From positions 1,973,561-2,037,560 of the forward strand of contig NZ_KE159646.1 in the NCBI RefSeq assembly GCF_000403355.2: 64,000 nucleotides of DNA. The letters are read 5' to 3'. This document shows positions 1-64,000 of this stretch, one piece after another (position 1 is the first letter of the stretch; every line of letters begins with the position of its first letter). The stretch is from Adlercreutzia caecimuris B7 (lineage in GTDB: Bacteria; Actinomycetota; Coriobacteriia; Coriobacteriales; Eggerthellaceae). The translations under genes were made by a program, and so were the position numbers. Under the pieces are notes generated by a model. The model searched no databases. It saw only the letters and a program-made list of their open reading frames with translations, and was not told where the DNA came from.

Positions 1-3
1 GCG

Positions 4-1215
4 GTGAACCTCGTGACCCTTGCCCATTACGTGCTCATGAACAAAAACACGCCCGTGCTGTCGTTCGACTACGACCTGGGTGACCACAAGGCCGTGCGCA
101 TCCGCGAGGTGTTCGCCCCCGAAGCGGCGCCATTCGGACTCGTCGACCGCCGAGGCGACCTCTCCGAAGCCGAGCTGAATTACTGGTGGCGCCACCGCGC
201 CATTCCCTCCTCGCGCGCGCAGATCAAGCGCCTTCTGGAGAACCTGCAGCTGGAAAGCACGCTGGTGCTCGCCGAGAAGAGCTTCGGGCTGTCGCTTTCC
301 GACCGCTACTGGCTGAACGACGAGGACGATCCCGCCTCGTGGGACGCCGTCGACTTCTTCGACAACGACTTCTCTGATGACCTGGGATTTCTCACCTTGG
401 GCCAGGACTTAGCGGGGTCTTCCCCCGATGCGCCGGACTACCGCACGGTAAACCTGTCCTCCCCCAACAGCACCTTGGGAGGCGACCTTCTGAAGAAGTG
501 GAAGATCGTAAACGGCGAGCGCGTGCTGCTGAAGTCAGGAGTGGGCTTCGTGAATCAGGAGCCCTACAACGAGGTGGCCGCTACGGCGTTGCACCGTCGG
601 TTGATGGAGCCCGGCGAGTTCACTCCCTATACGCTGTTCGAGGACGGACGCCGGGTGTACTCTGCCTGCCCGAACCTGCTGGGGCCCGACGAGGAACTGG
701 TGGCCGCCTGGGACGCCATCCGCAACGTGAAGCAGCCGAACAACTTGTCCGATCTGCGCTTCTACGTGAAGCGCCTGGAGGATCTGGGGCTTGACGCCGA
801 CGCCACCATGACCTCGCTGGCCAAGATGTTCGCCGGCGACTTCGTGCTGGCCAACCGCGACCGTCACTACCGCAACTTCGGCATCATCCGCAACGTGGAG
901 ACACTTGAGGTGACGGGCATCGCGCCAGTGTTCGATTCCGGCTCGTGCTTGTGGTCCGACACGGAATTCCTGGAAGTGCCCGGCGATTTCCTGTATATGG
1001 CCAAGCCCTTCAAAATGAACGGCATGAAGCCGGTCGACCAGCTGCGCCTGTTCGACGGCTATTTCGACTGGTTCGACCCGGTCATGCTGGACGGCTACCC
1101 CGAGGAAGTGGGCGCGATCCTCTCCCAGAATCCCAATATTCCCGAGCGACGCGTGGCCACTATCGTCGACGCCGTGCGTGAGAAGGTGGAACTACTCACC
1201 CGCATCGCGCGATAG
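4..1215 (+). CDS. HipA-like kinase-fold protein, start uncertain
   Basis: About 400 residues with the HipA-type kinase signature NRDRHYRNFG at residues 284-293 and a metal-binding style DSGSCL at 311-316, preceded by the conserved EPYNEVAATALHRRL region. The family has a protein-kinase-like fold; some members phosphorylate tRNA synthetases and act as toxins, but the target here is unknown. No HipB-like partner is visible, although it could lie left of the window. The frame is open to the window edge, so the gene may begin upstream. GTG at 4, GTG at 31 and ATG at 37 are all possible starts and none has a good ribosome binding site. The fold call is fairly sure and the role is not. Confidence 0.72.
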   Translation: MNLVTLAHYVLMNKNTPVLSFDYDLGDHKAVRIREVFAPEAAPFGLVDRRGDLSEAELNYWWRHRAIPSSRAQIKRLLENLQLESTLVLAEKSFGLSLSDRYWLNDEDDPASWDAVDFFDNDFSDDLGFLTLGQDLAGSSPDAPDYRTVNLSSPNSTLGGDLLKKWKIVNGERVLLKSGVGFVNQEPYNEVAATALHRRLMEPGEFTPYTLFEDGRRVYSACPNLLGPDEELVAAWDAIRNVKQPNNLSDLRFYVKRLEDLGLDADATMTSLAKMFAGDFVLANRDRHYRNFGIIRNVETLEVTGIAPVFDSGSCLWSDTEFLEVPGDFLYMAKPFKMNGMKPVDQLRLFDGYFDWFDPVMLDGYPEEVGAILSQNPNIPERRVATIVDAVREKVELLTRIAR

Positions 1216-1225
1216 CGCCTCTTCC

Positions 1226-1795
1226 CTACCGCGTCGCCTTCAGACGGCTGAGCACCTTGCGAGCCTCATTCAGGTTCGCCTCGATGTCGGCGCCTACCAC
1301 GTCCAGGTTCTCGGCGGCTGCGAAGCGGGTCTCGGGGATGCCGAACATGCCGGCGATGCCGCAGAGATACTCGTAACCGTAGTTCATGGCGCTCACCTCG
1401 CCGCCGCCCGTGGTGATGTAGGTGAGGTGCTTCGCGCGGCACAGCCCCTCGCAGCGGCCCTCTTCGGTGTAGTGGAAGGTCATGCCCATAACGGCCACGT
1501 GCTCGATGTAGATCTTCAGCGCCGCGGGAAACGACAAGTCCCAATACGGCGCGCCAATGACGATCTCATCGGCCTCGGCGAACTGCCGACCCAAATCGAA
1601 CATCGGGTCATCGAACTGGCCGTCCTTCTCCAACTGGGCGCGGTAGGCCGCCGACGGACCGTAGTAGGGCTCAAGCTTCAGCTCGGCGAGATTCACCTCC
1701 TCCACGTCGTCGACGCCCTCCAGGTACTCGCGGCACAACGTGAGCGTGCGCGACTGCTCGCCGCGCAGACAGGCATTCACAAACAAAACGGTCAT
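1226..1795 (-). CDS. FMN-dependent NAD(P)H quinone/azo reductase family flavoprotein
   Basis: A 189-residue flavodoxin-fold protein. The stretch GAPYWDLSFPAALKIYIEHV followed by GMTFHYTEEG matches the FMN-binding region of AzoR and NQO-type reductases, and a later TTGGGE loop is also typical. These enzymes pass electrons from NAD(P)H to quinones, nitro or azo compounds in the cytoplasm. I place the start at the ATG at 1795, because GGAGA lies a few bases upstream; an ATG 18 bases further up lacks this. It is divergent from the alcohol dehydrogenase, with a palindrome between them. The substrate is unknown. Confidence 0.8.
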   Translation of the reverse strand: MTVLFVNACLRGEQSRTLTLCREYLEGVDDVEEVNLAELKLEPYYGPSAAYRAQLEKDGQFDDPMFDLGRQFAEADEIVIGAPYWDLSFPAALKIYIEHVAVMGMTFHYTEEGRCEGLCRAKHLTYITTGGGEVSAMNYGYEYLCGIAGMFGIPETRFAAAENLDVVGADIEANLNEARKVLSRLKATR

Positions 1796-1832
1796 GAGCG
1801 TCTCCTTTTCCATGGACGATTATCTTTCCCTA

Positions 1833-1844
1833 CCAGTATACTGG
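1833..1844. promoter_or_regulatory. Perfect palindrome in a divergent promoter region
   Basis: CCAGTATACTGG is a perfect 12-base palindrome between the divergent flavoprotein and alcohol dehydrogenase genes. It contains TATACT on both strands, so it can be a -10 element for either direction as well as an operator half-site pair. The role is inferred from position only. Confidence 0.4.
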
Positions 1845-1916
1845 GCCCTAGGCGTCTCGCGCGTGGGGCTGCACCCTAGCGGCCGGTGCGGGCGCTCTCT
1901 GATGGAAAGGATCCTC

Positions 1917-3089
1917 ATGGAGAACTTCGAATTCGTTTCCCCCACTCATTTCGTGTTCGGCCGCGGCGCCGAGGAGCAGGTCGGTGCCAAGCTGGCCGAA
2001 GCCGGCGCCCGCCGCGTGCTCGTGCATTTCGGCGGCGAGAGCGCCCGGCGCTCGGGACTCATCGATCGCGTAGGCGCCTCGCTCGATGCCGCCGGTATCG
2101 AGCATATCGAGCTGGGCGGCGTGCGCCCGAACCCCGAGATCACGCTGGTGCGCGAGGGCGTGCGGCTGTGCAAGGAAGGCAACGTCGACTGGATTCTGGC
2201 CGTGGGCGGCGGCTCGGTCATCGACTCGGCCAAGGCCATCGCCAACGGCGCCTGCGTCGACTGCGACGTATGGGAGCTCTTCGAGACGAAGGCACTCGAT
2301 CACGACGTGCTGCCCATCGCTGTGGTGCTCACCATTCCAGCTGCCGGTTCCGAGGCCTCGAAGAACACCGTGGTCTCCAACGACGAGCTGGGGCGCAAGA
2401 CCGGCTACGCCAACAACGCTCAGCGCCCGAAGTTCGCCTTCATGAACCCGGAGCTCACCTTCACCCTGCCGCCCTTCCAGACGGCCGCGGGGCTGACCGA
2501 CATGTACTGCCACCTGCTGGAGCGCTTCTTCGACGACGTGGGCGCAGTGCCCGTGACCGACAACCTGAACCTGTCGCTCATGAACACCATCCGCGCCGAG
2601 GCGCCGCGGGTGCTGGCCGATCCGGAGAACTACGACGCCCGCGCGAACATCATGTGGACGGGCATGCTCTGCCACCAGGGACTCGCCGGCGTGGGGCGTC
2701 ACGAGGACTGGGCCACTCACGGACTTGAACACGAGCTGTCGGCGCTCGACCCCGCTATCACCCACGGCGCGGGCCTGGCCGTCATGTTCCCCGCGTGGAT
2801 GGAATACGTGCACAGCGAGAACCCGGCCCGCTTCGCCTTCTACGGCCAGGCAGTGTTCGGGCTTGTGCCCACTGGCGACGTGAACGCCGACGCGCTCTCC
2901 GCCATCGACGAGACCCGCAGCTTCTTCGCGAGCCTGGGAATGCCCACCACCCTGGCCGAGCTGGGCGTGGAAGAAGCCGATATCGAGAAGATGCTGCCCA
3001 CCCTGGCCCAGAACAAGGGCGTGCCCTTCGGCAGCTTCAAGAAGCTGGCCTTGGAAGACGCCGCGGAAATCTACAAACTGGCACTGTAG
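1917..3089 (+). CDS. Iron-containing alcohol dehydrogenase, YqhD/BDH type
   Basis: 390 residues, the usual length for this family. The N-terminus MENFEFVSPTHFVFGRG is the standard YqhD/butanol dehydrogenase opening. GGGSVID at 97-103 binds NAD(P)H. D195, H199, H268 and H283 match the four metal ligands of YqhD. It should interconvert aldehydes and alcohols in the cytoplasm, probably with NADPH. The start was chosen at ATG 1917 because it is preceded by GGAAAGG and opens the conserved domain; the frame stays open upstream but that part has no family resemblance. Confidence 0.9.
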   Translation: MENFEFVSPTHFVFGRGAEEQVGAKLAEAGARRVLVHFGGESARRSGLIDRVGASLDAAGIEHIELGGVRPNPEITLVREGVRLCKEGNVDWILAVGGGSVIDSAKAIANGACVDCDVWELFETKALDHDVLPIAVVLTIPAAGSEASKNTVVSNDELGRKTGYANNAQRPKFAFMNPELTFTLPPFQTAAGLTDMYCHLLERFFDDVGAVPVTDNLNLSLMNTIRAEAPRVLADPENYDARANIMWTGMLCHQGLAGVGRHEDWATHGLEHELSALDPAITHGAGLAVMFPAWMEYVHSENPARFAFYGQAVFGLVPTGDVNADALSAIDETRSFFASLGMPTTLAELGVEEADIEKMLPTLAQNKGVPFGSFKKLALEDAAEIYKLAL

Positions 3090-3201
3090 GAGGCGCCGCC
3101 GCAGAAAGCGCGAACAGGAGCGTGGATCACAGCCCACAGCTTGCGGCTCACAGCTCCCAGCTCGCGGCTCGCGGCCCATAGCTCTCGGCTCGCGCCCCTT
3201 T

Positions 3202-3247
3202 GGCCCCGAATCGGCGGTCGTGTCGTCACGACTCGCGATTCGGGGCC
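3202..3247. repeat. Two-tier perfect hairpin
   Basis: GGCCCCGAATCG (3202-3213) is the exact reverse complement of 3236-3247. Inside it GTCGTG (3217-3222) pairs with CACGAC (3227-3232) around a 4-base loop, with 3-base symmetric bulges between the two stems. A diverged copy of one arm starts at about 3281. It has no T-tract, so it does not look like a terminator. Confidence 0.7.
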
Positions 3248-3376
3248 AAGTTTACGCTGCCAAGCCCCGCCCCGGCCCCGAATCACGAGTTGCGGCGCCA
3301 CAAGTTCGCATCTGCGGACAGAGCAAGCTATCGGCGCGAAAGCCAAAGCGTTGTCGAACCTCAACTGAAGCTGAAC

Positions 3377-3412
3377 CCGCCCCTGTTCCGTAACAGAGCA
3401 GGGGCGGTTTGC
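3377..3412 (+). terminator. Probable intrinsic terminator
   Basis: CCGCCCCTG (3377-3385) pairs with CAGGGGCGG (3399-3407) over a 13-base loop and is followed by TTTGCTT. It would stop transcripts running from the alcohol dehydrogenase toward the DUF488 gene. Confidence 0.65.
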
Positions 3413-3486
3413 TTACGGAGCACGCCAGGCGAACGGCGGTCGCACACGGAGCGAGATAATGGCGGCAACCGTTAGGAGGTCCACTC

Positions 3487-3852
3487 ATGGAAATCGTCAT
3501 CAAGCGCGTATACGAGCCCTACGAGGAAAGCGACGGCTACCGGGTGCTCGTCGACCGGCTCTGGCCCCGCGGCCTGACCCGGGCCCGTGTACACTACAAC
3601 GAGTGGGCGAAGTGTCTGGCCCCTTCCACCGAGCTGCGGAAGGCCTTCGGCCACGACCCGGCGAAGTGGGACATGTTCCAGGCAAAGTACGTGGAAGAGC
3701 TGGATGCCAACCCCGAGGCGCTCGCCTTCGCAAAGAAGCTTGCCGGCCCCGAGGTGGCGGCGTATCCGCGCGTCACCCTGCTGTACGCCGCCCGCAACGA
3801 ACAGGAGAACGAGGCCGTCGTCCTGGCCCAGTGGCTTCCCAAGCACGCCTAG
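3487..3852 (+). CDS. DUF488 family protein (YeaO-like)
   Basis: 121 residues that open with IKRVYEPYEESDGYRVLVDR and continue LWPRGLTR, the hallmark of the YeaO branch of DUF488. The C-terminal VTLLYAARNEQENEAVVL is also typical. The family is small, cytoplasmic and without an established function. AGGAGG stands just before the ATG. It converges on the permease gene. Confidence 0.85.
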   Translation: MEIVIKRVYEPYEESDGYRVLVDRLWPRGLTRARVHYNEWAKCLAPSTELRKAFGHDPAKWDMFQAKYVEELDANPEALAFAKKLAGPEVAAYPRVTLLYAARNEQENEAVVLAQWLPKHA

Positions 3853-3866
3853 GGGCACCCCACAGC

Positions 3867-3932
3867 GACTAACGCAGCGCGTGCGAGAACGACCCGCACG
3901 CGCTCAGTCGATTGGAATTCGCCGCGTTAGTC
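3867..3932. terminator. Nested palindrome between convergent genes
   Basis: AGCGCGTGCG (3876-3885) pairs perfectly with CGCACGCGCT (3895-3904). Outside it GACTAACGC (3867-3875) pairs with GCGTTAGTC (3924-3932). The outer right arm contains the stop codon of the permease gene. Its position suggests a bidirectional stop signal, though it has no long T-tract. Confidence 0.5.
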
Positions 3933-5333
3933 CGCAATAGGCAGGTTCGTGACCTCGGCCTCCAGGGGCAAGGGCACATCGTCGGCCTCGGCCTCGGCGG
4001 CCAGACCGCCGTCCCAACCCTCTTCCTTCCCCGGCAGGATGATGTTCAGCAGAATGCCCACCACGGAGCCCACGGCCAGGCCCGACAGGGCCACGGTCAC
4101 GCCGCCCACCTCGAAAACGATGGCCCCGGCGGCACTGGAGGCAATGCCGAGGGACAGCACTAAAATGAGCGCCGTGATAAGCACGTTGCGGCTCATCATG
4201 AAATCCACGTGATTCTCCACCAGGTTGCGGATGCCCACTGCTGAGATCATGCCGTAGAGCACGAGGGACACGCCGCCGATCACGCAGGCCGGCATGCAGG
4301 AGATGACCGCCGCGAACTTCGGGCAGAACGAGAACAGGATGGCGAAACAGGCGGCGATGCGCACCACCCGCGGGTCGAACACGCGGGTCAGGGCCAGCAC
4401 GCCGGTGTTCTCGCCGTAGGTGGTATTGGCCGGAGCGCCGAACAGCGACGCCACAATAGTAGCCAGGCCGTCGCCGAGCAGCGTGCGGTGCAGGCCCGGC
4501 TCGGCGATGAAGTTGCGGTTGCAGGTGGAGCTGATGGCCGACATGTCGCCGATATGCTCGATGATGGTGGCGAAGGCCAAGGGCATGATGGTGATGATGG
4601 CGGTAATGGCCAGGCCCGCATCGAAATTGGGGCCGAACAGGGCGAACACCGTGTTGTCCCACAGCACAGGCAGGCCGATCCAGGCGGCATCGGCCACGGG
4701 CGCAAAGTCCACGACGCCGGCGAAAGCGGCTGCCACGTAGGAGCCGATCACACCGAGCAGGATGGGGATGATGCGGATCATGCCGCGGCCCCAGATGTTG
4801 CTGATGACGATGATGGCAATGGCCACGAGGGCCACGGGCCAGTTCGTTTCGCAGTTCGCGATGGCCGAGGGGGCCAGAATAAGCCCGATGCAGATGACGA
4901 TAGGACCGGTGACCACGGGCGGGAAGAACCGCATGATGCGCTGGGGCCCGAACACCTTAAACAGCGCCGAGACGATGAGGTACAGAAGGCCCGCGCACGC
5001 CACGCCCAGGCACGCATAGGGCAGAAGGTGCGCCTCGCCGTTGGGAGCGATGGCCGCGTATCCGGCAATGAACGCGAAGGACGAGCCCAAGAAGGCCGGC
5101 ACCTTCCCCTTCGAGAGGAAGTGGAACAGCAGCGTACCCAAACCGGCGAACAGAAGCGTCGCCGAAACCGACAACCCCGTGAGCGTAGGTACGAGAATAG
5201 TGGCGCCGAACATGGCGAACATGTGCTGGATGCCGAAGATGGTCATCTTCGGCGCACCCAAGGTGCGGGCATCGTAGACGGCGTCGGGGGCATCGTCGGC
5301 GCCCATGGTGGGCACGGTCTTGGTATCGCTCAT
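3927..5333 (-). CDS. Uracil/xanthine permease (NCS2 family)
   Basis: 468 residues with about 12-14 hydrophobic segments. GENTGVLALTRVFDPRVVRI and GGVSLVLYGMISAVGIRNLV are characteristic NCS2 stretches seen in UraA-type nucleobase:cation symporters, so this inner-membrane protein probably imports uracil or xanthine. The start is placed at ATG 5333, opening MSDTKTV; an ATG 18 bases upstream has no ribosome binding site. A probable extended -10 lies about 120 bases upstream. No purine riboswitch was recognised in the leader. Confidence 0.88.
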   Translation of the reverse strand: MSDTKTVPTMGADDAPDAVYDARTLGAPKMTIFGIQHMFAMFGATILVPTLTGLSVSATLLFAGLGTLLFHFLSKGKVPAFLGSSFAFIAGYAAIAPNGEAHLLPYACLGVACAGLLYLIVSALFKVFGPQRIMRFFPPVVTGPIVICIGLILAPSAIANCETNWPVALVAIAIIVISNIWGRGMIRIIPILLGVIGSYVAAAFAGVVDFAPVADAAWIGLPVLWDNTVFALFGPNFDAGLAITAIITIMPLAFATIIEHIGDMSAISSTCNRNFIAEPGLHRTLLGDGLATIVASLFGAPANTTYGENTGVLALTRVFDPRVVRIAACFAILFSFCPKFAAVISCMPACVIGGVSLVLYGMISAVGIRNLVENHVDFMMSRNVLITALILVLSLGIASSAAGAIVFEVGGVTVALSGLAVGSVVGILLNIILPGKEEGWDGGLAAEAEADDVPLPLEAEVTNLPIAD

Positions 5334-5450
5334 TGGCAAACCTCGCATCATCGCGGCGAACAGGCAGGTCCGCCCGCCCCGTGCGCCGCGCGCCCCGCCA
5401 CGCGCGCTGCGTGGCTGCCGGCGCGGCCGCTCCGCGAGCCGACCTCGCCT

Positions 5451-5459
5451 ATTATGGCA
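5451..5459 (-). promoter_or_regulatory. Extended -10 element for the permease gene
   Basis: Read on the minus strand this is TGCCATAAT, an extended -10 box. No good -35 was found. It would give a leader of about 110 bases. Confidence 0.4.
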
Positions 5460-5555
5460 CGGCTTCCGTTACCGCCCCGTTTCGCCTCCGCGAGGGGCCA
5501 AAACACCCCGCAAGCTGCTGAGCGACTGCACAAAACAGCCTCCCTCGCGAGAATT

Positions 5556-5685
5556 GGCCAAAAACAACCGCTTCTCGTAGATTGTCCGAAGCTTGCCCGA
5601 CTCCAGCGCGCTCTATTCCCAGGTGCGCCCTTCGCAATCTCCCTTGTCGCATCTCCAACACTACGAGAAATGGCCGTTTTTGGCC
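5556..5685. repeat. 130-base element with interrupted inverted arms
   Basis: GGCCAAAAAC (5556-5565) and TTCTCGTAG (5572-5580) on the left are exact complements of GTTTTTGGCC (5676-5685) and CTACGAGAA (5661-5669) on the right, with 80 bases between the arms. The six bases between the paired words do not match. It may be a small MITE-like repeat or a structured RNA. Confidence 0.5.
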
Positions 5686-5696
5686 AGGCGGCCGCC

Positions 5697-6719
5697 TCAG
5701 GGGATGAGGTCGTAGGGCATCTCTCGCTTCACCAGGTAGAACAGAAGCAGCGGGAGCACGAGCCACGGCCACACGAAAAGAGTTGCGACTAGGGTGGCCG
5801 TGCGCACGAGATAGAACAGCGCACGGTAGCCCGTAGTGCGCGGGTGCGTCTCGAAGGTCATGCGCACGAAGGCGCCGCCCGGGGTGGAGCCGTCGTGGGT
5901 CCAGGGGATGATGAGCTCTACGAGCACGAAGGCCACCACAGCGCAGGCACCCATGACCGCGTCTACCGTTTGAGCCGCTGTGAGCCCGGGCAGCTGCAGG
6001 GCCGATGCGCCAACCGCCTCCAGCCCCAGCGCCACCACGCCGTAAGGCACCACGGCCGCGAGCCACACGATAACCAGATCGAGCCAGAGCGCCACACAGC
6101 GGCGCACAAACCCCGGCCGATCGGTCGGTTCGGCCTCGGCGAGCTTGCCCGGCGGCACCACCCGCCCCAAAAGCCAAGAGCATAGCCATCCGAGCGCTGC
6201 GCCGAGCGTATTGGCGGCAATATCGTCCACATCGCAGCACCGATAAGCGTAGGGATAAACACCGAATAAGCCAGTGAGCTGGGCCGTCTCAATGAATGCG
6301 GAGACGGCAAGTCCGATCAGCACCGACGACGCGAAGCGCAGGCGCAAAAGGCGTCCGGCGATGAAGCCGAGCGGCACGAAGAACACCACGTTGAAGGCGA
6401 GCTGGAACACCGCCCGCAGGCCGTCCTTCGCAATGTCGTTCACAAAGTTCAGCGGCGCCCACTGCGGAGGAATACCGTAGGTGATCCCCGGCCCCGCATC
6501 GCCAGAGGGCAGCGGGTACAGCGTGAAGCATCCGAGGCCCAGCACGTAGAGCACCGTAAGGTAGGTGCCAGCGAACGAGCCGAAGCGCAGACGTCCATCG
6601 CGGTGGTAGAGATAGGCCAGAATGGGCAGCGTCAGAACAAAAGACGCCATCGGCCACAGAATGAGCGCCGCGGCGAAATTCTCGCTGTAGTTTCCCAGGA
6701 AATGCTTGATGGCGCCCAC
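5697..6719 (-). CDS. VanZ-like / RDD family fusion membrane protein
   Basis: 340 residues from a GTG start at 6719, which has AAGGAG upstream; the frame is open further up but that part looks non-coding. The N-terminal half is VanZ-like, with NVVFFVPLGFIAG, the IETAQLTG helix and DVDDIAANTLGAALG. The C-terminal half is an RDD domain (GFVRRCVALWLDL, then GGAFVRMTF). About nine membrane helices. VanZ relatives can lower teicoplanin sensitivity, but most are uncharacterised and no van genes are nearby. The fold call is secure and the function is unknown. Confidence 0.82.
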   Translation of the reverse strand: MGAIKHFLGNYSENFAAALILWPMASFVLTLPILAYLYHRDGRLRFGSFAGTYLTVLYVLGLGCFTLYPLPSGDAGPGITYGIPPQWAPLNFVNDIAKDGLRAVFQLAFNVVFFVPLGFIAGRLLRLRFASSVLIGLAVSAFIETAQLTGLFGVYPYAYRCCDVDDIAANTLGAALGWLCSWLLGRVVPPGKLAEAEPTDRPGFVRRCVALWLDLVIVWLAAVVPYGVVALGLEAVGASALQLPGLTAAQTVDAVMGACAVVAFVLVELIIPWTHDGSTPGGAFVRMTFETHPRTTGYRALFYLVRTATLVATLFVWPWLVLPLLLFYLVKREMPYDLIP

Positions 6720-6943
6720 CGGTCCGCTCCTTCTCTCTCGTATCGGACAAGAGCCAGCATAGCGCGATCGCGCTGGCCACGCAGCAAAGGTGACAGCAAA
6801 GTAAGGGAAGTGATTGGGGGCCGTAAGGCACCGCGGCGGCGAGGCCGAAGCCCTCACTGCACGCCGGCACGCCACGCCACTTGCACTGGCCCGAGGGTCG
6901 CTTGGCCGCCTCCCTCGCTCCGTTTGCCGCTGCGAAAATGTCG

Positions 6944-6952
6944 TGCTATGCT
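6944..6952 (+). promoter_or_regulatory. Extended -10 element
   Basis: TGCTATGCT about 46 bases before the LOG-family start, matching the TGCTATMAT boxes seen elsewhere in the window. Confidence 0.4.
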
Positions 6953-6997
6953 TCTAGATTCTCCGATCAGCCGAAACCCACTACCGAGGAGAGCGTC

Positions 6998-7582
6998 ATG
7001 AACATCACCGTGTACTGCGGGTCTAACCCCGGCGACAACCCGCGCTTCACCGAGGCCGCCCACGCGCTGGGCACCTGGATCGCCCAGAATGGGCACACGC
7101 TCGTCTACGGCGGCAGCTCCGTGGGGCTCATGGGCGCCGTATCTCGCGCTGCGCTCGAAGGCGGTGCACCCGTTATCGGCGTGGAGCCAGCATTCTTCAT
7201 CGAGGCCGGCGTGGCCCAGCACGACCTGACCGAGCTTATCGTGTGCGACACCATGGGCGAGCGCAAAGCGAAGATGATCGAGCTGGGCGACGCATTCGTG
7301 GCGCTACCCGGCGGCGTGGGCACCTTGGAAGAAATCACGGAGATCTTCACCCGCGTGCGCCTGGATATGGGGCCCCATGAGTGCTTCCTGCTGAACATCG
7401 ACGGGTTCTACGACCCCCTGGCCGCCTTCCTGGCATCCATGGTCGATCACCGCTTCTTCGATCAGTGCGACCTCGATCGCTGTCATTTCCCGCGCTCCGT
7501 CGACGAACTGGCCCACCTGGTGGCAACCGCGGATACACGTCCGCGCACCCGCTGCGAGGGGCCGCTTCTGCAGAAGGGCTAG
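6998..7582 (+). CDS. LOG family (TIGR00730) Rossmann-fold protein
   Basis: 194 residues. GGSSVGLMG at 39-46 and PGGVGTLEE at 104-112 are the nucleotide-binding and catalytic motifs of LOG-type phosphoribohydrolases, which cleave cytokinin riboside monophosphates or, in bacteria, other nucleoside 5'-monophosphates. Cytoplasmic. The start at ATG 6998 opens the conserved MNITVYCGSN, with GAGGAGAG upstream. The physiological substrate in this organism is not known. Confidence 0.88.
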   Translation: MNITVYCGSNPGDNPRFTEAAHALGTWIAQNGHTLVYGGSSVGLMGAVSRAALEGGAPVIGVEPAFFIEAGVAQHDLTELIVCDTMGERKAKMIELGDAFVALPGGVGTLEEITEIFTRVRLDMGPHECFLLNIDGFYDPLAAFLASMVDHRFFDQCDLDRCHFPRSVDELAHLVATADTRPRTRCEGPLLQKG

Positions 7583-7589
7583 CCGATAC

Positions 7590-9056
7590 CTAGCCGATGA
7601 CCGTCAGGCAGTACTGGGCCTTGCCGGCCTCTTTCGCCTGGTAAAGCGTGCTGTCGGCCACGGCGTACAGCTCCTCGAAGGGCATCGGGGGCGTAAGACA
7701 GCAGGCGGCGCCGATGCTGATGGTGGGCGTCGCGTGGGCCGCCATGGATCCTGCGGCTTTGGCGGCCTCGTCGGTGGCACGCTGGGTGGCAAACGGGCCA
7801 CGAGCCAAATGCTCGAGCACGCGGTCGGTGGCGGGGCCAGCAGCCAAGCCAGGCGCGAAGATAAGGAACTCATCGCCGCCCATACGGGCCACGACATCCT
7901 CCTTGCGCATCACCTGCGAGAGAAACGCGGCCAGCTCCTTCAGCACCGCATCGCCCGCCAAGTGCCCGTAGGTGTCGTTCACGCCCTTGAAATCGTCCAC
8001 ATCCACGGCGATGAGCGTACACGGGCGGTCTTCGCTTGCGAGCAGCGTCTCAATGCGGTCGAGGGCGGCGGCGCGGTTGTAAAGCCCCGTGAGGCCGTCG
8101 CGCTCGGCTTTGCGGCGAAACTGGCTCTCGCGCTGGGCAGCCTCGCTCGTGTCCAGCAAACGGCCCACATGACGCACCGGGCCGCCCTCCTCGTCGTAGA
8201 GCACCACCGACTGGTAGCGATACCACACCGGTTCTCCATCGGAACCCGGTGTGGAGGTCTCGAAGTCGACCAGGGAGTTCTCGCCGATCTGCTCCATGAG
8301 CGGCGAGAGGTCGTAGGAAGTGATGTCCAAGTTGCAGGGCTTCTGGCAACGGCGGTGCACCACGAAGTCGGACTGCTCCGGCGCGCGGCCGAAACGCCCC
8401 TCGAAGTCGCCGTACACATGAGCCGCACCCGTGGCGCATTCAATATCGAAGAGCACATCGTTGGAAAGCGCTGTGAGAATTTCCAGGCGCTCGTTGGCAC
8501 GACGCAGGTCGCCCTCGTCGCGCACCTGATCGGTGATGTCCATGAGAGTGACGTAGAACCAGCGCCTGCCCTCGGCATCGGCGGCCAGATGCCCCCAGTC
8601 CTCTACCCAGCGCACCTCGCCGTCGGCGCGCAGGATGCGATAGCGCACATGGTCGTCGTTGCGCTCGGCTACCTGCTCCCGAATCTCGCGCAACACCCGC
8701 TCCCGGTCGTCGGGGTGCACCAACCCCGTGAAGGTGTCTCCAGTGAGCTCGCTGAACGCGGCGGCGTCGGCGCATCCGAACAGAGAGAGCATTCCTGCGC
8801 TCACGCAATCAAGGGTGTCTGGCCCCTCCGCAAGATAGCGAAACATACCGCCGGGGAAATTGCCGAGGAACTCCCGAGCGAGCATGAGCACATCGGACGC
8901 TTCCGCGGGGCCTGCGGCCGACGCCGATACCGCACCTGAAGAGGCATCTGCGGCGGCATCGGAGACGTTCGCAGGAGCGGCTGCGTTCGTCGGAACGCTG
9001 TCGGCTTCGGTTCCGGACGCTTCGCCCCGACGAAAGATACGGCTCAAGGACACCAT
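7590..9056 (-). CDS. PAS-GGDEF diguanylate cyclase
   Basis: 488 residues. An Ala-rich, low-complexity N-terminus (1-55) is followed by two PAS-like sensor regions (about 65-185 and 190-315) and a GGDEF domain from about 318. GGDEF itself is at 393-397. An inhibitory-site RxxD (R384, D387) sits five residues before it, so product feedback is expected. It makes c-di-GMP from GTP. No transmembrane segment is evident, so it probably senses a cytoplasmic signal. No c-di-GMP phosphodiesterase or effector is visible in the window. It converges on the LOG gene with a gap of only 7 bases. Confidence 0.9.
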   Translation of the reverse strand: MVSLSRIFRRGEASGTEADSVPTNAAAPANVSDAAADASSGAVSASAAGPAEASDVLMLAREFLGNFPGGMFRYLAEGPDTLDCVSAGMLSLFGCADAAAFSELTGDTFTGLVHPDDRERVLREIREQVAERNDDHVRYRILRADGEVRWVEDWGHLAADAEGRRWFYVTLMDITDQVRDEGDLRRANERLEILTALSNDVLFDIECATGAAHVYGDFEGRFGRAPEQSDFVVHRRCQKPCNLDITSYDLSPLMEQIGENSLVDFETSTPGSDGEPVWYRYQSVVLYDEEGGPVRHVGRLLDTSEAAQRESQFRRKAERDGLTGLYNRAAALDRIETLLASEDRPCTLIAVDVDDFKGVNDTYGHLAGDAVLKELAAFLSQVMRKEDVVARMGGDEFLIFAPGLAAGPATDRVLEHLARGPFATQRATDEAAKAAGSMAAHATPTISIGAACCLTPPMPFEELYAVADSTLYQAKEAGKAQYCLTVIG

Positions 9057-9171
9057 GCGAGTTCCCTCTTCCTCAACTGATCGTGGATGATCGCTCCCTG
9101 CGGAGGCATTCCAACATGTTAATCCATGTATGATAGCACGTCAGCAGCGGATTATTCGCTCAAAAACGAAC

Positions 9172-9486
9172 CTACGCGGCAGCCAAGAGCTTCTCTACTC
9201 GTGAGGCGGGAACGGCGCCCACGATTTCCCCTACAGGCACGCCGTCCCGAAACAGCAGCAGCGTCGGGACGCTTACAATGCGGAATGCCCACGCGATATC
9301 GGGGTGCTCCGCCACGTCTAGTTGAGCCACCTTCACCTCGGGATGACGGGCAGCCACCGCCTCGAGCACCGACTCCATAACGCGGCAGGGCCCGCACCCC
9401 GGGCCCCAGAAGTCCACGAGCACACGCCCCACAGCCTCCGTAACCTCCTCATCGAAATTTTCCCGCGTAAGCTGAACCATACTCAT
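9172..9486 (-). CDS. Thioredoxin family protein
   Basis: 104 residues, the normal thioredoxin length. The active site is WGPGCGPC (C31 and C34), with Gly where most thioredoxins have Trp before the first Cys. The cis-proline loop is SVPTLLLF. It reduces disulfides in the cytoplasm. The ATG at 9486 or the in-frame ATG 6 bases later could both serve. A TATACT -10 lies at 9510-9515 on the minus strand, giving a short leader. Confidence 0.9.
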   Translation of the reverse strand: MSMVQLTRENFDEEVTEAVGRVLVDFWGPGCGPCRVMESVLEAVAARHPEVKVAQLDVAEHPDIAWAFRIVSVPTLLLFRDGVPVGEIVGAVPASRVEKLLAAA

Positions 9487-9557
9487 GCCCCCTTCGTCAC
9501 TGCCACACCAGTATAGCGATTGTCGTCCTCGTCATCAGTGCTTTCCCAAGCGCATGC

Positions 9558-9586
9558 TTGACAGCATCCGACCCGTTTCCTACACT
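9558..9586 (+). promoter_or_regulatory. Strong sigma-70-type promoter for the MFS gene
   Basis: TTGACA at 9558-9563 and TACACT at 9581-9586 are separated by 17 bases. Transcription would start near 9593 and leave a leader of about 250 bases before the exporter gene. Confidence 0.65.
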
Positions 9587-9622
9587 GGGCGAACTTGGAA
9601 TCGACCGAGGTAAGGTGTTTTG

Positions 9623-9646
9623 ATGGCCGGGATGCTTCTGCTCTAA
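9623..9646 (+). CDS. Putative leader peptide MAGMLLL
   Basis: A seven-codon ORF (ATG to TAA) with a good ribosome binding site, GAGGTAAGG, at 9607-9615 and 7 bases of spacing. It lies between a strong promoter and a hairpin with a U-rich tail, upstream of a MefA-like exporter. Leader peptides of this size control many macrolide and phenicol resistance genes through drug-stalled ribosomes. Its expression and function are inferred from arrangement alone. Confidence 0.5.
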   Translation: MAGMLLL

Positions 9647-9651
9647 CATAG

Positions 9652-9721
9652 GCGCTTTGCTGTCGGCCGGGCACGCCCCGGGCCGAAAGCGCTCGTTGCC
9701 GTCAGGGCAACTTTTCGTTGC
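9652..9721 (+). promoter_or_regulatory. Putative transcription attenuator
   Basis: GCGCTTT (9652-9658) pairs with AAAGCGC (9686-9692), and inside it CGGCC (9664-9668) pairs with GGCCG (9681-9685). Directly after, GTTGCC (9695-9700) pairs with GGCAAC (9706-9711), followed by TTTT. GCAAC (9707-9711) could instead pair with GTTGC (9717-9721), which would open the terminator-like hairpin. Mutually exclusive pairings plus the upstream leader ORF suggest attenuation. Confidence 0.5.
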
Positions 9722-9841
9722 GCGCGCATATGCAACCTGGATGCGATAGCGCAACCGCATCCGCAACCTCACACTGGGCAGCACTCGTCGCGATGCTCCG
9801 CGCGAGCAGTCGCCCCAGCTATACCTCGAAGGAGATTCCCC

Positions 9842-11125
9842 ATGGCCGAGAACCCCCGCACCGTCCCCCAGCCCCCTTCTGCCTCCGACGCGCCCTTAAG
9901 CGCGGCCGGCCTCCCCTTGGCTAAGAACTGGCTGGCCATTATCGCATTTATCTGGGCCGGGCAGGCCGCCTCCATGATCACCAGCTTCGCCGCCGGCTAC
10001 GCGGTGGTGTGGTACGTGACCGAATCCACCGGCAGCGCGCTCGTGCTGGCCTTCATGAACATCGCTGCCATGCTGCCCATCGGCCTGCTCTCGCCCTTCG
10101 GCGGCATCGTAGCCGACAAGCACAACCGCAAGCTCATCATGATCGCCGCCGACGGGGCCGTGGGCGTAATCTCGCTCACAGCGGGTCTGCTCATCCTGGC
10201 CGGAGACGTGTCTATCCCGCTGCTTCTGGCCGTGTGCGTGGCCCGCGCGGTAGGCCAGGCCTTCCACACGCCGGCCATGATGGCTGCCATGCCCATGCTC
10301 GTGCCCGACAAGCACCTGCTGCGCATCAACACCTTGGATCAGCTACTGGCCGCCGTCGCCTCCATCGGGGCGCCGGCCTTCGGCATCTTCCTGTACACCA
10401 CCCTCGGCTTCTCATCGGTGATGTTCCTCGATTTCGCCGGCGCCTGCATCGCCGTGGCGGGGCTTCTGCTGGCGAAGGTGCCCACCGTCATAGACCCGTC
10501 GGCCGAGCGTCAGCACGTGCTGGCGAACCTGCGCGAGGGCTGGCGCGCCGTTGCGAAGACCCGCGGGCTTCTGCTGCTCATCGGCGGCGTGACTGTGGGC
10601 ATGATGATCTTCGGCCCGCTGTCGGCCATGTGTCCCTTGATGACCTACAACCACTTCGGCGGCAACGGCTACGACGCCTCCATCGGTGAAGCCGCCTTCG
10701 GCGTGGGTATGCTCGTAGGATCAGGGATCCTCATGGCCTGGGGCGGCGGCCGGCGCCTGGCAGGGCTCATCGCTGTGGCCGCAGTCATCGTGGGTGCGTG
10801 CACCGCGGTCTGCGGGCTTTTGCCGCCCGACGGCTTCCCCGTGTTCGTGCTGATGATGGGCACCATGGCCGTGGCTTGCGCCTGGTTCAACGGGCCGCTG
10901 CTCACGCTCACTCAGCGCCACGTGCCCGACGAGAAGATGGGCCGCGCCATGGGCCTGCTCACGGCCGCCATGGGCCTGGCCACTCCCATCGGCGTGGCCA
11001 TCGGCGGCGTGCTGGCCGAGCAGATCGGCATTGCGCCGTTCTTCCTCGTCGACGGCCTGGCGTGCCTGGCGCTGGGCCTCGTGCTGTACCTGCCGCGCTC
11101 GGTGCGTGCCCTCGACGAGGCTTAG
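9842..11125 (+). CDS. MFS exporter, MefA-like (MFS_3 family)
   Basis: 427 residues with about 12 membrane helices. The FGGIVADKHNRK loop after helix 2 is the MFS signature. HTPAMMAAMPMLVP and the following INTLDQLL region resemble MefA-type macrolide exporters and the MFS_3 family, so drug export is likely but the substrate is unproven. AAGGAG precedes the ATG. The gene sits behind a structured leader with its own tiny ORF, which supports a link to ribosome-targeting drugs. Its stop codon overlaps that of the antiporter gene on the opposite strand. Confidence 0.8.
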   Translation: MAENPRTVPQPPSASDAPLSAAGLPLAKNWLAIIAFIWAGQAASMITSFAAGYAVVWYVTESTGSALVLAFMNIAAMLPIGLLSPFGGIVADKHNRKLIMIAADGAVGVISLTAGLLILAGDVSIPLLLAVCVARAVGQAFHTPAMMAAMPMLVPDKHLLRINTLDQLLAAVASIGAPAFGIFLYTTLGFSSVMFLDFAGACIAVAGLLLAKVPTVIDPSAERQHVLANLREGWRAVAKTRGLLLLIGGVTVGMMIFGPLSAMCPLMTYNHFGGNGYDASIGEAAFGVGMLVGSGILMAWGGGRRLAGLIAVAAVIVGACTAVCGLLPPDGFPVFVLMMGTMAVACAWFNGPLLTLTQRHVPDEKMGRAMGLLTAAMGLATPIGVAIGGVLAEQIGIAPFFLVDGLACLALGLVLYLPRSVRALDEA

Positions 11126-13350
11126 GCCCCCAGGCTCATCTGGAGCACGTAGACGCGCTGGCGCAGCTCGTTGGCAACGGGCAGTGCTATCTCGCCGTGC
11201 TCCAGCAGATGGCGAATCTGGTCGAGCTCGATGGTGAGCGCGTCGGCGTCCACCTCGTCGGCGTAGCGCGCGGCCTCGGCGAACTGCTTCCCGAAGAGGG
11301 GTTCCATGCCCTCGGGCAGCGCCGCGTGGGGGCCCATCGTCAGGTCGGACCGGTCGGCCTGCTTCACGCCCTGGCCGTAGTTGATGCGGTTCCACAGCGA
11401 GTTGAGGGCCATGCGATGCTCCCCGAGCAGCACGGCGGCCGACTTCCTGCGGTCCTCGTCCTGGGCGATGACGTCTTGCAGGTAGTCGATGGCCGCGTGC
11501 TCCAGCTGAATGGCGAACAGGCAGCTGTCGTAGTAGACGCGCTCGTCCTGATCGGTTTCCACGCCGTCGGGCTTCGTGCGCTGCCACAGCAGGGCCGCCC
11601 GTCCGCGCAGGTTCCTGAAGCGCGAGCCCACGTTCACGTCGGTGCCGTCGTAGCCGATGGAGCGGCGGATGCGGCGCAGGGCAGCGTAGTAGGGCGTGCT
11701 GACGTTCACGCTGAGGCCGGCGGCATCCTGCAGCTCGTCGGCCCTCTTCTGCTGCACCTCGCGCACGGTCTGGGAAAGCTCGTCGAGCTTGCGGCCGCAG
11801 CCGTCGCTTGAGGCCTCGCGCTCGTGGATGAGCCGGATGCGGTACTGGGCGATGGTCAGGCGCAGGGCCGGGTCGTAGCGGGAGTCGGCCTCATCGTCCA
11901 GCATGGCCTGCAGCTCGCGCAGGGTGCCCTCGAGCACCCGCATGGTGGCCCGGCGCAGCTCCTCGTCACTTGTGCTGTCGGCGGCGCGCGGGGCCAGCCG
12001 CGGCAGCAGCCCGTCGGCCAGAAGCAGGGTGCACAGGATGACGCTCGCCGTGAGGAACACGATGAGGTCGCGTTCGGGGAAGGGCGTCGTGCCGTCGTTC
12101 ATGGCAAGGGGCAGCGTGAAGATGATCGAGAGCGTGACCGCGCCCTTGGGACCGCCCACCGTGAGCACGAGGGCATTGCGCATCAGACTGCCCACCCGCT
12201 CGCGCCAGTGGGGTCGCCGCTGCCGCAGGTGCGGCGTGGGCGAGGGCTGGTTGGTCTCCACCGTTTCCAGCTTCGAGGCGCGCCGGGCCCGCTTGCCGCC
12301 CTTGCGGCCGCGCCGGCGGCGCAGGGCCAGGCGGTGGACGGCCTCCATCGCCAGCACCCAGATAAAGCGACACCCCATGATGAGCACCGTGACCAGGGCG
12401 ACCACCCCGAGCAAAAACAGCGGCGAGAAGCGGTCGGCGATGGCCGGCGTGAAAGCCTGGGGCAGCTCCATGCCGAGCAGCGTGAACACGACGGAGTTGA
12501 TGAGGAACACGATGATGTGCCAGAACCCGTTGGAGACGATCTGGCGCTGGGCGGCGGCCGAGGAGGTGAGCCGCGGCTGGCGCTCGGCCATCACGAGGCC
12601 GGCGGCCACCACAGCCAGGATGCCGCTCGTGGAGGCCCACTCGGCGAAGAGGAACACGAAGAAGGGCGAGAACACCTCGTAGAGCACATTGGTGGTGGTG
12701 CTCTCGTAGCCGCCCCGGCGCAGCAGCCGCGCCGCGGTGCGGCCGGCAAAGCCCAAGGCTGCTCCCACCGCGATGCCGCCGAAGAACAGTCGCGCGAACT
12801 CCGCCCCGGCGTCGATCGCCGAGAATGCACCCGTGAGCGCCGCCGCGCTGGCGAACTGGAAGGCCACCACACCCGAGGCGTCGTTGATGAGCGATTCGCC
12901 GGACAGCAACGTCGACTGGCGCTTCTTCAGGCTGACCGACGAGGCGAGGGCGCCCACGGCCGCCGCGTCGGTGGGAGCGAGGGCCGCGGCGCACGCGAAG
13001 GCGGCAGCAAGCGGAATGGAGGGCACGAACCAGTTCAGCGCGAAGCCCACCGCGAGAACGGTAAGCAGCACGAGCCCCACGGCCAGCGACAGAATGGCGC
13101 CCTTGTTCTCCCACAGCTCCCGGGGCTCGGTGTTGCGCGCCTCGTTGAACAGAAGCGGCGCGATGAACAGCACGAGGAACAGCTCGGAGGAGACGTGCAC
13201 GTCGTGGATGGCCGGCACGAGAAGCGCCACCGCGCAGCCCACGGCAATCTGCACGAGCGGAAGCGAGAGGCGGGGCACCACCTGGCACAGAACCGCCGAC
13301 CCGATAACGCAGGCCAGCACGACGAGAGCCAGCTCGAGTATTTCCACCAT
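11122..13350 (-). CDS. Na+/H+ antiporter, CPA1 family
   Basis: 742 residues. The N-terminal ~440 form the 12-helix CPA1 exchanger, with APTDAAAVGALASSV and SGESLINDASGVVAF carrying the acidic transport residues. A basic loop (about 300-345) interrupts the helices and is followed by GPKGAVTLS. The C-terminal ~260 residues are soluble and helical, a probable cytoplasmic regulatory tail. It exchanges Na+ or K+ for protons. The start is the ATG at 13350, with AAAGGAGG upstream. The minus-strand stop TAA (11122-11124) overlaps the TAG of the convergent MFS gene. Confidence 0.88.
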   Translation of the reverse strand: MVEILELALVVLACVIGSAVLCQVVPRLSLPLVQIAVGCAVALLVPAIHDVHVSSELFLVLFIAPLLFNEARNTEPRELWENKGAILSLAVGLVLLTVLAVGFALNWFVPSIPLAAAFACAAALAPTDAAAVGALASSVSLKKRQSTLLSGESLINDASGVVAFQFASAAALTGAFSAIDAGAEFARLFFGGIAVGAALGFAGRTAARLLRRGGYESTTTNVLYEVFSPFFVFLFAEWASTSGILAVVAAGLVMAERQPRLTSSAAAQRQIVSNGFWHIIVFLINSVVFTLLGMELPQAFTPAIADRFSPLFLLGVVALVTVLIMGCRFIWVLAMEAVHRLALRRRRGRKGGKRARRASKLETVETNQPSPTPHLRQRRPHWRERVGSLMRNALVLTVGGPKGAVTLSIIFTLPLAMNDGTTPFPERDLIVFLTASVILCTLLLADGLLPRLAPRAADSTSDEELRRATMRVLEGTLRELQAMLDDEADSRYDPALRLTIAQYRIRLIHEREASSDGCGRKLDELSQTVREVQQKRADELQDAAGLSVNVSTPYYAALRRIRRSIGYDGTDVNVGSRFRNLRGRAALLWQRTKPDGVETDQDERVYYDSCLFAIQLEHAAIDYLQDVIAQDEDRRKSAAVLLGEHRMALNSLWNRINYGQGVKQADRSDLTMGPHAALPEGMEPLFGKQFAEAARYADEVDADALTIELDQIRHLLEHGEIALPVANELRQRVYVLQMSLGA

Positions 13351-13588
13351 GCCTCCTTTCGCCTTGGGACGTAGGCGCAGCCCGCCACCGGCCGCAGTCG
13401 CCTTCCGTTCGCGGCCGTGCGGGATATCTGCGGCAGCCTGGGCGCAGCCCCGTCCGCTACCGACTGCGGCTGCTTTCCGCTCACTGCCGCAGGGGGCGCC
13501 ATGCGCGACCTTCCCGCTCACCATTATGGAAGGCCCCCGCGGCGCACGCCGATCACTTCCCCGCCCTGTAAACCCCTTGTTGCGGCCC

Positions 13589-13597
13589 TGCTATAAT
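13589..13597 (+). promoter_or_regulatory. Extended -10 element for the GMP synthase gene
   Basis: TGCTATAAT, a consensus extended -10, 43 bases before the start codon. No clear -35. The rest of 13351-13640 shows no other feature. Confidence 0.6.
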
Positions 13598-13640
13598 TCC
13601 CCCAACGGAAAAGCCGACGCAGACCCCCGAGGAGGTCCCC

Positions 13641-14621
13641 ATGGATGAGAACGTTCGCCCCGACGACATGGAGCGCATCACCACGCCCGAGCTGGCCCAA
13701 GCCTTTATCGACGAGCAGGTGGCCGCCATTCGAGAGCAGGTCGGCGACAAGAAGGTGCTGCTGGCCCTGTCCGGCGGCGTGGACTCCAGCGTGGTGGCGG
13801 CGCTGCTGATCAAGGCCATCGGGAAGAACCTCGTGTGCGTGCACGTGAACCACGGCCTTATGCGCAAGGGCGAGTCGGAGCAGGTCATCGACGTGTTCCA
13901 GAACCAGATGGACGCGAATCTGGTGTACGTGGACGCCACCGACCGCTTCCTGGATTTGCTGGCCGACGTGGACGAGCCGGAGACCAAGCGCAAGATCATC
14001 GGCGGCGAGTTCATCCGCGTGTTCGAGGAAGAGGCCCGCAAGGTGGGCGACGAGGTTGATTTCCTCGCCCAGGGCACCATCTGGCCCGACATTCTGGAAT
14101 CCCAGGACGGCGTGAAGGCCCACCACAACGTGGGCGGCCTGCCGGACGATCTGCAGTTCGAGCTGGTGGAGCCCGTGAAGCTGCTGTTCAAGGACGAGGT
14201 GCGCGTGGTCGGCCGAGAGCTGGGCCTGCCCGAGTCCATGGTGGAGCGCCAGCCCTTCCCCGGCCCGGGCCTGGGGGTGCGCTGCCTGGGCGCCATCACC
14301 CGCGACCGCCTGGAGGCCCTGCGCGAGGCCGACGCCATCGTGCGCGAGGAGATGGAGGCGGCGAACGTGGGCGCTTGGCAGTACTTCGCCGTGGTACCCG
14401 ACGTGCGCGCCACCGGCGTGCGCGACGGCGTGCGCGCCTACGAGTGGCCGGCCATCATCCGCGCCATCAACACCGTGGACGTGATGACCGCCGAGGTGCC
14501 GGAGCTGGACTGGGCGCTGCTGAAGCGCATGACCGACCGCATCACCCACGAGGTCCCCGGCATCTGCCGCGTGGCCTACGACCTCACCCCCAAACCTGTC
14601 GGCACGGTGGAGTGGGAGTAA
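13641..14621 (+). CDS. GMP synthase, ATP-pyrophosphatase subunit (stand-alone)
   Basis: 326 residues. The PP-loop SGGVDSS is at 44-50. NHGLMRKGE, AQGTIWPDILES, HHNVGGLP and PFPGPGLGVRCLG are all diagnostic of the GuaA C-terminal half, and the last residues KPVGTVEWE match the dimerisation end. It amidates XMP to GMP with ATP. The N-terminal glutaminase domain of ordinary GuaA is absent: upstream is only promoter sequence. So this is a split-type enzyme that needs a separate glutamine amidotransferase or free ammonia. GAGGAGG precedes the ATG. Confidence 0.93.
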   Translation: MDENVRPDDMERITTPELAQAFIDEQVAAIREQVGDKKVLLALSGGVDSSVVAALLIKAIGKNLVCVHVNHGLMRKGESEQVIDVFQNQMDANLVYVDATDRFLDLLADVDEPETKRKIIGGEFIRVFEEEARKVGDEVDFLAQGTIWPDILESQDGVKAHHNVGGLPDDLQFELVEPVKLLFKDEVRVVGRELGLPESMVERQPFPGPGLGVRCLGAITRDRLEALREADAIVREEMEAANVGAWQYFAVVPDVRATGVRDGVRAYEWPAIIRAINTVDVMTAEVPELDWALLKRMTDRITHEVPGICRVAYDLTPKPVGTVEWE

Positions 14622-14659
14622 AACGCCAGTTCAGAAGCGTGCTTTTCTAACGCGTTTTA
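14619..14659 (+). terminator. Possible terminator after the GMP synthase gene
   Basis: TAAAACGC (14619-14626, including the stop codon) can pair with GCGTTTTA (14652-14659). An inner AGAAGC/GCTTTTCT pairing is also possible. The tail is weak. Confidence 0.35.
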
Positions 14660-14965
14660 TCGGGGTTGACTCATTTTGAATCGAGACAAAGCAATGGCTT
14701 GACGTTGCTCCACCAAGCCATTGCTTGCATGCTGGAGATGCAATATGTCACGTCTTGCTGCTTCAATTGTTCGCCATTGTGGATAGTTGCACAAATCCGC
14801 CCAAAGGAACCTACTGGAATACTGGATAGCAGAAAGGGCGATTCATCAACAGCAAATAGCCATTGCTATCGCTAGCGAGCGGTCGCGTGTGGCTTGCTCG
14901 TGATGATGTTCTGATTGGGCCCCGAGCCCTTGAGCCATGTATGCATTCGTTCGCAGACCTACGAG
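14660..14965. other. Non-coding boundary of the accessory region
   Basis: AT-richer than the flanks. No convincing gene; two open frames of about 68 codons have no ribosome binding site or recognisable content. A 13-base inverted repeat lies at 14689-14726. Confidence 0.5.
14689..14726. repeat. 13-base perfect inverted repeat
   Basis: AAGCAATGGCTTG (14689-14701) and CAAGCCATTGCTT (14714-14726) with a 12-base loop. There is no T-tract after it. Possibly a transcription end signal or a mobile-element end; undecided. Confidence 0.55.
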
Positions 14966-15590
14966 TTATTCGGAGAAGTACTTCACGATTGCTGAAGTCG
15001 CCTTCCCTGGCGAGACTTCAAGCCAGTCGTTCTTGGCTCTTGAGAGTTGACTTGCGAACCTTCGATTAGAGAACACACTTCGAAGCCTGCTTGCGATGTC
15101 GCTATAGCTTCGCTCGCGCATGGAAGCGTCGTTGAGCACGAGGGCGTCTAGGGCATCGCCAAGCTTTTCTGGGTCTACGCCCTTGACGGCGAGCAGGTAG
15201 TAGATATCTTTCGATGGAGTTGCCCAGGTCGTCCGATATGATCACGTGAATACGCTTCCCGCTGTAGTCTTGGTGCTTGAGCTCCTCGATGCTCCCAGTG
15301 AGCTTGACGGAGAAGGCAGAGCCCCCTGTGTCGAGGGTTTTGATGAACTTCTTAATTGAGGTATCTGCTATCGGATAGCGTACGAAGTCGAGATCGAAGT
15401 CCGTCGTGGCGCGGCGCGCGTCCTTGGAGACGTGCTGCATGAGCACGCCGCCCTTGATGGTGATGTTGTCGACGAGCGTCGACTTGGTGATAAGGTCAAG
15501 CATCGCATCTTGAGCGCATCTGGCCTCCGCCTGCGCGTAGCTCAGGCCGTCGTTTATGTAGGAGTCCCTGATCCTTGCGAGGTCTTCCAC
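14966..15590 (-). pseudogene. AbiEii-family nucleotidyltransferase toxin, broken by internal deletion/frameshift
   Basis: The N-terminal frame (GTG at 15590, GGAGG upstream) encodes 127 residues with the nucleotidyltransferase motif IKGGVLMQH, then RATTDFDLDF, ending at HVIISDDLGNSIE. At about 15210 the reading frame must change. The other frame then continues KDIYYLLAVKGVDPEKLGDA to a TAA at 14966-14968, which looks like the AbiEii C-terminal part. Family members normally have some 50 residues more between these parts, so both a deletion and a frame change occurred. The start directly abuts the AbiEi stop. It would be the toxin of a type IV pair and is probably inactive. Confidence 0.7.
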
Positions 15591-16142
15591 CTAGAGCACC
15601 TCCCTTTGCAGTATGCCGAACATCGCGTCCTGCCTCTTGAACAGTGCCATGTAGTCCTCCACGAGCCTGATATCCAAGTCTTCGGATATGCGCCTGTAAG
15701 AGGCTATGATCTCTCTGTAGTAGTCGAGTGGAAGCGTCGCTTGGCGGCGCATCACCTCAACGAGCAGGCGCTCCCGATCGTATATGCGGATGATGCCGTG
15801 CCCGATGTCCCTCTCGACCGCCCCTGGATCGAGGAGCTCTCGCTCCATGAAGTACTGGCGATAGCCCGGGCGAGAAATCCTCGTTGCGTCACGAGCGGTT
15901 GCAAGGTGCACCTTGTCGGGAGGGACATCAGTCAGTCCGTACGATGCAAGCGCGCTGTCCATCGTGATGACTGCGTCCGGATAGAGAACATGGGCAACGA
16001 CAAGAGGATCGGGGTGCTCGCTTGAGGAGTAGATTCCACGGCCGATCTTGAAGAGCCCTCCGCTTCTGACTTTGGTCTCGAGCGCGCCCCTCGACCCGGC
16101 TTTCTCCAGGGCGCTTTCGTATGTGAGCACTACGTCTTTCAT
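15591..16142 (-). CDS. AbiEi-type antitoxin / autorepressor
   Basis: 183 residues from ATG 16142. The N-terminal ~60 residues form the winged-helix AbiEi antitoxin domain (GALETKVRSGGLFKIGRGIY). The rest has VYDRERLLVEVMRR-like helical content typical of the AbiEi C-terminal domain (IYDRERLLVEVMRR is seen). In known AbiE systems this protein represses its own operon and neutralises the AbiEii nucleotidyltransferase. There is no ribosome binding site before the ATG. A 17-base inverted repeat starts 12 bases upstream and fits an autoregulatory operator. The gene is intact although its toxin partner is not. Confidence 0.82.
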   Translation of the reverse strand: MKDVVLTYESALEKAGSRGALETKVRSGGLFKIGRGIYSSSEHPDPLVVAHVLYPDAVITMDSALASYGLTDVPPDKVHLATARDATRISRPGYRQYFMERELLDPGAVERDIGHGIIRIYDRERLLVEVMRRQATLPLDYYREIIASYRRISEDLDIRLVEDYMALFKRQDAMFGILQREVL

Positions 16143-16149
16143 AGTGCAG

Positions 16150-16158
16150 ATGATAGCA
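16150..16158 (-). promoter_or_regulatory. Extended -10 for the first abiE locus
   Basis: On the minus strand TGCTATCAT. Transcription would start at or next to the A of the ATG at 16142, which together with the missing ribosome binding site suggests a leaderless mRNA. Confidence 0.4.
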
Positions 16159-16200
16159 CAAACATACACACTAACTCGGTTCATGTGTATGTTTGTGCTA
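16154..16200. promoter_or_regulatory. 17-base perfect inverted repeat, putative AbiEi operator
   Basis: TAGCACAAACATACACA (16154-16170) and its exact reverse complement (16184-16200) are separated by 13 bases. One arm overlaps the -10 of the abiE operon. AbiEi proteins are known to bind inverted repeats upstream of their own gene, so autorepression is likely. Confidence 0.7.
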
Positions 16201-16231
16201 ATTCCGCCGGTTGAAGCAGCCAACCGATTCG

Positions 16232-17020
16232 TCACCTTTCGCAGAAATCCATCACCGCACTTTCCCACTCATCAAACAGCGGCACAACCTCCGTCTCTCC
16301 ATGCCCCACCACCAACGCCGTCGCATCACCGATAGGCCGACCGCTGCGATACAGGCTCATGGTATCGAGGAACCAGAAACTCTCGCCTGATTCAGCCTCG
16401 TAGCTCGATGCTGTCTCGATTGGCGTATGCCCTACAATCTGAGATAGGCCAGGGAACGGATCGCACAGCAACTCGCGTCGATCAGCCCACAACGGCCCCG
16501 GCAAGCCCCAACCGTGGCGTGCCGGGCCGCAGGAAATAAGCGATCGCCACTGCGCCCGATCGACATACATGTCGTTCAAGTGCGCGGCAACGTCCCCCGC
16601 CTCTGTGCCTTCCTCAATGCCGGCGCGGTGCGCCCACGCACCTGTAAGACCCGCATGGGTTACCAAACGGCCACCTACGACTGCGGCCACCCTTACACCC
16701 AGCCCATCGGAAAGCAGCGCTGCAACTTCTTCGCGCACGTCTTCGTTGGTGAAACCATAGCTCGCAAGCCCCAGATAGGCCGCATCATGGTTCCCCATGA
16801 GCACGGTCACCCGTAACTTCAAGGCCTCTGCCTTCGCCTTCCATTCCGCTGCATATTCCAGCTGCCGCACCATGGCTCGGCCGTCCACGCCCCAGTCGTC
16901 GCACAGGTCGCCTGACAGCACAATGGAGTCGCAGCAATGGCTCAGTGCCGTATCTGTCACCCGCGGCAGCACCAACGACATCTTGCAGTGCAGGTCACCT
17001 ACCACCAACGTTTTTCCCAT
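16232..17020 (-). CDS. Metallophosphoesterase, companion of an RNA ligase remnant
   Basis: 262 residues. All calcineurin-type motifs are present in order: GDLH (8-11), LSGDLCDD (36-42), GNHD (76-79), THAG and GHTP. It should hydrolyse phosphoester bonds with two metal ions. ATG 17020 is preferred over a GTG 6 bases upstream because AGGGG is correctly spaced for it. It follows the stop of the RNA-ligase remnant by only 8 bases, so the two formed one operon, and such phosphatases are found next to RNA ligases as possible RNA-repair pairs. The phosphatase itself looks complete. Confidence 0.85.
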   Translation of the reverse strand: MGKTLVVGDLHCKMSLVLPRVTDTALSHCCDSIVLSGDLCDDWGVDGRAMVRQLEYAAEWKAKAEALKLRVTVLMGNHDAAYLGLASYGFTNEDVREEVAALLSDGLGVRVAAVVGGRLVTHAGLTGAWAHRAGIEEGTEAGDVAAHLNDMYVDRAQWRSLISCGPARHGWGLPGPLWADRRELLCDPFPGLSQIVGHTPIETASSYEAESGESFWFLDTMSLYRSGRPIGDATALVVGHGETEVVPLFDEWESAVMDFCER

Positions 17021-17028
17021 AGTCACCC

Positions 17029-17192
17029 CTATTTCTCTCGCAATAAGTAGTCGTTGCTAATGACCTTCATGGAAAGCGGGCCTTGAGCGATCTGGCTGTA
17101 AACGGGCGCCGCGATGTCATACTGCGATCGGCTCCCTCAATCGGCGCGACATCGTGGACGTATTGAACCGAAGCCAGCTTTCTTTCAGCCAT
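17029..17192 (-). pseudogene. RNA ligase (DRB0094-like) reduced to its two ends
   Basis: An ATG at 17192 with an excellent site (GAAGGAGAAGG) opens MAERKLASVQYVHDVAPIEG, the N-terminus of ATP-dependent RNA ligases of the DRB0094 type. After about 24 codons, at ~17121-17125, the sequence jumps to another frame reading GPLSMKVISNDYLLREK and TAG (17031-17029), which resembles their C-terminus. Roughly 300 central codons, including the catalytic lysine motif, are missing. This is a clean internal deletion next to an intact metallophosphoesterase gene. The family call rests on two short ends. Confidence 0.6.
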
Positions 17193-17323
17193 GCCTTCTC
17201 CTTCATATGCGATTGTCCCTAGATGTTTCGCGCAAAACGTGCTTCGAGGTTACCGCGTATTACAGACCAGAACAATAGTCGCATTAGTCCGATTTTTAGG
17301 AGAATTGAAAACGCTTAAATAGC

Positions 17324-17354
17324 AAGGCCTGCCGACTCGCTCATGGCAGGCCTT
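17324..17354 (-). terminator. Hairpin, probable terminator of the GyrI-like gene
   Basis: AAGGCCTGCC (17324-17333) pairs with GGCAGGCCTT (17345-17354) across an 11-base loop, 39 bases past the end of the GyrI-like gene. The tail is only modestly T-rich. Confidence 0.55.
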
Positions 17355-17392
17355 CGCTTCTAGCTAGATATGCGGCTTACGGCACGCTTGCC

Positions 17393-18028
17393 CTAGGCGG
17401 GCCTCACGGGAATGCGGAGAACCGTTTTCAGGCGCTCGGGGACAACCCGTCGCGGATCCGAGAGGTAGATCTCGTGGTGGAGGCGCTTCTCACTTTGGTC
17501 GAACCGCAGGCCCTCCGACTCGGCATAGCTTTTCAGCGCGTCGATCGTCGCAGGCTCGTCGTCGTAGGACCCAATGTGCATGCACTGTACGCAGAGCCCC
17601 TCGCCCACCGTGATCATTTCCACCTTCGAGAAGTCAGTTTTTTTCTTGCGCGTGGCCTCCTGCACTGCCCAGTCGAACACGGCGGGCGTTACGAACTCGG
17701 GCAGCCGGATGCAGCTTATCCACTCAAGTTCGGCTTTGCGCTTCGGGTCCAGCTGCTCGATGGGCTCCGGAAAAGTCCAGAAGCCTTCCAGCGGCGGAAC
17801 GACGTAGGGCGCATACCCCTCGATGTCGTAACCCGACTTGGGTGACATCTTGATGGTGAAGGAGATGCCGTAGAGCATCTGGAGGGCACGCTGGTATTCG
17901 CCGTCTTCTTCGTTCGGATCCCCTTTACCGCGCACCGCCACATAGTTGATCGGCGGCATCTCTATGAGAGCCGGCTTCTTCGACGGCTGATAGATGTCCT
18001 TGTACTCTTTCTTGTAGTCGAACGGCAT
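17393..18028 (-). CDS. GyrI-like small-molecule-binding protein
   Basis: 211 residues. It opens MPFDYKKEYKDIYQPSKKPA, then PPINYVAVRGKGDPN and the C-terminal KTVLRIPVRP, which together mark the GyrI-like family of ligand-binding proteins (SOUL/GyrI fold). They bind hydrophobic small molecules, and some have hydrolase activity on drugs. It is cytoplasmic. It lies 72 bases after an AraC-GyrI regulator gene on the same strand, so the pair may sense and bind the same kind of compound. Confidence 0.85.
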   Translation of the reverse strand: MPFDYKKEYKDIYQPSKKPALIEMPPINYVAVRGKGDPNEEDGEYQRALQMLYGISFTIKMSPKSGYDIEGYAPYVVPPLEGFWTFPEPIEQLDPKRKAELEWISCIRLPEFVTPAVFDWAVQEATRKKKTDFSKVEMITVGEGLCVQCMHIGSYDDEPATIDALKSYAESEGLRFDQSEKRLHHEIYLSDPRRVVPERLKTVLRIPVRPA

Positions 18029-18100
18029 GGGACTCCTCGCTCCTTACGTGATGGTTGCTGCTGACTATCAGCTCGCCGTCGGCGAACGCGGCCAGGGGCC

Positions 18101-18958
18101 TTAGGCCTTGACCACGGGAAGCCAGACCTCGCTTTTGCTGTCCGGTGCGGTCATGGCCGGCGTGAAGTACCTCTCGACGTCGGTGCCCGAGGCCCACTGG
18201 TACCCAGAGGCCGGCAGCCACTCGGCGAGGATGCGATGCCACAGCTCGTTCATGGCATCGGGCATCGGCCCGACGCACTCGAAGACCGCGTAGGTGGCCG
18301 CCTCGACGACGCGCTCCCCCATGCCCTCGGGGCACGGTTGGCCTGTGGCCACGCAGGCCATGTAGCAGTCGAACTCGCCGTCGTCGCAGAACTGGACGCC
18401 CAACAGGCCCGCAGGCTCGCTGCCGTCCATCAGGCTCAGCACCTTGTGGACGTCCGCCCCGATCTTAGCCCAGTACTCGGTGGCCTTCGCCCCGGCGCTC
18501 TCGACGTCCCATGTCCCGTTATCGGACGGTATCCCGACCACGCGGAAAGACGGCTGCTCGATGATCTTGTAGTCCATTGCCTCTTCTCCCTTCACGGATA
18601 GCGTGAACGCGAGGCGTGGGTGGAGCTTGAGCGTAGTGCCGGGCAGGCGCGCCTCACTCGGCGACGCGCCGTGCACGCTTCGAAACGCCCTGCTGAACGA
18701 CGTCGGAGAGTCGTACCCGTACCTCAGGGCCACGTCTATCACCTTCGCATCGGTTGACGCAAGGTCGTATGCGGCGCTCGTCATCGCCCGGCGCCTGACG
18801 TACTCCGAAAGCGTCACGCCCGCCAGGTAGGGGAACATCCGCTGGAGCTGGTACTGGGAGCATCCGGCGATGCGGGAGAGCTCCTTCAGGTCGAGCGTCC
18901 CGTCCAGGTGCTCCTCAACGTAGCCCATGGCTCGGTTCAAGTTCTCAAGCTGGCTCAT
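18101..18958 (-). CDS. AraC-family regulator with GyrI-like effector domain
   Basis: 285 residues from ATG 18958 (AAAGGAGG upstream). The N-terminal ~105 hold two helix-turn-helix units (LKELSRIAGCSQYQLQRMF, then VALRYGYDSPTSFSRAF), the AraC DNA-binding pattern. The C-terminal ~160 are a GyrI-like ligand domain ending SKSEVWLPV. This is the Rob/BltR-like layout in which a drug or lipid-like ligand controls transcription. The likely target is the GyrI-like gene behind it. Confidence 0.88.
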   Translation of the reverse strand: MSQLENLNRAMGYVEEHLDGTLDLKELSRIAGCSQYQLQRMFPYLAGVTLSEYVRRRAMTSAAYDLASTDAKVIDVALRYGYDSPTSFSRAFRSVHGASPSEARLPGTTLKLHPRLAFTLSVKGEEAMDYKIIEQPSFRVVGIPSDNGTWDVESAGAKATEYWAKIGADVHKVLSLMDGSEPAGLLGVQFCDDGEFDCYMACVATGQPCPEGMGERVVEAATYAVFECVGPMPDAMNELWHRILAEWLPASGYQWASGTDVERYFTPAMTAPDSKSEVWLPVVKA

Positions 18959-19181
18959 CCACGCCTCCTTTCGCATCCAGGTTACCGGGCAGGAGAAGGC
19001 GCGTCCTCTCATATCCCGTGCGAGTATTGGCTGGGCGCGACCACGCATCACGCCCGAACCGGCAGCATAGCTTAACATTGCAAAGCATGCAGAAGAAACC
19101 CTAGGCATCGCGCCCCAAAGGGCATATCCTTGCGCGATGGTTATACTTGAAGGAGTCTAATCTGTTCGGAAGGGGAGGAAG

Positions 19182-20183
19182 ATGGGCGTAGCCAGAAGCC
19201 GACGAGTAAGCTTGATCGCCTTCTGCGCGCTGTGTGTGGCCCTCTACGCTTATGGTGTCGCCTCCGCTCCATGCATACCGAGCCACATCGAGGGCATCGC
19301 CCTGCCACTTGATTTCATGGTGGGGATACCACTTGGCTTCTATCTTCTTGTGGTTAGGCCGAGAAGGCTCACGCTGCTCTCGGTCGTTCCCGTTATTTGG
19401 ATCGGCTATGCGCTGAGCGTGCTCGCACTCGGATCGCCAAACGCAGGCATCCTACCGGCCCTGCTCTCCGCGCTGATTCCCGTGGAGCTCGCCGTCGCCG
19501 TGAGGGAATGCCTGAAAATCACTCGCACCTTCAAGGCTGCCAAAACGGAGAGCTCCGATCCCATGGTCTGGTTCAGGGAGACCATGCTCTACCTCGTCCG
19601 CAAAGACGTCGCCGCTAACATGACGGCGGCCGAGCTGGGCGTTTGGTACTACGCGCTGCTTTCGTGGCGAAAGAAGCCCTACGTGCTGCCAGGCGAGCGG
19701 GCGTTCAGCTACCATAACGCCGGCGGCTACATGAACATGATGCTCGGACTCGCGCTCGCGTTCCCCGTGGAGATCGTCGCGGTACACCTCCTGGTGTCAC
19801 AGTGGAGCGTTCCAGCCGCTATCGTCGTTACGGCGCTTTCCGTCTATGCGGCTATTTGGCTCGTGGGCGACGCGCGCGCTCGCATACTGCGCCCTATTGC
19901 GGTTGGGGAAGGCTCGGCGCGTCTGGAATGCGGCATTCAGATGGAGACCGTCATCCCCGTCTCTCATATCGAGATGGTCGCGCTTTCGGATAACGAAATC
20001 GGGCATGTTGAGGAATCGGACAGGCTCAACTACGGCGCGTTCTATCGTCCGAATGTGTGGTTGGCGATGCGGAGCCCCGTTGAAGTTCGGACACTTCTGG
20101 GCACGAAGCACGTGCGCGCCGTCGGTGTGAGCGTTGACGACCCAAAGGCATTTGCCGCCGCGATTAAAGAGGCCGCGAAATGA
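19182..20183 (+). CDS. Membrane protein of unknown function with PH-like tail
   Basis: 333 residues. Four hydrophobic segments in the first ~110 residues, a polar stretch with a KDVAANMTAAELGVWYYALL region, a further pair of helices (about 190-230), and a soluble C-terminal ~100 residues that alternate strands like a bacterial PH domain. AGGGGAGG precedes the ATG and TATACT lies at 19142-19147. I do not recognise the family. Its 3' end is antisense to the truncated minus-strand gene at 20042-20386. Confidence 0.7.
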   Translation: MGVARSRRVSLIAFCALCVALYAYGVASAPCIPSHIEGIALPLDFMVGIPLGFYLLVVRPRRLTLLSVVPVIWIGYALSVLALGSPNAGILPALLSALIPVELAVAVRECLKITRTFKAAKTESSDPMVWFRETMLYLVRKDVAANMTAAELGVWYYALLSWRKKPYVLPGERAFSYHNAGGYMNMMLGLALAFPVEIVAVHLLVSQWSVPAAIVVTALSVYAAIWLVGDARARILRPIAVGEGSARLECGIQMETVIPVSHIEMVALSDNEIGHVEESDRLNYGAFYRPNVWLAMRSPVEVRTLLGTKHVRAVGVSVDDPKAFAAAIKEAAK

Positions 20184-20386
20184 GACGTCATAACTTGATA
20201 CAAACCAATCGTTGAGGGGTCGAAGCGAATGCCCAGCGACTTGAACAGCTGCTCCTCTGCGGTTGGCGCAAGCTCGAAGGCGTCGACCAGGGGCCAGGGC
20301 GACTGGAAGGTGTGCACCCAGGCGCAAGCGAGCTGGAAGGCGACCGAGATGATCGCGTATCTCAAGACCAAATCGATGGCGCTCAT
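20042..20386 (-). CDS. Truncated membrane protein gene coupled to the XRE gene
   Basis: The ATG at 20386 overlaps the TGA of the XRE regulator (ATGA), so it is translationally coupled. The first ~68 residues (hydrophobic VLRYAIISVAFQLACAWVH, then polar) look like a real protein start. The remaining ~46 codons run antisense into the 3' end of the plus-strand membrane gene and look accidental. The natural gene was probably longer and was cut by a rearrangement at about 20184. Function unknown. Confidence 0.45.
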   Translation of the reverse strand: MSAIDLVLRYAIISVAFQLACAWVHTFQSPWPLVDAFELAPTAEEQLFKSLGIRFDPSTIGLYQVMTSHFAASLIAAANAFGSSTLTPTARTCFVPRSVRTSTGLRIANHTFGR

Positions 20387-21528
20387 ACGGAGACCTCCTC
20401 TTCCCCCAGACGGCGCATGACCGCATCAAACCTTGGGTTGCCACGAAGCGTGCCCCAGCTCTCGTTCGATGTGATGCTGCTCACGAAGGACGAGCGTAGC
20501 GATGCCGCAGCCTCCCCTCGCGCCTCGTCCGCCTTCTCGTCTCCGTTCCGCCACAAGAACTCGTCGACAGGCTTGAAGAAAGGCGGGTTCTGCGGGTTCT
20601 CAAACGTCTCGCAGCAGCGCTCCAGGTCTTCGACGAACCGTTCCAGCTCGGCCAGCGCGCGGTCGCTATCCCCCGATTCCACGAGCTGCGTCGCCAACGC
20701 GATCCGAATGATTGGGACAAGCGTTGGGAAGAGCGCCGCAAACCCATCCGGCGCTTGAATGGCCGCCGCGAGAACAAGGATATCTTCGAGTTCCTCGGCG
20801 CTTACACCCTCGACCCCGGCCAAAGCCTGCGCGCAGCTGGCAACTTCGAGGAGCGAGAAGAGGAGCTGGCGCTTGAGCGCGATCTCGGCCCTCTTCGAGT
20901 TCCCTGCTCTTATGGCAATGCCTGCGAGAATGATTGCGGCCATGTTCGGCTTGGCGGGAACCATCTTTTCGATGAGTTCGTCTGCCTGGCCCTCCCTCCC
21001 CTCGGACGCGAGCAATATGCAGAGCGCTTGCAAGACGAAGTCTGTGGAGGGGCCGTCTGGATCGAGCTGCAGCACGCGGCGCAAGATCCTCTCAGCGAGA
21101 TCGGCCACGCGCGATGTGGGTTCGGGGCAATTCGCCTCGTCTGAGATGCTCGGCTCTATCGCTTTCACATAGAGCGCGAGGCCGACAGCCTTGAGGAGCT
21201 CAGGATCGGACCAGTATCGGGCAGACTGTCGCTCGGCATACGTGGCAGCCTGGGCAGGATCCTCCGCAAGCAGCGCTTGCAGCCACTCCGTGACCTCTTC
21301 CCGCTTTTCCTCGCTTGCCAGGGGTTCGTACCCGAACAAGTCGTCCAAGGTTACAGAGAATAGGGAGGCTATCTGGGGCACAAGGGCGATGTCGGGCAAG
21401 CTCTGGCCGCATTCCCATTTCGATACGGCCGCTTTCGACACGCCGAGTCGGCAGGCAAGTTCCTCCTGCGTAAGATGGTTGCGGATGCGCTCTTCTAGGA
21501 TGCGCTCGGATAAAAGGGAACGGTTCAT
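20383..21528 (-). CDS. XRE-family regulator with long helical C-terminus
   Basis: 381 residues from ATG 21528 (AAAGGA upstream). Residues ~5-60 are a Cro/CI helix-turn-helix (LTQEELACRLGVSKAAVSKW, then DLFGYEP). The rest is all-helical with repeated 30-40 residue units, probably TPR-like, a common sensor arrangement. DNA-binding regulator with unknown ligand. A TCAACC-GAC-GGTTGA palindrome lies 85 bases upstream. It is coupled to the truncated membrane gene downstream. Confidence 0.82.
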   Translation of the reverse strand: MNRSLLSERILEERIRNHLTQEELACRLGVSKAAVSKWECGQSLPDIALVPQIASLFSVTLDDLFGYEPLASEEKREEVTEWLQALLAEDPAQAATYAERQSARYWSDPELLKAVGLALYVKAIEPSISDEANCPEPTSRVADLAERILRRVLQLDPDGPSTDFVLQALCILLASEGREGQADELIEKMVPAKPNMAAIILAGIAIRAGNSKRAEIALKRQLLFSLLEVASCAQALAGVEGVSAEELEDILVLAAAIQAPDGFAALFPTLVPIIRIALATQLVESGDSDRALAELERFVEDLERCCETFENPQNPPFFKPVDEFLWRNGDEKADEARGEAAASLRSSFVSSITSNESWGTLRGNPRFDAVMRRLGEEEVSV

Positions 21529-21612
21529 CGGTTGTCCTTTCGACACCTTCAATTATCTCCGCACTAAGAAATCGCAGCAAGCGAGAGCCGATTGACTTTG
21601 CCCGCCGTTAAA

Positions 21613-21627
21613 TCAACCGACGGTTGA
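21613..21627. promoter_or_regulatory. Small palindrome upstream of the XRE gene
   Basis: TCAACC-GAC-GGTTGA, a perfect six-base dyad between the divergent XRE and second abiEi genes. Possible XRE operator. Confidence 0.35.
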
Positions 21628-21711
21628 CTGCCGCTCTTGTAACGCGATTTTGCGACGGCCGGGCCGAAAGCATCAGCGCAGTAAGATCTTCTGGACGAAA
21701 AAGAACCGGGC

Positions 21712-21741
21712 TTGCCTACCAGTTTGCCACTAGGCTATAGT
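21712..21741 (+). promoter_or_regulatory. Promoter of the second abiE locus
   Basis: TTGCCT (21712-21717) and TATAGT (21736-21741) with an 18-base spacer. The -10 touches the left arm of the inverted repeat that follows. Confidence 0.5.
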
Positions 21742-21787
21742 TTACAATCATGCTGAATATGTATTAGAATATCAGCGTGATTGTAAA
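21741..21787. promoter_or_regulatory. 16-base inverted repeat, putative second AbiEi operator
   Basis: TTTACAATCATGCTGA (21741-21756) and TCAGCGTGATTGTAAA (21772-21787) pair with one mismatch across 15 bases. The right arm ends on the base before the ATG at 21788. The layout is the same as at the first abiE locus but the sequence differs, as expected for a different AbiEi specificity. Confidence 0.65.
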
Positions 21788-22387
21788 ATGATTACCAAAT
21801 ACGACAAGACACTGAATTCTATCCTCGAAGCCAACGCGGGGATCATAACCTCTGCCGAGGCGCAAGAGGCAGGGGCTACGCGCCCGGCCTTCTCCGACTA
21901 CGTCCGCAGACACGGCCTTGAGCGAACATCGCGTGGGGTCTACATTGATCCTGATGTATTCCCAGACGAAATGGCGCTCCTCCAGAAGCGCTTCCCTAAA
22001 GCCGCGTTCTCCCATGAATCGGCGCTCTACCTGCATGACCTGACCGACCGCGAGCCGATTCCAGTCTCGGTCACGGTTGACTCGGGCTACAACGCCGGCC
22101 CCCTGAAGGCCCAAGGCGTGCGCATCTACTACACGAAGCCGGAGTGGTACGAGATGGGGCTCGCGGAGGTCGAAACGCCGAGCGGTGCCAAAGTGATGGC
22201 CTACGACAAGGAGCGCACTATCTGCGACCTCATCCGCAAGCGTACCGCTTTCGATCCGGCAGTGTTCCGACAGGCTATTCGCGATTATGTGCGGTCAAGG
22301 GACAAGAACCTCGCACGCCTGTCTGACTACGCGCGCGCGATGAACATAGAATCCCGCGTTTACGAGGTAATGGAGGTGGCACTGTGA
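21788..22387 (+). CDS. AbiEi-type antitoxin / autorepressor (second locus)
   Basis: 199 residues. The first ~70 form the AbiEi winged-helix domain (GIITSAEAQEAGATRPAFSD, then RTSRGVYIDPD). AYDKERTICDLIRKR and RLSDYARAM are typical of the C-terminal domain. It should repress its own promoter and counter an AbiEii toxin. No ribosome binding site is present; an inverted repeat abuts the ATG. Its TGA overlaps the GTG of the broken toxin gene. It is intact and only distantly similar to the AbiEi at 15591-16142. Confidence 0.85.
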   Translation: MITKYDKTLNSILEANAGIITSAEAQEAGATRPAFSDYVRRHGLERTSRGVYIDPDVFPDEMALLQKRFPKAAFSHESALYLHDLTDREPIPVSVTVDSGYNAGPLKAQGVRIYYTKPEWYEMGLAEVETPSGAKVMAYDKERTICDLIRKRTAFDPAVFRQAIRDYVRSRDKNLARLSDYARAMNIESRVYEVMEVAL

Positions 22388-22729
22388 TCACGGGAGCCCG
22401 GAGAATCAAAGACCTCATCAGGAACCGCGCCAAAGGAGATGGCGCCACGGCACAGATGCTCCTTCGTCACTACGCCATGGAGCGCCTGCTTGAGAGACTG
22501 TCCGTGTCCGATTATCGCGATGACTTCGTCATCAAGGGAGGCATGCTCGTGGCCGCTCGACCGGAGCGACGAGATGATAGACCTGCTTGCGCAAAGCGAG
22601 ATGATGGAGGGGCACTGGAGCCGATATCAGGCGGCAAACGCCTTCGCTGAGTCAGTCAGTTGGCAAGACGCGCTCGCGTCTCTTCGCGCGTTGGCCAACG
22701 CGGTCAAGGACGCCAAAACTGCCGACTAG
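22384..22729 (+). pseudogene. AbiEii-family toxin remnant (second locus)
   Basis: GTG at 22384 overlaps the AbiEi stop (GTGA). About 57 residues follow the AbiEii N-terminus to DDFVIKGGMLVA, where the catalytic motif begins. At about 22556-22562 the frame changes and continues SDEMIDLLAQSEMMEGHWSR then YQAANAFAESVSWQDAL to TAG at 22727-22729, the usual C-terminal end of the family. About 150-200 codons including the catalytic aspartates are gone, so the toxin must be inactive. Confidence 0.7.
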
Positions 22730-22801
22730 CCGTTTTCACGAAGAAATACCAGTTCAGAGCTAATGGGACAATTTGTCTCAGTGGAAAGAGGAAAGACCAG
22801 A

Positions 22802-23404
22802 ATGTCTATCAACGAGTACATCGCCAAGCAGTTCGCCAACCCCCGTGGTATAGGCGGGCGCATCGTTATGGCCGTCATGAACCGTCAGAACGCGCAGATG
22901 TACGAAGCGACAGAGAGGCTCCTTCGTCCTCGAAACGACGACATCATACTTGACATAGGCTGCGGCAACGGGATCATGTTGGAGCGGATCGCCCATGCGT
23001 GTGATTGCCATTTGATAGGAACCGACATCTCGGAAGATGCGCTTGAGATCGCGAAACGTCGGCTTGCCGGAACGAACGTGGAGCTCCTTCGCTGTCCGGT
23101 TGACGATACGCCACTCGAAGACGCAACAGTCGACAAGGCTCTAACAATCAACACGATTTACTTCTGGGAGGATCTGGCGTCGGGCTTCGAGGAGATTGCT
23201 CGCGTGCTCAAACCCGAGGGCATCTTCATCAGCACTCATTACACGAACCGAGCCCTCGAATCCTACTCTCACACTCAGTTCGGCTATAGGATGCGTACGG
23301 AACAAGAGGTTGTTTCGGCTGCGGAGATTGCGGGCTTTACCGTTCAAATCAAGTCCATCATGGACGGAAGGGCGTATTGTGTTGTAGGCAGGAGGCAAGC
23401 GTGA
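22802..23404 (+). CDS. Class I SAM-dependent methyltransferase
   Basis: 200 residues from ATG 22802 (AGAGGA upstream). ILDIGCGNGIMLERIA (motif I, 49-64), TDISEDALEIAKRRL and the EIARVLKPEGIFISTHY motif give a Methyltransf_11 type fold. The substrate is unknown; relatives are often annotated with quinone or small-molecule methylation. Its TGA overlaps the GTG start of the YdeI-like gene, so the two are coupled. Confidence 0.85.
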   Translation: MSINEYIAKQFANPRGIGGRIVMAVMNRQNAQMYEATERLLRPRNDDIILDIGCGNGIMLERIAHACDCHLIGTDISEDALEIAKRRLAGTNVELLRCPVDDTPLEDATVDKALTINTIYFWEDLASGFEEIARVLKPEGIFISTHYTNRALESYSHTQFGYRMRTEQEVVSAAEIAGFTVQIKSIMDGRAYCVVGRRQA

Positions 23405-23961
23405 GCGAGGATTTGCGATTCGCCGACAGGGGCGAGTTCAGAAAATGGCTGCAAGGCAATGCATCTTCCGACGATGGTGTCTGGCTCATCTTCGGCAAGG
23501 CAGGAGGCCCTAAGACGCTCAAGGCATCGGAAGCCCTGGAAGAAGCGCTCTGCTTTGGCTGGATCGACGGGCAGATGCAGAAGATCGACGACGTCTCTTA
23601 TCGCAAGTACTTCTCTCAACGTAGGCTCAACAGCAAGTGGTCTGAGAAGAACAAGAAGCTCGTAGCCGAGCTTGAGAAGCGCGGACTCATGACTGAGCAT
23701 GGGCGCTCGAAGATCGAGGAAGCGAAGGCCAACGGACAGTGGGATGCTCCGAAGGCTCCTGGCATCACCGACGAGGACATCGAGCGTATCGCGCAGATTC
23801 TTGAGCCCTATGAGAAGGCGCACGCGAACTTCCTCGGTATGTCGCCTTCGGTGAGGAAGACCTACACGAGGGCCTACCTTGATGCAAAGACCGACGCTGG
23901 TCGCGAGAAGCGTCTCGCTTGGATGGTTGACAGGCTCAATCGAAACCTGAAGCCGATGTAA
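23401..23961 (+). CDS. YdeI/OmpD-associated family protein
   Basis: 186 residues from GTG 23401, which has AGGAGG upstream and overlaps the methyltransferase stop. WLIFGKAGGPKT, ALEEALCFGWIDGQ and KYFSQRRLNSKWSEKNKKLV are the signature of the YdeI family. Members are small cytoplasmic proteins; in Bacillus YdeI has been linked to antimicrobial peptide tolerance, but the biochemical role is unknown. Confidence 0.85.
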   Translation: MSEDLRFADRGEFRKWLQGNASSDDGVWLIFGKAGGPKTLKASEALEEALCFGWIDGQMQKIDDVSYRKYFSQRRLNSKWSEKNKKLVAELEKRGLMTEHGRSKIEEAKANGQWDAPKAPGITDEDIERIAQILEPYEKAHANFLGMSPSVRKTYTRAYLDAKTDAGREKRLAWMVDRLNRNLKPM

Positions 23962-24111
23962 TCGGCAAAGAAATGCACCCAGGGAAGTAAACGGGGCCCC
24001 TAGAGCAAGCCGGATCCGCTTCGGCTGCGCAAGGGGCTCGGCCATCGCAGGGCGGCGTCGGGCATGGTATAGTTTTGCCTTAGTTTGCGACGATCAGGCG
24101 AGGGGATATGC

Positions 24112-24933
24112 ATGCGTAGGCAGCGCTACTCGACATCTATGGGCGACATCGTGTACTGGGTTTCGCGCTCCGAAGAGAGCGAGAGGCCCTGGCTCGTATT
24201 CTTGCCGGAGCTCACCGCTGATCATCGGCTGTTCGAGAAGCAGACCGACTACTTCGCCGGCAAGGCGAACCTGCTCGTATGGGACGCCCCCTCCCATGGA
24301 GAGTCGCGACCCTTCGCCCTCGACTGGAGCCTGGACGACTTGGCCCGCTGGCTGCACGACATCTTGGAGCAGGAGGGCATCGTGCGGCCCATTTTGATCG
24401 GCCAGTCCATGGGCGGCTACCTCGCCCAGGCGTACCTGGATCTCTTTCCCGGAGAGGTGGCCGGATTCGTCTCGATTGACTCGTGCCCCCTGCAGCGCAG
24501 CTACTACAGCGGGTGGGAGCTCGCGGCACTTCGTCACACCAAACTCATGTATCTCTCCATCCCCTGGAAGGCACTGGTGGCGCTGGGCTCGAGCGGCACC
24601 GCTGCATCCGAGTACGGGCGCGCTGTCATGCGCGAGATGATGCTCGACTACGAGAAGCGAGAATACTGCGAGCTGGCCGCTCACGGGTACCGCGTGCTGG
24701 CCGATGCCGTTGATGCAAATCGGCCCTACCGCATCGATTGCCCGCTTTTGATCTTATGCGGCGAGAAGGACGGCGCGGGCTCGGCTAAGCGCTACAACCG
24801 CGCATGGGAGAAGCGCGTCGGCAGTCCCGTCCACTGGATCGAGGGAGCCGGCCACAACTCGAATTGCGACAAGCCCGATGCCGTGAACGCGCTGATCGAG
24901 CACTACGTCCTCGCTCGCTACGACGGCGATTAA
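24112..24933 (+). CDS. Alpha/beta hydrolase
   Basis: 273 residues from ATG 24112 (GAGGGG upstream). The nucleophile elbow GQSMGGY places Ser at 99, the acid is in ILCGEKDGAG and the catalytic His is in GAGHNSN near the C-terminus. WDAPSHGESRP carries the oxyanion-side region. The substrate is unknown. TGGTATAGT at 24065-24073 is a likely extended -10. It is followed after 15 bases by the YbaK-like gene. Confidence 0.87.
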   Translation: MRRQRYSTSMGDIVYWVSRSEESERPWLVFLPELTADHRLFEKQTDYFAGKANLLVWDAPSHGESRPFALDWSLDDLARWLHDILEQEGIVRPILIGQSMGGYLAQAYLDLFPGEVAGFVSIDSCPLQRSYYSGWELAALRHTKLMYLSIPWKALVALGSSGTAASEYGRAVMREMMLDYEKREYCELAAHGYRVLADAVDANRPYRIDCPLLILCGEKDGAGSAKRYNRAWEKRVGSPVHWIEGAGHNSNCDKPDAVNALIEHYVLARYDGD

Positions 24934-24948
24934 GCGAAGGGAGAAATC

Positions 24949-25416
24949 ATGTCGCTGGAGAAGGCGCAAGAGCATCTTGCGAAGTTCGGCAAGGCCGATG
25001 CGGTGATGGAATTCGACACATCGAGCGCCACGGTGGAGCTGGCGGCTGCAGCCGTGGGGTGCGAGCCCGCGCGGATTGCGAAGACCCTCTCCTTCGCCGT
25101 CGGCGACCGCGTTGCCCTGGTGGTGTGCGCGGGAGATGCCCGCATCGCCAACCCGAAGTTCAAGGCGCAGTTCGCCACGAAGCCGAAGATGCTGAGCCCC
25201 GATGAAGCCGAGGCGCGCATCGGACACGCAGTGGGAGGCGTGTGTCCCTTCGGCGTGAACGAGGAGTGCGACATCTACCTGGACGAATCCCTCAGGCGCT
25301 TCAGCACCGTGTTCCCCGCCTGCGGAAGCTCGAACAGCGCCATCGAGCTTTCCCCCGGCGAGCTGGAGGAGATCACCGACGGCACCTGGGTAGACGTCTG
25401 CAAGCTTCCCGAGTGA
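24949..25416 (+). CDS. YbaK/EbsC family aminoacyl-tRNA deacylase
   Basis: 155 residues. The invariant lysine is K45 in RIAKTLSF, and GGVCPFGV and VFPACGSSNSAIELSPGEL are family hallmarks. Relatives hydrolyse mischarged Cys- or Ala-tRNAPro, protecting translation fidelity. Probably co-transcribed with the hydrolase gene. AAGGGAGAA precedes the ATG. Confidence 0.88.
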   Translation: MSLEKAQEHLAKFGKADAVMEFDTSSATVELAAAAVGCEPARIAKTLSFAVGDRVALVVCAGDARIANPKFKAQFATKPKMLSPDEAEARIGHAVGGVCPFGVNEECDIYLDESLRRFSTVFPACGSSNSAIELSPGELEEITDGTWVDVCKLPE

Positions 25417-25544
25417 CGGAGCCGTTTGCGGCAGAGGGCCCGGCTGTTCTTGCTGGAGGTTTGCGAAAACAAGAAAAGTTGCTGCGCGCAAGCCTCGACT
25501 GCCACAAGGTGCCCGCATAAACCTGGCCCGCCCTCGTCGCGGAA

Positions 25545-25553
25545 TGCTATAAT
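25545..25553 (+). promoter_or_regulatory. Extended -10 promoter of the ABC-F leader
   Basis: TGCTATAAT, a consensus extended -10. The transcript would begin near 25560, giving a leader of about 210 bases. Confidence 0.6.
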
Positions 25554-25615
25554 CGTGGCACCTTGTCATTCAGCGGAGCCTTTGGCAAGTTCCGCTTCGA
25601 GTTAGGTTAGGTTTG

Positions 25616-25627
25616 ATGAAGAACTAG
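25616..25627 (+). CDS. Putative three-residue leader peptide MKN
   Basis: ATG AAG AAC TAG, preceded by two AGG words. Its stop codon ends on the first base of the hairpin that follows. Very short upstream ORFs are known in ribosome-mediated attenuators of ABC-F resistance genes. Function inferred from position only. Confidence 0.4.
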   Translation: MKN

Positions 25628-25713
25628 CGATGCCCATTCGGGCGCCCCTTCGACCATTTCCGCATTCCCGGTCGCGCTTTCAGGGTGCCGCATCGCCTTT
25701 GCTTCTTCTTCCC
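25627..25713 (+). promoter_or_regulatory. Putative attenuator hairpin upstream of ABC-F gene
   Basis: GCGATGC (25627-25633) pairs with GCATCGC (25690-25696). GGCGCCC (25641-25647) pairs with GGGTGCC (25683-25689) with one G-U pair. CGACC (25651-25655) pairs with GGTCG (25670-25674). The stem is followed by the T-rich stretch 25697-25713. A ribosome paused on the MKN codons would cover the first strand and stop the hairpin from forming. Confidence 0.55.
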
Positions 25714-25770
25714 AGAACCGACATACCGCGAGCCTCACCTCGGCGCGACCTCCTTCCCAAGGAGCTCGCC

Positions 25771-27258
25771 ATGCAACTGAATCTCACCTCCATCAGCTAC
25801 ACCTATCCCGGCGGTACTGCGCCCGCGCTTACCGATGTGAGCGCCACTTTTCCCGTTGGCTGGACGGGCATCATCGGCGACAACGGGTGCGGCAAGAGCA
25901 CCCTCGCCCGCATCGCCGCGCGCCTTCTTCAACCCGATGCCGGTTCGGTGAGCCCGCAGCTGTTCTCCGCCTACTGCCAGCAGGACTCCACCCAAGCGCC
26001 GCCCAACCTGGCCGACCTCGCGTCGGATTGGGGTCAGGACGGCCAACGTATCCGGCGGCTTTTGCACTTGGAAGACGAGTGGTTCTGGCGCTACGAGACG
26101 CTCTCGGGCGGCCAGCGGAAGCGACTCCAAATCGCCTGCGCTCTCTTTACGAGCCCCGACGTGCTGGTCATGGACGAGCCGACCAACGACTTAGATGCCG
26201 TGACGCGCGACGTTGTGAAGGGAGCGCTTTCTAATTTTGGCGGCATCGGCATCCTCATATCCCACGACCGCGATCTGCTGGACAGCCTCGTCGGCCAGAG
26301 CCTGGTGTGCGAGAATCGCCGCTGGGTGATGCGCCCGGGCGGCTACTCGAAGGCCAGTTGCCAAGCGGAAAGCGAGAGGGCCTCCGCCCTTCGCCAGCGC
26401 GAAAAGGCCGCACATGAGGCAAAGCGCCTGAAAGCAGAGGCGCAACGTCGAAGTGAGGAGGCTGCCCGGCAACGGGGCAGGCGGAGCAAGCGCAACCTGG
26501 CCAAGGGCGACAGCGACGGCCGCGAGAAAATCGGGCGGGCCATCGTCTCCGGAAAAGACGGCGTTGCGGGAAGGCTCTCGGCAACCATGGACCGGCGGCT
26601 CGCCCAAGCCGAGGGGGCTCTTGCGGGGCAGTTCGTCGCAAAGCGCTATGAGCACCGCATCAGCGTATTCGGCGAGGCAACGCGAGCGCCGTTCGTGGCC
26701 CACTTGGAAGCGAAGGCCCTGCGCGCGGGCGAGTTCGCCATCGAGGTGCCGGAGCTTTGGATTGGACCGACCGAGCACGTGGTGCTGACAGGCGAGAATG
26801 GCACGGGCAAGAGCCTGGTCGTGCGCGCGGCGCTTGCATCGGCTCCCGAAAGCGTCCGCATGGCCTTCGTGCCCCAGGACGTCGGAGTTGGCGAGCGCGA
26901 GCGCGCGCTGGGCCAACTCCGCGAGCAATCCCCGGAGCGGCGCGGTCGCATCCTTTCCATTGTGGCTCAGCTGAACTCAGACCCCGACAGGCTGCTCGAT
27001 GGCGACGATATGAGCCCCGGCGAACTGCGCAAGCTCCTGCTCGCCGAGCAGCTGGTGCAAGAGCCGAACTTCCTCGTGCTGGACGAGCCCACCAACCACC
27101 TGGACGTGGGCTCCATCGAAGCGCTCCAACGGATGCTCGCGGATTTCCCCGGTGCGGTTCTCCTCGTCACCCACGACCGGCAGCTGGCCGACGCAGTCAC
27201 GCAAACTGCCTGGCACACGGAGCGATGCGACGGCATTGCCAAACTGTGCGTTCGCTGA
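25771..27258 (+). CDS. ABC-F family ATPase, possible ribosome-protection resistance protein
   Basis: 495 residues with two ABC domains and no membrane part. First site: GDNGCGKST (36-44), LSGGQRKRLQIA (111-122), MDEPTNDLD. Second site: GENGTGKS, MSPGELRKLLLAEQL, LDEPTNHLDV. A charged linker of about 90 residues rich in Lys/Arg joins them, as in Lsa/Vga-type ABC-F proteins that displace antibiotics from the ribosome. AAGGAG precedes ATG 25771. The attenuator-like leader favours a resistance role. A housekeeping ABC-F role cannot be excluded from sequence alone. Confidence 0.85.
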   Translation: MQLNLTSISYTYPGGTAPALTDVSATFPVGWTGIIGDNGCGKSTLARIAARLLQPDAGSVSPQLFSAYCQQDSTQAPPNLADLASDWGQDGQRIRRLLHLEDEWFWRYETLSGGQRKRLQIACALFTSPDVLVMDEPTNDLDAVTRDVVKGALSNFGGIGILISHDRDLLDSLVGQSLVCENRRWVMRPGGYSKASCQAESERASALRQREKAAHEAKRLKAEAQRRSEEAARQRGRRSKRNLAKGDSDGREKIGRAIVSGKDGVAGRLSATMDRRLAQAEGALAGQFVAKRYEHRISVFGEATRAPFVAHLEAKALRAGEFAIEVPELWIGPTEHVVLTGENGTGKSLVVRAALASAPESVRMAFVPQDVGVGERERALGQLREQSPERRGRILSIVAQLNSDPDRLLDGDDMSPGELRKLLLAEQLVQEPNFLVLDEPTNHLDVGSIEALQRMLADFPGAVLLVTHDRQLADAVTQTAWHTERCDGIAKLCVR

Positions 27259-27375
27259 GCACGCCCCATCGTCCAGAGCGAGCGAAGTGTGATTTCATTT
27301 GCAGCATCCTTGCGGGGCGTTGCGCCGGACCGTTAGGCTATCATCTTTGAGCGAGCCAATGAGAAGAGAGAAGCC

Positions 27376-27528
27376 ATGGGCCGCAGCCACCTGTACCTGG
27401 TTACCGACCTGGTAGGGTTCTACGAGAAATGCGGCTGGGAGTACGTGGGCGAGGTGAACGAGCTCGACGGCGGCCCAATCCGCCTCTACGGCACCAGCGC
27501 GCTTCCGCATCGCGAACAGGGGAAGTAA
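27376..27528 (+). pseudogene. C-terminal fragment of a GNAT acetyltransferase
   Basis: A 50-codon ORF whose product reads LYLVTDLVGFYEKCGWEYVG and GGPIRLYGTSALP. This matches the last third of GNAT N-acetyltransferases (the FYEKCGW helix-strand). The acetyl-CoA binding motif is missing. GAGAAGAGAG lies before the ATG and a TATCAT box at 27339-27344, so it might be expressed, but it cannot be a full enzyme. Confidence 0.6.
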
Positions 27529-27656
27529 GCGCCCCTCGGGCACGGAGCAGTCGAAGTTTTACTGTCGTTTGCTGTTTTGTCAAGGGAGCAGCAGCATAGG
27601 AGGACGGCACTTCACACCAAGCTCGGACTCTCGGAAAGCCCTCGCGTCTGAAACAC

Positions 27657-28589
27657 CTACAAGTGCCGAAGGCTGGTGCGGTAGCTCCGCAGGCGTTCCT
27701 CGCCGATGTCGGTGATAATGGCGTCGAGAGCCGTGAGGATCTGCTCCCGCTGCTCGGGCAAGCGGCCCTGCAGCATCACCGGGTTGGAAGCGCCCAGCAT
27801 GGCAAACTCAGCCGGCGCGGCAAGGGCGCCCACCAGCTCCTTTACCTCCTCGTACTTCTCCACCTCGGCCGCTTCTTGCCAGTTGCCGGCGACGATTTCC
27901 CGGTGCAGCTCGGAGTTCTCGTATACCGTGAGCATGTTGGCACCGATAAGCCACGGATGCGTGCGGTTCACCACGGCGGCCGTACGCCGGGCGCTCTCAA
28001 GCCCGCGCCCCTTCCCCGCAATGCCCACCAGGTAGAAAAAGGCGTAGGAGATGCCCGCCGCATCGAGCCGGGCGCATTGCTCGACGATGTCGCGGGCCCC
28101 ATAGCCCTTGTTCATGAACGCGAGCGCGTCATCGTCCCCCGTCTCGATCCCCAAAGTGAGGCCGTCGTAGCCGGCCGCCGCCAGCTCGGTCAGCTCCGCA
28201 TCGGTCTTTCGCGCCACATCGGTTATGCGCGAGAAGCATCCGATGCTTCGGCACTCCGGAAAGTACTCGTGCACCAGACCGGCTATCTCAAGCAGCCCCT
28301 TCGCCTTGAGTCCGAAGGGATTAGCGCCCGCCAGGAAGATGCGCTCGCAGCTCGCCCGCCGCGTTTCGAAGAGCCGCTCCTCGGCCTTGCGCAGCGGGTC
28401 GTGGTACCAAGTCTGCGCTTCCAACAGATCGGCCTCGATATGCTCGATTGGGGATGGCCTGAACTTGAACGGCAAATCGGCGTAAAGCGTGCAGAACTTG
28501 CAGGCATGGTGGGTGCACCCCGCCGTGGCCTCGATGATGAGCGAATCCGCCTCGTAGGGCGGCCGCCAGATAGTTCCCGTGTAGTGCAT
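27657..28589 (-). CDS. Radical SAM protein
   Basis: 310 residues from ATG 28589 (GGAAG upstream). The iron-sulfur cysteines are C25, C30 and C33 (CTHHACKFC), a CX4CX2C spacing instead of the classic CX3CX2C. It is preceded by IWRPPYEADSLIIEATAGC, which is typical of one uncharacterised radical SAM family. GIETGDDDALAFMNKGY and YFLVGIAGKG-like strands (FFYLVGIAGKG is seen) complete a TIM-barrel core. It generates a 5'-deoxyadenosyl radical; the substrate is unknown. Divergent from the HxlR regulator. Confidence 0.87.
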   Translation of the reverse strand: MHYTGTIWRPPYEADSLIIEATAGCTHHACKFCTLYADLPFKFRPSPIEHIEADLLEAQTWYHDPLRKAEERLFETRRASCERIFLAGANPFGLKAKGLLEIAGLVHEYFPECRSIGCFSRITDVARKTDAELTELAAAGYDGLTLGIETGDDDALAFMNKGYGARDIVEQCARLDAAGISYAFFYLVGIAGKGRGLESARRTAAVVNRTHPWLIGANMLTVYENSELHREIVAGNWQEAAEVEKYEEVKELVGALAAPAEFAMLGASNPVMLQGRLPEQREQILTALDAIITDIGEERLRSYRTSLRHL

Positions 28590-28637
28590 AGCTCGCTTCC
28601 TTTCCCTTAACTGCCCGCCGGCAGTCCCGCTGTATGC

Positions 28638-28646
28638 TGCTATCAT
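28638..28646 (+). promoter_or_regulatory. Extended -10 of the HxlR gene
   Basis: TGCTATCAT, about 60 bases before the HxlR start, in the divergent region shared with the radical SAM gene. Confidence 0.45.
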
Positions 28647-28707
28647 GGGAGAAGAGCTACGAACCGTGAAGTACTGTCTTTTTCTGTAGTGCATAAAGGA
28701 GGAGCCC

Positions 28708-29040
28708 ATGGCGCAAAGGCGCGGCGAGGAGATCGAGCGCTGCCGATCGGTCTCGACCATCCAGCGCATGATCGGCGGGAAATGGAAGATAGAGATCCTC
28801 TTCTACATCGCCTTGAAAGACGTGCGCCACTTCGGCCAGCTGCGCCGCTGCATCGGCAATATCTCCGAATCCACGCTCTCCAAGCAGCTCAAAGAGCTGG
28901 TCGAAGACGGCTTCCTCGCCCGCACGGACTTCGGCGAGGTGCCCCCGCGCGTCGAGTACGCCCTCACGCCCCGAGGCGAGAGCTTCGTTCCCATTCTTCT
29001 GGCCATGAAGCAGTGGGGAGAGGCCGAGCTGGGGCTGTAG
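28708..29040 (+). CDS. HxlR-family transcriptional regulator
   Basis: 110 residues. IQRMIGGKWKIEILFYI, FGQLRRCIGNISESTLSKQL and VEYALTPRGESF are the MarR-like winged helix of the HxlR family. Such regulators often respond to reactive electrophiles or redox state and usually control a divergent neighbour, here the radical SAM gene. It has one Cys near the N-terminus (C13) and one at ~51. AAAGGAGGAG precedes the ATG. Confidence 0.9.
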   Translation: MAQRRGEEIERCRSVSTIQRMIGGKWKIEILFYIALKDVRHFGQLRRCIGNISESTLSKQLKELVEDGFLARTDFGEVPPRVEYALTPRGESFVPILLAMKQWGEAELGL

Positions 29041-29212
29041 ATGAGGTGCCGGGCTTAGGGGGCAGCCGGGCTGCATCGAATGGGCGGCGGGAACCCGACG
29101 ATGACGACGTTGCGCCGAGAGAAGGTTTCAGCGCAACAAAACGTTGCTTGAATGAGGATGTCCGCCCAGCCAGAATGAAGTCAGTTCCGAAACTGAGAGA
29201 AAAGAGGCACTC

Positions 29213-29662
29213 ATGCCGTTCAAGGAAACGCTCGTCGAGGCGCGCGAGCAGCGCGGAATGACCCAGCAGGAACTCGCCAGCAAGCTCTACGTCACGCGGC
29301 AGGCGGTATCGCGCTGGGAGAACGGCGAGACCGAGCCGTCGGTGGATATGCGCAAGCTGATCGCGACGGTGCTCGACATCCCCGCGATCCGGCTCTTCGA
29401 CATCGACACGACACAGCTGTGCCAATGCTGCGGGACCCCCTTCACGGTGCCCAACATGCCCCGCGGCACCGAAGCCGACGGTGCAGAGAACCCGGATTAC
29501 TGCCAGTGGTGCTACGATAGCGGCCAATTCGTGTACCAAAGCGAAGACGAGCTGATCGAGAAAACGACCCCCTTCCTCATGGAGGCGACTGGCATGTCGC
29601 AGGACGAGGCCGTCTCGTTCATGGGCGTTATCGTCCCCCACTTGAAGCACTGGCAGCGATAG
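29213..29662 (+). CDS. XRE regulator with zinc-ribbon domain
   Basis: 149 residues. An N-terminal helix-turn-helix (MTQQELASKLYVTRQAVSRW) is fused to a zinc-ribbon domain with CQCCGTPF and, after TEADG, DYCQWCY, giving two CxxC pairs for Zn. This HTH plus zinc-ribbon layout is common in Firmicutes and Actinobacteria. The target genes are unknown. It converges on the HAD gene with a 7-base gap. Confidence 0.85.
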   Translation: MPFKETLVEAREQRGMTQQELASKLYVTRQAVSRWENGETEPSVDMRKLIATVLDIPAIRLFDIDTTQLCQCCGTPFTVPNMPRGTEADGAENPDYCQWCYDSGQFVYQSEDELIEKTTPFLMEATGMSQDEAVSFMGVIVPHLKHWQR

Positions 29663-29669
29663 GGCGTCC

Positions 29670-30320
29670 TCAAAGCGACAGGCGCTCCACCATCGCGCTC
29701 AGCGATGCGCACATTATCGTGGGATTCTCGGCGGCAAGAGCTTCCGCGGGGAACATGCCCCAGAGGGCGGCCACCGTGGCGCAGCCAGCAGCGTTGCCGG
29801 CCTGGATGTCGAAAGGGCTGTCGCCCACATAGAGGCAGCGGGTCACGTCGAGCCCCATGAGCTCGCAGGCACGCAGCAGCGGCCCGGGCGCCGGCTTGTG
29901 CTCGGGCCAATCGTCGGGGCCGATGAGCACGGGGAAGAACTCGGCGATGCCGCTCATGGCCAGCCCTCGCTCGGCCAGGGCGTGGCGCTTCGACGTGACC
30001 ACCGCCATCGGAATGCCCGCGGCCCGCATGCGCTCAAGGGCCACGCGCGTGTCGGGAAAGGCCCGCACCTGCGCATCGTGCACGGCCACGTTGTGCTCGC
30101 GGTAGGTCGTCAGCAAATGCTCGGCCAAGGTCTCGTCGCCTTCCGCAAAGCCGACCATCTGATCGCGCAGGGGCGTACCGACGCCGGCCATGAGCGCATC
30201 GTCGGGCAGGTCGCGCCCCAGCACGTCGTTGATGGTGTAGCGCATGGAGGTGAGAATAATATCGTAGGTGTCGATCAGCGTGCCGTCGGCATCGAACAAA
30301 ATGCCCTGGATATCGTTCAT
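29670..30320 (-). CDS. HAD-family hydrolase (phosphoglycolate phosphatase-like)
   Basis: 216 residues. Motif I DADGTLID (10-17), motif II VVTSKR, the conserved lysine in HKPAPGPLL and motif III YVGDSPFDI are all present, so it should be an active phosphatase. The helical cap sits between motifs I and II, as in Gph/PpaX. The substrate is undetermined. The ATG at 30320 has AAAGG upstream. Confidence 0.88.
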   Translation of the reverse strand: MNDIQGILFDADGTLIDTYDIILTSMRYTINDVLGRDLPDDALMAGVGTPLRDQMVGFAEGDETLAEHLLTTYREHNVAVHDAQVRAFPDTRVALERMRAAGIPMAVVTSKRHALAERGLAMSGIAEFFPVLIGPDDWPEHKPAPGPLLRACELMGLDVTRCLYVGDSPFDIQAGNAAGCATVAALWGMFPAEALAAENPTIMCASLSAMVERLSL

Positions 30321-30494
30321 GGAAGCCTTTCCGCGGTGAGGCCGATGGGATTAGTAGCCATTGTAGAGCAGTTGGCATGCAGGTCTCGGTGGAAGTGCGC
30401 TGTTTGGTAGACTCTAAGCAATTGACATCAGTCATCAGACAAGCAACGCACCACGCAGCACCGACCAATGACTGCATACGAAAGGGCGACCAGC
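30321..30494. other. Intergenic, no gene seen
   Basis: Lower GC than the flanks. Nothing recognisable apart from the likely promoter of the HAD gene on the minus strand. Confidence 0.4.
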
Positions 30495-30744
30495 ATGCAG
30501 CAAACGAAGAAACGGAAGAGATCGACCGAAACGAGGCTGGGAAACCAGGTGCGACACCACCGAGGAATACCTTGCCGCTGCCAACGCCGTTATTGCCAAT
30601 CCGGCCTCACTTCACAAGCTGCAAGCCGAGGACGGCGACGACCTCTACTTCCTGGAAAGCACCGGCGAGTTCGTCGTGGTCTCCCCCGCCGGCTACATCC
30701 GCACCTACTGCCTCACCGACCGCGACTACTTTGACCGGCAGTGA
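30495..30744 (+). pseudogene. Decayed small gene with nuclease-like C-terminus
   Basis: An ATG at 30495 (GAAAGGG upstream) opens MQQTKKRKRSTETR. In a different frame, from about 30535 to TGA at 30742-30744, the sequence reads EEYLAAANAVIANPASLHK, then GDDLYFLESTGEFVVVSPAG and YIRTYCLTDRDYFDRQ. This second part has coding character and resembles the C-terminus of BECR-fold nuclease-like domains of phage and toxin proteins. A frameshift or deletion separates the two parts. The family call is tentative. Confidence 0.4.
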
Positions 30745-30801
30745 GATGCACCGGGCCTCTCCCACTGAATTATTTTGCTTGTAAGGACAAAGTTTATTGC
30801 C

Positions 30802-31425
30802 CTAGCTGTACAGTGCGTCGCGTAGCAGGGCGAACAATGTCTCGTCGAGGGGTTTTTTGCGGCGCGCAGCATCCAGCATGGTCTCCCACACGAGATCGCA
30901 CACGCGATCGGGGGCAAGCGCGCCCACGAGCTTCTTCCGACAGATGGCAGGATCACGCTCGAGAGCCATTTGCAGCCCCTGGCGCACATGGGCGAAACTC
31001 GCCGCCTCACGACGGCGTGCCCCGGCCAAATCATAAGACCCGAGCGCAGCAAGCCCCTCAAGAAAATCGGACCGGAACTCCTCCAAAGCCCGACCTACCT
31101 CACCGGACAGTTGACGGCAAAACGCCACGAAGTCGTCGTGCTCGAACTCTGCCGAACTACATGGACTGGAGCTATTAGCACTTTCCGCCTCCTCGCCCCC
31201 ATTGGCCATGGCCATGCAGCCGGAAAGAGCCCGTTGCCAGAACCGGCCCACTACATCGTTGACCAAATCGGACTTTGTGGGGTACGAATTGTACACTGTA
31301 CCCACCGCCACCCCACACGCCGTCGCAACAGCCCGAATGCTCAGCGCACCCAAACCCTGCGTGGTGGCAATCTCGTAGGCTGCACCCAAAATCTGATCTT
31401 TGCTGATAACAGGGCGATTCCCCAT
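30802..31425 (-). CDS. TetR-family regulator
   Basis: 207 residues from ATG 31425 (AAAGGA upstream). The N-terminal helix-turn-helix reads LGALSIRAVATACGVAVGTV then YNSYPTKSDLV. The C-terminal ligand-binding part is divergent. It is divergent from the HsmA-like gene. Three copies of a TGAACA-N-TGTTCA-type operator lie between them, so it very likely represses both. Confidence 0.88.
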   Translation of the reverse strand: MGNRPVISKDQILGAAYEIATTQGLGALSIRAVATACGVAVGTVYNSYPTKSDLVNDVVGRFWQRALSGCMAMANGGEEAESANSSSPCSSAEFEHDDFVAFCRQLSGEVGRALEEFRSDFLEGLAALGSYDLAGARRREAASFAHVRQGLQMALERDPAICRKKLVGALAPDRVCDLVWETMLDAARRKKPLDETLFALLRDALYS

Positions 31426-31451
31426 GACCTGTCCTTTCCAGCATACCAACA

Positions 31452-31464
31452 TGAACAGTGCTCA
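31452..31464. promoter_or_regulatory. TetR operator copy near the regulator gene
   Basis: TGAACAGTGCTCA, matching the dyad TGAACANNGTTCA of the two strong sites upstream of the HsmA-like gene. 27 bases before the TetR start. Confidence 0.55.
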
Positions 31465-31543
31465 TTATGAATGTCCGCGGCGTAACAAGTCCGTGAAAAC
31501 CTTGCGAATCCGCACAATCGCCCTTGCCCTCGCTGTCCGCTGC

Positions 31544-31589
31544 TCCTATCATGAACATTGTTCATTAATGAACATCGTTCATGATAGGA
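31544..31589. promoter_or_regulatory. 46-base palindrome with two TetR operators
   Basis: The whole segment is a palindrome except for two mismatched positions in each half. It contains TGAACATTGTTCA (31552-31564) and TGAACATCGTTCA (31569-31581), spaced 17 bases apart, about 40 bases before the HsmA-like gene. Two TetR dimers could bind side by side. Confidence 0.75.
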
Positions 31590-31627
31590 GCTTGGCGCTC
31601 TTATGCCTTATCTGAGAAAGGAGATTC

Positions 31628-32149
31628 ATGTCCCCCGAGCTTATTGTTTCCACCGTGGCTATTTCGCTGGCACTCCTCTTCTATACGTGGGGCGTTTTCG
31701 GTGAACGCCGTCACGGTTCGCTTAACTTGAAGTACGTCCTGCTATTCTGGGCAGGCCTTGCCTGCGATACCACCGGCACCCTCATCATGAGCAACATCGC
31801 CAGTCAATCGAACGCCACCGGCTTTGGTATCCACGGCCTCACCGGTGCGCTGGCCATCGTGCTCATGATCGTGCACGCGCTGTGGGCCACTTTCACCTAT
31901 CTGCGCGGCAGCCAGCAGGCGCGCCGTCGCTTCCATACCTTCAGCACCGTCGTGTGGCTGCTGTGGCTCGTGCCCTACATCATCGGTATGCTCGTGGGTA
32001 TTCCGGCCATTCATCTGAAAGCCGTCTGCGCCATCGGCACGGCCATCGTGGTGGTGGGGCTTCTGGCCGTCTACCTGTTCGCCCGCGATCGCAACGACGA
32101 CAGGCCGCGCCCGCGGGGCCATGGTCACGGCCCCGCGGCATCCCGCTAG
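31628..32149 (+). CDS. HsmA-like membrane protein (TIGR03987 family)
   Basis: 173 residues with four to five membrane helices. FYTWGVFGERRHGSLNLKY, CDTTGTLIMS and HGLTGALAIVLMIVHALWAT with its conserved histidines mark the HsmA/TIGR03987 family, whose function is not established. The His/Pro-rich C-terminal tail (GHGHGP) could bind metal. AAAGGAGA precedes the ATG. Expression is probably controlled by the divergent TetR protein. Confidence 0.8.
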   Translation: MSPELIVSTVAISLALLFYTWGVFGERRHGSLNLKYVLLFWAGLACDTTGTLIMSNIASQSNATGFGIHGLTGALAIVLMIVHALWATFTYLRGSQQARRRFHTFSTVVWLLWLVPYIIGMLVGIPAIHLKAVCAIGTAIVVVGLLAVYLFARDRNDDRPRPRGHGHGPAASR

Positions 32150-32331
32150 CCGACAACAGGGCCGTACGCTTCATTGCGCAAGGCCACGGCAGCGCAGGCA
32201 AGCACTGCCGTTCAGCAGCCTGCGAACAGTGTCGCAGAACGGACATCGCCTTCGCCCTCGCCATCTGCGCTATCACCTTCAGGATGTCGGGACGTCTATC
32301 TGCCGCCACCTGAGGGGGGGCGAAAGCGTAC

Positions 32332-32712
32332 CTATCCTCCGCCATCGGCCGCAGCTGTTCCTTCAAGGAGGCAGACGCCGTAGAGAAAACGGGGGAGCTC
32401 GCAGGGGAGATAGCGCGAGACCGTCAAGGGACTCTCTGCGAAGCTGCCGCCTTCCTTCTCCCAGCGGCTGCTCGCCTCCCCCAAGCGACCGGCCGCCTCG
32501 GTTCGGGCATGTTCCACCAGCTCCCGAAGAGCAGGATTGCGGTACAGGGTGCTACGAGATACCCCTGCCCGCTGTGCCACCTGGTAGAACGAGGGCCTCC
32601 TCCCCTCCTCCGCCAGGGAGGCCACCGCATCCCGCACGCGCTGCTGCACCTCCCAGCTGCGCGCCTGCCGCGATACCGAAAGCACTTGGGGACAACATTC
32701 CGGCGTTCCCAT
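32332..32712 (-). CDS. Small DUF6262-like helix-turn-helix protein
   Basis: 126 residues from ATG 32712 (AAAGGAGG upstream). EGRRPSFYQVAQRAGVSRST then LYRNPALRELVE is a TetR-like helix-turn-helix of the DUF6262 type, often found with transposon integrases. The C-terminal leucine-rich coiled-coil usual for that family is short or replaced here by a Pro/Gly-rich end. No transposase is nearby. It may be an orphan remnant of a mobile element. Confidence 0.6.
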   Translation of the reverse strand: MGTPECCPQVLSVSRQARSWEVQQRVRDAVASLAEEGRRPSFYQVAQRAGVSRSTLYRNPALRELVEHARTEAAGRLGEASSRWEKEGGSFAESPLTVSRYLPCELPRFLYGVCLLEGTAAADGGG

Positions 32713-32894
32713 GATCCCCTCCTTTGAACACAAACATTTGTTCTTTTCAGGAAGGTAGTCTAGCTGAAAAAATATTTCTCCCTGACCCCATCGCGGGACA
32801 CAGAGACGCTTTGCTGATTGTAGAAGACCCACAGAACCATCGCCCCAGGTGAGACGCTATTCCCCACCAGACCGTTGCCAGCCTGTCGCCCGAG

Positions 32895-34268
32895 CTACTT
32901 CACCGTGATCTTGCACTTATAGGTCTTGCCGCCCACCTTTGCGGAGATTTTGGCCGTGCCCTTCTTCTTGGCCGTCACCTTGCCCTTGCTGTTCACCTTA
33001 GCCACTTTTTTGTTAGACGACGACCACTTCACCTTCCCCTTCGCCCACTGCATCTTCAGCTGGATGGTGTGGTTGGCGCCTTTCTTCTTCGTGAGCGTGG
33101 CCTTCGTCATGTTCAGCGCCGGCTCCGCGCAGGGGCGGCCGATGAACTTCACATAGGTGCCTGTAGGATCTTCCGGGTAATTCCGCAGGTAGATGTCGTG
33201 CTTCTTGCCGCCGCCGGTTGAGAGCACCATGCCCGCGCCCACATACAAGGTGGCATGATCGATATTGCGGTAGCGCTTGTTCACCCCTGCGTAGTTTGTC
33301 TGCGTGTACACCGTGTCGCCGGCCAGCAGCCGCGATGCCGGAACGCCCTTCTTCGCCACGCACTTTTTCTGTCCGTTCAGCCACTTTGCCTGATCAGCCG
33401 CCGGAAGCGCCCAGCTTTTCGCCGAAGTGCCTCCCAGCGCAAAAATCTTGCGCTTCAGAGACGTGTCCCAAAAGCAGCGAGACACAAACGAGCTGCAGTC
33501 ACGATAGTTCTTGGCCATACGCTTGGCCTGGCTGTACGTTATTTTCGCATTCGCATCGGCAAAGCCGTTCTTCACCGCCTTGTAGGCCTTCTTGTACGTG
33601 CAGTCCACGGGAATGACCACGTCAACAGGGCCGAATGTGCCGCGCACCTCGCAGGCGCCCAAGCCCTTGTAGCTTATCTTTCCCCGCGCGCTTACCTTCG
33701 CCACCGCCGTATTCGAGCTCTTCCACGTACCCTTCGGCAGACCGCTCACCTTGGGGGTGGCGGTAAGACCCGGGTACAAGACGTAATTGAAACCGGTGAA
33801 GGAGCGTTTTCCCAGATCAATATCGAATACGCGCACGTTCAACGTGCCGGATACCACCGTGCCGTCGTCGCACGGCGCCTGATAGCTGATCGTGGTGGTT
33901 CCCACCGCGCAGGCCGTGATCACGAGGGAGGCGCTCGTGGAATACCACCACGGGCTCCGTACGGCGACCGTGGCCACAGCGGGATTGCTGGATACGGCCG
34001 TTACGTCGCCATCGACCTGTCGATCCCCGACATCCAGGGAAACCTCGTAGAGCCCCGAATCGCCGCGAATCACATACACCGTACCCGAAGCAGCGTCTTG
34101 CGTGTAGTAGGACTCGCCCAGAAGCTGCATGGCCGCATCATCCGCAACGGCATAGGCTTGCTGGGCGAAAGCGCCCATGGCCGCCACAATGGCGAGCATG
34201 ATGCCGGCAAGGGCAAACGCGACGGCACAGGTATTCCCGAAAGGCAGACGAGTTCGAATAGGCTGCAT
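32895..34268 (-). CDS. Secreted NlpC/P60-like protein with bacterial Ig-like domains
   Basis: 457 residues from ATG 34268 (GGGGGA upstream). A signal peptide (hydrophobic 17-36, cleavage after AYA at 38-40) is followed by two Ig-like (Big2) regions at about 55-145 and 150-222 with SSNPAVATV and SSNTAVAKV. A cysteine-peptidase domain at 235-375 has C258 in YRDCSSFVS and H338 in DHATLYVG. A third Big2 copy (385-457, SSNKKVAKV) is very lysine-rich. Likely a cell-wall-associated peptidoglycan endopeptidase; the basic tail could hold it to the wall. Confidence 0.8.
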   Translation of the reverse strand: MQPIRTRLPFGNTCAVAFALAGIMLAIVAAMGAFAQQAYAVADDAAMQLLGESYYTQDAASGTVYVIRGDSGLYEVSLDVGDRQVDGDVTAVSSNPAVATVAVRSPWWYSTSASLVITACAVGTTTISYQAPCDDGTVVSGTLNVRVFDIDLGKRSFTGFNYVLYPGLTATPKVSGLPKGTWKSSNTAVAKVSARGKISYKGLGACEVRGTFGPVDVVIPVDCTYKKAYKAVKNGFADANAKITYSQAKRMAKNYRDCSSFVSRCFWDTSLKRKIFALGGTSAKSWALPAADQAKWLNGQKKCVAKKGVPASRLLAGDTVYTQTNYAGVNKRYRNIDHATLYVGAGMVLSTGGGKKHDIYLRNYPEDPTGTYVKFIGRPCAEPALNMTKATLTKKKGANHTIQLKMQWAKGKVKWSSSNKKVAKVNSKGKVTAKKKGTAKISAKVGGKTYKCKITVK

Positions 34269-34453
34269 GTCTTCCCCCTTCTCATTGGTTGACATGCATT
34301 CTACCTGACCGGAAGCGACTCATCCAGAACTGAACGAGCCAGCGGCGCCTCCCTGCCCCAATACCGTGAGGGCGGCCCCTTCCCGAAGCCGCCCCCACTC
34401 TCAGATGACGTTTCCCTCGCCCTTCAGGGCGCCTCCCTCTCTGGCGCGACGCG

Positions 34454-35614
34454 CTACTTCCCCAGCAGTTTCTGGCAGAGCACTGCAAACGCGCACACGC
34501 CCAGGGCGAAGATGCCCACGGTCAGCACGACCTCCGGCACCGTGGGGGCATACACGCCCATGATCGCCCACATATCGGCAGCACCCCCGGTCTGGGCCGC
34601 CGCGCTGCCAAGGGTGATGCCCGGGCCGCCGACGATGTTGGGCGTGGCGAACCCGGTGAACATGAGCCAGCAGCGCTTGCAGAACACGCCGGCCACCACG
34701 AGCACAGCCGCCACGCCCACGATCTTCATGTTGCGGCGGTTCTTCGCGAACACCAAGAGGCAGAAGGGAATCACCAGGCCGCACACCACTTCGAACCAGA
34801 AGAAGGGAGCCGTGCCGCCGAACAGCAGCGTGTTCACCACGGCCAGGCCGCCCTCGGTGCCGTTGTAAGCCGTTGTGAGTATCTCGCAGCCGATGAAGTA
34901 GGCGTCCACGGCGATGCAGGTGCACAAAAGCCCCGCCAGACTCGTGATCAGCTCGTTGGGCGTCTGGAACACGCCGCGCGCCCGGAGGCCGAACAGGGCA
35001 AGCACCAGCAGAGCCAGGCCAGAGTCCAAAGCCGAGGCCACGAAGATGGGCGCCAAAATGGCAGTGTGCCAGGCCTCGCGGGCAATTTCCAAGCCGAAGA
35101 TCCACGCGGTCACGGAGTGCACGAGGATGGCCACCGGCAGCGCGAAGCGCGACACCACCGCCACCTTCGCCGGATCGGCCTTCGCCGAGCACATAAAGTA
35201 CAGGTACACCAGATTAATGACCAGGTACAGCGTGATAACGATCATGTCCCAGGCCAGAGGCGACATGAAGTTCAGCCCCGTCACCATGCGCCAGATGCGC
35301 TGGATACCGCCGAGGTCCACGAGCACGCAGACTCCCGCACAGCAGATGCACACGAGCGACAGGATGACAGCCGGCAGCGCCACGGCCTTGTACTTCTTAA
35401 TGCCGAAGATGGAGGCCGACGAGGCCACAATGAGGCCGCCGGCGGACAAGCCGACGAAGAACATGAAGCAGGTGAGGTAGAGCCCCCAGCTCGTGGAGTT
35501 GTTCATGCCGGTTATGCCGAGCCCGAACATCAGCTGGTAGACGTACACGCCGGCGCCCACGAGGGCCAGCACGCCCGACCCGACGACAAGCGGGTTTTTC
35601 ATCAACGAAGTCAT
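34454..35614 (-). CDS. NrfD/DmsC-type membrane anchor subunit
   Basis: 386 residues with about 10 membrane helices, typical of the NrfD/PsrC family. It anchors the molybdoenzyme pair and exchanges electrons with the quinone pool. It is the last gene of the operon, 12 bases after the ferredoxin-type subunit. The conserved NNSTSWGLYLTCFMFFVGLS loop lies between the first two helices. Confidence 0.85.
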   Translation of the reverse strand: MTSLMKNPLVVGSGVLALVGAGVYVYQLMFGLGITGMNNSTSWGLYLTCFMFFVGLSAGGLIVASSASIFGIKKYKAVALPAVILSLVCICCAGVCVLVDLGGIQRIWRMVTGLNFMSPLAWDMIVITLYLVINLVYLYFMCSAKADPAKVAVVSRFALPVAILVHSVTAWIFGLEIAREAWHTAILAPIFVASALDSGLALLVLALFGLRARGVFQTPNELITSLAGLLCTCIAVDAYFIGCEILTTAYNGTEGGLAVVNTLLFGGTAPFFWFEVVCGLVIPFCLLVFAKNRRNMKIVGVAAVLVVAGVFCKRCWLMFTGFATPNIVGGPGITLGSAAAQTGGAADMWAIMGVYAPTVPEVVLTVGIFALGVCAFAVLCQKLLGK

Positions 35615-35626
35615 AGCGCAATCCCC

Positions 35627-36244
35627 CTAGCGAACGTAGAAAACCTGCGGGCGCGTGCCCTTATCTTCCAGCAGAACCTCGGCGCTGCCCTCGCGGCGCA
35701 GGCGCGACACGGCGGAATCTGGATCGTCCAGATCGCCGAAGATGCGCGCATCGCCGGGGCAGCAGTGCACGCACATGGGCACCTCGCCCTCGTCGGTGCG
35801 CTCCTTGCACAGGGTGCACTTCTCCATCACGCCGCGGCTGCGCTCGGGCACCCGCGCATCCCCATAGGCAGCCCCCGTGGCACGCACGGGCTCGTTCCAG
35901 TTGAACGTGCGGGCGTTGTAGGGGCAGGCGGCCATGCACATACGGCAGCCGATGCACTTGTCGTAGTCGATCTCCACGCGGCCCATATCATCCTTGTAGG
36001 TGGCGCCGGTGGGGCACACCCGCTCGCAAGCCGGGTTCTCGCAATGCTGGCACGCCAGGGGCAGGTAGGTGCGCGTGAGGTGCGGGTAGACGCCCTCGGC
36101 GCCGTCGAACTGCTCGCAGCCCTCGGTCAGCACCCGGTTCCACAGCATTCCGTCGGGCACGTTGTTCTGCATCTTGCAGGCCACCGCACAGGTGTTGCAA
36201 CCAATGCAGCGGCGCAGGTTGATGCCGATGGCAAGCTTCGTCAT
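35627..36244 (-). CDS. Four-cluster ferredoxin subunit (DmsB type)
   Basis: 205 residues with four cysteine groups: CIGCNTCAVAC, CQHCENPACERVCP, CIGCRMCMAACP and CTLCKERTDEG...CVHCCP. Each binds a 4Fe-4S cluster. It carries electrons between the membrane subunit and the molybdenum subunit. It has no Tat signal and would be exported with the catalytic subunit. It follows the molybdenum subunit gene by two bases. Confidence 0.92.
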   Translation of the reverse strand: MTKLAIGINLRRCIGCNTCAVACKMQNNVPDGMLWNRVLTEGCEQFDGAEGVYPHLTRTYLPLACQHCENPACERVCPTGATYKDDMGRVEIDYDKCIGCRMCMAACPYNARTFNWNEPVRATGAAYGDARVPERSRGVMEKCTLCKERTDEGEVPMCVHCCPGDARIFGDLDDPDSAVSRLRREGSAEVLLEDKGTRPQVFYVR

Positions 36245-36246
36245 GG

Positions 36247-38649
36247 CTACTCACCAGCTTTCTTGATCTCGATGAGCGTATCGTTGTAGGGAATCATGGG
36301 GCCGAAGGGCAGCGCGTAACCGCGCTCGTTCAGCGTATCGTTGGACACCGCCTGCATAATGGTGCCGTCCAGGTACTGGCGGTAGGTGCTCTCCACCATG
36401 AAGGCGCTTTCGGGGCGCACCGACTCGTTCAGTCGCAGCACGGTGCGGAAGGAACCGCGGTCGTTGAACACCTCCACCGCATCGCCGTCCTCCAGACCGC
36501 GGGCGGCGGCATCCACCGGGTTCAGCTCGATATGGGGCTCGCTCACCTCCTGAATCCACTTCGCACCCGAGTAGGCCGAGTGCACGCGGAAACGGGAGCG
36601 GGCCTGGTTGAACTGCAGCGGGTACTTCTCACGCAGCGGGTTTTCCGGATAGGCCTCGCACGGCTGCTCCCAAGCGGGGAACGCCTGGCCGAATTGCAGC
36701 AGCGCCTCGTAGTAGGGCTCCTGCTTGCCCGATGCCGTTCCGTAGGTGAAGCCCACCTCGGGCGCAATGAGGTCCTCCGACCCGATGAGGCGCAAAGCGC
36801 CCCCGGCTTCCTGGAGCTTCTCCAAGGTGAAGCCGGCCACCTGCGGGTCGTCGGTAGTCAAAAGCGCCCGCGCGTACTCCTCGCCGTCGGCCGGGAACAC
36901 GTCTCCCAGTCCCATGGCCTCGGCGATGCCCTTCTCGATGTAGAAGTCCGACTTGCTCTCGAACAGCGGATCGAGCACCTTCAGGTTGGCCAGAATATGG
37001 GCGTTGGCGCACTTGATGCCGCCCACGGCGTCGGCGCACTCGAACTTGCTGCACGAGGGCAGCACCAGATCGACGAAGTCGGTCACCGAGCTGTGGTAGA
37101 TGTCGGCCAGGCACACGAAGTCGAGCGAGTCGATCCACTCCAGGGTCTTGTTCCAGTTCGCGGCCTTCTGGGTGGGAATGTCGCCGAAGAACATCGCGCC
37201 GTGGATGGTATCGCCCTTGACCACATCGTAGAAGCCCTGGGGGCTGGGCGCCGGCGCCATGCCCTCGGGAAGCGGCCAGGCACCCAGGTGCGCCTCGTAG
37301 GGCGTCACGTGGTAGCCGTAGATGCCGCAGCCGGTGCCGCGCTTGCCGTAGTTGCCCGTGAGCGAGGCGATGAGCGCGTAGCAATGGCCGGCGACGTCGT
37401 TGTTGCCGAACTTGTCGATGCCACCCACGCCGTTATCGATGATGGAGGGACCGGCCGCGTACTGGGTGGCCACGTCGGCCACGAGATCGGCGGGAATGTC
37501 GCAGGTGGCGGCGGTCCATTCCAAGGTGTAGGGCTCCATGTCCTTCCGCAGGCGCGTGAACTGGGTGAGGTAGCGCGTGCCGTTAACGGTGAACTCGCCT
37601 TCCAGGGCGGCAGCGACGCCCGCGGTCTCCTGGGGCACCGCCGCGTTCGCGTTCTTGTCCCACACGTAGAAGGTCTTCAACTCCACCGGCTCGCCGGTCT
37701 CGGGATCGGTGCCCGGCGTCACGTCCACCAGGCACGCGCCCGTTTCCGCATCGATGAGGAACGGCAGCGACGTGTGGGCGAGCACGTGCTCGCGATCGAA
37801 CAGGTCCTCGTCCAGGATGTACTTCGTCATGCCAAGGAAGAACGCCGGGTCGGTGCCGGCCCGCAGGTTCACCCACTGGTCGGCCTTGCCCGCCGTGGGG
37901 CTGAAGCGCGGGTCCAGGCAGATGAACTTCGTGCCCGCCTCCTGCGCGTCCAGCATACCGCGCGACCAGGTGAGGCTCGTCTCCACCAGGTTCGTGTTGG
38001 CCAGAATGACCACGGCGGCCTCCGGCCACTCCCAGATGGTGTTCTGCGCGAACATGCCGATCCAGGGCGAGAAGGCCATGATCTGCCCGTTGCCCTGGCC
38101 CATGTCGTAGCCGTTCATGCCGCCGGCCTGGGCCCCCAGCACGCTGGCCAGAAGCGGTGGGAAGCGCTGCGAGGCCTCGGTGGAGAACTGGATCCACAGG
38201 GCATCCTTGCCGTATTTGTCCTGGATGGCCTTGAAGTTCTCGGCGATCATCTGGAAGGCCTCCTCCCAGCTGATGGCCTCGAACTCGCCGCTGCCCCGCT
38301 CGCCCACGCGCTTCATGGGGCGCTGGATGCGCGCCTCGCCGTAGATGTTCTGCACCTCGGAAAGGCCCTTCAGGCACACGTTCTGGAAACGATGGTCCTC
38401 GTTGGGCCGCGGCTGGATCATCGCGAGCCGCCCGTCGCGCACGGTGCACTGCAGCATGCAATTGCACAGGCAGTGCTCGTTGTGGTAGGTGAAGGCCTGC
38501 GTCTCGCCCGCCGATCCCGCGGCCGGCGAGCCAGCTGCCTCGGCGATGCCCGCCAAACTCGCGCCCGTGAAGCCGACCGCACCGACGGCAGCGGCGGTTT
38601 TCAGGAAACTGCGGCGGCTGAGCACGCCGCTCCTCGGTTTCTGCTCCAT
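36247..38649 (-). CDS. Tat-exported molybdopterin oxidoreductase (DmsA family)
   Basis: 800 residues. The Tat signal is SRRSFLK (11-17) with a hydrophobic stretch to about 38. A 4Fe-4S site is formed by C60, C64, C68 and C92 in the CxxNCxxxC...C pattern, with an extra Cys at 62. The remaining domains follow the DMSO reductase order to the C-terminal cofactor-binding barrel (HIELNPVDAAARGLEDGDAV). The substrate could be a sulfoxide, N-oxide, polysulfide or an organic hydroxyl; it cannot be read from sequence. First gene of a three-gene respiratory operon divergent from a TetR gene. Confidence 0.9.
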   Translation of the reverse strand: MEQKPRSGVLSRRSFLKTAAAVGAVGFTGASLAGIAEAAGSPAAGSAGETQAFTYHNEHCLCNCMLQCTVRDGRLAMIQPRPNEDHRFQNVCLKGLSEVQNIYGEARIQRPMKRVGERGSGEFEAISWEEAFQMIAENFKAIQDKYGKDALWIQFSTEASQRFPPLLASVLGAQAGGMNGYDMGQGNGQIMAFSPWIGMFAQNTIWEWPEAAVVILANTNLVETSLTWSRGMLDAQEAGTKFICLDPRFSPTAGKADQWVNLRAGTDPAFFLGMTKYILDEDLFDREHVLAHTSLPFLIDAETGACLVDVTPGTDPETGEPVELKTFYVWDKNANAAVPQETAGVAAALEGEFTVNGTRYLTQFTRLRKDMEPYTLEWTAATCDIPADLVADVATQYAAGPSIIDNGVGGIDKFGNNDVAGHCYALIASLTGNYGKRGTGCGIYGYHVTPYEAHLGAWPLPEGMAPAPSPQGFYDVVKGDTIHGAMFFGDIPTQKAANWNKTLEWIDSLDFVCLADIYHSSVTDFVDLVLPSCSKFECADAVGGIKCANAHILANLKVLDPLFESKSDFYIEKGIAEAMGLGDVFPADGEEYARALLTTDDPQVAGFTLEKLQEAGGALRLIGSEDLIAPEVGFTYGTASGKQEPYYEALLQFGQAFPAWEQPCEAYPENPLREKYPLQFNQARSRFRVHSAYSGAKWIQEVSEPHIELNPVDAAARGLEDGDAVEVFNDRGSFRTVLRLNESVRPESAFMVESTYRQYLDGTIMQAVSNDTLNERGYALPFGPMIPYNDTLIEIKKAGE

Positions 38650-38773
38650 GGTATCCTCCTGCTCTTCTCGTACCCGTCTTTAGCCGCTCGCGCCTTCCCC
38701 AAGGCCAGCGGCGATTCCTGGGTGCAGTCTACGAAGCGTCAACAGGGAAATCACTGCCCATTTGAGAGAGAGC

Positions 38774-38839
38774 GGGGCTTATACCCCATTTTTGGAAATG
38801 TGGGCATTAACGAGATCGCCGAAACGGCGTTATACCCGC
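38774..38839. promoter_or_regulatory. Two related TATACCC boxes between molybdoenzyme operon and TetR gene
   Basis: GGGGCTTATACCCC (38774-38787) and GGCGTTATACCCGC (38826-38839) share the form GG-G-TTATACCC and are 52 bases apart, five turns of the helix. They lie between divergent genes and are likely binding sites of the TetR protein. Confidence 0.5.
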
Positions 38840-38884
38840 TAAGATACGAACAACGAGAAGAAGCAGGGCCGCGAGGAGGGGACG

Positions 38885-39481
38885 ATGGTCGATAGGAAAA
38901 GCGATCTGCGCGTCGTGCGCACGCGCAACGCCCTGCGCGGGGCCTTCGAGGAGCTGATCGCCGAAACGACCCTCGACAAGATCACCGTGAAGGCCCTCAC
39001 TGACCGCGCCGGCATCAACCGCAAGACCTTCTACCTGCACTACGAGACCATCGAGGCCTTCTACGACGAGATCATGAACGGCATCATGGACGAATTCTTC
39101 GCCTACTACGAGAAGACCCCCGACGATCCGTGGGATATGGACGGCCACGCCCGGCGGTTCTTCCGCTACCTGGCCGCCCAGCCGCCCATGATCGAGCGGC
39201 TCGTCTGCTCGCCGAGCTTCTACGACTTCGGCGAGCGCATCTACGCCACCCAGATGAACCGCTACCGCGCTTTCGCCGACGAGCTGTTCTGGCGCGAGGG
39301 CATCACGCCCGACCAGGAGGAGCTGGTCTGCGCCCTCATCCGCAACATGGCCCTGGAGTGCTATCGCGAATGGGTGCGCGCGGGGAAGGTGGTGCCCGTG
39401 GAAGATGCCGCCCAGCTGCTGGGGTCCATGACGCTCCACAGCGTGGAGCACTTGATGAGCCCGCGGCCCGAGGCATCCTAG
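38885..39481 (+). CDS. TetR-family regulator of the molybdoenzyme operon
   Basis: 198 residues. KITVKALTDRAGINRKTFYL then HYETIEAFYDEI is the TetR helix-turn-helix. The C-terminal part fits the TetR_C family seen with DhaS-like regulators. It is divergent from the DmsABC-type operon and most likely controls it. Its TAG shares the CTAG with the stop of the convergent SRAP gene. AGGAGGGG precedes the ATG. Confidence 0.88.
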   Translation: MVDRKSDLRVVRTRNALRGAFEELIAETTLDKITVKALTDRAGINRKTFYLHYETIEAFYDEIMNGIMDEFFAYYEKTPDDPWDMDGHARRFFRYLAAQPPMIERLVCSPSFYDFGERIYATQMNRYRAFADELFWREGITPDQEELVCALIRNMALECYREWVRAGKVVPVEDAAQLLGSMTLHSVEHLMSPRPEAS

Positions 39482-40167
39482 AACAGCGACAGCTGGTCGG
39501 GGTCGGCGGAACGCTTCGGGCGCTGTGCGGGCACGGGCTCCTCCGCGGATACAAGGGGAACGGGCGCGTGGCGGCCAAGCAGGGCGCGGGCATCAGCGGC
39601 GCCGTTCAGCCACACGAGTGCCTCCGGGGCCGTGAGCGACAGCGGCATGCGCGTGTGCACGGCGCCCACCACGGCATCGGGCTCGCAGGTCACCAGCACG
39701 AAGCGGTCGCCCAGGCGCAGGCCGGCTAGCAGCAGCGCCTCGCTTCCGCGGGCGGAAAACCGGTACTGGGGGCGCCGACCCGAGGGCGCGTCCACGTTCC
39801 GCGTCTCATAGAAGGCGTGCACCGGCACGATGCAGCGGGCCTGCTCCATGGCCTTATGCCACAGGCCCGAACCGCCCAGGGCCGACTCGATGCGCGCGTT
39901 GAATACGAGCCCTCGCTTCCAGGGTACTTCCACACCCCAGGCCAGATCGGCGCGCGCAAGTTCGTCGCCCTCCGCGATGATGACCGGGCTTTCCGCGCCC
40001 GGATAGCAGTCGATAGCCTCAAGCGGAATGTCGGCGGGGCGCCCGAACGACAGCGGAGGCACCGACGCCACGCCCGCCCCAAGCGCCGCCGCGCGGCGCA
40101 CCGCGTACAGCCAATCCACCACCGCATCGGCCTCTTCCCCGCTCACCATCTCAAACCGGTGGCACAC
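39478..40167 (-). CDS. SRAP (HMCES/YedK) family protein
   Basis: 229 residues. C2 right after the initiator Met is the catalytic cysteine that crosslinks to abasic sites in single-stranded DNA. NARIES, RCIVPVHAFYE and VHTRMPL carry the Asn, Glu and His of the active site. It protects abasic sites during replication. The usual FYEW is FYET here. The stop overlaps that of the TetR gene on the other strand. Confidence 0.9.
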   Translation of the reverse strand: MCHRFEMVSGEEADAVVDWLYAVRRAAALGAGVASVPPLSFGRPADIPLEAIDCYPGAESPVIIAEGDELARADLAWGVEVPWKRGLVFNARIESALGGSGLWHKAMEQARCIVPVHAFYETRNVDAPSGRRPQYRFSARGSEALLLAGLRLGDRFVLVTCEPDAVVGAVHTRMPLSLTAPEALVWLNGAADARALLGRHAPVPLVSAEEPVPAQRPKRSADPDQLSLF

Positions 40168-40196
40168 AAGCCCCCCCCCTCAGAACGCCGAACGAC

Positions 40197-41348
40197 CTAG
40201 ATGCCCCAGGCCTCCAATTGCGCAAGATTCGCCTCCTCTTCGCTCGGCTTCGCCATGTAGGCGCGCAGATACGGAACGCCGAATCGCACGAGGCCATAGC
40301 CTGCCGACACGATAATCCCCTTGTCGATCAGCGACTGCCGTGCAGGGGCGACCTGCTGGGCCGTCTTCCCCATATGCTCTGCCACCGAACCTGTCGAAGA
40401 CAAAAGGGAATTGTCTGCCACCTGGGCCATGGCCCTCAGATACGCGCGTTCTCTTTCACTCAGCTCGCCAAGAAGGGGCCGCAGGGCTCGACGCTCGTAG
40501 GAATCGAGAGCCGCAGGCGCCACCGCCTCTACGACCGCTTTGTCAACGACGATCTCCCTCGAATCCCGCCGCGCCACCTGCTCGATCAGCTGGTAGCCGA
40601 GTAATTGCATCATGTACGGATGGCCGCTGCTCAAATGCACGAGTCGCCCGAAGGCATCCTGGCGTACCTCCAGCCGCTCTATCTTGTCAAAGGAGGCACG
40701 GTACGCTTCCTGCACCTCTTCCACATCCAAAAGCCCCAGCGGTTCATGCACCGACTGTCGCATGAACGTGCAGCCATCTTGGTGAATGATCGCCTCGTAG
40801 GAGAAGGGAAGGCCTGCTACCGTGAGGATGACATCAAGGCCCTTGCGAGATGCCATTTGAAACGCCTCGCACAGACTCGCAACCTCTTCGCGAGGCACTT
40901 TTTGAATTTCATCAACGGAGACGAAGAGGCCCTTTTTCTCCTTCTCGGCCGCCTTCCGAAGCAGCGATGCGAGATCTGCCATCTCATAGCGCGTTGTGCG
41001 AGCAGTGCTCTTCCCCGAAACGCTGCCGCCCGATCCGAGCACCTTGACCTCCAGAGAGGGGGAAACGGTCTCGGTTACCTCATCATAGCCCGCAAGCTCA
41101 CGATGGAGCGCCTGGAGAGCCTGTTCAGCCCCGATGTCAATCGCCCTCCACCCGGAAGCAACAGCACGCATGGATAGCTGTTCCAGAAGAGCCGTCTTGC
41201 CACTGCCGCGCGTGCCGGTGAGGAACAGGGAACGATCGTCGCTGCCGCGCACCTCGAGCGCTCGATCGAAACGAGCCAGTAGCTCCTTGCGGCCGAAAAA
41301 CGAATCGGGCTTGCCCCCGAATACCGGCGTGAATGGATTGTCGATCAT
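40197..41348 (-). CDS. AAA-type ATPase with winged-helix C-terminus
   Basis: 383 residues from ATG 41348 (GCGAGG upstream). Walker A is GTRGSGKT (45-52) and Walker B is LFVSVDEIQKV. The opening MIDNPFTPVFGGKPDSFFGR is typical of STAND-like archaeal/bacterial AAA_16 or ORC-like ATPases. The end contains a DNA-binding-like helical domain (LLSSTGSVAEHMGKTAQQVA). The function is unknown and no nuclease or effector partner is adjacent. Confidence 0.78.
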   Translation of the reverse strand: MIDNPFTPVFGGKPDSFFGRKELLARFDRALEVRGSDDRSLFLTGTRGSGKTALLEQLSMRAVASGWRAIDIGAEQALQALHRELAGYDEVTETVSPSLEVKVLGSGGSVSGKSTARTTRYEMADLASLLRKAAEKEKKGLFVSVDEIQKVPREEVASLCEAFQMASRKGLDVILTVAGLPFSYEAIIHQDGCTFMRQSVHEPLGLLDVEEVQEAYRASFDKIERLEVRQDAFGRLVHLSSGHPYMMQLLGYQLIEQVARRDSREIVVDKAVVEAVAPAALDSYERRALRPLLGELSERERAYLRAMAQVADNSLLSSTGSVAEHMGKTAQQVAPARQSLIDKGIIVSAGYGLVRFGVPYLRAYMAKPSEEEANLAQLEAWGI

Positions 41349-41453
41349 CGAGTACCTCGCTTCGACCTCGCAGGATGGCCGTCGAGCGCTGGCCGTCCCT
41401 CTGAGAGCCATTCCAATTTTGTTCAGAGTATATCAGATATAGAATCTGGTCAA

Positions 41454-41470
41454 ACTATACTAAATATAGT
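41454..41470. promoter_or_regulatory. AT-rich dyad in a divergent promoter
   Basis: ACTATA-CTAAA-TATAGT within a very AT-rich stretch (41412-41490) between the ATPase gene and the ArsC-like gene. It supplies -10-like words on both strands. Confidence 0.4.
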
Positions 41471-41538
41471 AAGTATAATTGTAATCCAGAATATATCGAC
41501 TCCGTCTCCCATGGCGCACAAGAAAGCGAGGTCTCCCC

Positions 41539-41904
41539 ATGGCCGATACCGTTCTGTTCCTGGAATATCCCAAGTGCTCTACCTGCCAGAAGGCGAAGAA
41601 GTGGCTCGATGCGCAGGGCGTGACTTACACCGACCGCGACATCGTGACCGATAGCCCCACCGCCGACGAGCTGCGGCAATGGCACGAGCGCAGCGGGCTG
41701 CCGCTGAAGCGCTTCTTCAACACGAGCGGCATGCTCTACCGCGAGATGGAGCTGTCGAAGAAGCTGCCCGACCTGTCCGAGAAGGAACAATACGCCCTGC
41801 TCGCCACCAACGGCATGCTCGTGAAGCGCCCGCTGCTGGTAACCGCCGCCACCGCCATCCCCGGCTTCAAGGAAGCCGCCTGGGAGGAGGCGCTGGGACA
41901 GTAG
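41539..41904 (+). CDS. ArsC/Spx-family thioredoxin-fold protein
   Basis: 121 residues. The active site is CSTCQKAKKWL (C14, C17), and ATNGMLVKRPLLV matches the ArsC family C-terminal signature. YffB/YusI-like members are common and are not proven arsenate reductases. No arsenic resistance genes are nearby, so a redox role is more likely. Confidence 0.87.
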   Translation: MADTVLFLEYPKCSTCQKAKKWLDAQGVTYTDRDIVTDSPTADELRQWHERSGLPLKRFFNTSGMLYREMELSKKLPDLSEKEQYALLATNGMLVKRPLLVTAATAIPGFKEAAWEEALGQ

Positions 41905-41910
41905 AATCGT

Positions 41911-41944
41911 GCGAGGGGCGCCCCTCAGGCGGCGCGCCCCTCGC
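41911..41944 (+). terminator. GC-rich hairpin after the ArsC-like gene
   Basis: GCGAGGGGCGC (41911-41921) pairs perfectly with GCGCCCCTCGC (41934-41944). There is no T-tract, so the strength is uncertain. Confidence 0.5.
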
Positions 41945-42003
41945 GAGCTCCCATCCGGTTCGGGCACAGCATCCGCTAGAGCAGCGTCTACCAGCGGCTG
42001 TGG

Positions 42004-42231
42004 CTAGGAAATCACCGGCGGCTCGGGAATGCCGCAGGTGTCGCTGGGCATCCCGGGGAAACTCAGCAGGTCCACCACGGCCTGCCAGCTGGGATTCTCG
42101 AGGCCGGCCACGATGGAGCCGATGATCGCCATGCCCACCGCGAGGATGATGAACCCCACGGCGATGCAGGCCACCGCCACCAGGTGGACGTTCTTCCAGG
42201 TGAGCCAAGGGAGCTTCTCGCTAAGATTCAT
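42004..42231 (-). CDS. Small single-helix membrane protein in PadR operon
   Basis: 75 residues with one hydrophobic segment (VAVACIAVGFIILAVGMAII). It overlaps the end of the DUF1700 gene by 11 bases, so it is coupled to it. Unknown function; position suggests it belongs to the same envelope module. Confidence 0.6.
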   Translation of the reverse strand: MNLSEKLPWLTWKNVHLVAVACIAVGFIILAVGMAIIGSIVAGLENPSWQAVVDLLSFPGMPSDTCGIPEPPVIS

Positions 42232-42856
42232 GGACGGTCTCCTTTCCGACGAAGGCGGCCGCGCCCTCTTCTTTCACCTTCACAAAGGGCGCCTTGGCCT
42301 TCGCGATCCACTGGCGCGACACTTGCATGAGCGTCTTGCTGGCGGCCACGGCCCCGTGCAAGCAAAACAGCCCCAGACCGAAGCAGAGAAGGCCCGATCC
42401 CAGCTCGAACACACCATAGGCTGGCTGACCCACAGCCAGCGCCCATAGGCACACGCCGATGCCGAGCGGGCCGCCCGCCAGCAATCCCGCTGCCAACAGC
42501 CACAGCCCCAGGATGAGGCACCAAATGGTCAGCAGGCCCGCCAGCACCAGCATACCGGCGGCGAGCAGCAGCGTGAGCCACAGCGGAGATCCCAAAATGA
42601 CGAGCGTCCAGTACAGCGCACGGTTCCTCTGCTTAGTGCGCACCACGGTCCGCGGCACCACGGGCAGATCGGCGATGGTGGCCCGTGCGGCGGCCTTCGG
42701 ATCGTCCAGCTGGGCCGTGGCCTCTTCCTCGGTGAGGCCGTCGGCGACGCGATCGTCGATCATCTCGGTGTAGAAGGCCACCGACTCCTCGATTTCACCC
42801 TCGGGCAGGCAGGCGAGGGCCGCCCGCAACTGGGCAAGGTATTCCTGCTTGTTCAT
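42221..42856 (-). CDS. DUF1700 membrane protein
   Basis: 211 residues. The N-terminus MNKQEYLAQLRAALACLPEG and EESVAFYTEMIDDR is the DUF1700 signature, followed by three to four membrane helices. DUF1700 proteins are regularly encoded after a PadR regulator, and here the start overlaps the PadR stop by 4 bases. Function unknown. Confidence 0.88.
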   Translation of the reverse strand: MNKQEYLAQLRAALACLPEGEIEESVAFYTEMIDDRVADGLTEEEATAQLDDPKAAARATIADLPVVPRTVVRTKQRNRALYWTLVILGSPLWLTLLLAAGMLVLAGLLTIWCLILGLWLLAAGLLAGGPLGIGVCLWALAVGQPAYGVFELGSGLLCFGLGLFCLHGAVAASKTLMQVSRQWIAKAKAPFVKVKEEGAAAFVGKETVHES

Positions 42857-43356
42857 GATGCAGCTCCTTCAGTTCGGAGGTCTTTCGTCGGCGATGGGGC
42901 AGACGGGGCAGCTGGGACGGTCGCCGCGGCAGTAGTCATGGCGGTCTCGGTGATCCCAGTGGACGCAGACGGCGCAGATGCGGCAGCCAGAGCGGGCGCA
43001 GCAGGCACAGCGGCAGCTGCGGGCACGACCGTCACAGGTGCACCGCCGACCGCGGCCTCGCGCACGAAGCGGTAGATGGCCTCCACCTCGTTCCATTCCT
43101 CGATGAAAGCCTCCACGCGAGCGCGGCCCTCGGTTGTGATGCGATAGTACTTGCGCAGCCGCCCATTGTGCTCGGCGGAGCGCACGGCAATGCAGCTCGC
43201 GCCTTCCAGCCGCTTGAGCAGCGGATACAGCGTCGATTCCGTGAGACCCAGCGACGGCGGCACGTCTTTGATGATCTGGTAACCGTAGGATTCCCCGCGG
43301 CTCAGCACCGCGAGCACGCAGGCCTCCAGAAACCCACGCTTCATTTGAGCGTCCAT
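42853..43356 (-). CDS. PadR-family regulator with Ala/Pro-rich tail
   Basis: 167 residues from ATG 43356 (GAGGAGG upstream). Residues 5-105 form the PadR winged helix (LSRGESYGYQIIKDV, SESTLYPLLKRLE-like TESTLYPLLKRLE, KYYRITTEGRARVEAF). The last ~55 residues are Ala, Pro and Thr-rich and disordered. It should repress this operon through the dyad at 43400-43420. Confidence 0.9.
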   Translation of the reverse strand: MDAQMKRGFLEACVLAVLSRGESYGYQIIKDVPPSLGLTESTLYPLLKRLEGASCIAVRSAEHNGRLRKYYRITTEGRARVEAFIEEWNEVEAIYRFVREAAVGGAPVTVVPAAAAVPAAPALAAASAPSASTGITETAMTTAAATVPAAPSAPSPTKDLRTEGAAS

Positions 43357-43399
43357 CACGCCTCCTCTCTCATTCGCGGCAAATACCCTTTGTTGCATG

Positions 43400-43420
43400 A
43401 TACTATGTGTTGCATAGTAT
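43400..43420. promoter_or_regulatory. Putative PadR operator
   Basis: ATACTATG-TGTTG-CATAGTAT, a perfect 8-base dyad 44 bases upstream of padR. PadR sites are typically short AT-rich dyads at the promoter. Confidence 0.6.
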
Positions 43421-43618
43421 ATTCGGGAGCGTCGTCTGTCAAGGGAGGATTTCCTTAAGATTCGCTGAAGAAGACGGAGCGGCAACCAAAGCGCATCGCG
43501 AATGCGGAGCGTGCGGGGCCGAGCGGAGCCGCCGAAAGGGAACGGCCGCTGGACCCAGAGAGGTCGCCGGCAAGCGGATGCGGAACCTTCAAGCGAGAAA
43601 ACCGACTGCCTCGATGAA

Positions 43619-43627
43619 TGCTATCAT
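43619..43627 (+). promoter_or_regulatory. Extended -10 of the aldolase gene
   Basis: TGCTATCAT, 54 bases before the threonine aldolase-like start. Confidence 0.45.
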
Positions 43628-43680
43628 GGGCTGCAACACATACCGCGCCCCGTCCCTTTCCCGCCATCCCGAGGAGCCCC

Positions 43681-44718
43681 ATGATTTCCTTCGAGAACGA
43701 CTATTCCACCGGCGCGCATCCGCGCGTCCTTGAAGCCTTGGCCGCCACCAACCTGGAGCCTGCTCCGGGCTACGGCACCGACCGGTTCTGCGCGAGCGCT
43801 GCAGAGCGCATCCGCGCTGCCTGCGCCGACGGCACCGCCGACGTGTTCTTCCTCGTGGGCGGCACGCAGACCAACGCCGTGGTCATCTCGTCGTTGCTCG
43901 CCGGCTACGAAGGCGTGATCGCAGCCGACACCGGGCACATCGCGGTGCACGAGGCGGGCGCCATCGAGGCCACGGGCCACAAGGCGATCGCCCTGCCCGA
44001 GCACGATGGCAAGCTGCGGGCCGCCGAGGTGGAAGCCTACCTCGAGGGCTTCTACGCCGACGCCAACTACGAGCACATGGTGTTCCCCGGCATGGTGTTC
44101 ATCGCGCACCCCTCCGAGCTGGGCACCCTGTACTCGCTGGCCGAATTGGAAGAGCTCTCGGCCGTCTGTCGCCGCTTCCACATTCCCCTCTACCTAGACG
44201 GCGCGCGCCTCTCCTACGGCCTGGCCGCCCCTGAAAGCGACGTCACGCTGCCCGACATCGCGCGCCTTACCGACGCCTTCTACATCGGCGGCACCAAGTG
44301 CGGCGCCCTCTGCGGCGAGGCGGTGGTGTTTCCCCGCGGTGGTATGCCGCGTCACTTCCTCACCCACGTGAAGCAGCATGGGGCACTGTTGGCGAAGGGG
44401 CGCCTGCTCGGCGTGCAGTTCGACACGCTCTTCACCAACGGCCTCTACGGCGAGGTAGGACGCACCGCCATCGATGCGGCCGCCGAGCTACGCCGCATCC
44501 TGAGCGAGGCCGGCTGCACTTTCTTCCGCGAGTCCCCTACCAACCAGCAATTCGTCATTTTGGAGAACTCCCAGATGGAGGCCTTGGCCGAGCGCATCCG
44601 TTTCAGCTTCTGGGAGCGGGTCGACGACACCCACGCCGCCATCCGCTTCGTCACCAGCTGGTCCACCACCGCCGAAGACCTCGCCTTCCTGGAAACCGCC
44701 CTCGCCGCCACTCTCTAG
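43681..44718 (+). CDS. Low-specificity threonine aldolase-like PLP enzyme
   Basis: 345 residues from ATG 43681 (GAGGAG upstream). ISFENDYSTGAHPRVLEAL and GYGTDRFC open the beta-eliminating lyase fold. The PLP lysine is in YIGGTKCGAL and the cofactor aspartate in LYLDGARLSYGL. It probably cleaves threonine or another beta-hydroxy amino acid to glycine plus an aldehyde; related enzymes act as tyrosine or aspartate lyases. Confidence 0.87.
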   Translation: MISFENDYSTGAHPRVLEALAATNLEPAPGYGTDRFCASAAERIRAACADGTADVFFLVGGTQTNAVVISSLLAGYEGVIAADTGHIAVHEAGAIEATGHKAIALPEHDGKLRAAEVEAYLEGFYADANYEHMVFPGMVFIAHPSELGTLYSLAELEELSAVCRRFHIPLYLDGARLSYGLAAPESDVTLPDIARLTDAFYIGGTKCGALCGEAVVFPRGGMPRHFLTHVKQHGALLAKGRLLGVQFDTLFTNGLYGEVGRTAIDAAAELRRILSEAGCTFFRESPTNQQFVILENSQMEALAERIRFSFWERVDDTHAAIRFVTSWSTTAEDLAFLETALAATL

Positions 44719-45865
44719 GTGGAGCGCGACAGCCTACAACACCCCACCGCGCCGAAGCGCTGCCGTCAAAAGCCCCGGCGCAACAACGCAGAACGGCCCA
44801 ACATCTCCCGAAGGCAGCTCGACCCCTCCTTCAGTGGCGCATTATTGCGTTTCTGGCGCATACGCTCCATCTGGAGAGCATTCCAGCGCCTCTTCCGCTG
44901 CCGAATTTGCACCAGAATCGAACTTTCGCACCAGATTTCGCCCCCTCGCCCTCCCGAACCAAAATTCGTTGCACCAAAAACGCCATTTTGCTCCACCAAA
45001 CAGGGTCGCAGCCGTGGTTGTCCTCACGCCCTCTCCCACCGAAAGCAGCCCCGTGCCGACAAACGAGCCCTCGCTTCGATGGAAGGCCACGGCATCGGTA
45101 CGGTGGTTGTGGGACGTTGAGGCGCTCGTCACATGCAAGGGCGTCGACAGGGAGAGCCCCGGAATGCATTCCAAAACACGGTCGCGCGCTTGGCACACTT
45201 CCGACAGCGATGGCGCCTGGGCAGGATACGATCGGCTTCGCACAGGATGCTGCCTTTGGGTGGACGGCATAGCTAGGAGTATTTCCAAAGCCGTTGCGTG
45301 GCTGAAGCAAACAATTTGAGCGGAACGAGCGGAAGACGGGCGAACCATGGCGCACTCCTCTCAGGTCCGTGGTGAGAGGATCTTGCGAATCTGGAATGCG
45401 AAGGCCCGGACACAGCCTCCGAGCGTGGACTGACGAAAGCAGGATTCGCACTGGCTCGTGGGCATCGCAGTGTACCACGAGCCCGCGTAGCCGTCACGAG
45501 GTTTTTCCACGATCCCCTCGCCATTTGCCCATGCGCTGCTTCCACACCCCAAATCTGGCGCATTTTTTCGAAATTGGTGCATAGGGCGTCTCCGAAAGTC
45601 AATCCCAACGTCGTGGCGGCGTTTCAATTGCACCAAAAACGAAAGCTTGCGCCATTTCCTCCAAGGAACGACGCTTTGTGCGTCTAGAGATGCACCGAAA
45701 GCGCCAAAACGCGCCACACGCGCGCCATTTCGCAGTGCGCGGACCACCGCGAGACGCATCACCTCGCAGGATGCACAAGGCAGCCGCCCGGATCGCGACG
45801 CTGGCGGCCCAAGACGCACAAGGCAGCCGCTCGGAGCGCGACGCCGGCGGCCCAAGGCTCGCATC
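44719..45865. repeat. Non-coding region with degenerate GCACCAAAAACG-type repeats
   Basis: No gene is supported over 1.1 kb. Words of the form TGCACCAAAAACG...TTGCGCCA recur on both strands, for example at 44906, 44971, 45556-45581 (inverted), 45628 and 45691. Long open frames exist on both strands but have no ribosome binding site and are rich in repeat-derived residues. It looks like a lineage-specific intergenic repeat array or a decayed gene region. Confidence 0.5.
45773..45858. repeat. 43-base tandem duplication
   Basis: Two copies of a 43-base unit, 45773-45815 and 45816-45858, beginning GCACAAGGCAGCCGC and differing at about five positions. They end just before the stop of the APC permease gene. 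Confidence 0.75.
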
Positions 45866-47386
45866 CTACCCGAGGTTGATCTCGCGATGGAGCACTTTCG
45901 TCAGCACCAGATAGTAGATGATGCCAATGACAATAAACGCCACGCCCGCCGTGAGAACCACCTCACCGACCGAGAGCATGATAACGAAGCACACAAGCGC
46001 GCCCAATGCCGGAAAGATCAAGTGCATGAACAGGGCCTTCACACCCTTGCGCTGCTTCAGCTGGAACCAGCAGAACGCGATAACGCTCACATCCAGCATG
46101 GTGTAGGTGAAAAGGGCGCCGAAGCTCGGAATCTTCGCCACCGTGTTCATGTTGATACCGCTGAAATGGAAGATCAGCGTCAGCACCACAGATAGGGCGA
46201 TAATGAATAACACGGCGTTGAGCGGGGAATTCGTCCGCTTGTCCATCTTCGCCATGAACTTCGGCAGACAGCCGCCCTTGGCCATGGTGAACATAACGAA
46301 GGCGATGGAGTTCTGCTGGGCAATGGCAGTGAACACACCTTGGGCCACTGCCACGCCCACGGCGCACAGGATCATGAGCCACGGGCCGGCGGCCATCTTA
46401 GCCACTGCGTAGAAGGCATTGTCGGTGTCGCCGGCAAAGCCCGCCCCGGTCGGATCGACGCAGGTGGCGATAAAGCACTGGGCCACATACAGCACGCACA
46501 GTATGATCGCCATCACCATCATGGCCCGCGACGGACCGTGCTGGGGGTCCTTGGCCTCCTGAGTCAGCGTGGCGATGGCGCCGAAGCCCACGTAGGACAT
46601 CACGGCCAAAGACACGGCCGACATGGTGCCGCTCAGCTCGAACTTGTCGGGATTGAACACGTTGGTCGGCGAGAAGCTGGCCGTCTCGGGATGCTGCGCC
46701 ACGAATGCGATGCCGAAGCCCACGAACAGGGCCAGAATGACCAGCTGGGCCGCAAGTGCCACCTTGTTCACCACCAGGGCTGTCTTCATGCCGATAACCG
46801 ACACCGCGCCCGCGACTACGAGGAAGGCGAAACACAAGGCCAAGATGGGGATACTCGGCACCATGGAATGAATGGCGATGGCCGCAATGAGGTACACCAG
46901 TGCCGGGCTGACCAGGTACTGCAGCAGCATAAGCCATCCGGCGATGAAACCCATAGCCCTGCCGAACACGTGGCTCACGTAGGTGTAGATGGAGCCCGAC
47001 GAAGGGAAGTGCCTGATCATGATGCCGAAGGAGAACACCGAGAACAGCACGGCCACAAAGCCAATGAGGAAGGCCAAGGTGGGCATGCCGCCGGAATCGG
47101 CGAATACGCCGCCGTAGATAGCCATGGGGGAAATGGGCACCATACAGATAAGGCCCCAGACCACCATGTCCTTCACCGTGAGGGTCTGCTCGAAGGGGCC
47201 GCCGCTCTTCTGCTTCGTGGCCACAGCCGACTCCGTCGCCTTCTCGCCACTGCTCTCACGCATCGACAAGCGGGCGGCCTTTCCCGGATCTACCATCGTC
47301 GCCGACGGCATGCCGCCTGTCACGGCCGCGACTGCCGCAGGGGCCTTTGCCGGGACGCCCGCGGTCGTCTTTACGTTGCTGCCCAT
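45866..47386 (-). CDS. APC-family amino acid permease
   Basis: 506 residues. A polar N-terminus of about 65 residues is followed by 12 membrane helices. WGLICMVPISPMAIYGGVFA, SGSIYTYVSHVFGRAMGFIA and SYVGFGAIATLTQEAKDP are typical of the APC superfamily. It imports amino acids or related amines. ATG 47386 fits the GAGGTG site better than a GTG 9 bases upstream. The substrate is undetermined. Confidence 0.87.
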   Translation of the reverse strand: MGSNVKTTAGVPAKAPAAVAAVTGGMPSATMVDPGKAARLSMRESSGEKATESAVATKQKSGGPFEQTLTVKDMVVWGLICMVPISPMAIYGGVFADSGGMPTLAFLIGFVAVLFSVFSFGIMIRHFPSSGSIYTYVSHVFGRAMGFIAGWLMLLQYLVSPALVYLIAAIAIHSMVPSIPILALCFAFLVVAGAVSVIGMKTALVVNKVALAAQLVILALFVGFGIAFVAQHPETASFSPTNVFNPDKFELSGTMSAVSLAVMSYVGFGAIATLTQEAKDPQHGPSRAMMVMAIILCVLYVAQCFIATCVDPTGAGFAGDTDNAFYAVAKMAAGPWLMILCAVGVAVAQGVFTAIAQQNSIAFVMFTMAKGGCLPKFMAKMDKRTNSPLNAVLFIIALSVVLTLIFHFSGINMNTVAKIPSFGALFTYTMLDVSVIAFCWFQLKQRKGVKALFMHLIFPALGALVCFVIMLSVGEVVLTAGVAFIVIGIIYYLVLTKVLHREINLG

Positions 47387-47890
47387 GAAGAACACCTCTA
47401 TCCTGACCGGCCGCTCCCCGCGCCCGAGGCGCGGCCCGCTTCGCTACTAGCTACGTACCGTCGGCCGCCTTCGCGCCGCGCCCACAGCGTCAGCACCCTC
47501 GGCATCCGCCGCAGGCACACTTGCTTTTTCGGATCCTCGGACGCATGGGTTCCATGAATTCATTCCATATCCTGCGCTCTTCCTGGGCATTTAGGTGACT
47601 CCCACGGTTTTCGTTGCCCCGCCGTCATCGATTAGTTATCCGCTGCTTTTCTTGTCTCCATCTGGGCATCTTCGCAAAAAAATGACTGCAGAGGACACCC
47701 TTTGGCACCTTCCGATTCACCATCTGGTTTCAAACGGGAAAGATGATGAGATGCCGTTGAAATCCGTGTCATGATGAGTCCGTGACGCCGGCCACGTGAT
47801 GCGCGGGGGCCTCGGGACCCAAAAGCCTTCGAGACGGCCCGGGCTGGACGGCGGCAGGTAAGACGGATTCAAGCGAGCAAGGAGGCTCCC
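47387..47890. other. Divergent intergenic region, no gene seen
   Basis: About 500 bases between the permease and rubredoxin genes. A perfect ATGAATTCAT palindrome lies within 47550-47565. No convincing gene or RNA was recognised. Confidence 0.45.
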
Positions 47891-48055
47891 ATGGACAAGT
47901 ACATCTGCGATGTGTGCGGCTACATCTACGACCCGGCGGTGGGCGACCCCGACGGCGGCATCGAGCCCGGCACGGCTTTCGAGGACATTCCCGAGGATTG
48001 GGTCTGCCCCGTCTGCGGCGTCGGCAAGGACGACTTCTCCCTGTACGAGGAGTAA
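47891..48055 (+). CDS. Rubredoxin
   Basis: 54 residues. [10 protein letters not shown] (C6, C9) and [11 protein letters not shown] (C39, C42) bind a single iron. [19 protein letters not shown] is the standard middle part. A small cytoplasmic electron carrier used by anaerobes in oxygen and peroxide defence. GGAGG precedes the ATG and a good terminator follows. Confidence 0.95.
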
Positions 48056-48169
48056 GCACCCGCCGCTCGCGGATTCGCGGGCGCACGGCGCGAGAAGTGG
48101 CGCACGTCCGACGCAGTGTTCTCCAAGGCCGTTCGACGCCGATGACTACTGCAATGCAGCCGACAACGA

Positions 48170-48207
48170 CGCGGGCGCCCCTTTCTCGGAGCGCCCGCGT
48201 TTCGTTT
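48170..48207 (+). terminator. Terminator of the rubredoxin gene
   Basis: CGCGGGCGC (48170-48178) pairs with GCGCCCGCG (48191-48199), followed by TTTCGTTT. Confidence 0.75.
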
Positions 48208-48240
48208 CAGCAATGGGAAGACCGAGCACCCTGCGAAAGG

Positions 48241-48669
48241 CTACCGGTCCTTGTTGGAGCACAGAAGCAGGATGCCGGCCACCAGCGAGCAGAAGATCAG
48301 CGTGCACACCCCGAAGGCCACGGTGTTGGCCTTGGTGCCCTTGTAAATGCCCCAGCTGATAACGGCCATGGGAATCATCCACGCCAGCGGGATGATGAGC
48401 CAGCACGAGCCCACGAGCGACAGGATAACGAAAATGAACGCCACGAGGCGCAGCGTGCGATCGGTGTCGGTCATGGGATACAGAGCCGCGGGCGCCGCCG
48501 GAGCCACGGGCTGGGCGTACACCTGCTGATAGGCCACCTGCGGCTGCTCGTAGCTGGCCTGGTAGGGCTGCTGGGCCTGATAGGACTGCTGGGGCGCGGC
48601 CTGATAGGACTGCTGACCCTGGTAGGGATCGTAGCTTTCACCCTGCGGCGCATTTTGCGATTCGGTCAT
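48241..48669 (-). CDS. Tyr/Gln-rich small membrane protein
   Basis: 142 residues. The first ~65 are a disordered Tyr/Gln/Pro/Ala-rich tract with repeated SYQAQQPYQ-like units. The rest has two to three membrane helices ending in CSNKDR. This layout is common among actinobacterial DUF4190-like proteins of unknown role. AGGAGG precedes the ATG and TATACT lies at 48705-48710 on the minus strand. Confidence 0.7.
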   Translation of the reverse strand: MTESQNAPQGESYDPYQGQQSYQAAPQQSYQAQQPYQASYEQPQVAYQQVYAQPVAPAAPAALYPMTDTDRTLRLVAFIFVILSLVGSCWLIIPLAWMIPMAVISWGIYKGTKANTVAFGVCTLIFCSLVAGILLLCSNKDR

Positions 48670-48763
48670 AGCAGATACCTCCTGTATCGAAATGGTCTAC
48701 CGCCAGTATAGCCGCTTTCCCTCCTTCCGTCCTTACACGACGGCTTTCAATGTCGTAAGAAAG

Positions 48764-48790
48764 CGAAGGCCCGCCGGAAGCGGGCCTTCG
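48764..48790 (-). terminator. Terminator left behind by a deleted flavoprotein gene
   Basis: CGAAGGCCCGC (48764-48774) pairs perfectly with 48780-48790 around a 5-base loop and, on the minus strand, is followed by CTTTCTT. It lies downstream of the flavoprotein fragment. Confidence 0.65.
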
Positions 48791-48901
48791 CCAAGGGGAG
48801 GGCGAGAACATGTGGGTGCAGGCGGCGCACCCCGCGAGGGCGGCGACGGGGGACGCGTCCCTTGGAAGCGGTGCGAAACCGCACGGCCGCCCCGATGCCG
48901 A

Positions 48902-49075
48902 CTAGAGCGCGGCCACGTGCTTGCCGGCGAGGTAGCCGCCGGTGATGGCGCGGCCGATGGAAAGGCCGAGCACGTCCATGGGGTAGTCCACGCCGCCGTA
49001 GAAGCAGCCGGACACGTTGCCCACGGCGAACAGGCCGTCGATAGGGGTGTGCTCGCGTCGCTGCTGCGACGAGCA
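48902..49075 (-). pseudogene. C-terminal fragment of a FAD-dependent reductase
   Basis: The minus-strand frame ending in TAG at 48902-48904 reads HTPIDGLFAVGNVSGCFYGG then DYPMDVLGLSIGRAITGGYL and AGKHVAAL. This is the C-terminal FAD-binding end of fumarate reductase-like flavoproteins. The other ~500 residues are missing; a stop codon closes the frame at about 49076. The matching terminator is still present. It is not derived from the intact flavoprotein at 56908, whose C-terminus differs. Confidence 0.7.
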
Positions 49076-49197
49076 TTACCCGTCACAGGGCGCCGTCACG
49101 TCGCTTGCCAAGCCTATCGTTGGAGGCTCGGTGGACACGAGCCTCATCCCGCGACGCCCGCTCGGCCCTCCTCGAGCAGAAGCATAAGCCGCTGGAA

Positions 49198-49536
49198 CTA
49201 CCCTACGGCCAAGCGGACGGAGCCTGCAGGAAACGCCACAGCCTCCTTCTTCCGAGGCGTGATGCGAATCTCTACGTCACACCCGAGGGCATCGGCATAA
49301 CGCGATAGCGTGCCGATGCGCAGCGAAGACGTCCTGCCGTTCTCGATATCGGATACGCGATTCTGCGAGATACCCGCCGCAGAAGCGAGAGCCGTCTGAG
49401 TCATGCCCAGCGTCTTGCGAATCTCCTTCAGCTTGTATTCCTCCACCGCCTCGATCATCTCCGCTTTAAGCCGATCGACATTTTGCCGGTCAGCACCAAG
49501 CGTTTCCATGTATTCGCTGAAGCCCATCTCAGCCAT
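49198..49536 (-). CDS. HigA-like XRE antitoxin
   Basis: 112 residues. MTQTALASAAGISQNRVSDI and IENGRTSSLRIGTLSRYADAL form an XRE helix-turn-helix. It follows the RelE/HigB-like toxin gene with an 8-base overlap. The toxin-first order is typical of HigBA. It should neutralise the toxin and repress the promoter. Confidence 0.85.
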   Translation of the reverse strand: MAEMGFSEYMETLGADRQNVDRLKAEMIEAVEEYKLKEIRKTLGMTQTALASAAGISQNRVSDIENGRTSSLRIGTLSRYADALGCDVEIRITPRKKEAVAFPAGSVRLAVG

Positions 49537-49924
49537 CTTTCTTGCCTTTCTCGCTCAACCACCTCAAATGCTCGTCATACCTTTCGTCGGCAATGGGAAT
49601 GGCCTTTTTGTACCATTCGCCCCATTTATCGCGCCTTGACTTCTTCCTTTCCACCATCCCGCTCTTATCTCCGCCCAGAAGAAGGATGGCTTTTCTCCGA
49701 GGATCAAAGGCGAAAAGGATGCGGAACTCCGACATACCCGGCGACGGCGGCCGCAGCTCCTTCATGTTCTTGTGCCGAGACGCCGTCACGGTATCCACAA
49801 GCGGACGTCCCAGCGCAGGGCCGAATTCCATAAGCACCTCAACAGCAGCCGTCACGCAGTCCCTCGTCTCAGGGTCAAGAGAGGCCAGCCATTCGGTTAC
49901 ATATGTATAATCCACGGTCCACAT
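49529..49924 (-). CDS. RelE/HigB-like (phage Gp49-type) toxin
   Basis: 131 residues from ATG 49924. TVDYTYVTEWLASLDPETR, RHKNMKELRPPSPGMSEFRI then LFAFDPRRKAILLLGGDKSG are typical of HigB/Gp49 ribosome-dependent mRNA interferases. There is no ribosome binding site; a promoter 7 bases upstream suggests a leaderless transcript. Partner antitoxin follows immediately. Confidence 0.85.
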   Translation of the reverse strand: MWTVDYTYVTEWLASLDPETRDCVTAAVEVLMEFGPALGRPLVDTVTASRHKNMKELRPPSPGMSEFRILFAFDPRRKAILLLGGDKSGMVERKKSRRDKWGEWYKKAIPIADERYDEHLRWLSEKGKKDG

Positions 49925-49930
49925 AGGCAA

Positions 49931-49959
49931 AATATAACATATTTACGATACTATTTCCA
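49931..49959 (-). promoter_or_regulatory. Promoter of the HigBA-like pair
   Basis: On the minus strand TGGAAA (49959-49954), 17 bases, TATATT (49936-49931). The start point would fall on or beside the ATG at 49924. Confidence 0.45.
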
Positions 49960-50047
49960 GGAAAGTGAGGTCCACGCTTTGAAAGCGGAAGCCTGCATCC
50001 GCAAGTTCTTACGAGACCCAACCGAGATGCACGCACCGCAAAAGCGA

Positions 50048-50722
50048 TTAGCGCTCATCTCCGTACGTGCTCTTACATCTGGCAAACACGGCCGACAGGA
50101 CGGCTACTTGGCCCTCCTTGTCGGGAGCGATGCGCATGCGATCGGGCCACGCTTCGGCGAGCAGGGCCTCGGCGTCGTCAGCCAGGTAGTCGCGCACCAC
50201 GACGAGCGCATGGGGAAACACCGCAGAGGGGCCCTCGGCGAGCAGGGCCACGGCCTCGGTCAGGCCGCCGCCGCGCCAGATTTCCAGACGGCCCAGCTCG
50301 TCCACGACGAGCAGGCCAGGGCACCGAAGGCGGGGCGACCCTTCCGATTCGGGGGCAGATTCTGCGCAGGCCAGAGAGCGCAGCTTCTCGAAGTGGGCGT
50401 TCACGTGCTCGATGGCCGCGTCGGATATATGCCAGGCCAGTTCCGCCCGGGCGGCCTGGGAGTCCTTATCGAAGGTGCCGTCGGCGCGGGCCAAATCACC
50501 CCGGCGCGCGAAGGGAACACGCTCGCCGACGGGCAAGAGCACGTTGTCGATGCCGAGCTTCTCGTAGCCGTTTCCGTCGGCGCGCTCCCCCGCCGAGGCC
50601 ACCCACTGCCCCGGCGCGAGCGCCCCAGCGCACGGCACGCCGCGCTCGGCCAGATCGGCAACGAGCCCCTCCAGCCAACGCGTCTTCCCTATCTGAACCT
50701 CGCCTGTTAAAAGAAACAGCAT
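50048..50722 (-). CDS. THEP1-like nucleoside-triphosphatase
   Basis: 224 residues. Walker A is GEVQIGKT (7-14) near the N-terminus and the Walker B-like LLVVDELGRLEIW follows at about 135, as in the THEP1/NTPase_1 family. It hydrolyses NTPs in the cytoplasm. It is encoded directly after the DUF364 gene on the same strand and divergent from a metal-type ABC transporter, so a part in metal handling is likely. Confidence 0.8.
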   Translation of the reverse strand: MLFLLTGEVQIGKTRWLEGLVADLAERGVPCAGALAPGQWVASAGERADGNGYEKLGIDNVLLPVGERVPFARRGDLARADGTFDKDSQAARAELAWHISDAAIEHVNAHFEKLRSLACAESAPESEGSPRLRCPGLLVVDELGRLEIWRGGGLTEAVALLAEGPSAVFPHALVVVRDYLADDAEALLAEAWPDRMRIAPDKEGQVAVLSAVFARCKSTYGDER

Positions 50723-50805
50723 CCGAAAACCTCTCGCATTCGCCTCCCCATCGCGCCCCCGCCTCGTCCTACGTTTCGGCAGCAGAACCCACGCGGGGAA
50801 AGCCC

Positions 50806-51666
50806 CTAGACTTCAGGGTTGCGCAGAGCGGCCATAGTCAGCGCCTCGCCGAAGAACTGGCCCGCGCCGTTCTTCACCGCGAACGCCGCCTTCTCGGGAT
50901 CGGCCACCACACTGCCGGCCAGCATATCTACGCCCCAGCGGAACAAAAACGGCGCCATGACCACGCTCGGTCCCACGAGCACCGTCGTGGCCTGCGCCGA
51001 CAAGTCCAGCAGGCGGGGAGCCGTCTTGTTAATGAGGGTGACCCCAGTCATGAACACGTAATCGGCCTCGGGCACCACGTACTCGCACGCCGGATCGGGC
51101 ACGTCGTTTGCCTGGCTGCACTTCCGCTCCAGCACGGCGAGCTGCGCATACTCCTCGATGCGCTCCACGTGGGGAAAGTGCCCCACCACGACCACGCGCG
51201 CGTTGCCGCCAGCAGCAGCAATGCGCGGGCGATACATCTCGAAGGCGTCCATCTTGCGAATAGTTCCGTCGGGGACCTCCACCGCGGCGTCGTAGGTGCA
51301 CCCGAGGGGATCCAACAGCGCGCGCTGAGCGTACCAGGCGTTCAGGGCGGCCACACCCAGGCTCGCCTCCTCGAAGCACCACGACTTCGCCAATTCCGCC
51401 ATCTCGCGCAGCGGACGGCCACGGAAGTCATCGGCATACCGGCGCCGGGAGCCGCCGCTCGTCGTGAAGCTCACCCCCATGCCGCTGTCAGCGGTCACAT
51501 AGGACCAATGGGTGCCCAGGCACCAATCGCGCACGAGCACCTCTTCGGGAATGCCGGCGATCAGATGGTTGTACAGCTTCCACGGCGTGTTCGCGCCGAA
51601 GGTGTCGGGGAATCGCGTCCCCGTCATCTCGCCGGCACTGCAGCAATCTCGGTCGGGACATCCCAT
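50806..51666 (-). CDS. DUF364/DUF4213 putative heavy-metal chelation protein
   Basis: 286 residues. The N-terminal part (LVRDWCLGTHWSYVTADSGM) fits DUF4213 and the C-terminal part (VVVVGHFPHVERI, YVFMTGVTLINKTAPRLLDL) fits DUF364. Such proteins are regularly found beside FecCD-type ABC transporters and are thought to bind a metal or metal-chelate. Cys residues cluster in CPDRDCC at the N-terminus. AAAGGCGG precedes the ATG. Confidence 0.85.
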   Translation of the reverse strand: MGCPDRDCCSAGEMTGTRFPDTFGANTPWKLYNHLIAGIPEEVLVRDWCLGTHWSYVTADSGMGVSFTTSGGSRRRYADDFRGRPLREMAELAKSWCFEEASLGVAALNAWYAQRALLDPLGCTYDAAVEVPDGTIRKMDAFEMYRPRIAAAGGNARVVVVGHFPHVERIEEYAQLAVLERKCSQANDVPDPACEYVVPEADYVFMTGVTLINKTAPRLLDLSAQATTVLVGPSVVMAPFLFRWGVDMLAGSVVADPEKAAFAVKNGAGQFFGEALTMAALRNPEV

Positions 51667-51730
51667 GGCTCCGCCTTTCCACGTTTTCTCTTCCTCCTAC
51701 TATAGTACCTTATTATTCTCACTTGTAAAT

Positions 51731-51748
51731 TATACTCAACTAAGTATA
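51731..51748. promoter_or_regulatory. Dyad in the divergent metal-uptake promoter
   Basis: TATACT-CAACTA-AGTATA, a six-base dyad with six-base spacer in a very AT-rich stretch between the DUF364 and FecCD genes. A candidate site for a metal-responsive repressor. Confidence 0.4.
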
Positions 51749-51806
51749 TAATCACCTCGCTCATCATCGAGACCGGATTCAATAAGAGAGAGGGGGGTAC
51801 ATCGCC

Positions 51807-52847
51807 GTGGGCCACACTGTCGCGCTGCCTCGGCACTCCCACGCCACCGCGCGGGCGCGCTGCGTTGTCGCCGGGCTCGCGGCGCTCCTCGTGGTGGCGG
51901 CCACCGTGTCGCTTCTGCTCGGGCGCTACCCCATCTCCCTCGCCGAGGCGGCGGCCATGCTCGCCAACCTCGTCGTACCCCAGGAGCCCATCTGGTCCGA
52001 CCAGCAGGCCACGCTCTTCTTCAACGTACGCCTGCCCCGCGTGCTGCTCGCCCTCATGGTGGGCTGCTGCCTGGCCGTGGCCGGCGCCGCCTACCAGGGC
52101 ACCTTCCAGAACCCGCTGGTGTCCCCCGACATCCTGGGCGCTAGCCAGGGAGCCGCCTTCGGCGCGGCCGTGGCCATTCTCTTGGGCCTCAGCTCCGTTA
52201 TGACCTCGGTGTTCGCCTTCGGGTTCTCGCTTCTCACCGTGCTTTTAGTGCTGCTCATCAGCGCGCGGGCCCGCGGCAACCACATGATGGTGGTGGTGCT
52301 CGCCGGCGTCATGGTGTCGTCGCTGTTCCAGGCCGGCGTCTCCTATGCGAAACTCGTGGCAGACCCCACTGACGAGCTGGCCGATATCACCTACTGGCTC
52401 ATGGGCAGTCTCACCGGCGCCAGCATGCGCGACATCACCATGGTCTTCCCTATCATGCTCTTAGGCTGCGCCACCCTGTTCGCCCTGCGCTGGCGCATCA
52501 ACATCCTCACCATGGGCGACGACGAGGCCGCCACCATGGGCGTGAACGCCAAGCGCACCCGCATCGTCGTCATCATCGCCGCCACCCTCGTGACAGCTGC
52601 AAGCGTCTGCGTCACCGGCATGATCGGCTGGGTGGGACTCATCATCCCCCATCTGTGCCGCATGCTCGTGGGCGCCGATTACCGCCGGCTCATCCCGGCC
52701 TCCATGCTCATGGGCGCGACGTTCCTGCTCATCGTGGACGACATCGCCCGTCTGGCCACGACCGCCGAGATTCCCATCGGCATCCTCACGGCCTTCGTGG
52801 GCGCACCCTTCTTCCTGTACCTCATCACCCGGAAGAAGAAGCTATGA
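51807..52847 (+). CDS. FecCD-type ABC transporter permease
   Basis: 346 residues with about 9-10 helices from a GTG start (AGAGGGGGG upstream, somewhat far). RLPRVLLALMVGCCLAVAGA, YQGTFQNPLVSPDILGASQG and GMIGWVGLIIPHLCRMLVG are FecCD motifs. It moves iron-siderophore, heme, cobalamin or another metal chelate through the membrane. Its stop overlaps the start of the ATPase gene (ATGA). Confidence 0.92.
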   Translation: MGHTVALPRHSHATARARCVVAGLAALLVVAATVSLLLGRYPISLAEAAAMLANLVVPQEPIWSDQQATLFFNVRLPRVLLALMVGCCLAVAGAAYQGTFQNPLVSPDILGASQGAAFGAAVAILLGLSSVMTSVFAFGFSLLTVLLVLLISARARGNHMMVVVLAGVMVSSLFQAGVSYAKLVADPTDELADITYWLMGSLTGASMRDITMVFPIMLLGCATLFALRWRINILTMGDDEAATMGVNAKRTRIVVIIAATLVTAASVCVTGMIGWVGLIIPHLCRMLVGADYRRLIPASMLMGATFLLIVDDIARLATTAEIPIGILTAFVGAPFFLYLITRKKKL

Positions 52848-53629
52848 GCATTGAAGTGACGAACCTGAGCTTCTCCTACGGAAGCCGCGAGATCTTGCGC
52901 GACCTGACCTTCTCCATTCCCGACGGCACGCTCGTGAACGTGCTCGGCCCCAACGGCGTGGGCAAATCCACCCTATTCCGCTGCATCCTGGGGCTGGACC
53001 CCGGCTATACGGGGCATATCGCGGTGAACGGGAAGGACCTGAGGCGCCTTTCCATTCGCGAGCGCGCCCGCGAGATCTCCTATATTCCGCAGTCCCATGC
53101 GCCGGTGTACGACTACGAGGTGGTGGACGTGGTGCTCATGGCCACCGGCAACGACCTGAAGATGCTCGCCACCCCCGGCCCGGCCCAGCTGGAAAGGGCT
53201 CACGAGGCGCTCGCCCGCATCGGCATCGAACACTTGGCCCACCGCACCTACACGCAGATCTCCGGCGGCGAGCAGCAGCTCGTGCTCATCGCCCGGGCGC
53301 TCGCCCAGAACGCCCGCACCATCATCATGGACGAGCCCACGAGCGCCCTGGACTACGGCAACACCATGCGGGTGCTTTCCTGCGTGCGCCAACTCGCGCG
53401 CGAGGGGCTCTCCATCGTGCAATCGACCCACAACCCCGACCACGCCTTCCTGTACTCCGACGCCACCATGGTGCTCGCCGAGGGGCGGCTTGCGGCTTTC
53501 GGCAACCCCCACGAGGTCATCACCTCCAAGCTCATCAGCGAGCTGTACGACCTCGAGGTGGAGGTCAATTCCCTTTACGGCGACAAGGTGCGCGTCTGCG
53601 TGCCCGTTCGCGAGATAGAACGTTCCTGA
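52844..53629 (+). CDS. FecE-type ABC transporter ATPase
   Basis: 261 residues from ATG 52844. Walker A GPNGVGKST, signature ISGGEQQLVLIARAL and Walker B IIMDEPTSALD are intact. It powers the FecCD-type permease and is coupled to it by overlap. Confidence 0.93.
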   Translation: MSIEVTNLSFSYGSREILRDLTFSIPDGTLVNVLGPNGVGKSTLFRCILGLDPGYTGHIAVNGKDLRRLSIRERAREISYIPQSHAPVYDYEVVDVVLMATGNDLKMLATPGPAQLERAHEALARIGIEHLAHRTYTQISGGEQQLVLIARALAQNARTIIMDEPTSALDYGNTMRVLSCVRQLAREGLSIVQSTHNPDHAFLYSDATMVLAEGRLAAFGNPHEVITSKLISELYDLEVEVNSLYGDKVRVCVPVREIERS

Positions 53630-53650
53630 CTTGGGAGGAAAGGAAACCAC

Positions 53651-54820
53651 ATGTTGAGAACCTTGAGGAACAAGGGCCGCGCGCTGGCCAGCGCCACCGC
53701 AACGCTCGCCCTGGCCGGATGCCTGGCATTCGCGCTTGCCGGCTGCTCCAGCAGCGACGGCGCCGACGGCTCCGATGCGCCGGCAACCCCCGCCGTCGAG
53801 CAGAAGGTGGACGCCGATGCCGAGGCGGCCGCCGACGCTGCGGGCACCATCACCTTCACCGACGACCTCGGGCGCACCGTGGAGCTGCCGGCCCAGATCG
53901 ACAAGATCTGCCCGTCGGGCTTCACCGCCCAGCAGGTGCTGCTCACCATGGCCCCCGACAAGATGGTGGGCCTGGCTCAGGAGCTGACCGACGACCAGCT
54001 GAAGATCTTCGGCGAGAAGTTCGCCGACTACCCGGTGTTCGGGGCCGTGCTCGGCGCCACCGACAGCCTGAACCGCGAGGCCGTGGCCGCCGCCGCACCG
54101 CAGGTCATCATCGACACCGGCGAGGCCAAAGAAGGGGCCGAGGAAGACCTGAACGCCCTGCAGGAGCAGCTGGGCATTCCCGTGGTGTTCATCGAGGCGA
54201 AGCTGTCCGACTACGGCGCGGCCTACGCGCGCCTGGGCGAGCTGCTCGGCATGGAAGACCGCGGCAACGAGCTTTCCGCCTACTGCGACGACGCTTACAA
54301 AACCGTGGAGACTGCCATGGCGGGCATTCCCGAGGACCAACGCGTGCGCATGGCCTACCTGCTCGGCGACAACGGCCTGAACGCCATCGCCAAGACCTCG
54401 TTCCAGGGCGCCGTGATGGACATGGTGGCCGACAACGTGGTCGTGGTGGACGACGTGTCCGGCAAGGGCAACGGCAACGAGGTGAGCCTCGAGCAGATCG
54501 CCCTGTGGAACCCCGACCTCATCATCTTCCAGACCGGCAGCATCTACGACACCGTGGGCGACGACCCGGCCTGGGCCGGCATTGCCGCCATCGACAACGA
54601 CAACTACTACCAGGTGCCCAACGATCCGTGGTGCTGGATGAACAACCCGCCAGCGGTGAACCAGCTCATGGGCCTGCAGTGGCTGCCGCGCCTTTTGTAC
54701 CCCGACGCCTTCGACGACTCCATCGAGGACGTGACCCGCGCATACTACAGCACCATATACCACTACGCCCTCACTGACGAGGAGCTGAACGACCTCATCA
54801 AGGACGCCGTGCGGAAGTAA
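53651..54820 (+). CDS. Substrate-binding lipoprotein of the metal-chelate transporter
   Basis: 389 residues. A lipoprotein signal peptide ends in the lipobox LAGC (Cys at about 32), then a Ser/Asp/Ala-rich linker. The FepB/BtuF-like fold follows, starting ITFTDDLGRTVELPAQIDKI. VNQLMGLQWLPRLLYPDAF is typical of the C-terminal lobe. It is anchored outside the membrane and delivers the ligand to the permease. AGGAAAGG precedes the ATG. Confidence 0.92.
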   Translation: MLRTLRNKGRALASATATLALAGCLAFALAGCSSSDGADGSDAPATPAVEQKVDADAEAAADAAGTITFTDDLGRTVELPAQIDKICPSGFTAQQVLLTMAPDKMVGLAQELTDDQLKIFGEKFADYPVFGAVLGATDSLNREAVAAAAPQVIIDTGEAKEGAEEDLNALQEQLGIPVVFIEAKLSDYGAAYARLGELLGMEDRGNELSAYCDDAYKTVETAMAGIPEDQRVRMAYLLGDNGLNAIAKTSFQGAVMDMVADNVVVVDDVSGKGNGNEVSLEQIALWNPDLIIFQTGSIYDTVGDDPAWAGIAAIDNDNYYQVPNDPWCWMNNPPAVNQLMGLQWLPRLLYPDAFDDSIEDVTRAYYSTIYHYALTDEELNDLIKDAVRK

Positions 54821-54971
54821 CGCCGCAACCTTGCGCTTCCCCAATCGAGGGGGCGCCTCACCACGTACGCAGGCACCCCCCCCCGACGCAACCCCGCGCT
54901 ATCGCGCCGCCTTCACCCTGGGGGAGCGATGCTTGTACCGCACCCCTGGTCGGCGAACAGCTCCACGCCCG

Positions 54972-56546
54972 TCAAGGGCGCGGCTCGCGGGTAAGGCGCA
55001 GGATGTCCTCGCGTGAAGAGATGTTGAGCTTCCGGTAGATGTTGTGGATGTGGGTGCGCGCCGTGTTGGGCGATATGAACAGGGCGCTGGCGATGTAGGA
55101 TCCGTTGTGGCCCTCGGCCAAGTACGTGAGGATCTCCCGTTCGCGGGCCGTCAGGCCGTGGGCGTCGGCGAGCTCGGCGCAACGGCCGGCAAACCCCCGA
55201 GGCTCGCATCCTCGTGCTGCATCGGGCAACGAGGCCTCCTCGGCCCCCGCAGCCGGGGCGCCGCTCCCAACCGCAGGAACCGGAGACGTCTCCCCAGAAG
55301 CCCCCGCATCGCCGAGGATCCCATCCGCCTCGGAGCGACGACGCACGTGGGATACCAGCACGAGCGCGAAGGCGTAGAGCGTGGTGGTGAGGGTGACCGT
55401 GACGGAGATCATCTCGTCGGGAAGCGCGCCGCCCACCTGCTGCCCCAGAAACGAGGCACCGCAGAACGCGCACAGCGCTACCGAGAACACGAGGTCGGCC
55501 GAGAACTCCCCCGCATGGGCCACGGCGCAGAGCGTGGCCAAGGTGAGCACGGCCGCCATCGAGTACAACCCGTAGGTGAGCCAGTCGGACGCCCCGCCGC
55601 CCCATCCAAGCGTGGCGGTAATGCTGACGCCGGCAAGCACGACCAGGGCGAAGATGGGGAGAAAAGTCTGCTGCAGGCCCCCGGAAAGCAGAAACGGCCC
55701 GCGCTTCAGCAACGCAAAGGCCACAACTCCCGCGCCCGACAGCGCCAGGGCCCCCAAGTAGGCGCCCTGCCCCTCGTTGAAGGCCGTGCGCATCACCGCC
55801 ATGGCGAAGGCGAAGGCCACCAGCCCCAGGCTCGGCATGCCGGCCACATCGAACAGCGACGCCAGGGCGGGCCGGTCGGCAGCGGCGGGCTCTCCTTGCG
55901 AAGCAGGCGGCTCGTGCACCGCGAGGGGCACCACCGCCGCTACGGCCGAGCACACGAACAGCAGCCCCAGCATTCCCTCCAACGGGAGCCATCCGTACAG
56001 GAAGCACAGGACGGCCGAGAGCGCCGAAGCGGCGCCGACCACCACCAGGGCCAGACGGATGGACAACCGCCGTGCGCACACGCGGCCCCACACGAGCGCC
56101 ATCCCGCAGTCGGCCACCGCGGCAGCCGCTCCGAGCAGCAGATAGACCGTCGGGATATCGACGGCGAAGTAGCAGGCAAAACCGAAGCCGAGGGCGCAGC
56201 AGAGGTACGCCACGGCCGCCACGGCCCCGAGGGCCATGAAGGGCAGCGGACGGGAACGGCGCAGGCTCATCGCCGCCAGCACGGCCGCGATCAGCGTAGC
56301 CACCAGAAGCGTCGTCTCGGCGAACATCCCCATGAAACCTGCAGGGCCCAAGGCCAGGCTGAAGACGGGGAAGCGCAGAAAGCTGATGACCGTGCCGGAG
56401 TAGATGAGCAGCGACGAGAACAGGCAGCCCAACCCGAGCACGAGAAGAGCCAGCATCCCGCGTGACGGATCGGCGCCATCCCCATCGCCGCGGAAGGGAC
56501 GAGGGGCCCGCGGCACTGCGTCGGGCATATCGGCGGACTTCGCCAT
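54972..56546 (-). CDS. LuxR regulator with 12-helix membrane half
   Basis: 524 residues from ATG 56546. Residues ~30-405 contain about 12 membrane helices in an MFS-like arrangement. A disordered linker follows, then a LuxR helix-turn-helix from about 460 (LTAREREILTYLAEGHNGSY then IASALFISPNTARTHIHNIY). This is the abundant membrane LuxR type of Eggerthellaceae, which usually controls a neighbouring reductase gene. Here the divergent FAD-dependent reductase is the obvious target. Confidence 0.9.
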   Translation of the reverse strand: MAKSADMPDAVPRAPRPFRGDGDGADPSRGMLALLVLGLGCLFSSLLIYSGTVISFLRFPVFSLALGPAGFMGMFAETTLLVATLIAAVLAAMSLRRSRPLPFMALGAVAAVAYLCCALGFGFACYFAVDIPTVYLLLGAAAAVADCGMALVWGRVCARRLSIRLALVVVGAASALSAVLCFLYGWLPLEGMLGLLFVCSAVAAVVPLAVHEPPASQGEPAAADRPALASLFDVAGMPSLGLVAFAFAMAVMRTAFNEGQGAYLGALALSGAGVVAFALLKRGPFLLSGGLQQTFLPIFALVVLAGVSITATLGWGGGASDWLTYGLYSMAAVLTLATLCAVAHAGEFSADLVFSVALCAFCGASFLGQQVGGALPDEMISVTVTLTTTLYAFALVLVSHVRRRSEADGILGDAGASGETSPVPAVGSGAPAAGAEEASLPDAARGCEPRGFAGRCAELADAHGLTAREREILTYLAEGHNGSYIASALFISPNTARTHIHNIYRKLNISSREDILRLTREPRP

Positions 56547-56907
56547 AGCTCGCTCTTTTCTCCTTGTGCGCAGCAGCGCCGGCAACCCTGTCGCCGAGAG
56601 CCGTCGCCTGCGCGCTCCCTCCCAAAGCACCGCCAGATCGCGTGGGGCGAGGCGGCGCGACCACTGGAGGGCATTATAGCAGCCCTGCGGCCAATCAACT
56701 CTCCCTCGCATTCTCCCACCTGGTGTTTTGCTGATCTCAACCACCAAAATACGTAAAAGCGTTGAGACGGCCATCACCGTCTGCGGGGGAAATATCGACG
56801 CTTTTGCGGATAGAGACGATCCGTTGCGCCTGCCATGATGGGGCACGAGGCCCGACCGATACGTCGAGCCGCCGATTCCGATAGTCGATTGATAAGGAGA
56901 GGGAATC
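56547..56907. other. Divergent promoter region of LuxR and flavoprotein genes
   Basis: No gene supported. A TCTCAAC/GTTGAGA dyad lies at 56735-56767. Confidence 0.5.
56735..56767. promoter_or_regulatory. Possible LuxR-type operator
   Basis: TCTCAAC (56735-56741) and GTTGAGA (56761-56767) form a perfect 7-base dyad with 19 bases between, about 140 bases before the flavoprotein gene. Confidence 0.35.
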
Positions 56908-58770
56908 ATGGAACTGTCTCGTAGGAACTTCCTCGCCGGCGCCGGTGCCGCCGGCATGCTGGGCGTGATGGGCCTGGCCGGCTGCGCCCCCGAGACCAAG
57001 GAGACCGCCTCTGCCGGAGCCGCCGAGGGAGAGCTGAGCGCTACGGGCGCCGCCGCCACACGCCCCGACTACTACATGTGCGACGAGGACTGGCTGGGAG
57101 AGGCCCCCGAAGTGGCGGCCGACGCCATCACCCAGACAAGCGACTTCGATGTCGTGGTGGTCGGCGGCGGCCACGCCGGCACCCAAGCGGCGCTTGCGGC
57201 AGCCCAGGCCGGTGCGAAGGTGGCCGTCATCGAAAAGCACAACGACGGCGAGATCGTCTACCGCGGCGATGACATCTGCTCCTACAACTCCCAGCTGCTG
57301 CAGAGCTGGGGCTTCGGACCTTACGATCTGGACGAGATCGTGAACGAGTACGTACGCCGCGCAAACGGCCGTTGCAACACCGAGGTCATCCGTTCGTTCG
57401 TGTACAACTCCGGCGAGATGATGGACAATCTGGCCTCGCTCATCCCCGACACTTCCAACGTGTTCGATTATGCCGGCAACGAGTGCATCGTGCAGATTGC
57501 CTACGACAAGCCGAATGGCTCGGACTATCCCGTGGAAATCTCCGGCTACAAGATGTGGGCCTCCACCGTGCAAACCGTGGGCACCCAGAACGCGCAGCCA
57601 GTGGGCAAGGCGGGGCTGACTGAGGTGTCGCGTCTCACCGAGATCGAAACCTACTGCCGCGACGCCGCCGAGGATCTGGGCGCTGAGTGGCATTGCGGCA
57701 TGACTGCCGTGCGCTGCCTGTCGGACGACTCTGGCGCCGTGACCGGGGTTATCGCCGAGGACGCCGACGGCAACTACGTGCAGTTCAACGCTGCCAAAGG
57801 TGTCATTCTGGCCACAGGCGACTTCGGTGCCAACACCGATATGGTATGGGAACTGTGCTCGGAATGCGCCGAGAACGCCATGCGCCACGGCGTGGATCGC
57901 GAGATGCTCACAGGCATGACCGACTGCGACGGCTCAGGCCACAAGATGGGCTGCTGGGCCGGCGGTGCCATCGAGAGCCATCCGCGTCCTGTAGCCGGCG
58001 ATGCACCCTCCATTTCGTTCGGCCCCTGGGGATCCACGCCCTGCCTGTGGCTGAACTGCAAGGGCGAGCGCTTCATGAACGAATCCTTTGCCGGCCTGGT
58101 GCTGGCCCAGTCCGTGCGCCAGCCCATCAACCTGGAGGGAGCCATGCAGGGCAACTTTGCCATCATGGACAAGAAGCACATGGACTACATCAAGGCGGGC
58201 GGCCTGGATCACGGCGCTCCCAACTGGGGATTCCCCGAGGGTATCGAGGAATATCAGACCCAGATGGATGCCGCCGATCCCGCGGCCGGCACCGTGACGG
58301 TGCGCGGTTTGGAAATCGCCAACCGCGGCATGGCCATGACCAACGACGTGTTCGTGGGCTCCACGGTGGAGGAAGTGCTCGCGAACGCGGGCCTGGAAGG
58401 CGAGGCGCTGGAGAGCGCCAAGGCCGCCGTCGAGCGCTACAACGAGCTGTGCGCCGCCGGCAAGGACACCGACTTCGGCAAGCCGGCCGACAACCTCATC
58501 CCCATCGACGAGGCCCCCTTCTACATCGCCGCCCAGAACACGCCGAACCTGTACGGCCCGGGCCTGAACACGCTGGCCGGCCTGTGCGTGAACGGCAACA
58601 TGCAGGTGCTGACCGCCTCGAAGAACGATGTGATTCCCGGCCTGTACGCCGTGGGCAACACCATGGGCGAGCGCTATGGCAACGCCTACAACTGCCCCTC
58701 GGCCGGCAACAACATGGGCAACGCCATGACCAGTGGCCGCGTAGCCGGCAAGCACGCCGCCGGGAACTAG
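56908..58770 (+). CDS. Tat-exported fumarate reductase-like flavoprotein
   Basis: 620 residues. The Tat motif SRRNFL (4-9) precedes a hydrophobic stretch and a lipobox-like LAGC (Cys 26), so it may be a Tat lipoprotein. The FAD dinucleotide fold is VVVVGGGHAGTQAALAAAQA near 82-101. The C-terminal AVGNTMGERYGNAYNCPSAG closes the FAD-binding domain. No heme-binding or FMN-binding domain is fused, so electrons must come from a separate donor. Members reduce fumarate, urocanate, cinnamates or other enoates; the substrate here is unknown. A strong terminator follows. Confidence 0.9.
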   Translation: MELSRRNFLAGAGAAGMLGVMGLAGCAPETKETASAGAAEGELSATGAAATRPDYYMCDEDWLGEAPEVAADAITQTSDFDVVVVGGGHAGTQAALAAAQAGAKVAVIEKHNDGEIVYRGDDICSYNSQLLQSWGFGPYDLDEIVNEYVRRANGRCNTEVIRSFVYNSGEMMDNLASLIPDTSNVFDYAGNECIVQIAYDKPNGSDYPVEISGYKMWASTVQTVGTQNAQPVGKAGLTEVSRLTEIETYCRDAAEDLGAEWHCGMTAVRCLSDDSGAVTGVIAEDADGNYVQFNAAKGVILATGDFGANTDMVWELCSECAENAMRHGVDREMLTGMTDCDGSGHKMGCWAGGAIESHPRPVAGDAPSISFGPWGSTPCLWLNCKGERFMNESFAGLVLAQSVRQPINLEGAMQGNFAIMDKKHMDYIKAGGLDHGAPNWGFPEGIEEYQTQMDAADPAAGTVTVRGLEIANRGMAMTNDVFVGSTVEEVLANAGLEGEALESAKAAVERYNELCAAGKDTDFGKPADNLIPIDEAPFYIAAQNTPNLYGPGLNTLAGLCVNGNMQVLTASKNDVIPGLYAVGNTMGERYGNAYNCPSAGNNMGNAMTSGRVAGKHAAGN

Positions 58771-58853
58771 GCGCCGATCGGACCGAGGCGGCCTGAAAGC
58801 CGTCCGTCTCGATCCAAGGTCGACATCCGCCCCCGAACTTCACCCTCCCCTTA

Positions 58854-58892
58854 CGCGCCCCGCATTCCCTCCCGCGGGGCGCGTCCTTTTTT
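58854..58892 (+). terminator. Strong intrinsic terminator
   Basis: CGCGCCCCGC (58854-58863) pairs with GCGGGGCGCG (58874-58883), then TCC and a run of seven T. Confidence 0.9.
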
Positions 58893-59017
58893 TGCCAGAA
58901 CCAGGCAGCCTGACCCAAGGGGCGGCCTGAAGAACGTCCCATCATGATGACATGCGGGCGACGCCTTGCCAACGCCTCAGCCCCTCTCGACCAGCGCCCC
59001 AGACGGTCTCTAGAAAG

Positions 59018-60229
59018 CTATGGCAGCTTCTCGCCCAACAAGAAGTCGAAGAGATTCATGTGGCGGACGCCTTCCTGCCCATAGTCCGACCGGTCCTTCG
59101 TGATGAGAACCCGCGGATGGGCGTCCCTCAACTTCGCGAAAGGCGCAAGCTCCCGCTGAAGAACTGCAGGGTCGGCCACCGTCTCGCTCACCTGGATGTA
59201 GTGGAGCGCTCCTTCCCGCTGCGCCACGAAGTCGATCTCGCAGCCGGGAAGCGTTCCGACACTTACCTCGTAGCCCCGCCTGACGAGCTCAAGGTACACC
59301 ATATTCTCGGTAACGTGACCATGATTGCTCTGTCGAAACCCGATGACGCGATTTCGCAGCCCCGGATCCACGACATAGTACTTCCCGTTGGTGCGCAAGC
59401 GCTCCTTCCCCCGTATGTCGAAGCGATCGCAGCGATAGAGCAGGTGAGCGCTCTGCATAAGGCGCAGGTAACTGTCGACGGTTTCGGCCCCCACCCGGTG
59501 GCCGCCCGATTTCAGCGCCCGTTCAATGGCCGAAGCCGATGTCAAGTTCCCGATGTTCTCCAGGACGAAGGACGCAACGCGCACGAATGCGGCCTCGTTG
59601 CGAATTCTACCTCGCAGGATAATGTCGCGCGTGAATACCGACTCGTAAATACCGTCGAGAAGGGCCTGCTTGAGCGCCTCGTTGGGAGCAAGGGCCACAG
59701 CGGGAAACGACCCCTCCCGCAGCCAAAGTTGATAGGCCCCCTCAACCGCCCGGGGGTCGGACGCCTCGACACTGGTAAATTGACAAAACTCTGCAAGCGA
59801 CAACGGGAATACGGGCACGCTCACATACCTTCCCGCCAAATACGTCGACTCCTCTCCCGCGAACATGCGAGCGTTCGATCCCGTCACATAGATGTTCAAC
59901 CCGAACTCAGCCCTAAGCCCGTTGATAGCCTTTTCCCATCCTTCAAGCTCCTGCACCTCGTCAACGAAAAGGTAGGACTGGCTCTGTTGTCGCGCTCGCT
60001 CGCCGACAAAGGAAAGAAACGCCGAGGTATCCGTAAGGGGAGCATTTGAGGGCAACTCGAAATCAATATAGATGATGGCCTCGGGAGAAACGCCCTGTTC
60101 CACCAAATCATTGCGCAACTGCTTGAGCAAAGTCGATTTGCCGCACCGGCGTACGCCCACGATGACTTTTACTACCTCGGACGAGTGCAGATCGCGAAAT
60201 TTGTCCATGTAGAACGGTCGTCGAATCAT
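59018..60229 (-). CDS. AAA_14/DUF4143 family ATPase
   Basis: 403 residues. Walker A GVRRCGKST (25-33), Walker B SYLFVDEVQELEGW, sensor ITGSNA-like VTGSNARMFAGE. The C-terminal DUF4143 domain has ENMVYLELVRRGYEVSVGTL and EIDFVAQRE, a PD-(D/E)XK nuclease-like core. These ATPases are common but uncharacterised. GGAGGG precedes the ATG. The upstream region has a repeated CTAGTAATCGGA word that might be its operator. Confidence 0.88.
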   Translation of the reverse strand: MIRRPFYMDKFRDLHSSEVVKVIVGVRRCGKSTLLKQLRNDLVEQGVSPEAIIYIDFELPSNAPLTDTSAFLSFVGERARQQSQSYLFVDEVQELEGWEKAINGLRAEFGLNIYVTGSNARMFAGEESTYLAGRYVSVPVFPLSLAEFCQFTSVEASDPRAVEGAYQLWLREGSFPAVALAPNEALKQALLDGIYESVFTRDIILRGRIRNEAAFVRVASFVLENIGNLTSASAIERALKSGGHRVGAETVDSYLRLMQSAHLLYRCDRFDIRGKERLRTNGKYYVVDPGLRNRVIGFRQSNHGHVTENMVYLELVRRGYEVSVGTLPGCEIDFVAQREGALHYIQVSETVADPAVLQRELAPFAKLRDAHPRVLITKDRSDYGQEGVRHMNLFDFLLGEKLP

Positions 60230-60289
60230 GGTATCGCCCTCCTTGCCCGTTAAAGCGGTCCTTGTAGCCGACGGTGCTATTTTATCTTG

Positions 60290-60382
60290 CTAGTAATCGG
60301 ATAAATCCCGAATTTCGAAAATTTTCCGACTAGTAATCGGAAAACCTTCGAAAACGGGGCATTCTACGAATAGAAACCGGAA
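60290..60382. repeat. Three spaced CTAGTAATCGGA-like repeats
   Basis: CTAGTAATCGGA at 60290-60301 and again at 60330-60341, 40 bases apart (about four helical turns), with a diverged third copy near 60369-60382 (GAATAGAAACCGGA). They sit upstream of the DUF4143 ATPase gene in an AT-rich stretch. Confidence 0.55.
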
Positions 60383-60508
60383 GCCCATTCTCTGTCCAAA
60401 GCGCCCAAGCCATTTCCCCGAACCATACTCACAAGTGCGCGCTTCTGCTCGCCGAGGGCCCTAAGCCGTTCAATGCGCTCCCCAGACGCGATTTCGCTCT
60501 CCCCACTC

Positions 60509-60952
60509 CTACCAGTCAATCTCCTCGTAGATGAAGCCCTGCTGCTCGAGGCGAGCGAACAACTCCTCGGGCGTAACCGCCTCCACCTTCGAGGCGGCGA
60601 AATCCTTCACGTTGCGCGTGACGATGTAGTCGGCGCCTATCTTCTCGGCGCAGCGAGCCACCAGACAGTCCTCGAAATCGTTCCATCGTGCGCGAAGGGC
60701 CACCTGAGCATCCTCGGGCGTCACGCTCACAAGCTTCAAGAACGACAGGTTGTTCTCCAGCATAGCCTGGGCCCCGTTACTTCCGAAGTCCTTCCGCAGC
60801 AGATAGAACAAATCCGTCAGCATGCTCACGCTGATGTAGGTGTTCGCTTCTCCCACAATGCCGAGCAGGCACGCGCGCCGCGACAGCTCGTAGAAGGGCT
60901 CGCGTCGCTGGATGTGGTCGAGCACGATGTTGTTATCGAGCATCAGTTCCAT
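60509..60952 (-). CDS. PIN-domain toxin (VapC-like)
   Basis: 147 residues from ATG 60952 (GGGGGAG upstream). MLDNNIVLDHI places the first catalytic Asp, WNDFEDCLVARCAEKIGADY carries the central acidic residues and IVTRNVKDF the last, as in PIN ribonucleases. Overlaps the antitoxin gene by 20 bases. A PIN toxin with a RelB/DinJ-type antitoxin is an unusual mixed pair. Confidence 0.85.
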   Translation of the reverse strand: MELMLDNNIVLDHIQRREPFYELSRRACLLGIVGEANTYISVSMLTDLFYLLRKDFGSNGAQAMLENNLSFLKLVSVTPEDAQVALRARWNDFEDCLVARCAEKIGADYIVTRNVKDFAASKVEAVTPEELFARLEQQGFIYEEIDW

Positions 60953-61217
60953 AGCGCTCCCCCAATCGCTGGGCACGAACCTCGTCGTCGGAAAGCGCAG
61001 GACCTGTCGTATGGCAGGCGTCGAACGCGGCGACGCGACGGCGGATCTCCTCACGAGAGGGCTTTTCCTGAGCCTCGAAAGGCAGCGCGTCGTGGCGCAC
61101 CGCGTAATCGAACAGACGCCGCACTGCCGCCGAGGGCGTGTAGCCGCACCTTTGCATGACTGCGGTCCCCTGCTCCTTCACCGCGCCGTCCAAACGCACC
61201 GTGAGTACCGATTCCAT
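60933..61217 (-). CDS. RelB/DinJ-type antitoxin
   Basis: 94 residues from ATG 61217 (AAAGGTGG upstream). ESVLTVRLDGAVKEQGTAVM and GYTPSAAVRRLFDYAVRHDA form the ribbon-helix-helix of the RelB/DinJ family. The C-terminal half would wrap the toxin. It binds the palindrome at its promoter. Confidence 0.87.
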   Translation of the reverse strand: MESVLTVRLDGAVKEQGTAVMQRCGYTPSAAVRRLFDYAVRHDALPFEAQEKPSREEIRRRVAAFDACHTTGPALSDDEVRAQRLGERYGTDAR

Positions 61218-61231
61218 GGCGACCACCTTTC

Positions 61232-61276
61232 GTATGACATGTCATACATTCTAGATGGCAGAAGAACCGCTGTCAA
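61232..61276 (-). promoter_or_regulatory. Promoter and palindromic operator of the RelB-PIN operon
   Basis: On the minus strand TTGACA (61276-61271), 17 bases, TAGAAT (61253-61248), then the perfect 16-base palindrome GTATGACATGTCATAC (61247-61232) over the start point. Confidence 0.8.
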
Positions 61277-61280
61277 GAAA

Positions 61281-61313
61281 GAGGGGCTGCATCGGATCAC
61301 CGCACAGCCCCTC
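61281..61313 (-). terminator. Terminator of the pyridoxamine kinase gene
   Basis: GAGGGGCTG (61281-61289) pairs with CAGCCCCTC (61305-61313). On the minus strand it is followed by TTTCTT. Confidence 0.7.
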
Positions 61314-61329
61314 CTCACCTCCTTGTCGC

Positions 61330-62205
61330 TCAGCCCAAAAGCGCCGTTACCTTCCCCAGGAGGGGCTCGAAGGAGACGCCGCGGGCCTCGAAGTCGGGTT
61401 GTTTGGCGGACACCACCATGGCGTCGGCGGTGAAGTCGGCGGCGAAGGCCGTGGCGCAAGCCAAGTCGCGACCGGCCATGGCAGCGGCCAAAAGCGTGCT
61501 GGCGAACACGTCGCCGGTGCCGTGGAGCATATAGGGGAGTTTCGCGTTGGTGGTCTCGGTGAAATCAACCGAATCACCCCACACGTAGTTGTGGATGAGG
61601 CCGTCACCGTGCTCGATACCCTTCAGCACCACGTTCTTCGCGCCGCGCTCGCGCAGGGCCCCCATGATAGATCGCACGGTCTCCCCGTCCACGTCGGCGC
61701 CTTCCCATTCGCGACCCAGGATAATGGCAGCCTCGGTGAGGTTCGGCGTGAGAATGTCGGCCCCGTCGGCCAGGGTGCCCATGGCGGCCACGAGTTCGGT
61801 CGTGTAGGTGGGGTACACCTTGCCGTGGTCGGCCATCACCGGATCCACCACGCGCAGCGCGTCCGGGTAGGTGTCCCACACCTGCTTGATGATGTCCACC
61901 TGCTCGGGCGCGCCGAGAAAGCCCGAGTACACCGCATCCAACTCCACGCCGATACCCTGCCAAGCGGCCAGATAGTCGGAAAGAATGTCGGTGGTGTCAT
62001 GCATGTACCAGCCGGGGAAGGCCGTGTGGCTGGAAAACAGGCCCGTGGGCACCGGGCACACATCGCAGCCGGCCGCTGACAACACGGGAATGGCTACGCC
62101 AAGCGAGCACTTGCCGTAGCCGCACAGGTCATGGATGGCCGCCACGCGGGGAATATAGGCCTCGTGTCGCTCGTAGAGGGCCGTTGCCTGGGGCGCATGG
62201 GTCAT
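61330..62205 (-). CDS. pdxY: Pyridoxamine/pyridoxal kinase
   Basis: 291 residues from ATG 62205 (GGAAGGAG upstream). VAAIHDLCGYGKCSLGVAIP, TGLFSSHTAFPG and the anion-hole LHGTGDVFAS mark the PdxY/ribokinase family. It salvages vitamin B6 by phosphorylating pyridoxal or pyridoxamine. Confidence 0.9.
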   Translation of the reverse strand: MTHAPQATALYERHEAYIPRVAAIHDLCGYGKCSLGVAIPVLSAAGCDVCPVPTGLFSSHTAFPGWYMHDTTDILSDYLAAWQGIGVELDAVYSGFLGAPEQVDIIKQVWDTYPDALRVVDPVMADHGKVYPTYTTELVAAMGTLADGADILTPNLTEAAIILGREWEGADVDGETVRSIMGALRERGAKNVVLKGIEHGDGLIHNYVWGDSVDFTETTNAKLPYMLHGTGDVFASTLLAAAMAGRDLACATAFAADFTADAMVVSAKQPDFEARGVSFEPLLGKVTALLG

Positions 62206-62435
62206 GGGAATGCTCCTTCCACTGGGTAATCGCAACCGATTCTACCCTTTGCGCCGCAGGCACGACCCTAGGTTTTTCCGAACGCCAGCGAACTGTTAGC
62301 GACCAGAGGCCAAGGCAGAGCCGCAGTCGCCGCCCCGTCGCGGCGACCGACGGGACCCCAACAGCACATCGGCAGAGCAGACAGCGGAACGGCGGAGCGA
62401 ACCGCCGCTCCCCTTCCCGCCCCGTTCGCCCTACC

Positions 62436-63095
62436 TTAGTCGAGGGCCGTCAGAAACGCCCTTTCGGCAGGAATGTAGGGGGTCATCTGCTTATCGGCTA
62501 CGCATTCCACGCAGTCAGACTGCACGAGCCGCAGATAACCCCAGTGGTAGGGAGAGGTCATGTACTTGCCCAGGAACGTAGCGGCCGTATCGAAATCGCA
62601 GTCGTAAACATAGTTCCACGGCACCGCGCCGCTGGAGTCGAAAACCTCGGAGATCTGCGTATTCACCAAGCCGGGGACATACTCCCCCACCTGCAGCACC
62701 CGTTGGGTCATGGCCTCGACCATCTTGGGAGCCACGCCTTCCACCAGGTGCATGAGCATGATGCGATGGCACGTGCTGTCGCCACCTTTGAGGTTGGCCT
62801 GTCCGGGGCCGTAGGCGAGGAACGTGACGTCGGCGGCCAGGGACGAGTCGGACACGGCTTCCCGCAAACTCTCCCACGACGGCGATCCAGCGGCCTCGTC
62901 ATAGGCGGTGCGGTCGGCGAAAGCCAACTCGCAGAACAAATCCCCCGCATTGGTCGGAGAATCGTCGGGCACGATGTCGCACAGCCACGCCGGCGCCACA
63001 GCCTCACACGCCGCCCGAGCCTCGTCGCGCATCACCGTCTTCTCTTCAGGGGAGACGCCCTCGTTGAACGTCACCAGATACAGGGCATTAATCAT
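62436..63095 (-). CDS. Tandem Dabb-like protein
   Basis: 219 residues forming two ferredoxin-like alpha-beta barrel halves. The second half (IMLMHLVEGVAPKMVEAMTQ, then EVFDSSGAVPWNYVYDCDF and SPYHWGYLRLVQSD) fits the stress-responsive Dabb family; the first half (ALYLVTFNEGVSPEEKTVMR) has the same periodicity. No signal peptide. It overlaps the upstream Tat protein gene by 4 bases. Function unknown; Dabb domains often act on or bind small aromatic or polyketide-like molecules. Confidence 0.65.
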   Translation of the reverse strand: MINALYLVTFNEGVSPEEKTVMRDEARAACEAVAPAWLCDIVPDDSPTNAGDLFCELAFADRTAYDEAAGSPSWESLREAVSDSSLAADVTFLAYGPGQANLKGGDSTCHRIMLMHLVEGVAPKMVEAMTQRVLQVGEYVPGLVNTQISEVFDSSGAVPWNYVYDCDFDTAATFLGKYMTSPYHWGYLRLVQSDCVECVADKQMTPYIPAERAFLTALD

Positions 63096-63637
63096 CGGTT
63101 CAGCACCTCCACATCAGCCTCGCTGGAGAAATAGGAACGGTCGCGCGATTCAAGCTGCTCCTCAAGCTCGCGCCACCAGGCGGTCACGCTGGGATCGCCG
63201 TAGGCGATGGCCGCCGCCAAGGAGCCATAGCCCTCGAAGGACCAGATGAACTCGAGCGTGTTATTACTCGCCGGATCCGTGAGCCATAGCGGCGGAGCCA
63301 CGATGGCGTGCTCAAGGGCCATGCCCTTCTCGGCAGCAATAGCCTGGAAGCGTTCCAGGTAACGATCGTACACCGCCCGGCCCTGACCCGGTTTCGCCAC
63401 CAAACGGTCGATGAGGTAGATCATCGGCGCGGCGGCCTCTCCGCCAGCAGGGGCCTCGGCCTCCTTCTCGCTCCCCGTTTCCGCAAGCTCCGGCTCTGCT
63501 ACCGGCTCGGGCCCCGGCTCCGGTGCCGTCGTTGTCCCGGCGCAACCGCCGAGCACGCCCAGAGTAGCCGCTGCGCAACCCGCCGCGGCACCGACCTTGA
63601 GAAATCCCCTGCGCGTTACTGTCTGCGTCTTTCCCAT
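63092..63637 (-). CDS. Tat-exported Dabb/NIPSNAP-like protein
   Basis: 181 residues. Tat signal TRRGFLK (9-15) with a lipobox-like LGGC (Cys at ~32), then a Pro/Glu-rich linker, then one ferredoxin-like domain (IYLIDRLVAKPGQGRAVYDR, NNTLEFIWSFEGYGSLAAAI). Its stop overlaps the start of the cytoplasmic tandem Dabb gene. An exported and a cytoplasmic copy of the same fold in one operon, divergent from a probable membrane regulator. Confidence 0.65.
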   Translation of the reverse strand: MGKTQTVTRRGFLKVGAAAGCAAATLGVLGGCAGTTTAPEPGPEPVAEPELAETGSEKEAEAPAGGEAAAPMIYLIDRLVAKPGQGRAVYDRYLERFQAIAAEKGMALEHAIVAPPLWLTDPASNNTLEFIWSFEGYGSLAAAIAYGDPSVTAWWRELEEQLESRDRSYFSSEADVEVLNR

Positions 63638-63881
63638 GCATCCTCCAATCTTTTCTCCAACCCGATTCGCCGGCGCCGGCCATGGCGGCCTGGCATCGCC
63701 TTCGAAAAAGCGCTAGAATCAACGGTCGATGAGGGCTGGGGAGCTTCCCATCACCGGGTCTTCCGCCGACGAATCGGACACCTCGGATGCTACGGCCTGG
63801 GCAGTCGCGCGTCGATCTCGCAAAACTGCTTATAGAGCCGCCAGGGGTCATCCGAAACGGACGATTTTGAACGGAGGGGCC

Positions 63882-64000
63882 ATGCAAGTGCATTTGCAAT
63901 CGAAGAGCGTCGGATTCTCGCACGCGCTCAATATCGCCGCCATCGACGCGGTAATCTGGGTCTGGTTCTACCAGATGTCCCACGCTGCCGGGGCATCCTT
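63882..64000 (+). CDS. Start of a membrane protein, possibly a LuxR regulator
   Basis: ATG 63882 with ACGGAGGGG upstream opens 39 codons to the window edge: a short polar start, then AAIDAVIWVWFYQM, a first membrane helix. The layout and divergent position fit the membrane LuxR regulators of this lineage, but only the first helix is visible. Confidence 0.5.
   Translation, partial: MQVHLQSKSVGFSHALNIAAIDAVIWVWFYQMSHAAGAS

What the first reader, a model, noticed from the sequence alone, without database searches (positions are those of the whole stretch)
25545..25770. Second attenuator-like leader, upstream of the ABC-F gene
An extended -10 promoter, a three-codon ORF (MKN) and a long stem with a T-rich tail precede the ABC-F gene. 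The hairpin's first strand begins at the ORF stop codon, so a stalled ribosome would prevent terminator formation. Two independent leaders of this kind in one window is striking.
Basis: partly seen in the sequence, partly recalled or inferred. Interest (0 to 1): 0.7.

Follow-up and report, generated by a model that had tools for sequence, protein, structure and literature searches.

The report
Ribosome-stall RNA switch before ABC-F gene
A short RNA leader with a three-amino-acid mini-gene, conserved across related bacteria of one order, most likely keeps a ribosome-protection-like gene silent until a stalled ribosome refolds the leader; the general trick is known, but this RNA family and its wiring seem undescribed.

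Summary
All its parts are in the sequence: an extended -10 (25545-25553), ATG-AAG-AAC-TAG (25616-25627), and a long stem that starts at the stop codon (25627-25696). A covariance model built from it matches 60 of 396 genomes of the class at E<=1e-8, all in one order. ABC-F follows in 66 of 70 leaders read, and 45 of 45 non-redundant leaders have a three-codon uORF at the same place. The latter strand shares bases with the hairpin hiding the ABC-F Shine-Dalgarno in 39 of 39 leaders. The T-rich tail is not conserved (5 of 44), and compact relatives pair the uORF stop with the ABC-F ribosome-binding region. So the ribosome-stalling idea holds, but the output is most likely translation, not a terminator. 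It works like the vmlR and cplR leaders, in another lineage and architecture. Antibiotic induction is inferred, not shown; folding energies support it only weakly.

The parts
25545..25553 (+). extended -10 promoter element TGC-TATAAT; start of transcription expected about 25560
   Evidence: sequence; a -10-like hexamer (>=4 of 6 to TATAAT) starts 17-25 nt before the leader model in 44 of 44 non-redundant leaders, with TG in 21 of 44 (no chance control run)
25572..25596 (+). 5' hairpin P1 (AGCGGAGCCUUUGGCAAGUUCCGCU), conserved, role unknown
   Evidence: 91.3% of cells paired, 31 double-change cells against 10.6 when whole strands are swapped, 0 of 2000 swaps reach it
25616..25627 (+). three-codon uORF ATG AAG AAC TAG (Met-Lys-Asn-stop)
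   Evidence: exactly three sense codons at the same place in 45 of 45 non-redundant leaders; codon 2 Lys in 32 and Arg in 11
25627..25633 (+). helix A, 5' strand GCGATGC, beginning at the uORF stop
   Evidence: 97.4% paired, 9 double-change cells against 1.1 on strand swap, 0 of 2000
25690..25696 (+). helix A, 3' strand GCATCGC
   Evidence: as above
25670..25677 (+). S, the anti-sequestor strand GGTCGCGC, inside the loop closed by helix A
   Evidence: pairs with S': 94.1% of cells, 46 double-change cells against 12.4 on strand swap, 0 of 2000
25743..25750 (+). S' GCGCGACC, lower part of the strand that hides the ABC-F Shine-Dalgarno / start
   Evidence: shares bases with the Shine-Dalgarno hairpin in 39 of 39 leaders; partner of S
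25750..25755 (+). anti-Shine-Dalgarno CTCCTT
   Evidence: hairpin with 25759-25764, loop CCC
25759..25764 (+). ABC-F Shine-Dalgarno AAGGAG, hidden in the hairpin
   Evidence: Shine-Dalgarno core paired upstream in 37 of 39 leaders; 18.9 expected when the 5' side is shuffled
25771..27258 (+). ABC-F ATPase gene (495 aa), the gene presumed to be regulated
   Evidence: NCBIfam ribosomal protection-like ABC-F NF000355, 264 bits, below its cut-off of 380; model pLDDT 88, LsaA TM 0.82/0.82

Best explanation
The leader is a ribosome-controlled translational attenuator. Without drug, ribosomes read MKN and leave. Helix A (25627-25633 with 25690-25696) then forms and traps strand S, while S' with the anti-Shine-Dalgarno hides the ABC-F Shine-Dalgarno (OFF). 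A ribosome stalled at the start, inside or at the stop of the tripeptide uORF covers the 5' strand of helix A. S is released, pairs with S' (25743-25750), and takes away the lower half of the hairpin over the Shine-Dalgarno, so ABC-F is translated (ON). Supported by comparative data: the promoter-uORF-helix-hairpin layout, the pairings, and the mutual exclusion of S:S' with the Shine-Dalgarno hairpin. Inferred: that a stalled ribosome is the switch, that pleuromutilin, lincosamide or streptogramin A type drugs stall it, that ABC-F protects against them, and any role of the 5' hairpin.
For: Three-codon uORF at one place in 45 of 45 leaders, codon 2 Lys/Arg in 43. ABC-F follows in 66 of 70 leaders (duplicate L107 left out). 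Covariation of S:S' (two positions are GC/AU 19/19 and CG/UA 17/17), helix A and P1: in each, 0 of 2000 strand swaps reach the number of double-change cells. S' shares bases with the Shine-Dalgarno hairpin in 39 of 39, and the Shine-Dalgarno core is hidden in 37 of 39. Compact relatives pair the uORF stop with the ribosome-binding region, e.g. L105 UAGCAAUCC:GGAUUGCUA; over 14 leaders of three other layouts the mean stem is 7.3 against 5.6 on swap, 0 of 500. Masking the uORF like a stalled ribosome lowers the cost of opening the Shine-Dalgarno by >=2 kcal in 13 of 45 (initiation) or 11 of 45 (stop) and raises it in 1 of 45; the average of masks elsewhere does so in 2 of 45; window 9.8 to 6.0. 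P(S:S') in the window goes 0 to 0.85. The closest tested systems use the same kind of uORF (PMC9226507, PMC10201436).
Against: The unpaired probability of the Shine-Dalgarno hardly changes with a stalled ribosome (mean 0.27 to 0.30; up in 11, down in 7 of 55), because a short hairpin can remain. In 31 of 45 leaders neither mask lowers the opening cost by 2 kcal, and in 34 of 45 at least one of the masks placed elsewhere lowers it as far as the better uORF mask, though single masks elsewhere do so by >=2 kcal only 10% of the time on average. P(S:S') rises in 16 of 45 and falls in 5. S:S' shows no more pair types than swapped strands (11 against 11.6). On the ABC-F tree few S:S' changes are independent: at the best position 3.6 of 6 pairs go the same way and 0 the other, median p 0.125. 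No expression or drug data exist here.
Confidence: 0.75

Rival explanations
1. Transcription attenuation: helix A is an intrinsic terminator that a stalled ribosome prevents.
For: In the window helix A is strong and followed by CTTTGCTTCTTCTT, 5 T in 8. vmlR and cplR combine a terminator with Shine-Dalgarno hiding (PMC9226507, PMC10201436).
Against: >=5 T in 8 after the helix in only 5 of 44 leaders; 1 terminator-like site in 4 kb where 2.9 are expected. In compact relatives the uORF-stop strand pairs with the ribosome-binding region. It does not explain the S:S' covariation.
Confidence: 0.12
2. Mixed or Rho-dependent control: the untranslated pyrimidine-rich stretch behind helix A invites Rho when ABC-F is not translated, so termination follows from the translational switch (could hold together with the best explanation).
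For: Pyrimidine-rich spacer behind helix A, 25697-25740 (read by eye). Not otherwise tested.
Against: Distance from the leader model to the gene varies from 8 to 188 nt among relatives, and the two overlap in L105.
Confidence: 0.2
3. A ligand-binding riboswitch: the conserved 5' hairpin (or the multi-branch structure of the second leader family) binds a small molecule, and the uORF is only its output.
For: P1 apex GCCUUUGGCAAG is conserved beyond what a plain stem needs in most leaders; the second family has a conserved core. No Rfam family matches the leaders tested.
Against: P1 apex differs in several relatives with intact uORFs (L002, L056, L073, L078, L079), while the three-codon length of the uORF does not. 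I found no pairing from P1 to the switch, by eye only.
Confidence: 0.07
4. Not a regulator: ordinary 5' UTR conserved by recent common descent or horizontal transfer.
For: The leader+ABC-F block appears to have moved between families (L044/L045, 97.9% identity with unlike upstream flank).
Against: Compensating changes in three helices among leaders whose ABC-F proteins are 45-75% identical to the window's, and a fixed three-codon ORF while spacers drift.
Confidence: 0.03

Closest known systems
vmlR leader of Bacillus subtilis, uORF(MIN) (PMC9226507; passages and section 23 read)
   Same: Three-codon uORF, alternative RNA structures, a hairpin over the ABC-F Shine-Dalgarno undone by an alternative pairing.
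   Different: vmlR also has an intrinsic terminator and pause sites, and its uORF lies inside the first stem-loop. Here no terminator is conserved, the uORF follows a conserved hairpin, and the genomes are of another lineage.
cplR leader of Clostridioides difficile, uORF Met-Arg-Ile, consensus MR[I/M] (PMC10201436; sections 21 and 22 and passages read)
   Same: Tripeptide uORF with a basic second residue; the Shine-Dalgarno is hidden, and translational control suffices to keep the polyU mutant off without drug.
   Different: In cplR the terminator stem itself hides the Shine-Dalgarno. In the window a separate hairpin does, linked to helix A by S:S'. Compact relatives (L105, L080-L087) resemble cplR more.
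lmrC leader of Streptomyces lincolnensis (PMC8546547; passages read)
   Same: Drug-controlled leader of an ABC-F gene in an actinobacterium.
   Different: Controlled by a premature terminator whose formation seems to need translation of uORF2, as that paper reports.
ermC-type translational attenuators (recalled; no paper on ermC was read)
   Same: Stalled ribosome on a leader ORF frees a downstream Shine-Dalgarno through alternative helices.
   Different: Other gene, longer leader peptide, no sequence relation tested.

Membership tests
uORF-dependent attenuators of ABC-F resistance genes (vmlR/cplR kind) | short uORF between promoter and ABC-F gene | tested here: met
   45 of 45 non-redundant leaders, three codons; AGG-type Shine-Dalgarno before it by eye; that it is translated was not tested
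uORF-dependent attenuators of ABC-F resistance genes (vmlR/cplR kind) | ABC-F gene downstream | tested here: met
   66 of 70 leaders read; 30 of 30 fetched loci of the second leader family
uORF-dependent attenuators of ABC-F resistance genes (vmlR/cplR kind) | two mutually exclusive structures, one hiding the Shine-Dalgarno or ending transcription | tested here: met
   S:S' covaries and S' shares bases with the Shine-Dalgarno hairpin in 39 of 39; energetic support weak
uORF-dependent attenuators of ABC-F resistance genes (vmlR/cplR kind) | intrinsic terminator in the leader (vmlR, cplR, lmrC) | tested here: not met
   no conserved U-tract (5 of 44), scan not above chance. So filed as working like this kind, not as a member of the terminator-bearing subgroup
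uORF-dependent attenuators of ABC-F resistance genes (vmlR/cplR kind) | drug-induced ribosome stalling and induction | not testable with these tools
   needs toeprinting and reporters
antibiotic-resistance (ARE) ABC-F proteins | match to a resistance ABC-F family model above its cut-off | tested here: not met
   NF000355 264 bits against cut-off 380; the other resistance families among the 25 listed are also below theirs
antibiotic-resistance (ARE) ABC-F proteins | two ABC domains joined by a long helical linker | tested here: met
   helices 192-237 and 262-286; LsaA TM 0.82/0.82, VmlR 0.79/0.73, but housekeeping ABC-Fs (YbiT 0.76, EttA about 0.7) also match, so this does not separate the two kinds
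any Rfam family | covariance-model match | tested here: not met
   0 matches in the window at gathering score; no leader match at E<=5 in 10 loci

The most novel reading that the evidence does not exclude
The conserved 5' structures ahead of the uORF (hairpin P1 here, a predicted three-way junction in the second family) are not passive. They act on the ribosome that initiates at the tiny uORF, for example by positioning or slowing it, so that these leaders are composite sensors: a structured RNA module plus a minimal M-(K/R)-X stalling site, evolved in two unlike RNA forms before one orthologous ABC-F gene.
Probability: 0.13. Interest if true: 0.78.

Novelty: new variant of a known kind. Interest (0 to 1): 0.55.

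Why it matters
It gives two RNA leader families without a known match (R1 here, R2 in related genomes) before one ABC-F gene, together in 101 of 396 genomes searched in the class. Inducible ribosome protection may thus be common there. The uORF is M-(K/R)-X-stop in 43 of 45 leaders, like cplR MR[I/M] and VmlR2 MK[L/Q] in other bacteria (PMC10201436). That paper calls for a study of how uORF sequence relates to inducing drug; this set of natural variants (MKN, MRN, MRG, MRA, MKF, MRIR, MRIC and others) makes that testable.

Tried and rejected
Intrinsic terminator: rejected as the main output. The longer in-frame ORF start at 25630 was rejected as the ABC-F start: it lies inside helix A, and relatives' spacers differ in length without keeping frame. 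The equilibrium unpaired probability of the Shine-Dalgarno gave no clear signal; the opening cost gave a weak one. In one search the helix scored was the longest complement, which in some leaders is not the homologous S:S'. A tree-based test of S:S' had too few independent changes to be significant. The strand-swap test on 28 leaders of the second family was uninformative (7.11 against 7.14, 2978 of 5000) because they are nearly alike; two relatives with stop TAA (L205, L217) show the matching change by eye. The search for related loci in genome contigs kept only remote ABC proteins, best identity 37%, so no organism names were obtained. No plasmid match to the protein at E<=1e-60. Papers: the rows listed (some lists capped, e.g. 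15 of 1,265 and 15 of 73) held nothing on leaders of Coriobacteriia ABC-F genes; this covers only the held open-licence library and those words, and the name Coriobacteriia for the window's group is my guess, from no call.

Full report
What is there. The window belongs to a 2.96 Mb genome; the relatives searched span one order. Upstream of an ABC-F gene (ATG 25771) lie an extended -10 (25545-25553), a 5' hairpin (25572-25596), ATG AAG AAC TAG (25616-25627), a long stem whose first strand starts at the stop codon (25627-25633 with 25690-25696), a spacer, and a hairpin CTCCTT-CCC-AAGGAG over the ABC-F Shine-Dalgarno. By folding energy or by a terminator scan alone nothing here stands out from chance, so the case rests on relatives.

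Conservation. Searching 60 genomes (the window's own among them) with the ABC-F protein and reading the upstream DNA showed the same leader in 12 of the 28 loci L001-L028. Four more have a sister form (uORF MKF, MRF or MKL), six another RNA architecture (uORF MRIR, MRIC, MRIF or MGIR), and two a fourth form (MRL). One is a candidate (L014) and three show none (L026, L028, and L021, where only 183 nt upstream are on the contig) (classed by eye). A covariance model R1 from 12 leaders was run on 396 genomes of the class: 96 match at E<=0.01, where about four chance matches are expected, and 60 match at E<=1e-8, all of these in the window's order. In 296 genomes of the phylum the best match outside that order is 27 bits. 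Of the 72 matches at E<=3e-5, 70 places were read; ABC-F follows in 66. The four without it (L032, L069, L085, L086) look decayed or partial. Clustering at 90% left 44 leaders, 45 with the compact L105.

The uORF. All 45 carry exactly three sense codons at the same place; codon 2 is Lys in 32 and Arg in 11 (exceptions L091 Glu, L070 Leu), codon 3 is Asn in 31, the start is ATG in 41, and the stop is TAG in 40 and TAA in 5. In L012, L027 and L063 the stop is TAA and the opposite strand of helix A ends in TTA.

The switch. Over the 39 leaders of the window's layout I counted pairs and compared them with 2000 swaps of whole 3' strands between leaders. Helix A: 97.4% paired, 9 double-change cells against 1.1. 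Hairpin P1: 91.3%, 31 against 10.6. S (25670-25677) with S' (25743-25750): 94.1%, 46 against 12.4. No swap reached any of these three cell counts. The number of pair types at S:S' is not raised (11 against 11.6). Sliding the partner by 1-3 bases drops S:S' to 29-56%. S sits inside the loop of helix A; S' is the lower part of the strand that hides the ABC-F Shine-Dalgarno, and shares bases with that hairpin in 39 of 39. In leaders with S' GCAUGG it even pairs with the start codon region. S:S' and the hiding hairpin therefore exclude each other. On the ABC-F tree the number of independent changes is small and the sign test is not significant.

Other layouts make the same point. In L105 the uORF stop strand UAGCAAUCC pairs base for base with GGAUUGCUA over the Shine-Dalgarno and start of ABC-F. 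In L080-L087 the 3' strand of helix A abuts the Shine-Dalgarno. In the MRIR and MRL forms the uORF stop strand again pairs near the ribosome-binding site. Over these 14 leaders the mean stem is 7.3 bp against 5.6 on swap (0 of 500), energy -12.7 against -8.8 (0 of 5000). A model R2 of the MRIR form matches 41 of 396 genomes at E<=2e-10, none of them among the 60 of R1. All 30 loci fetched have ABC-F downstream; 28 have a four-codon uORF ending in TAG, and the other two read MRIR with TAA by eye. The swap test on the 28 is uninformative because they are alike.

Energetics. Blocking the uORF region as a stalled ribosome would raises P(S:S') in the window leader from 0 to 0.85; over 45 long leaders of three layouts it rises by more than 0.2 in 16 and falls in 5. 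The cost of opening the Shine-Dalgarno falls by at least 2 kcal in 13 of 45 (initiation) or 11 of 45 (stop), 14 of 45 for either, and rises in 1 for each mask. The average of masks elsewhere lowers it so in 2 of 45, but in 34 of 45 some mask elsewhere does as well as the better uORF mask; single masks elsewhere reach 2 kcal 10% of the time. In the window 9.8 becomes 6.0 or 6.3. Ten leaders of two other layouts gain more (6 or 7 of 10). The plain unpaired probability hardly moves. This is weak support, from a model without kinetics or pseudoknots.

Termination. After helix A, 5 of 44 leaders have 5 or more T in 8 bases; the window is one of them. A weak or Rho-linked contribution in this genome is not excluded.

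The protein. NCBIfam's ribosomal-protection-like ABC-F model matches at 264 bits, under its cut-off of 380. The predicted structure (pLDDT 88) has two ABC domains and a long helical linker. It fits LsaA (TM 0.82/0.82), VmlR (0.79/0.73) and VmlR2 (0.78/0.68) about as well as or better than housekeeping ABC-Fs such as YbiT (0.76/0.71) and EttA (about 0.7). A resistance role is likely, not shown.

Comparison. B. subtilis vmlR uses a tripeptide uORF (MIN), a terminator and a hairpin over the Shine-Dalgarno (PMC9226507: passages and section 23 read). C. difficile cplR uses MR[I/M] with translational and transcriptional control together, and VmlR2 has MK[L/Q] (PMC10201436: sections 21, 22 and passages read). 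lmrC in Streptomyces uses a terminator (PMC8546547: passages). The present leaders work like these. They differ in lineage, in the conserved 5' hairpin, in the S:S' relay and in lacking a conserved terminator. Rfam 15 gave no match. The recurring M-(K/R)-X in unlike RNAs points to selection on the second codon; that reading is mine.

Verdict. Observation confirmed; stalling interpretation supported by comparison; terminator reading replaced by translational control. New variant of a known kind.

Noticed in passing
L032 (own genome, G000:C1:2300532-2300654, minus strand): A second, decayed-looking copy of the leader (66 bits, uORF TTG GAT TAC TAG) with no ABC-F behind it, close to ORFs that look like an excisionase and an integrase (named by eye).
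   Followed up: partly
L191-L220, model R2: A second conserved leader RNA (predicted three-way junction, conserved core) with a four-codon uORF MRIR/MRIC/MGIR/MRIF before the orthologous ABC-F gene; 41 of 396 class genomes at E<=2e-10, none of them among the 60 strong ones of R1.
   Followed up: partly
L044 and L045, bases 1469-3129 (read on the leader's strand): Leader plus ABC-F shared at 97.9% between genomes of two families, the shared block beginning about 10 bases before the -10 with no similarity upstream at E<=1e-10: the module seems to move as a unit.
   Followed up: partly
L069 (G303): A leader remnant whose uORF stop codon is changed and whose 3' part is replaced; a stretch resembling an HxlR-type regulator follows (read by eye).
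   Followed up: no
L188, 1532-1660: A contig of the viral collection (32.6 kb) seems to end just behind a complete leader (92 bits); no ABC-F on the stretch held.
   Followed up: no
window 17396-18028 and 18101-18985: Two neighbouring GyrI-like ligand-binding proteins, one joined to an AraC-type DNA-binding domain: a possible small-molecule-sensing pair.
   Followed up: no
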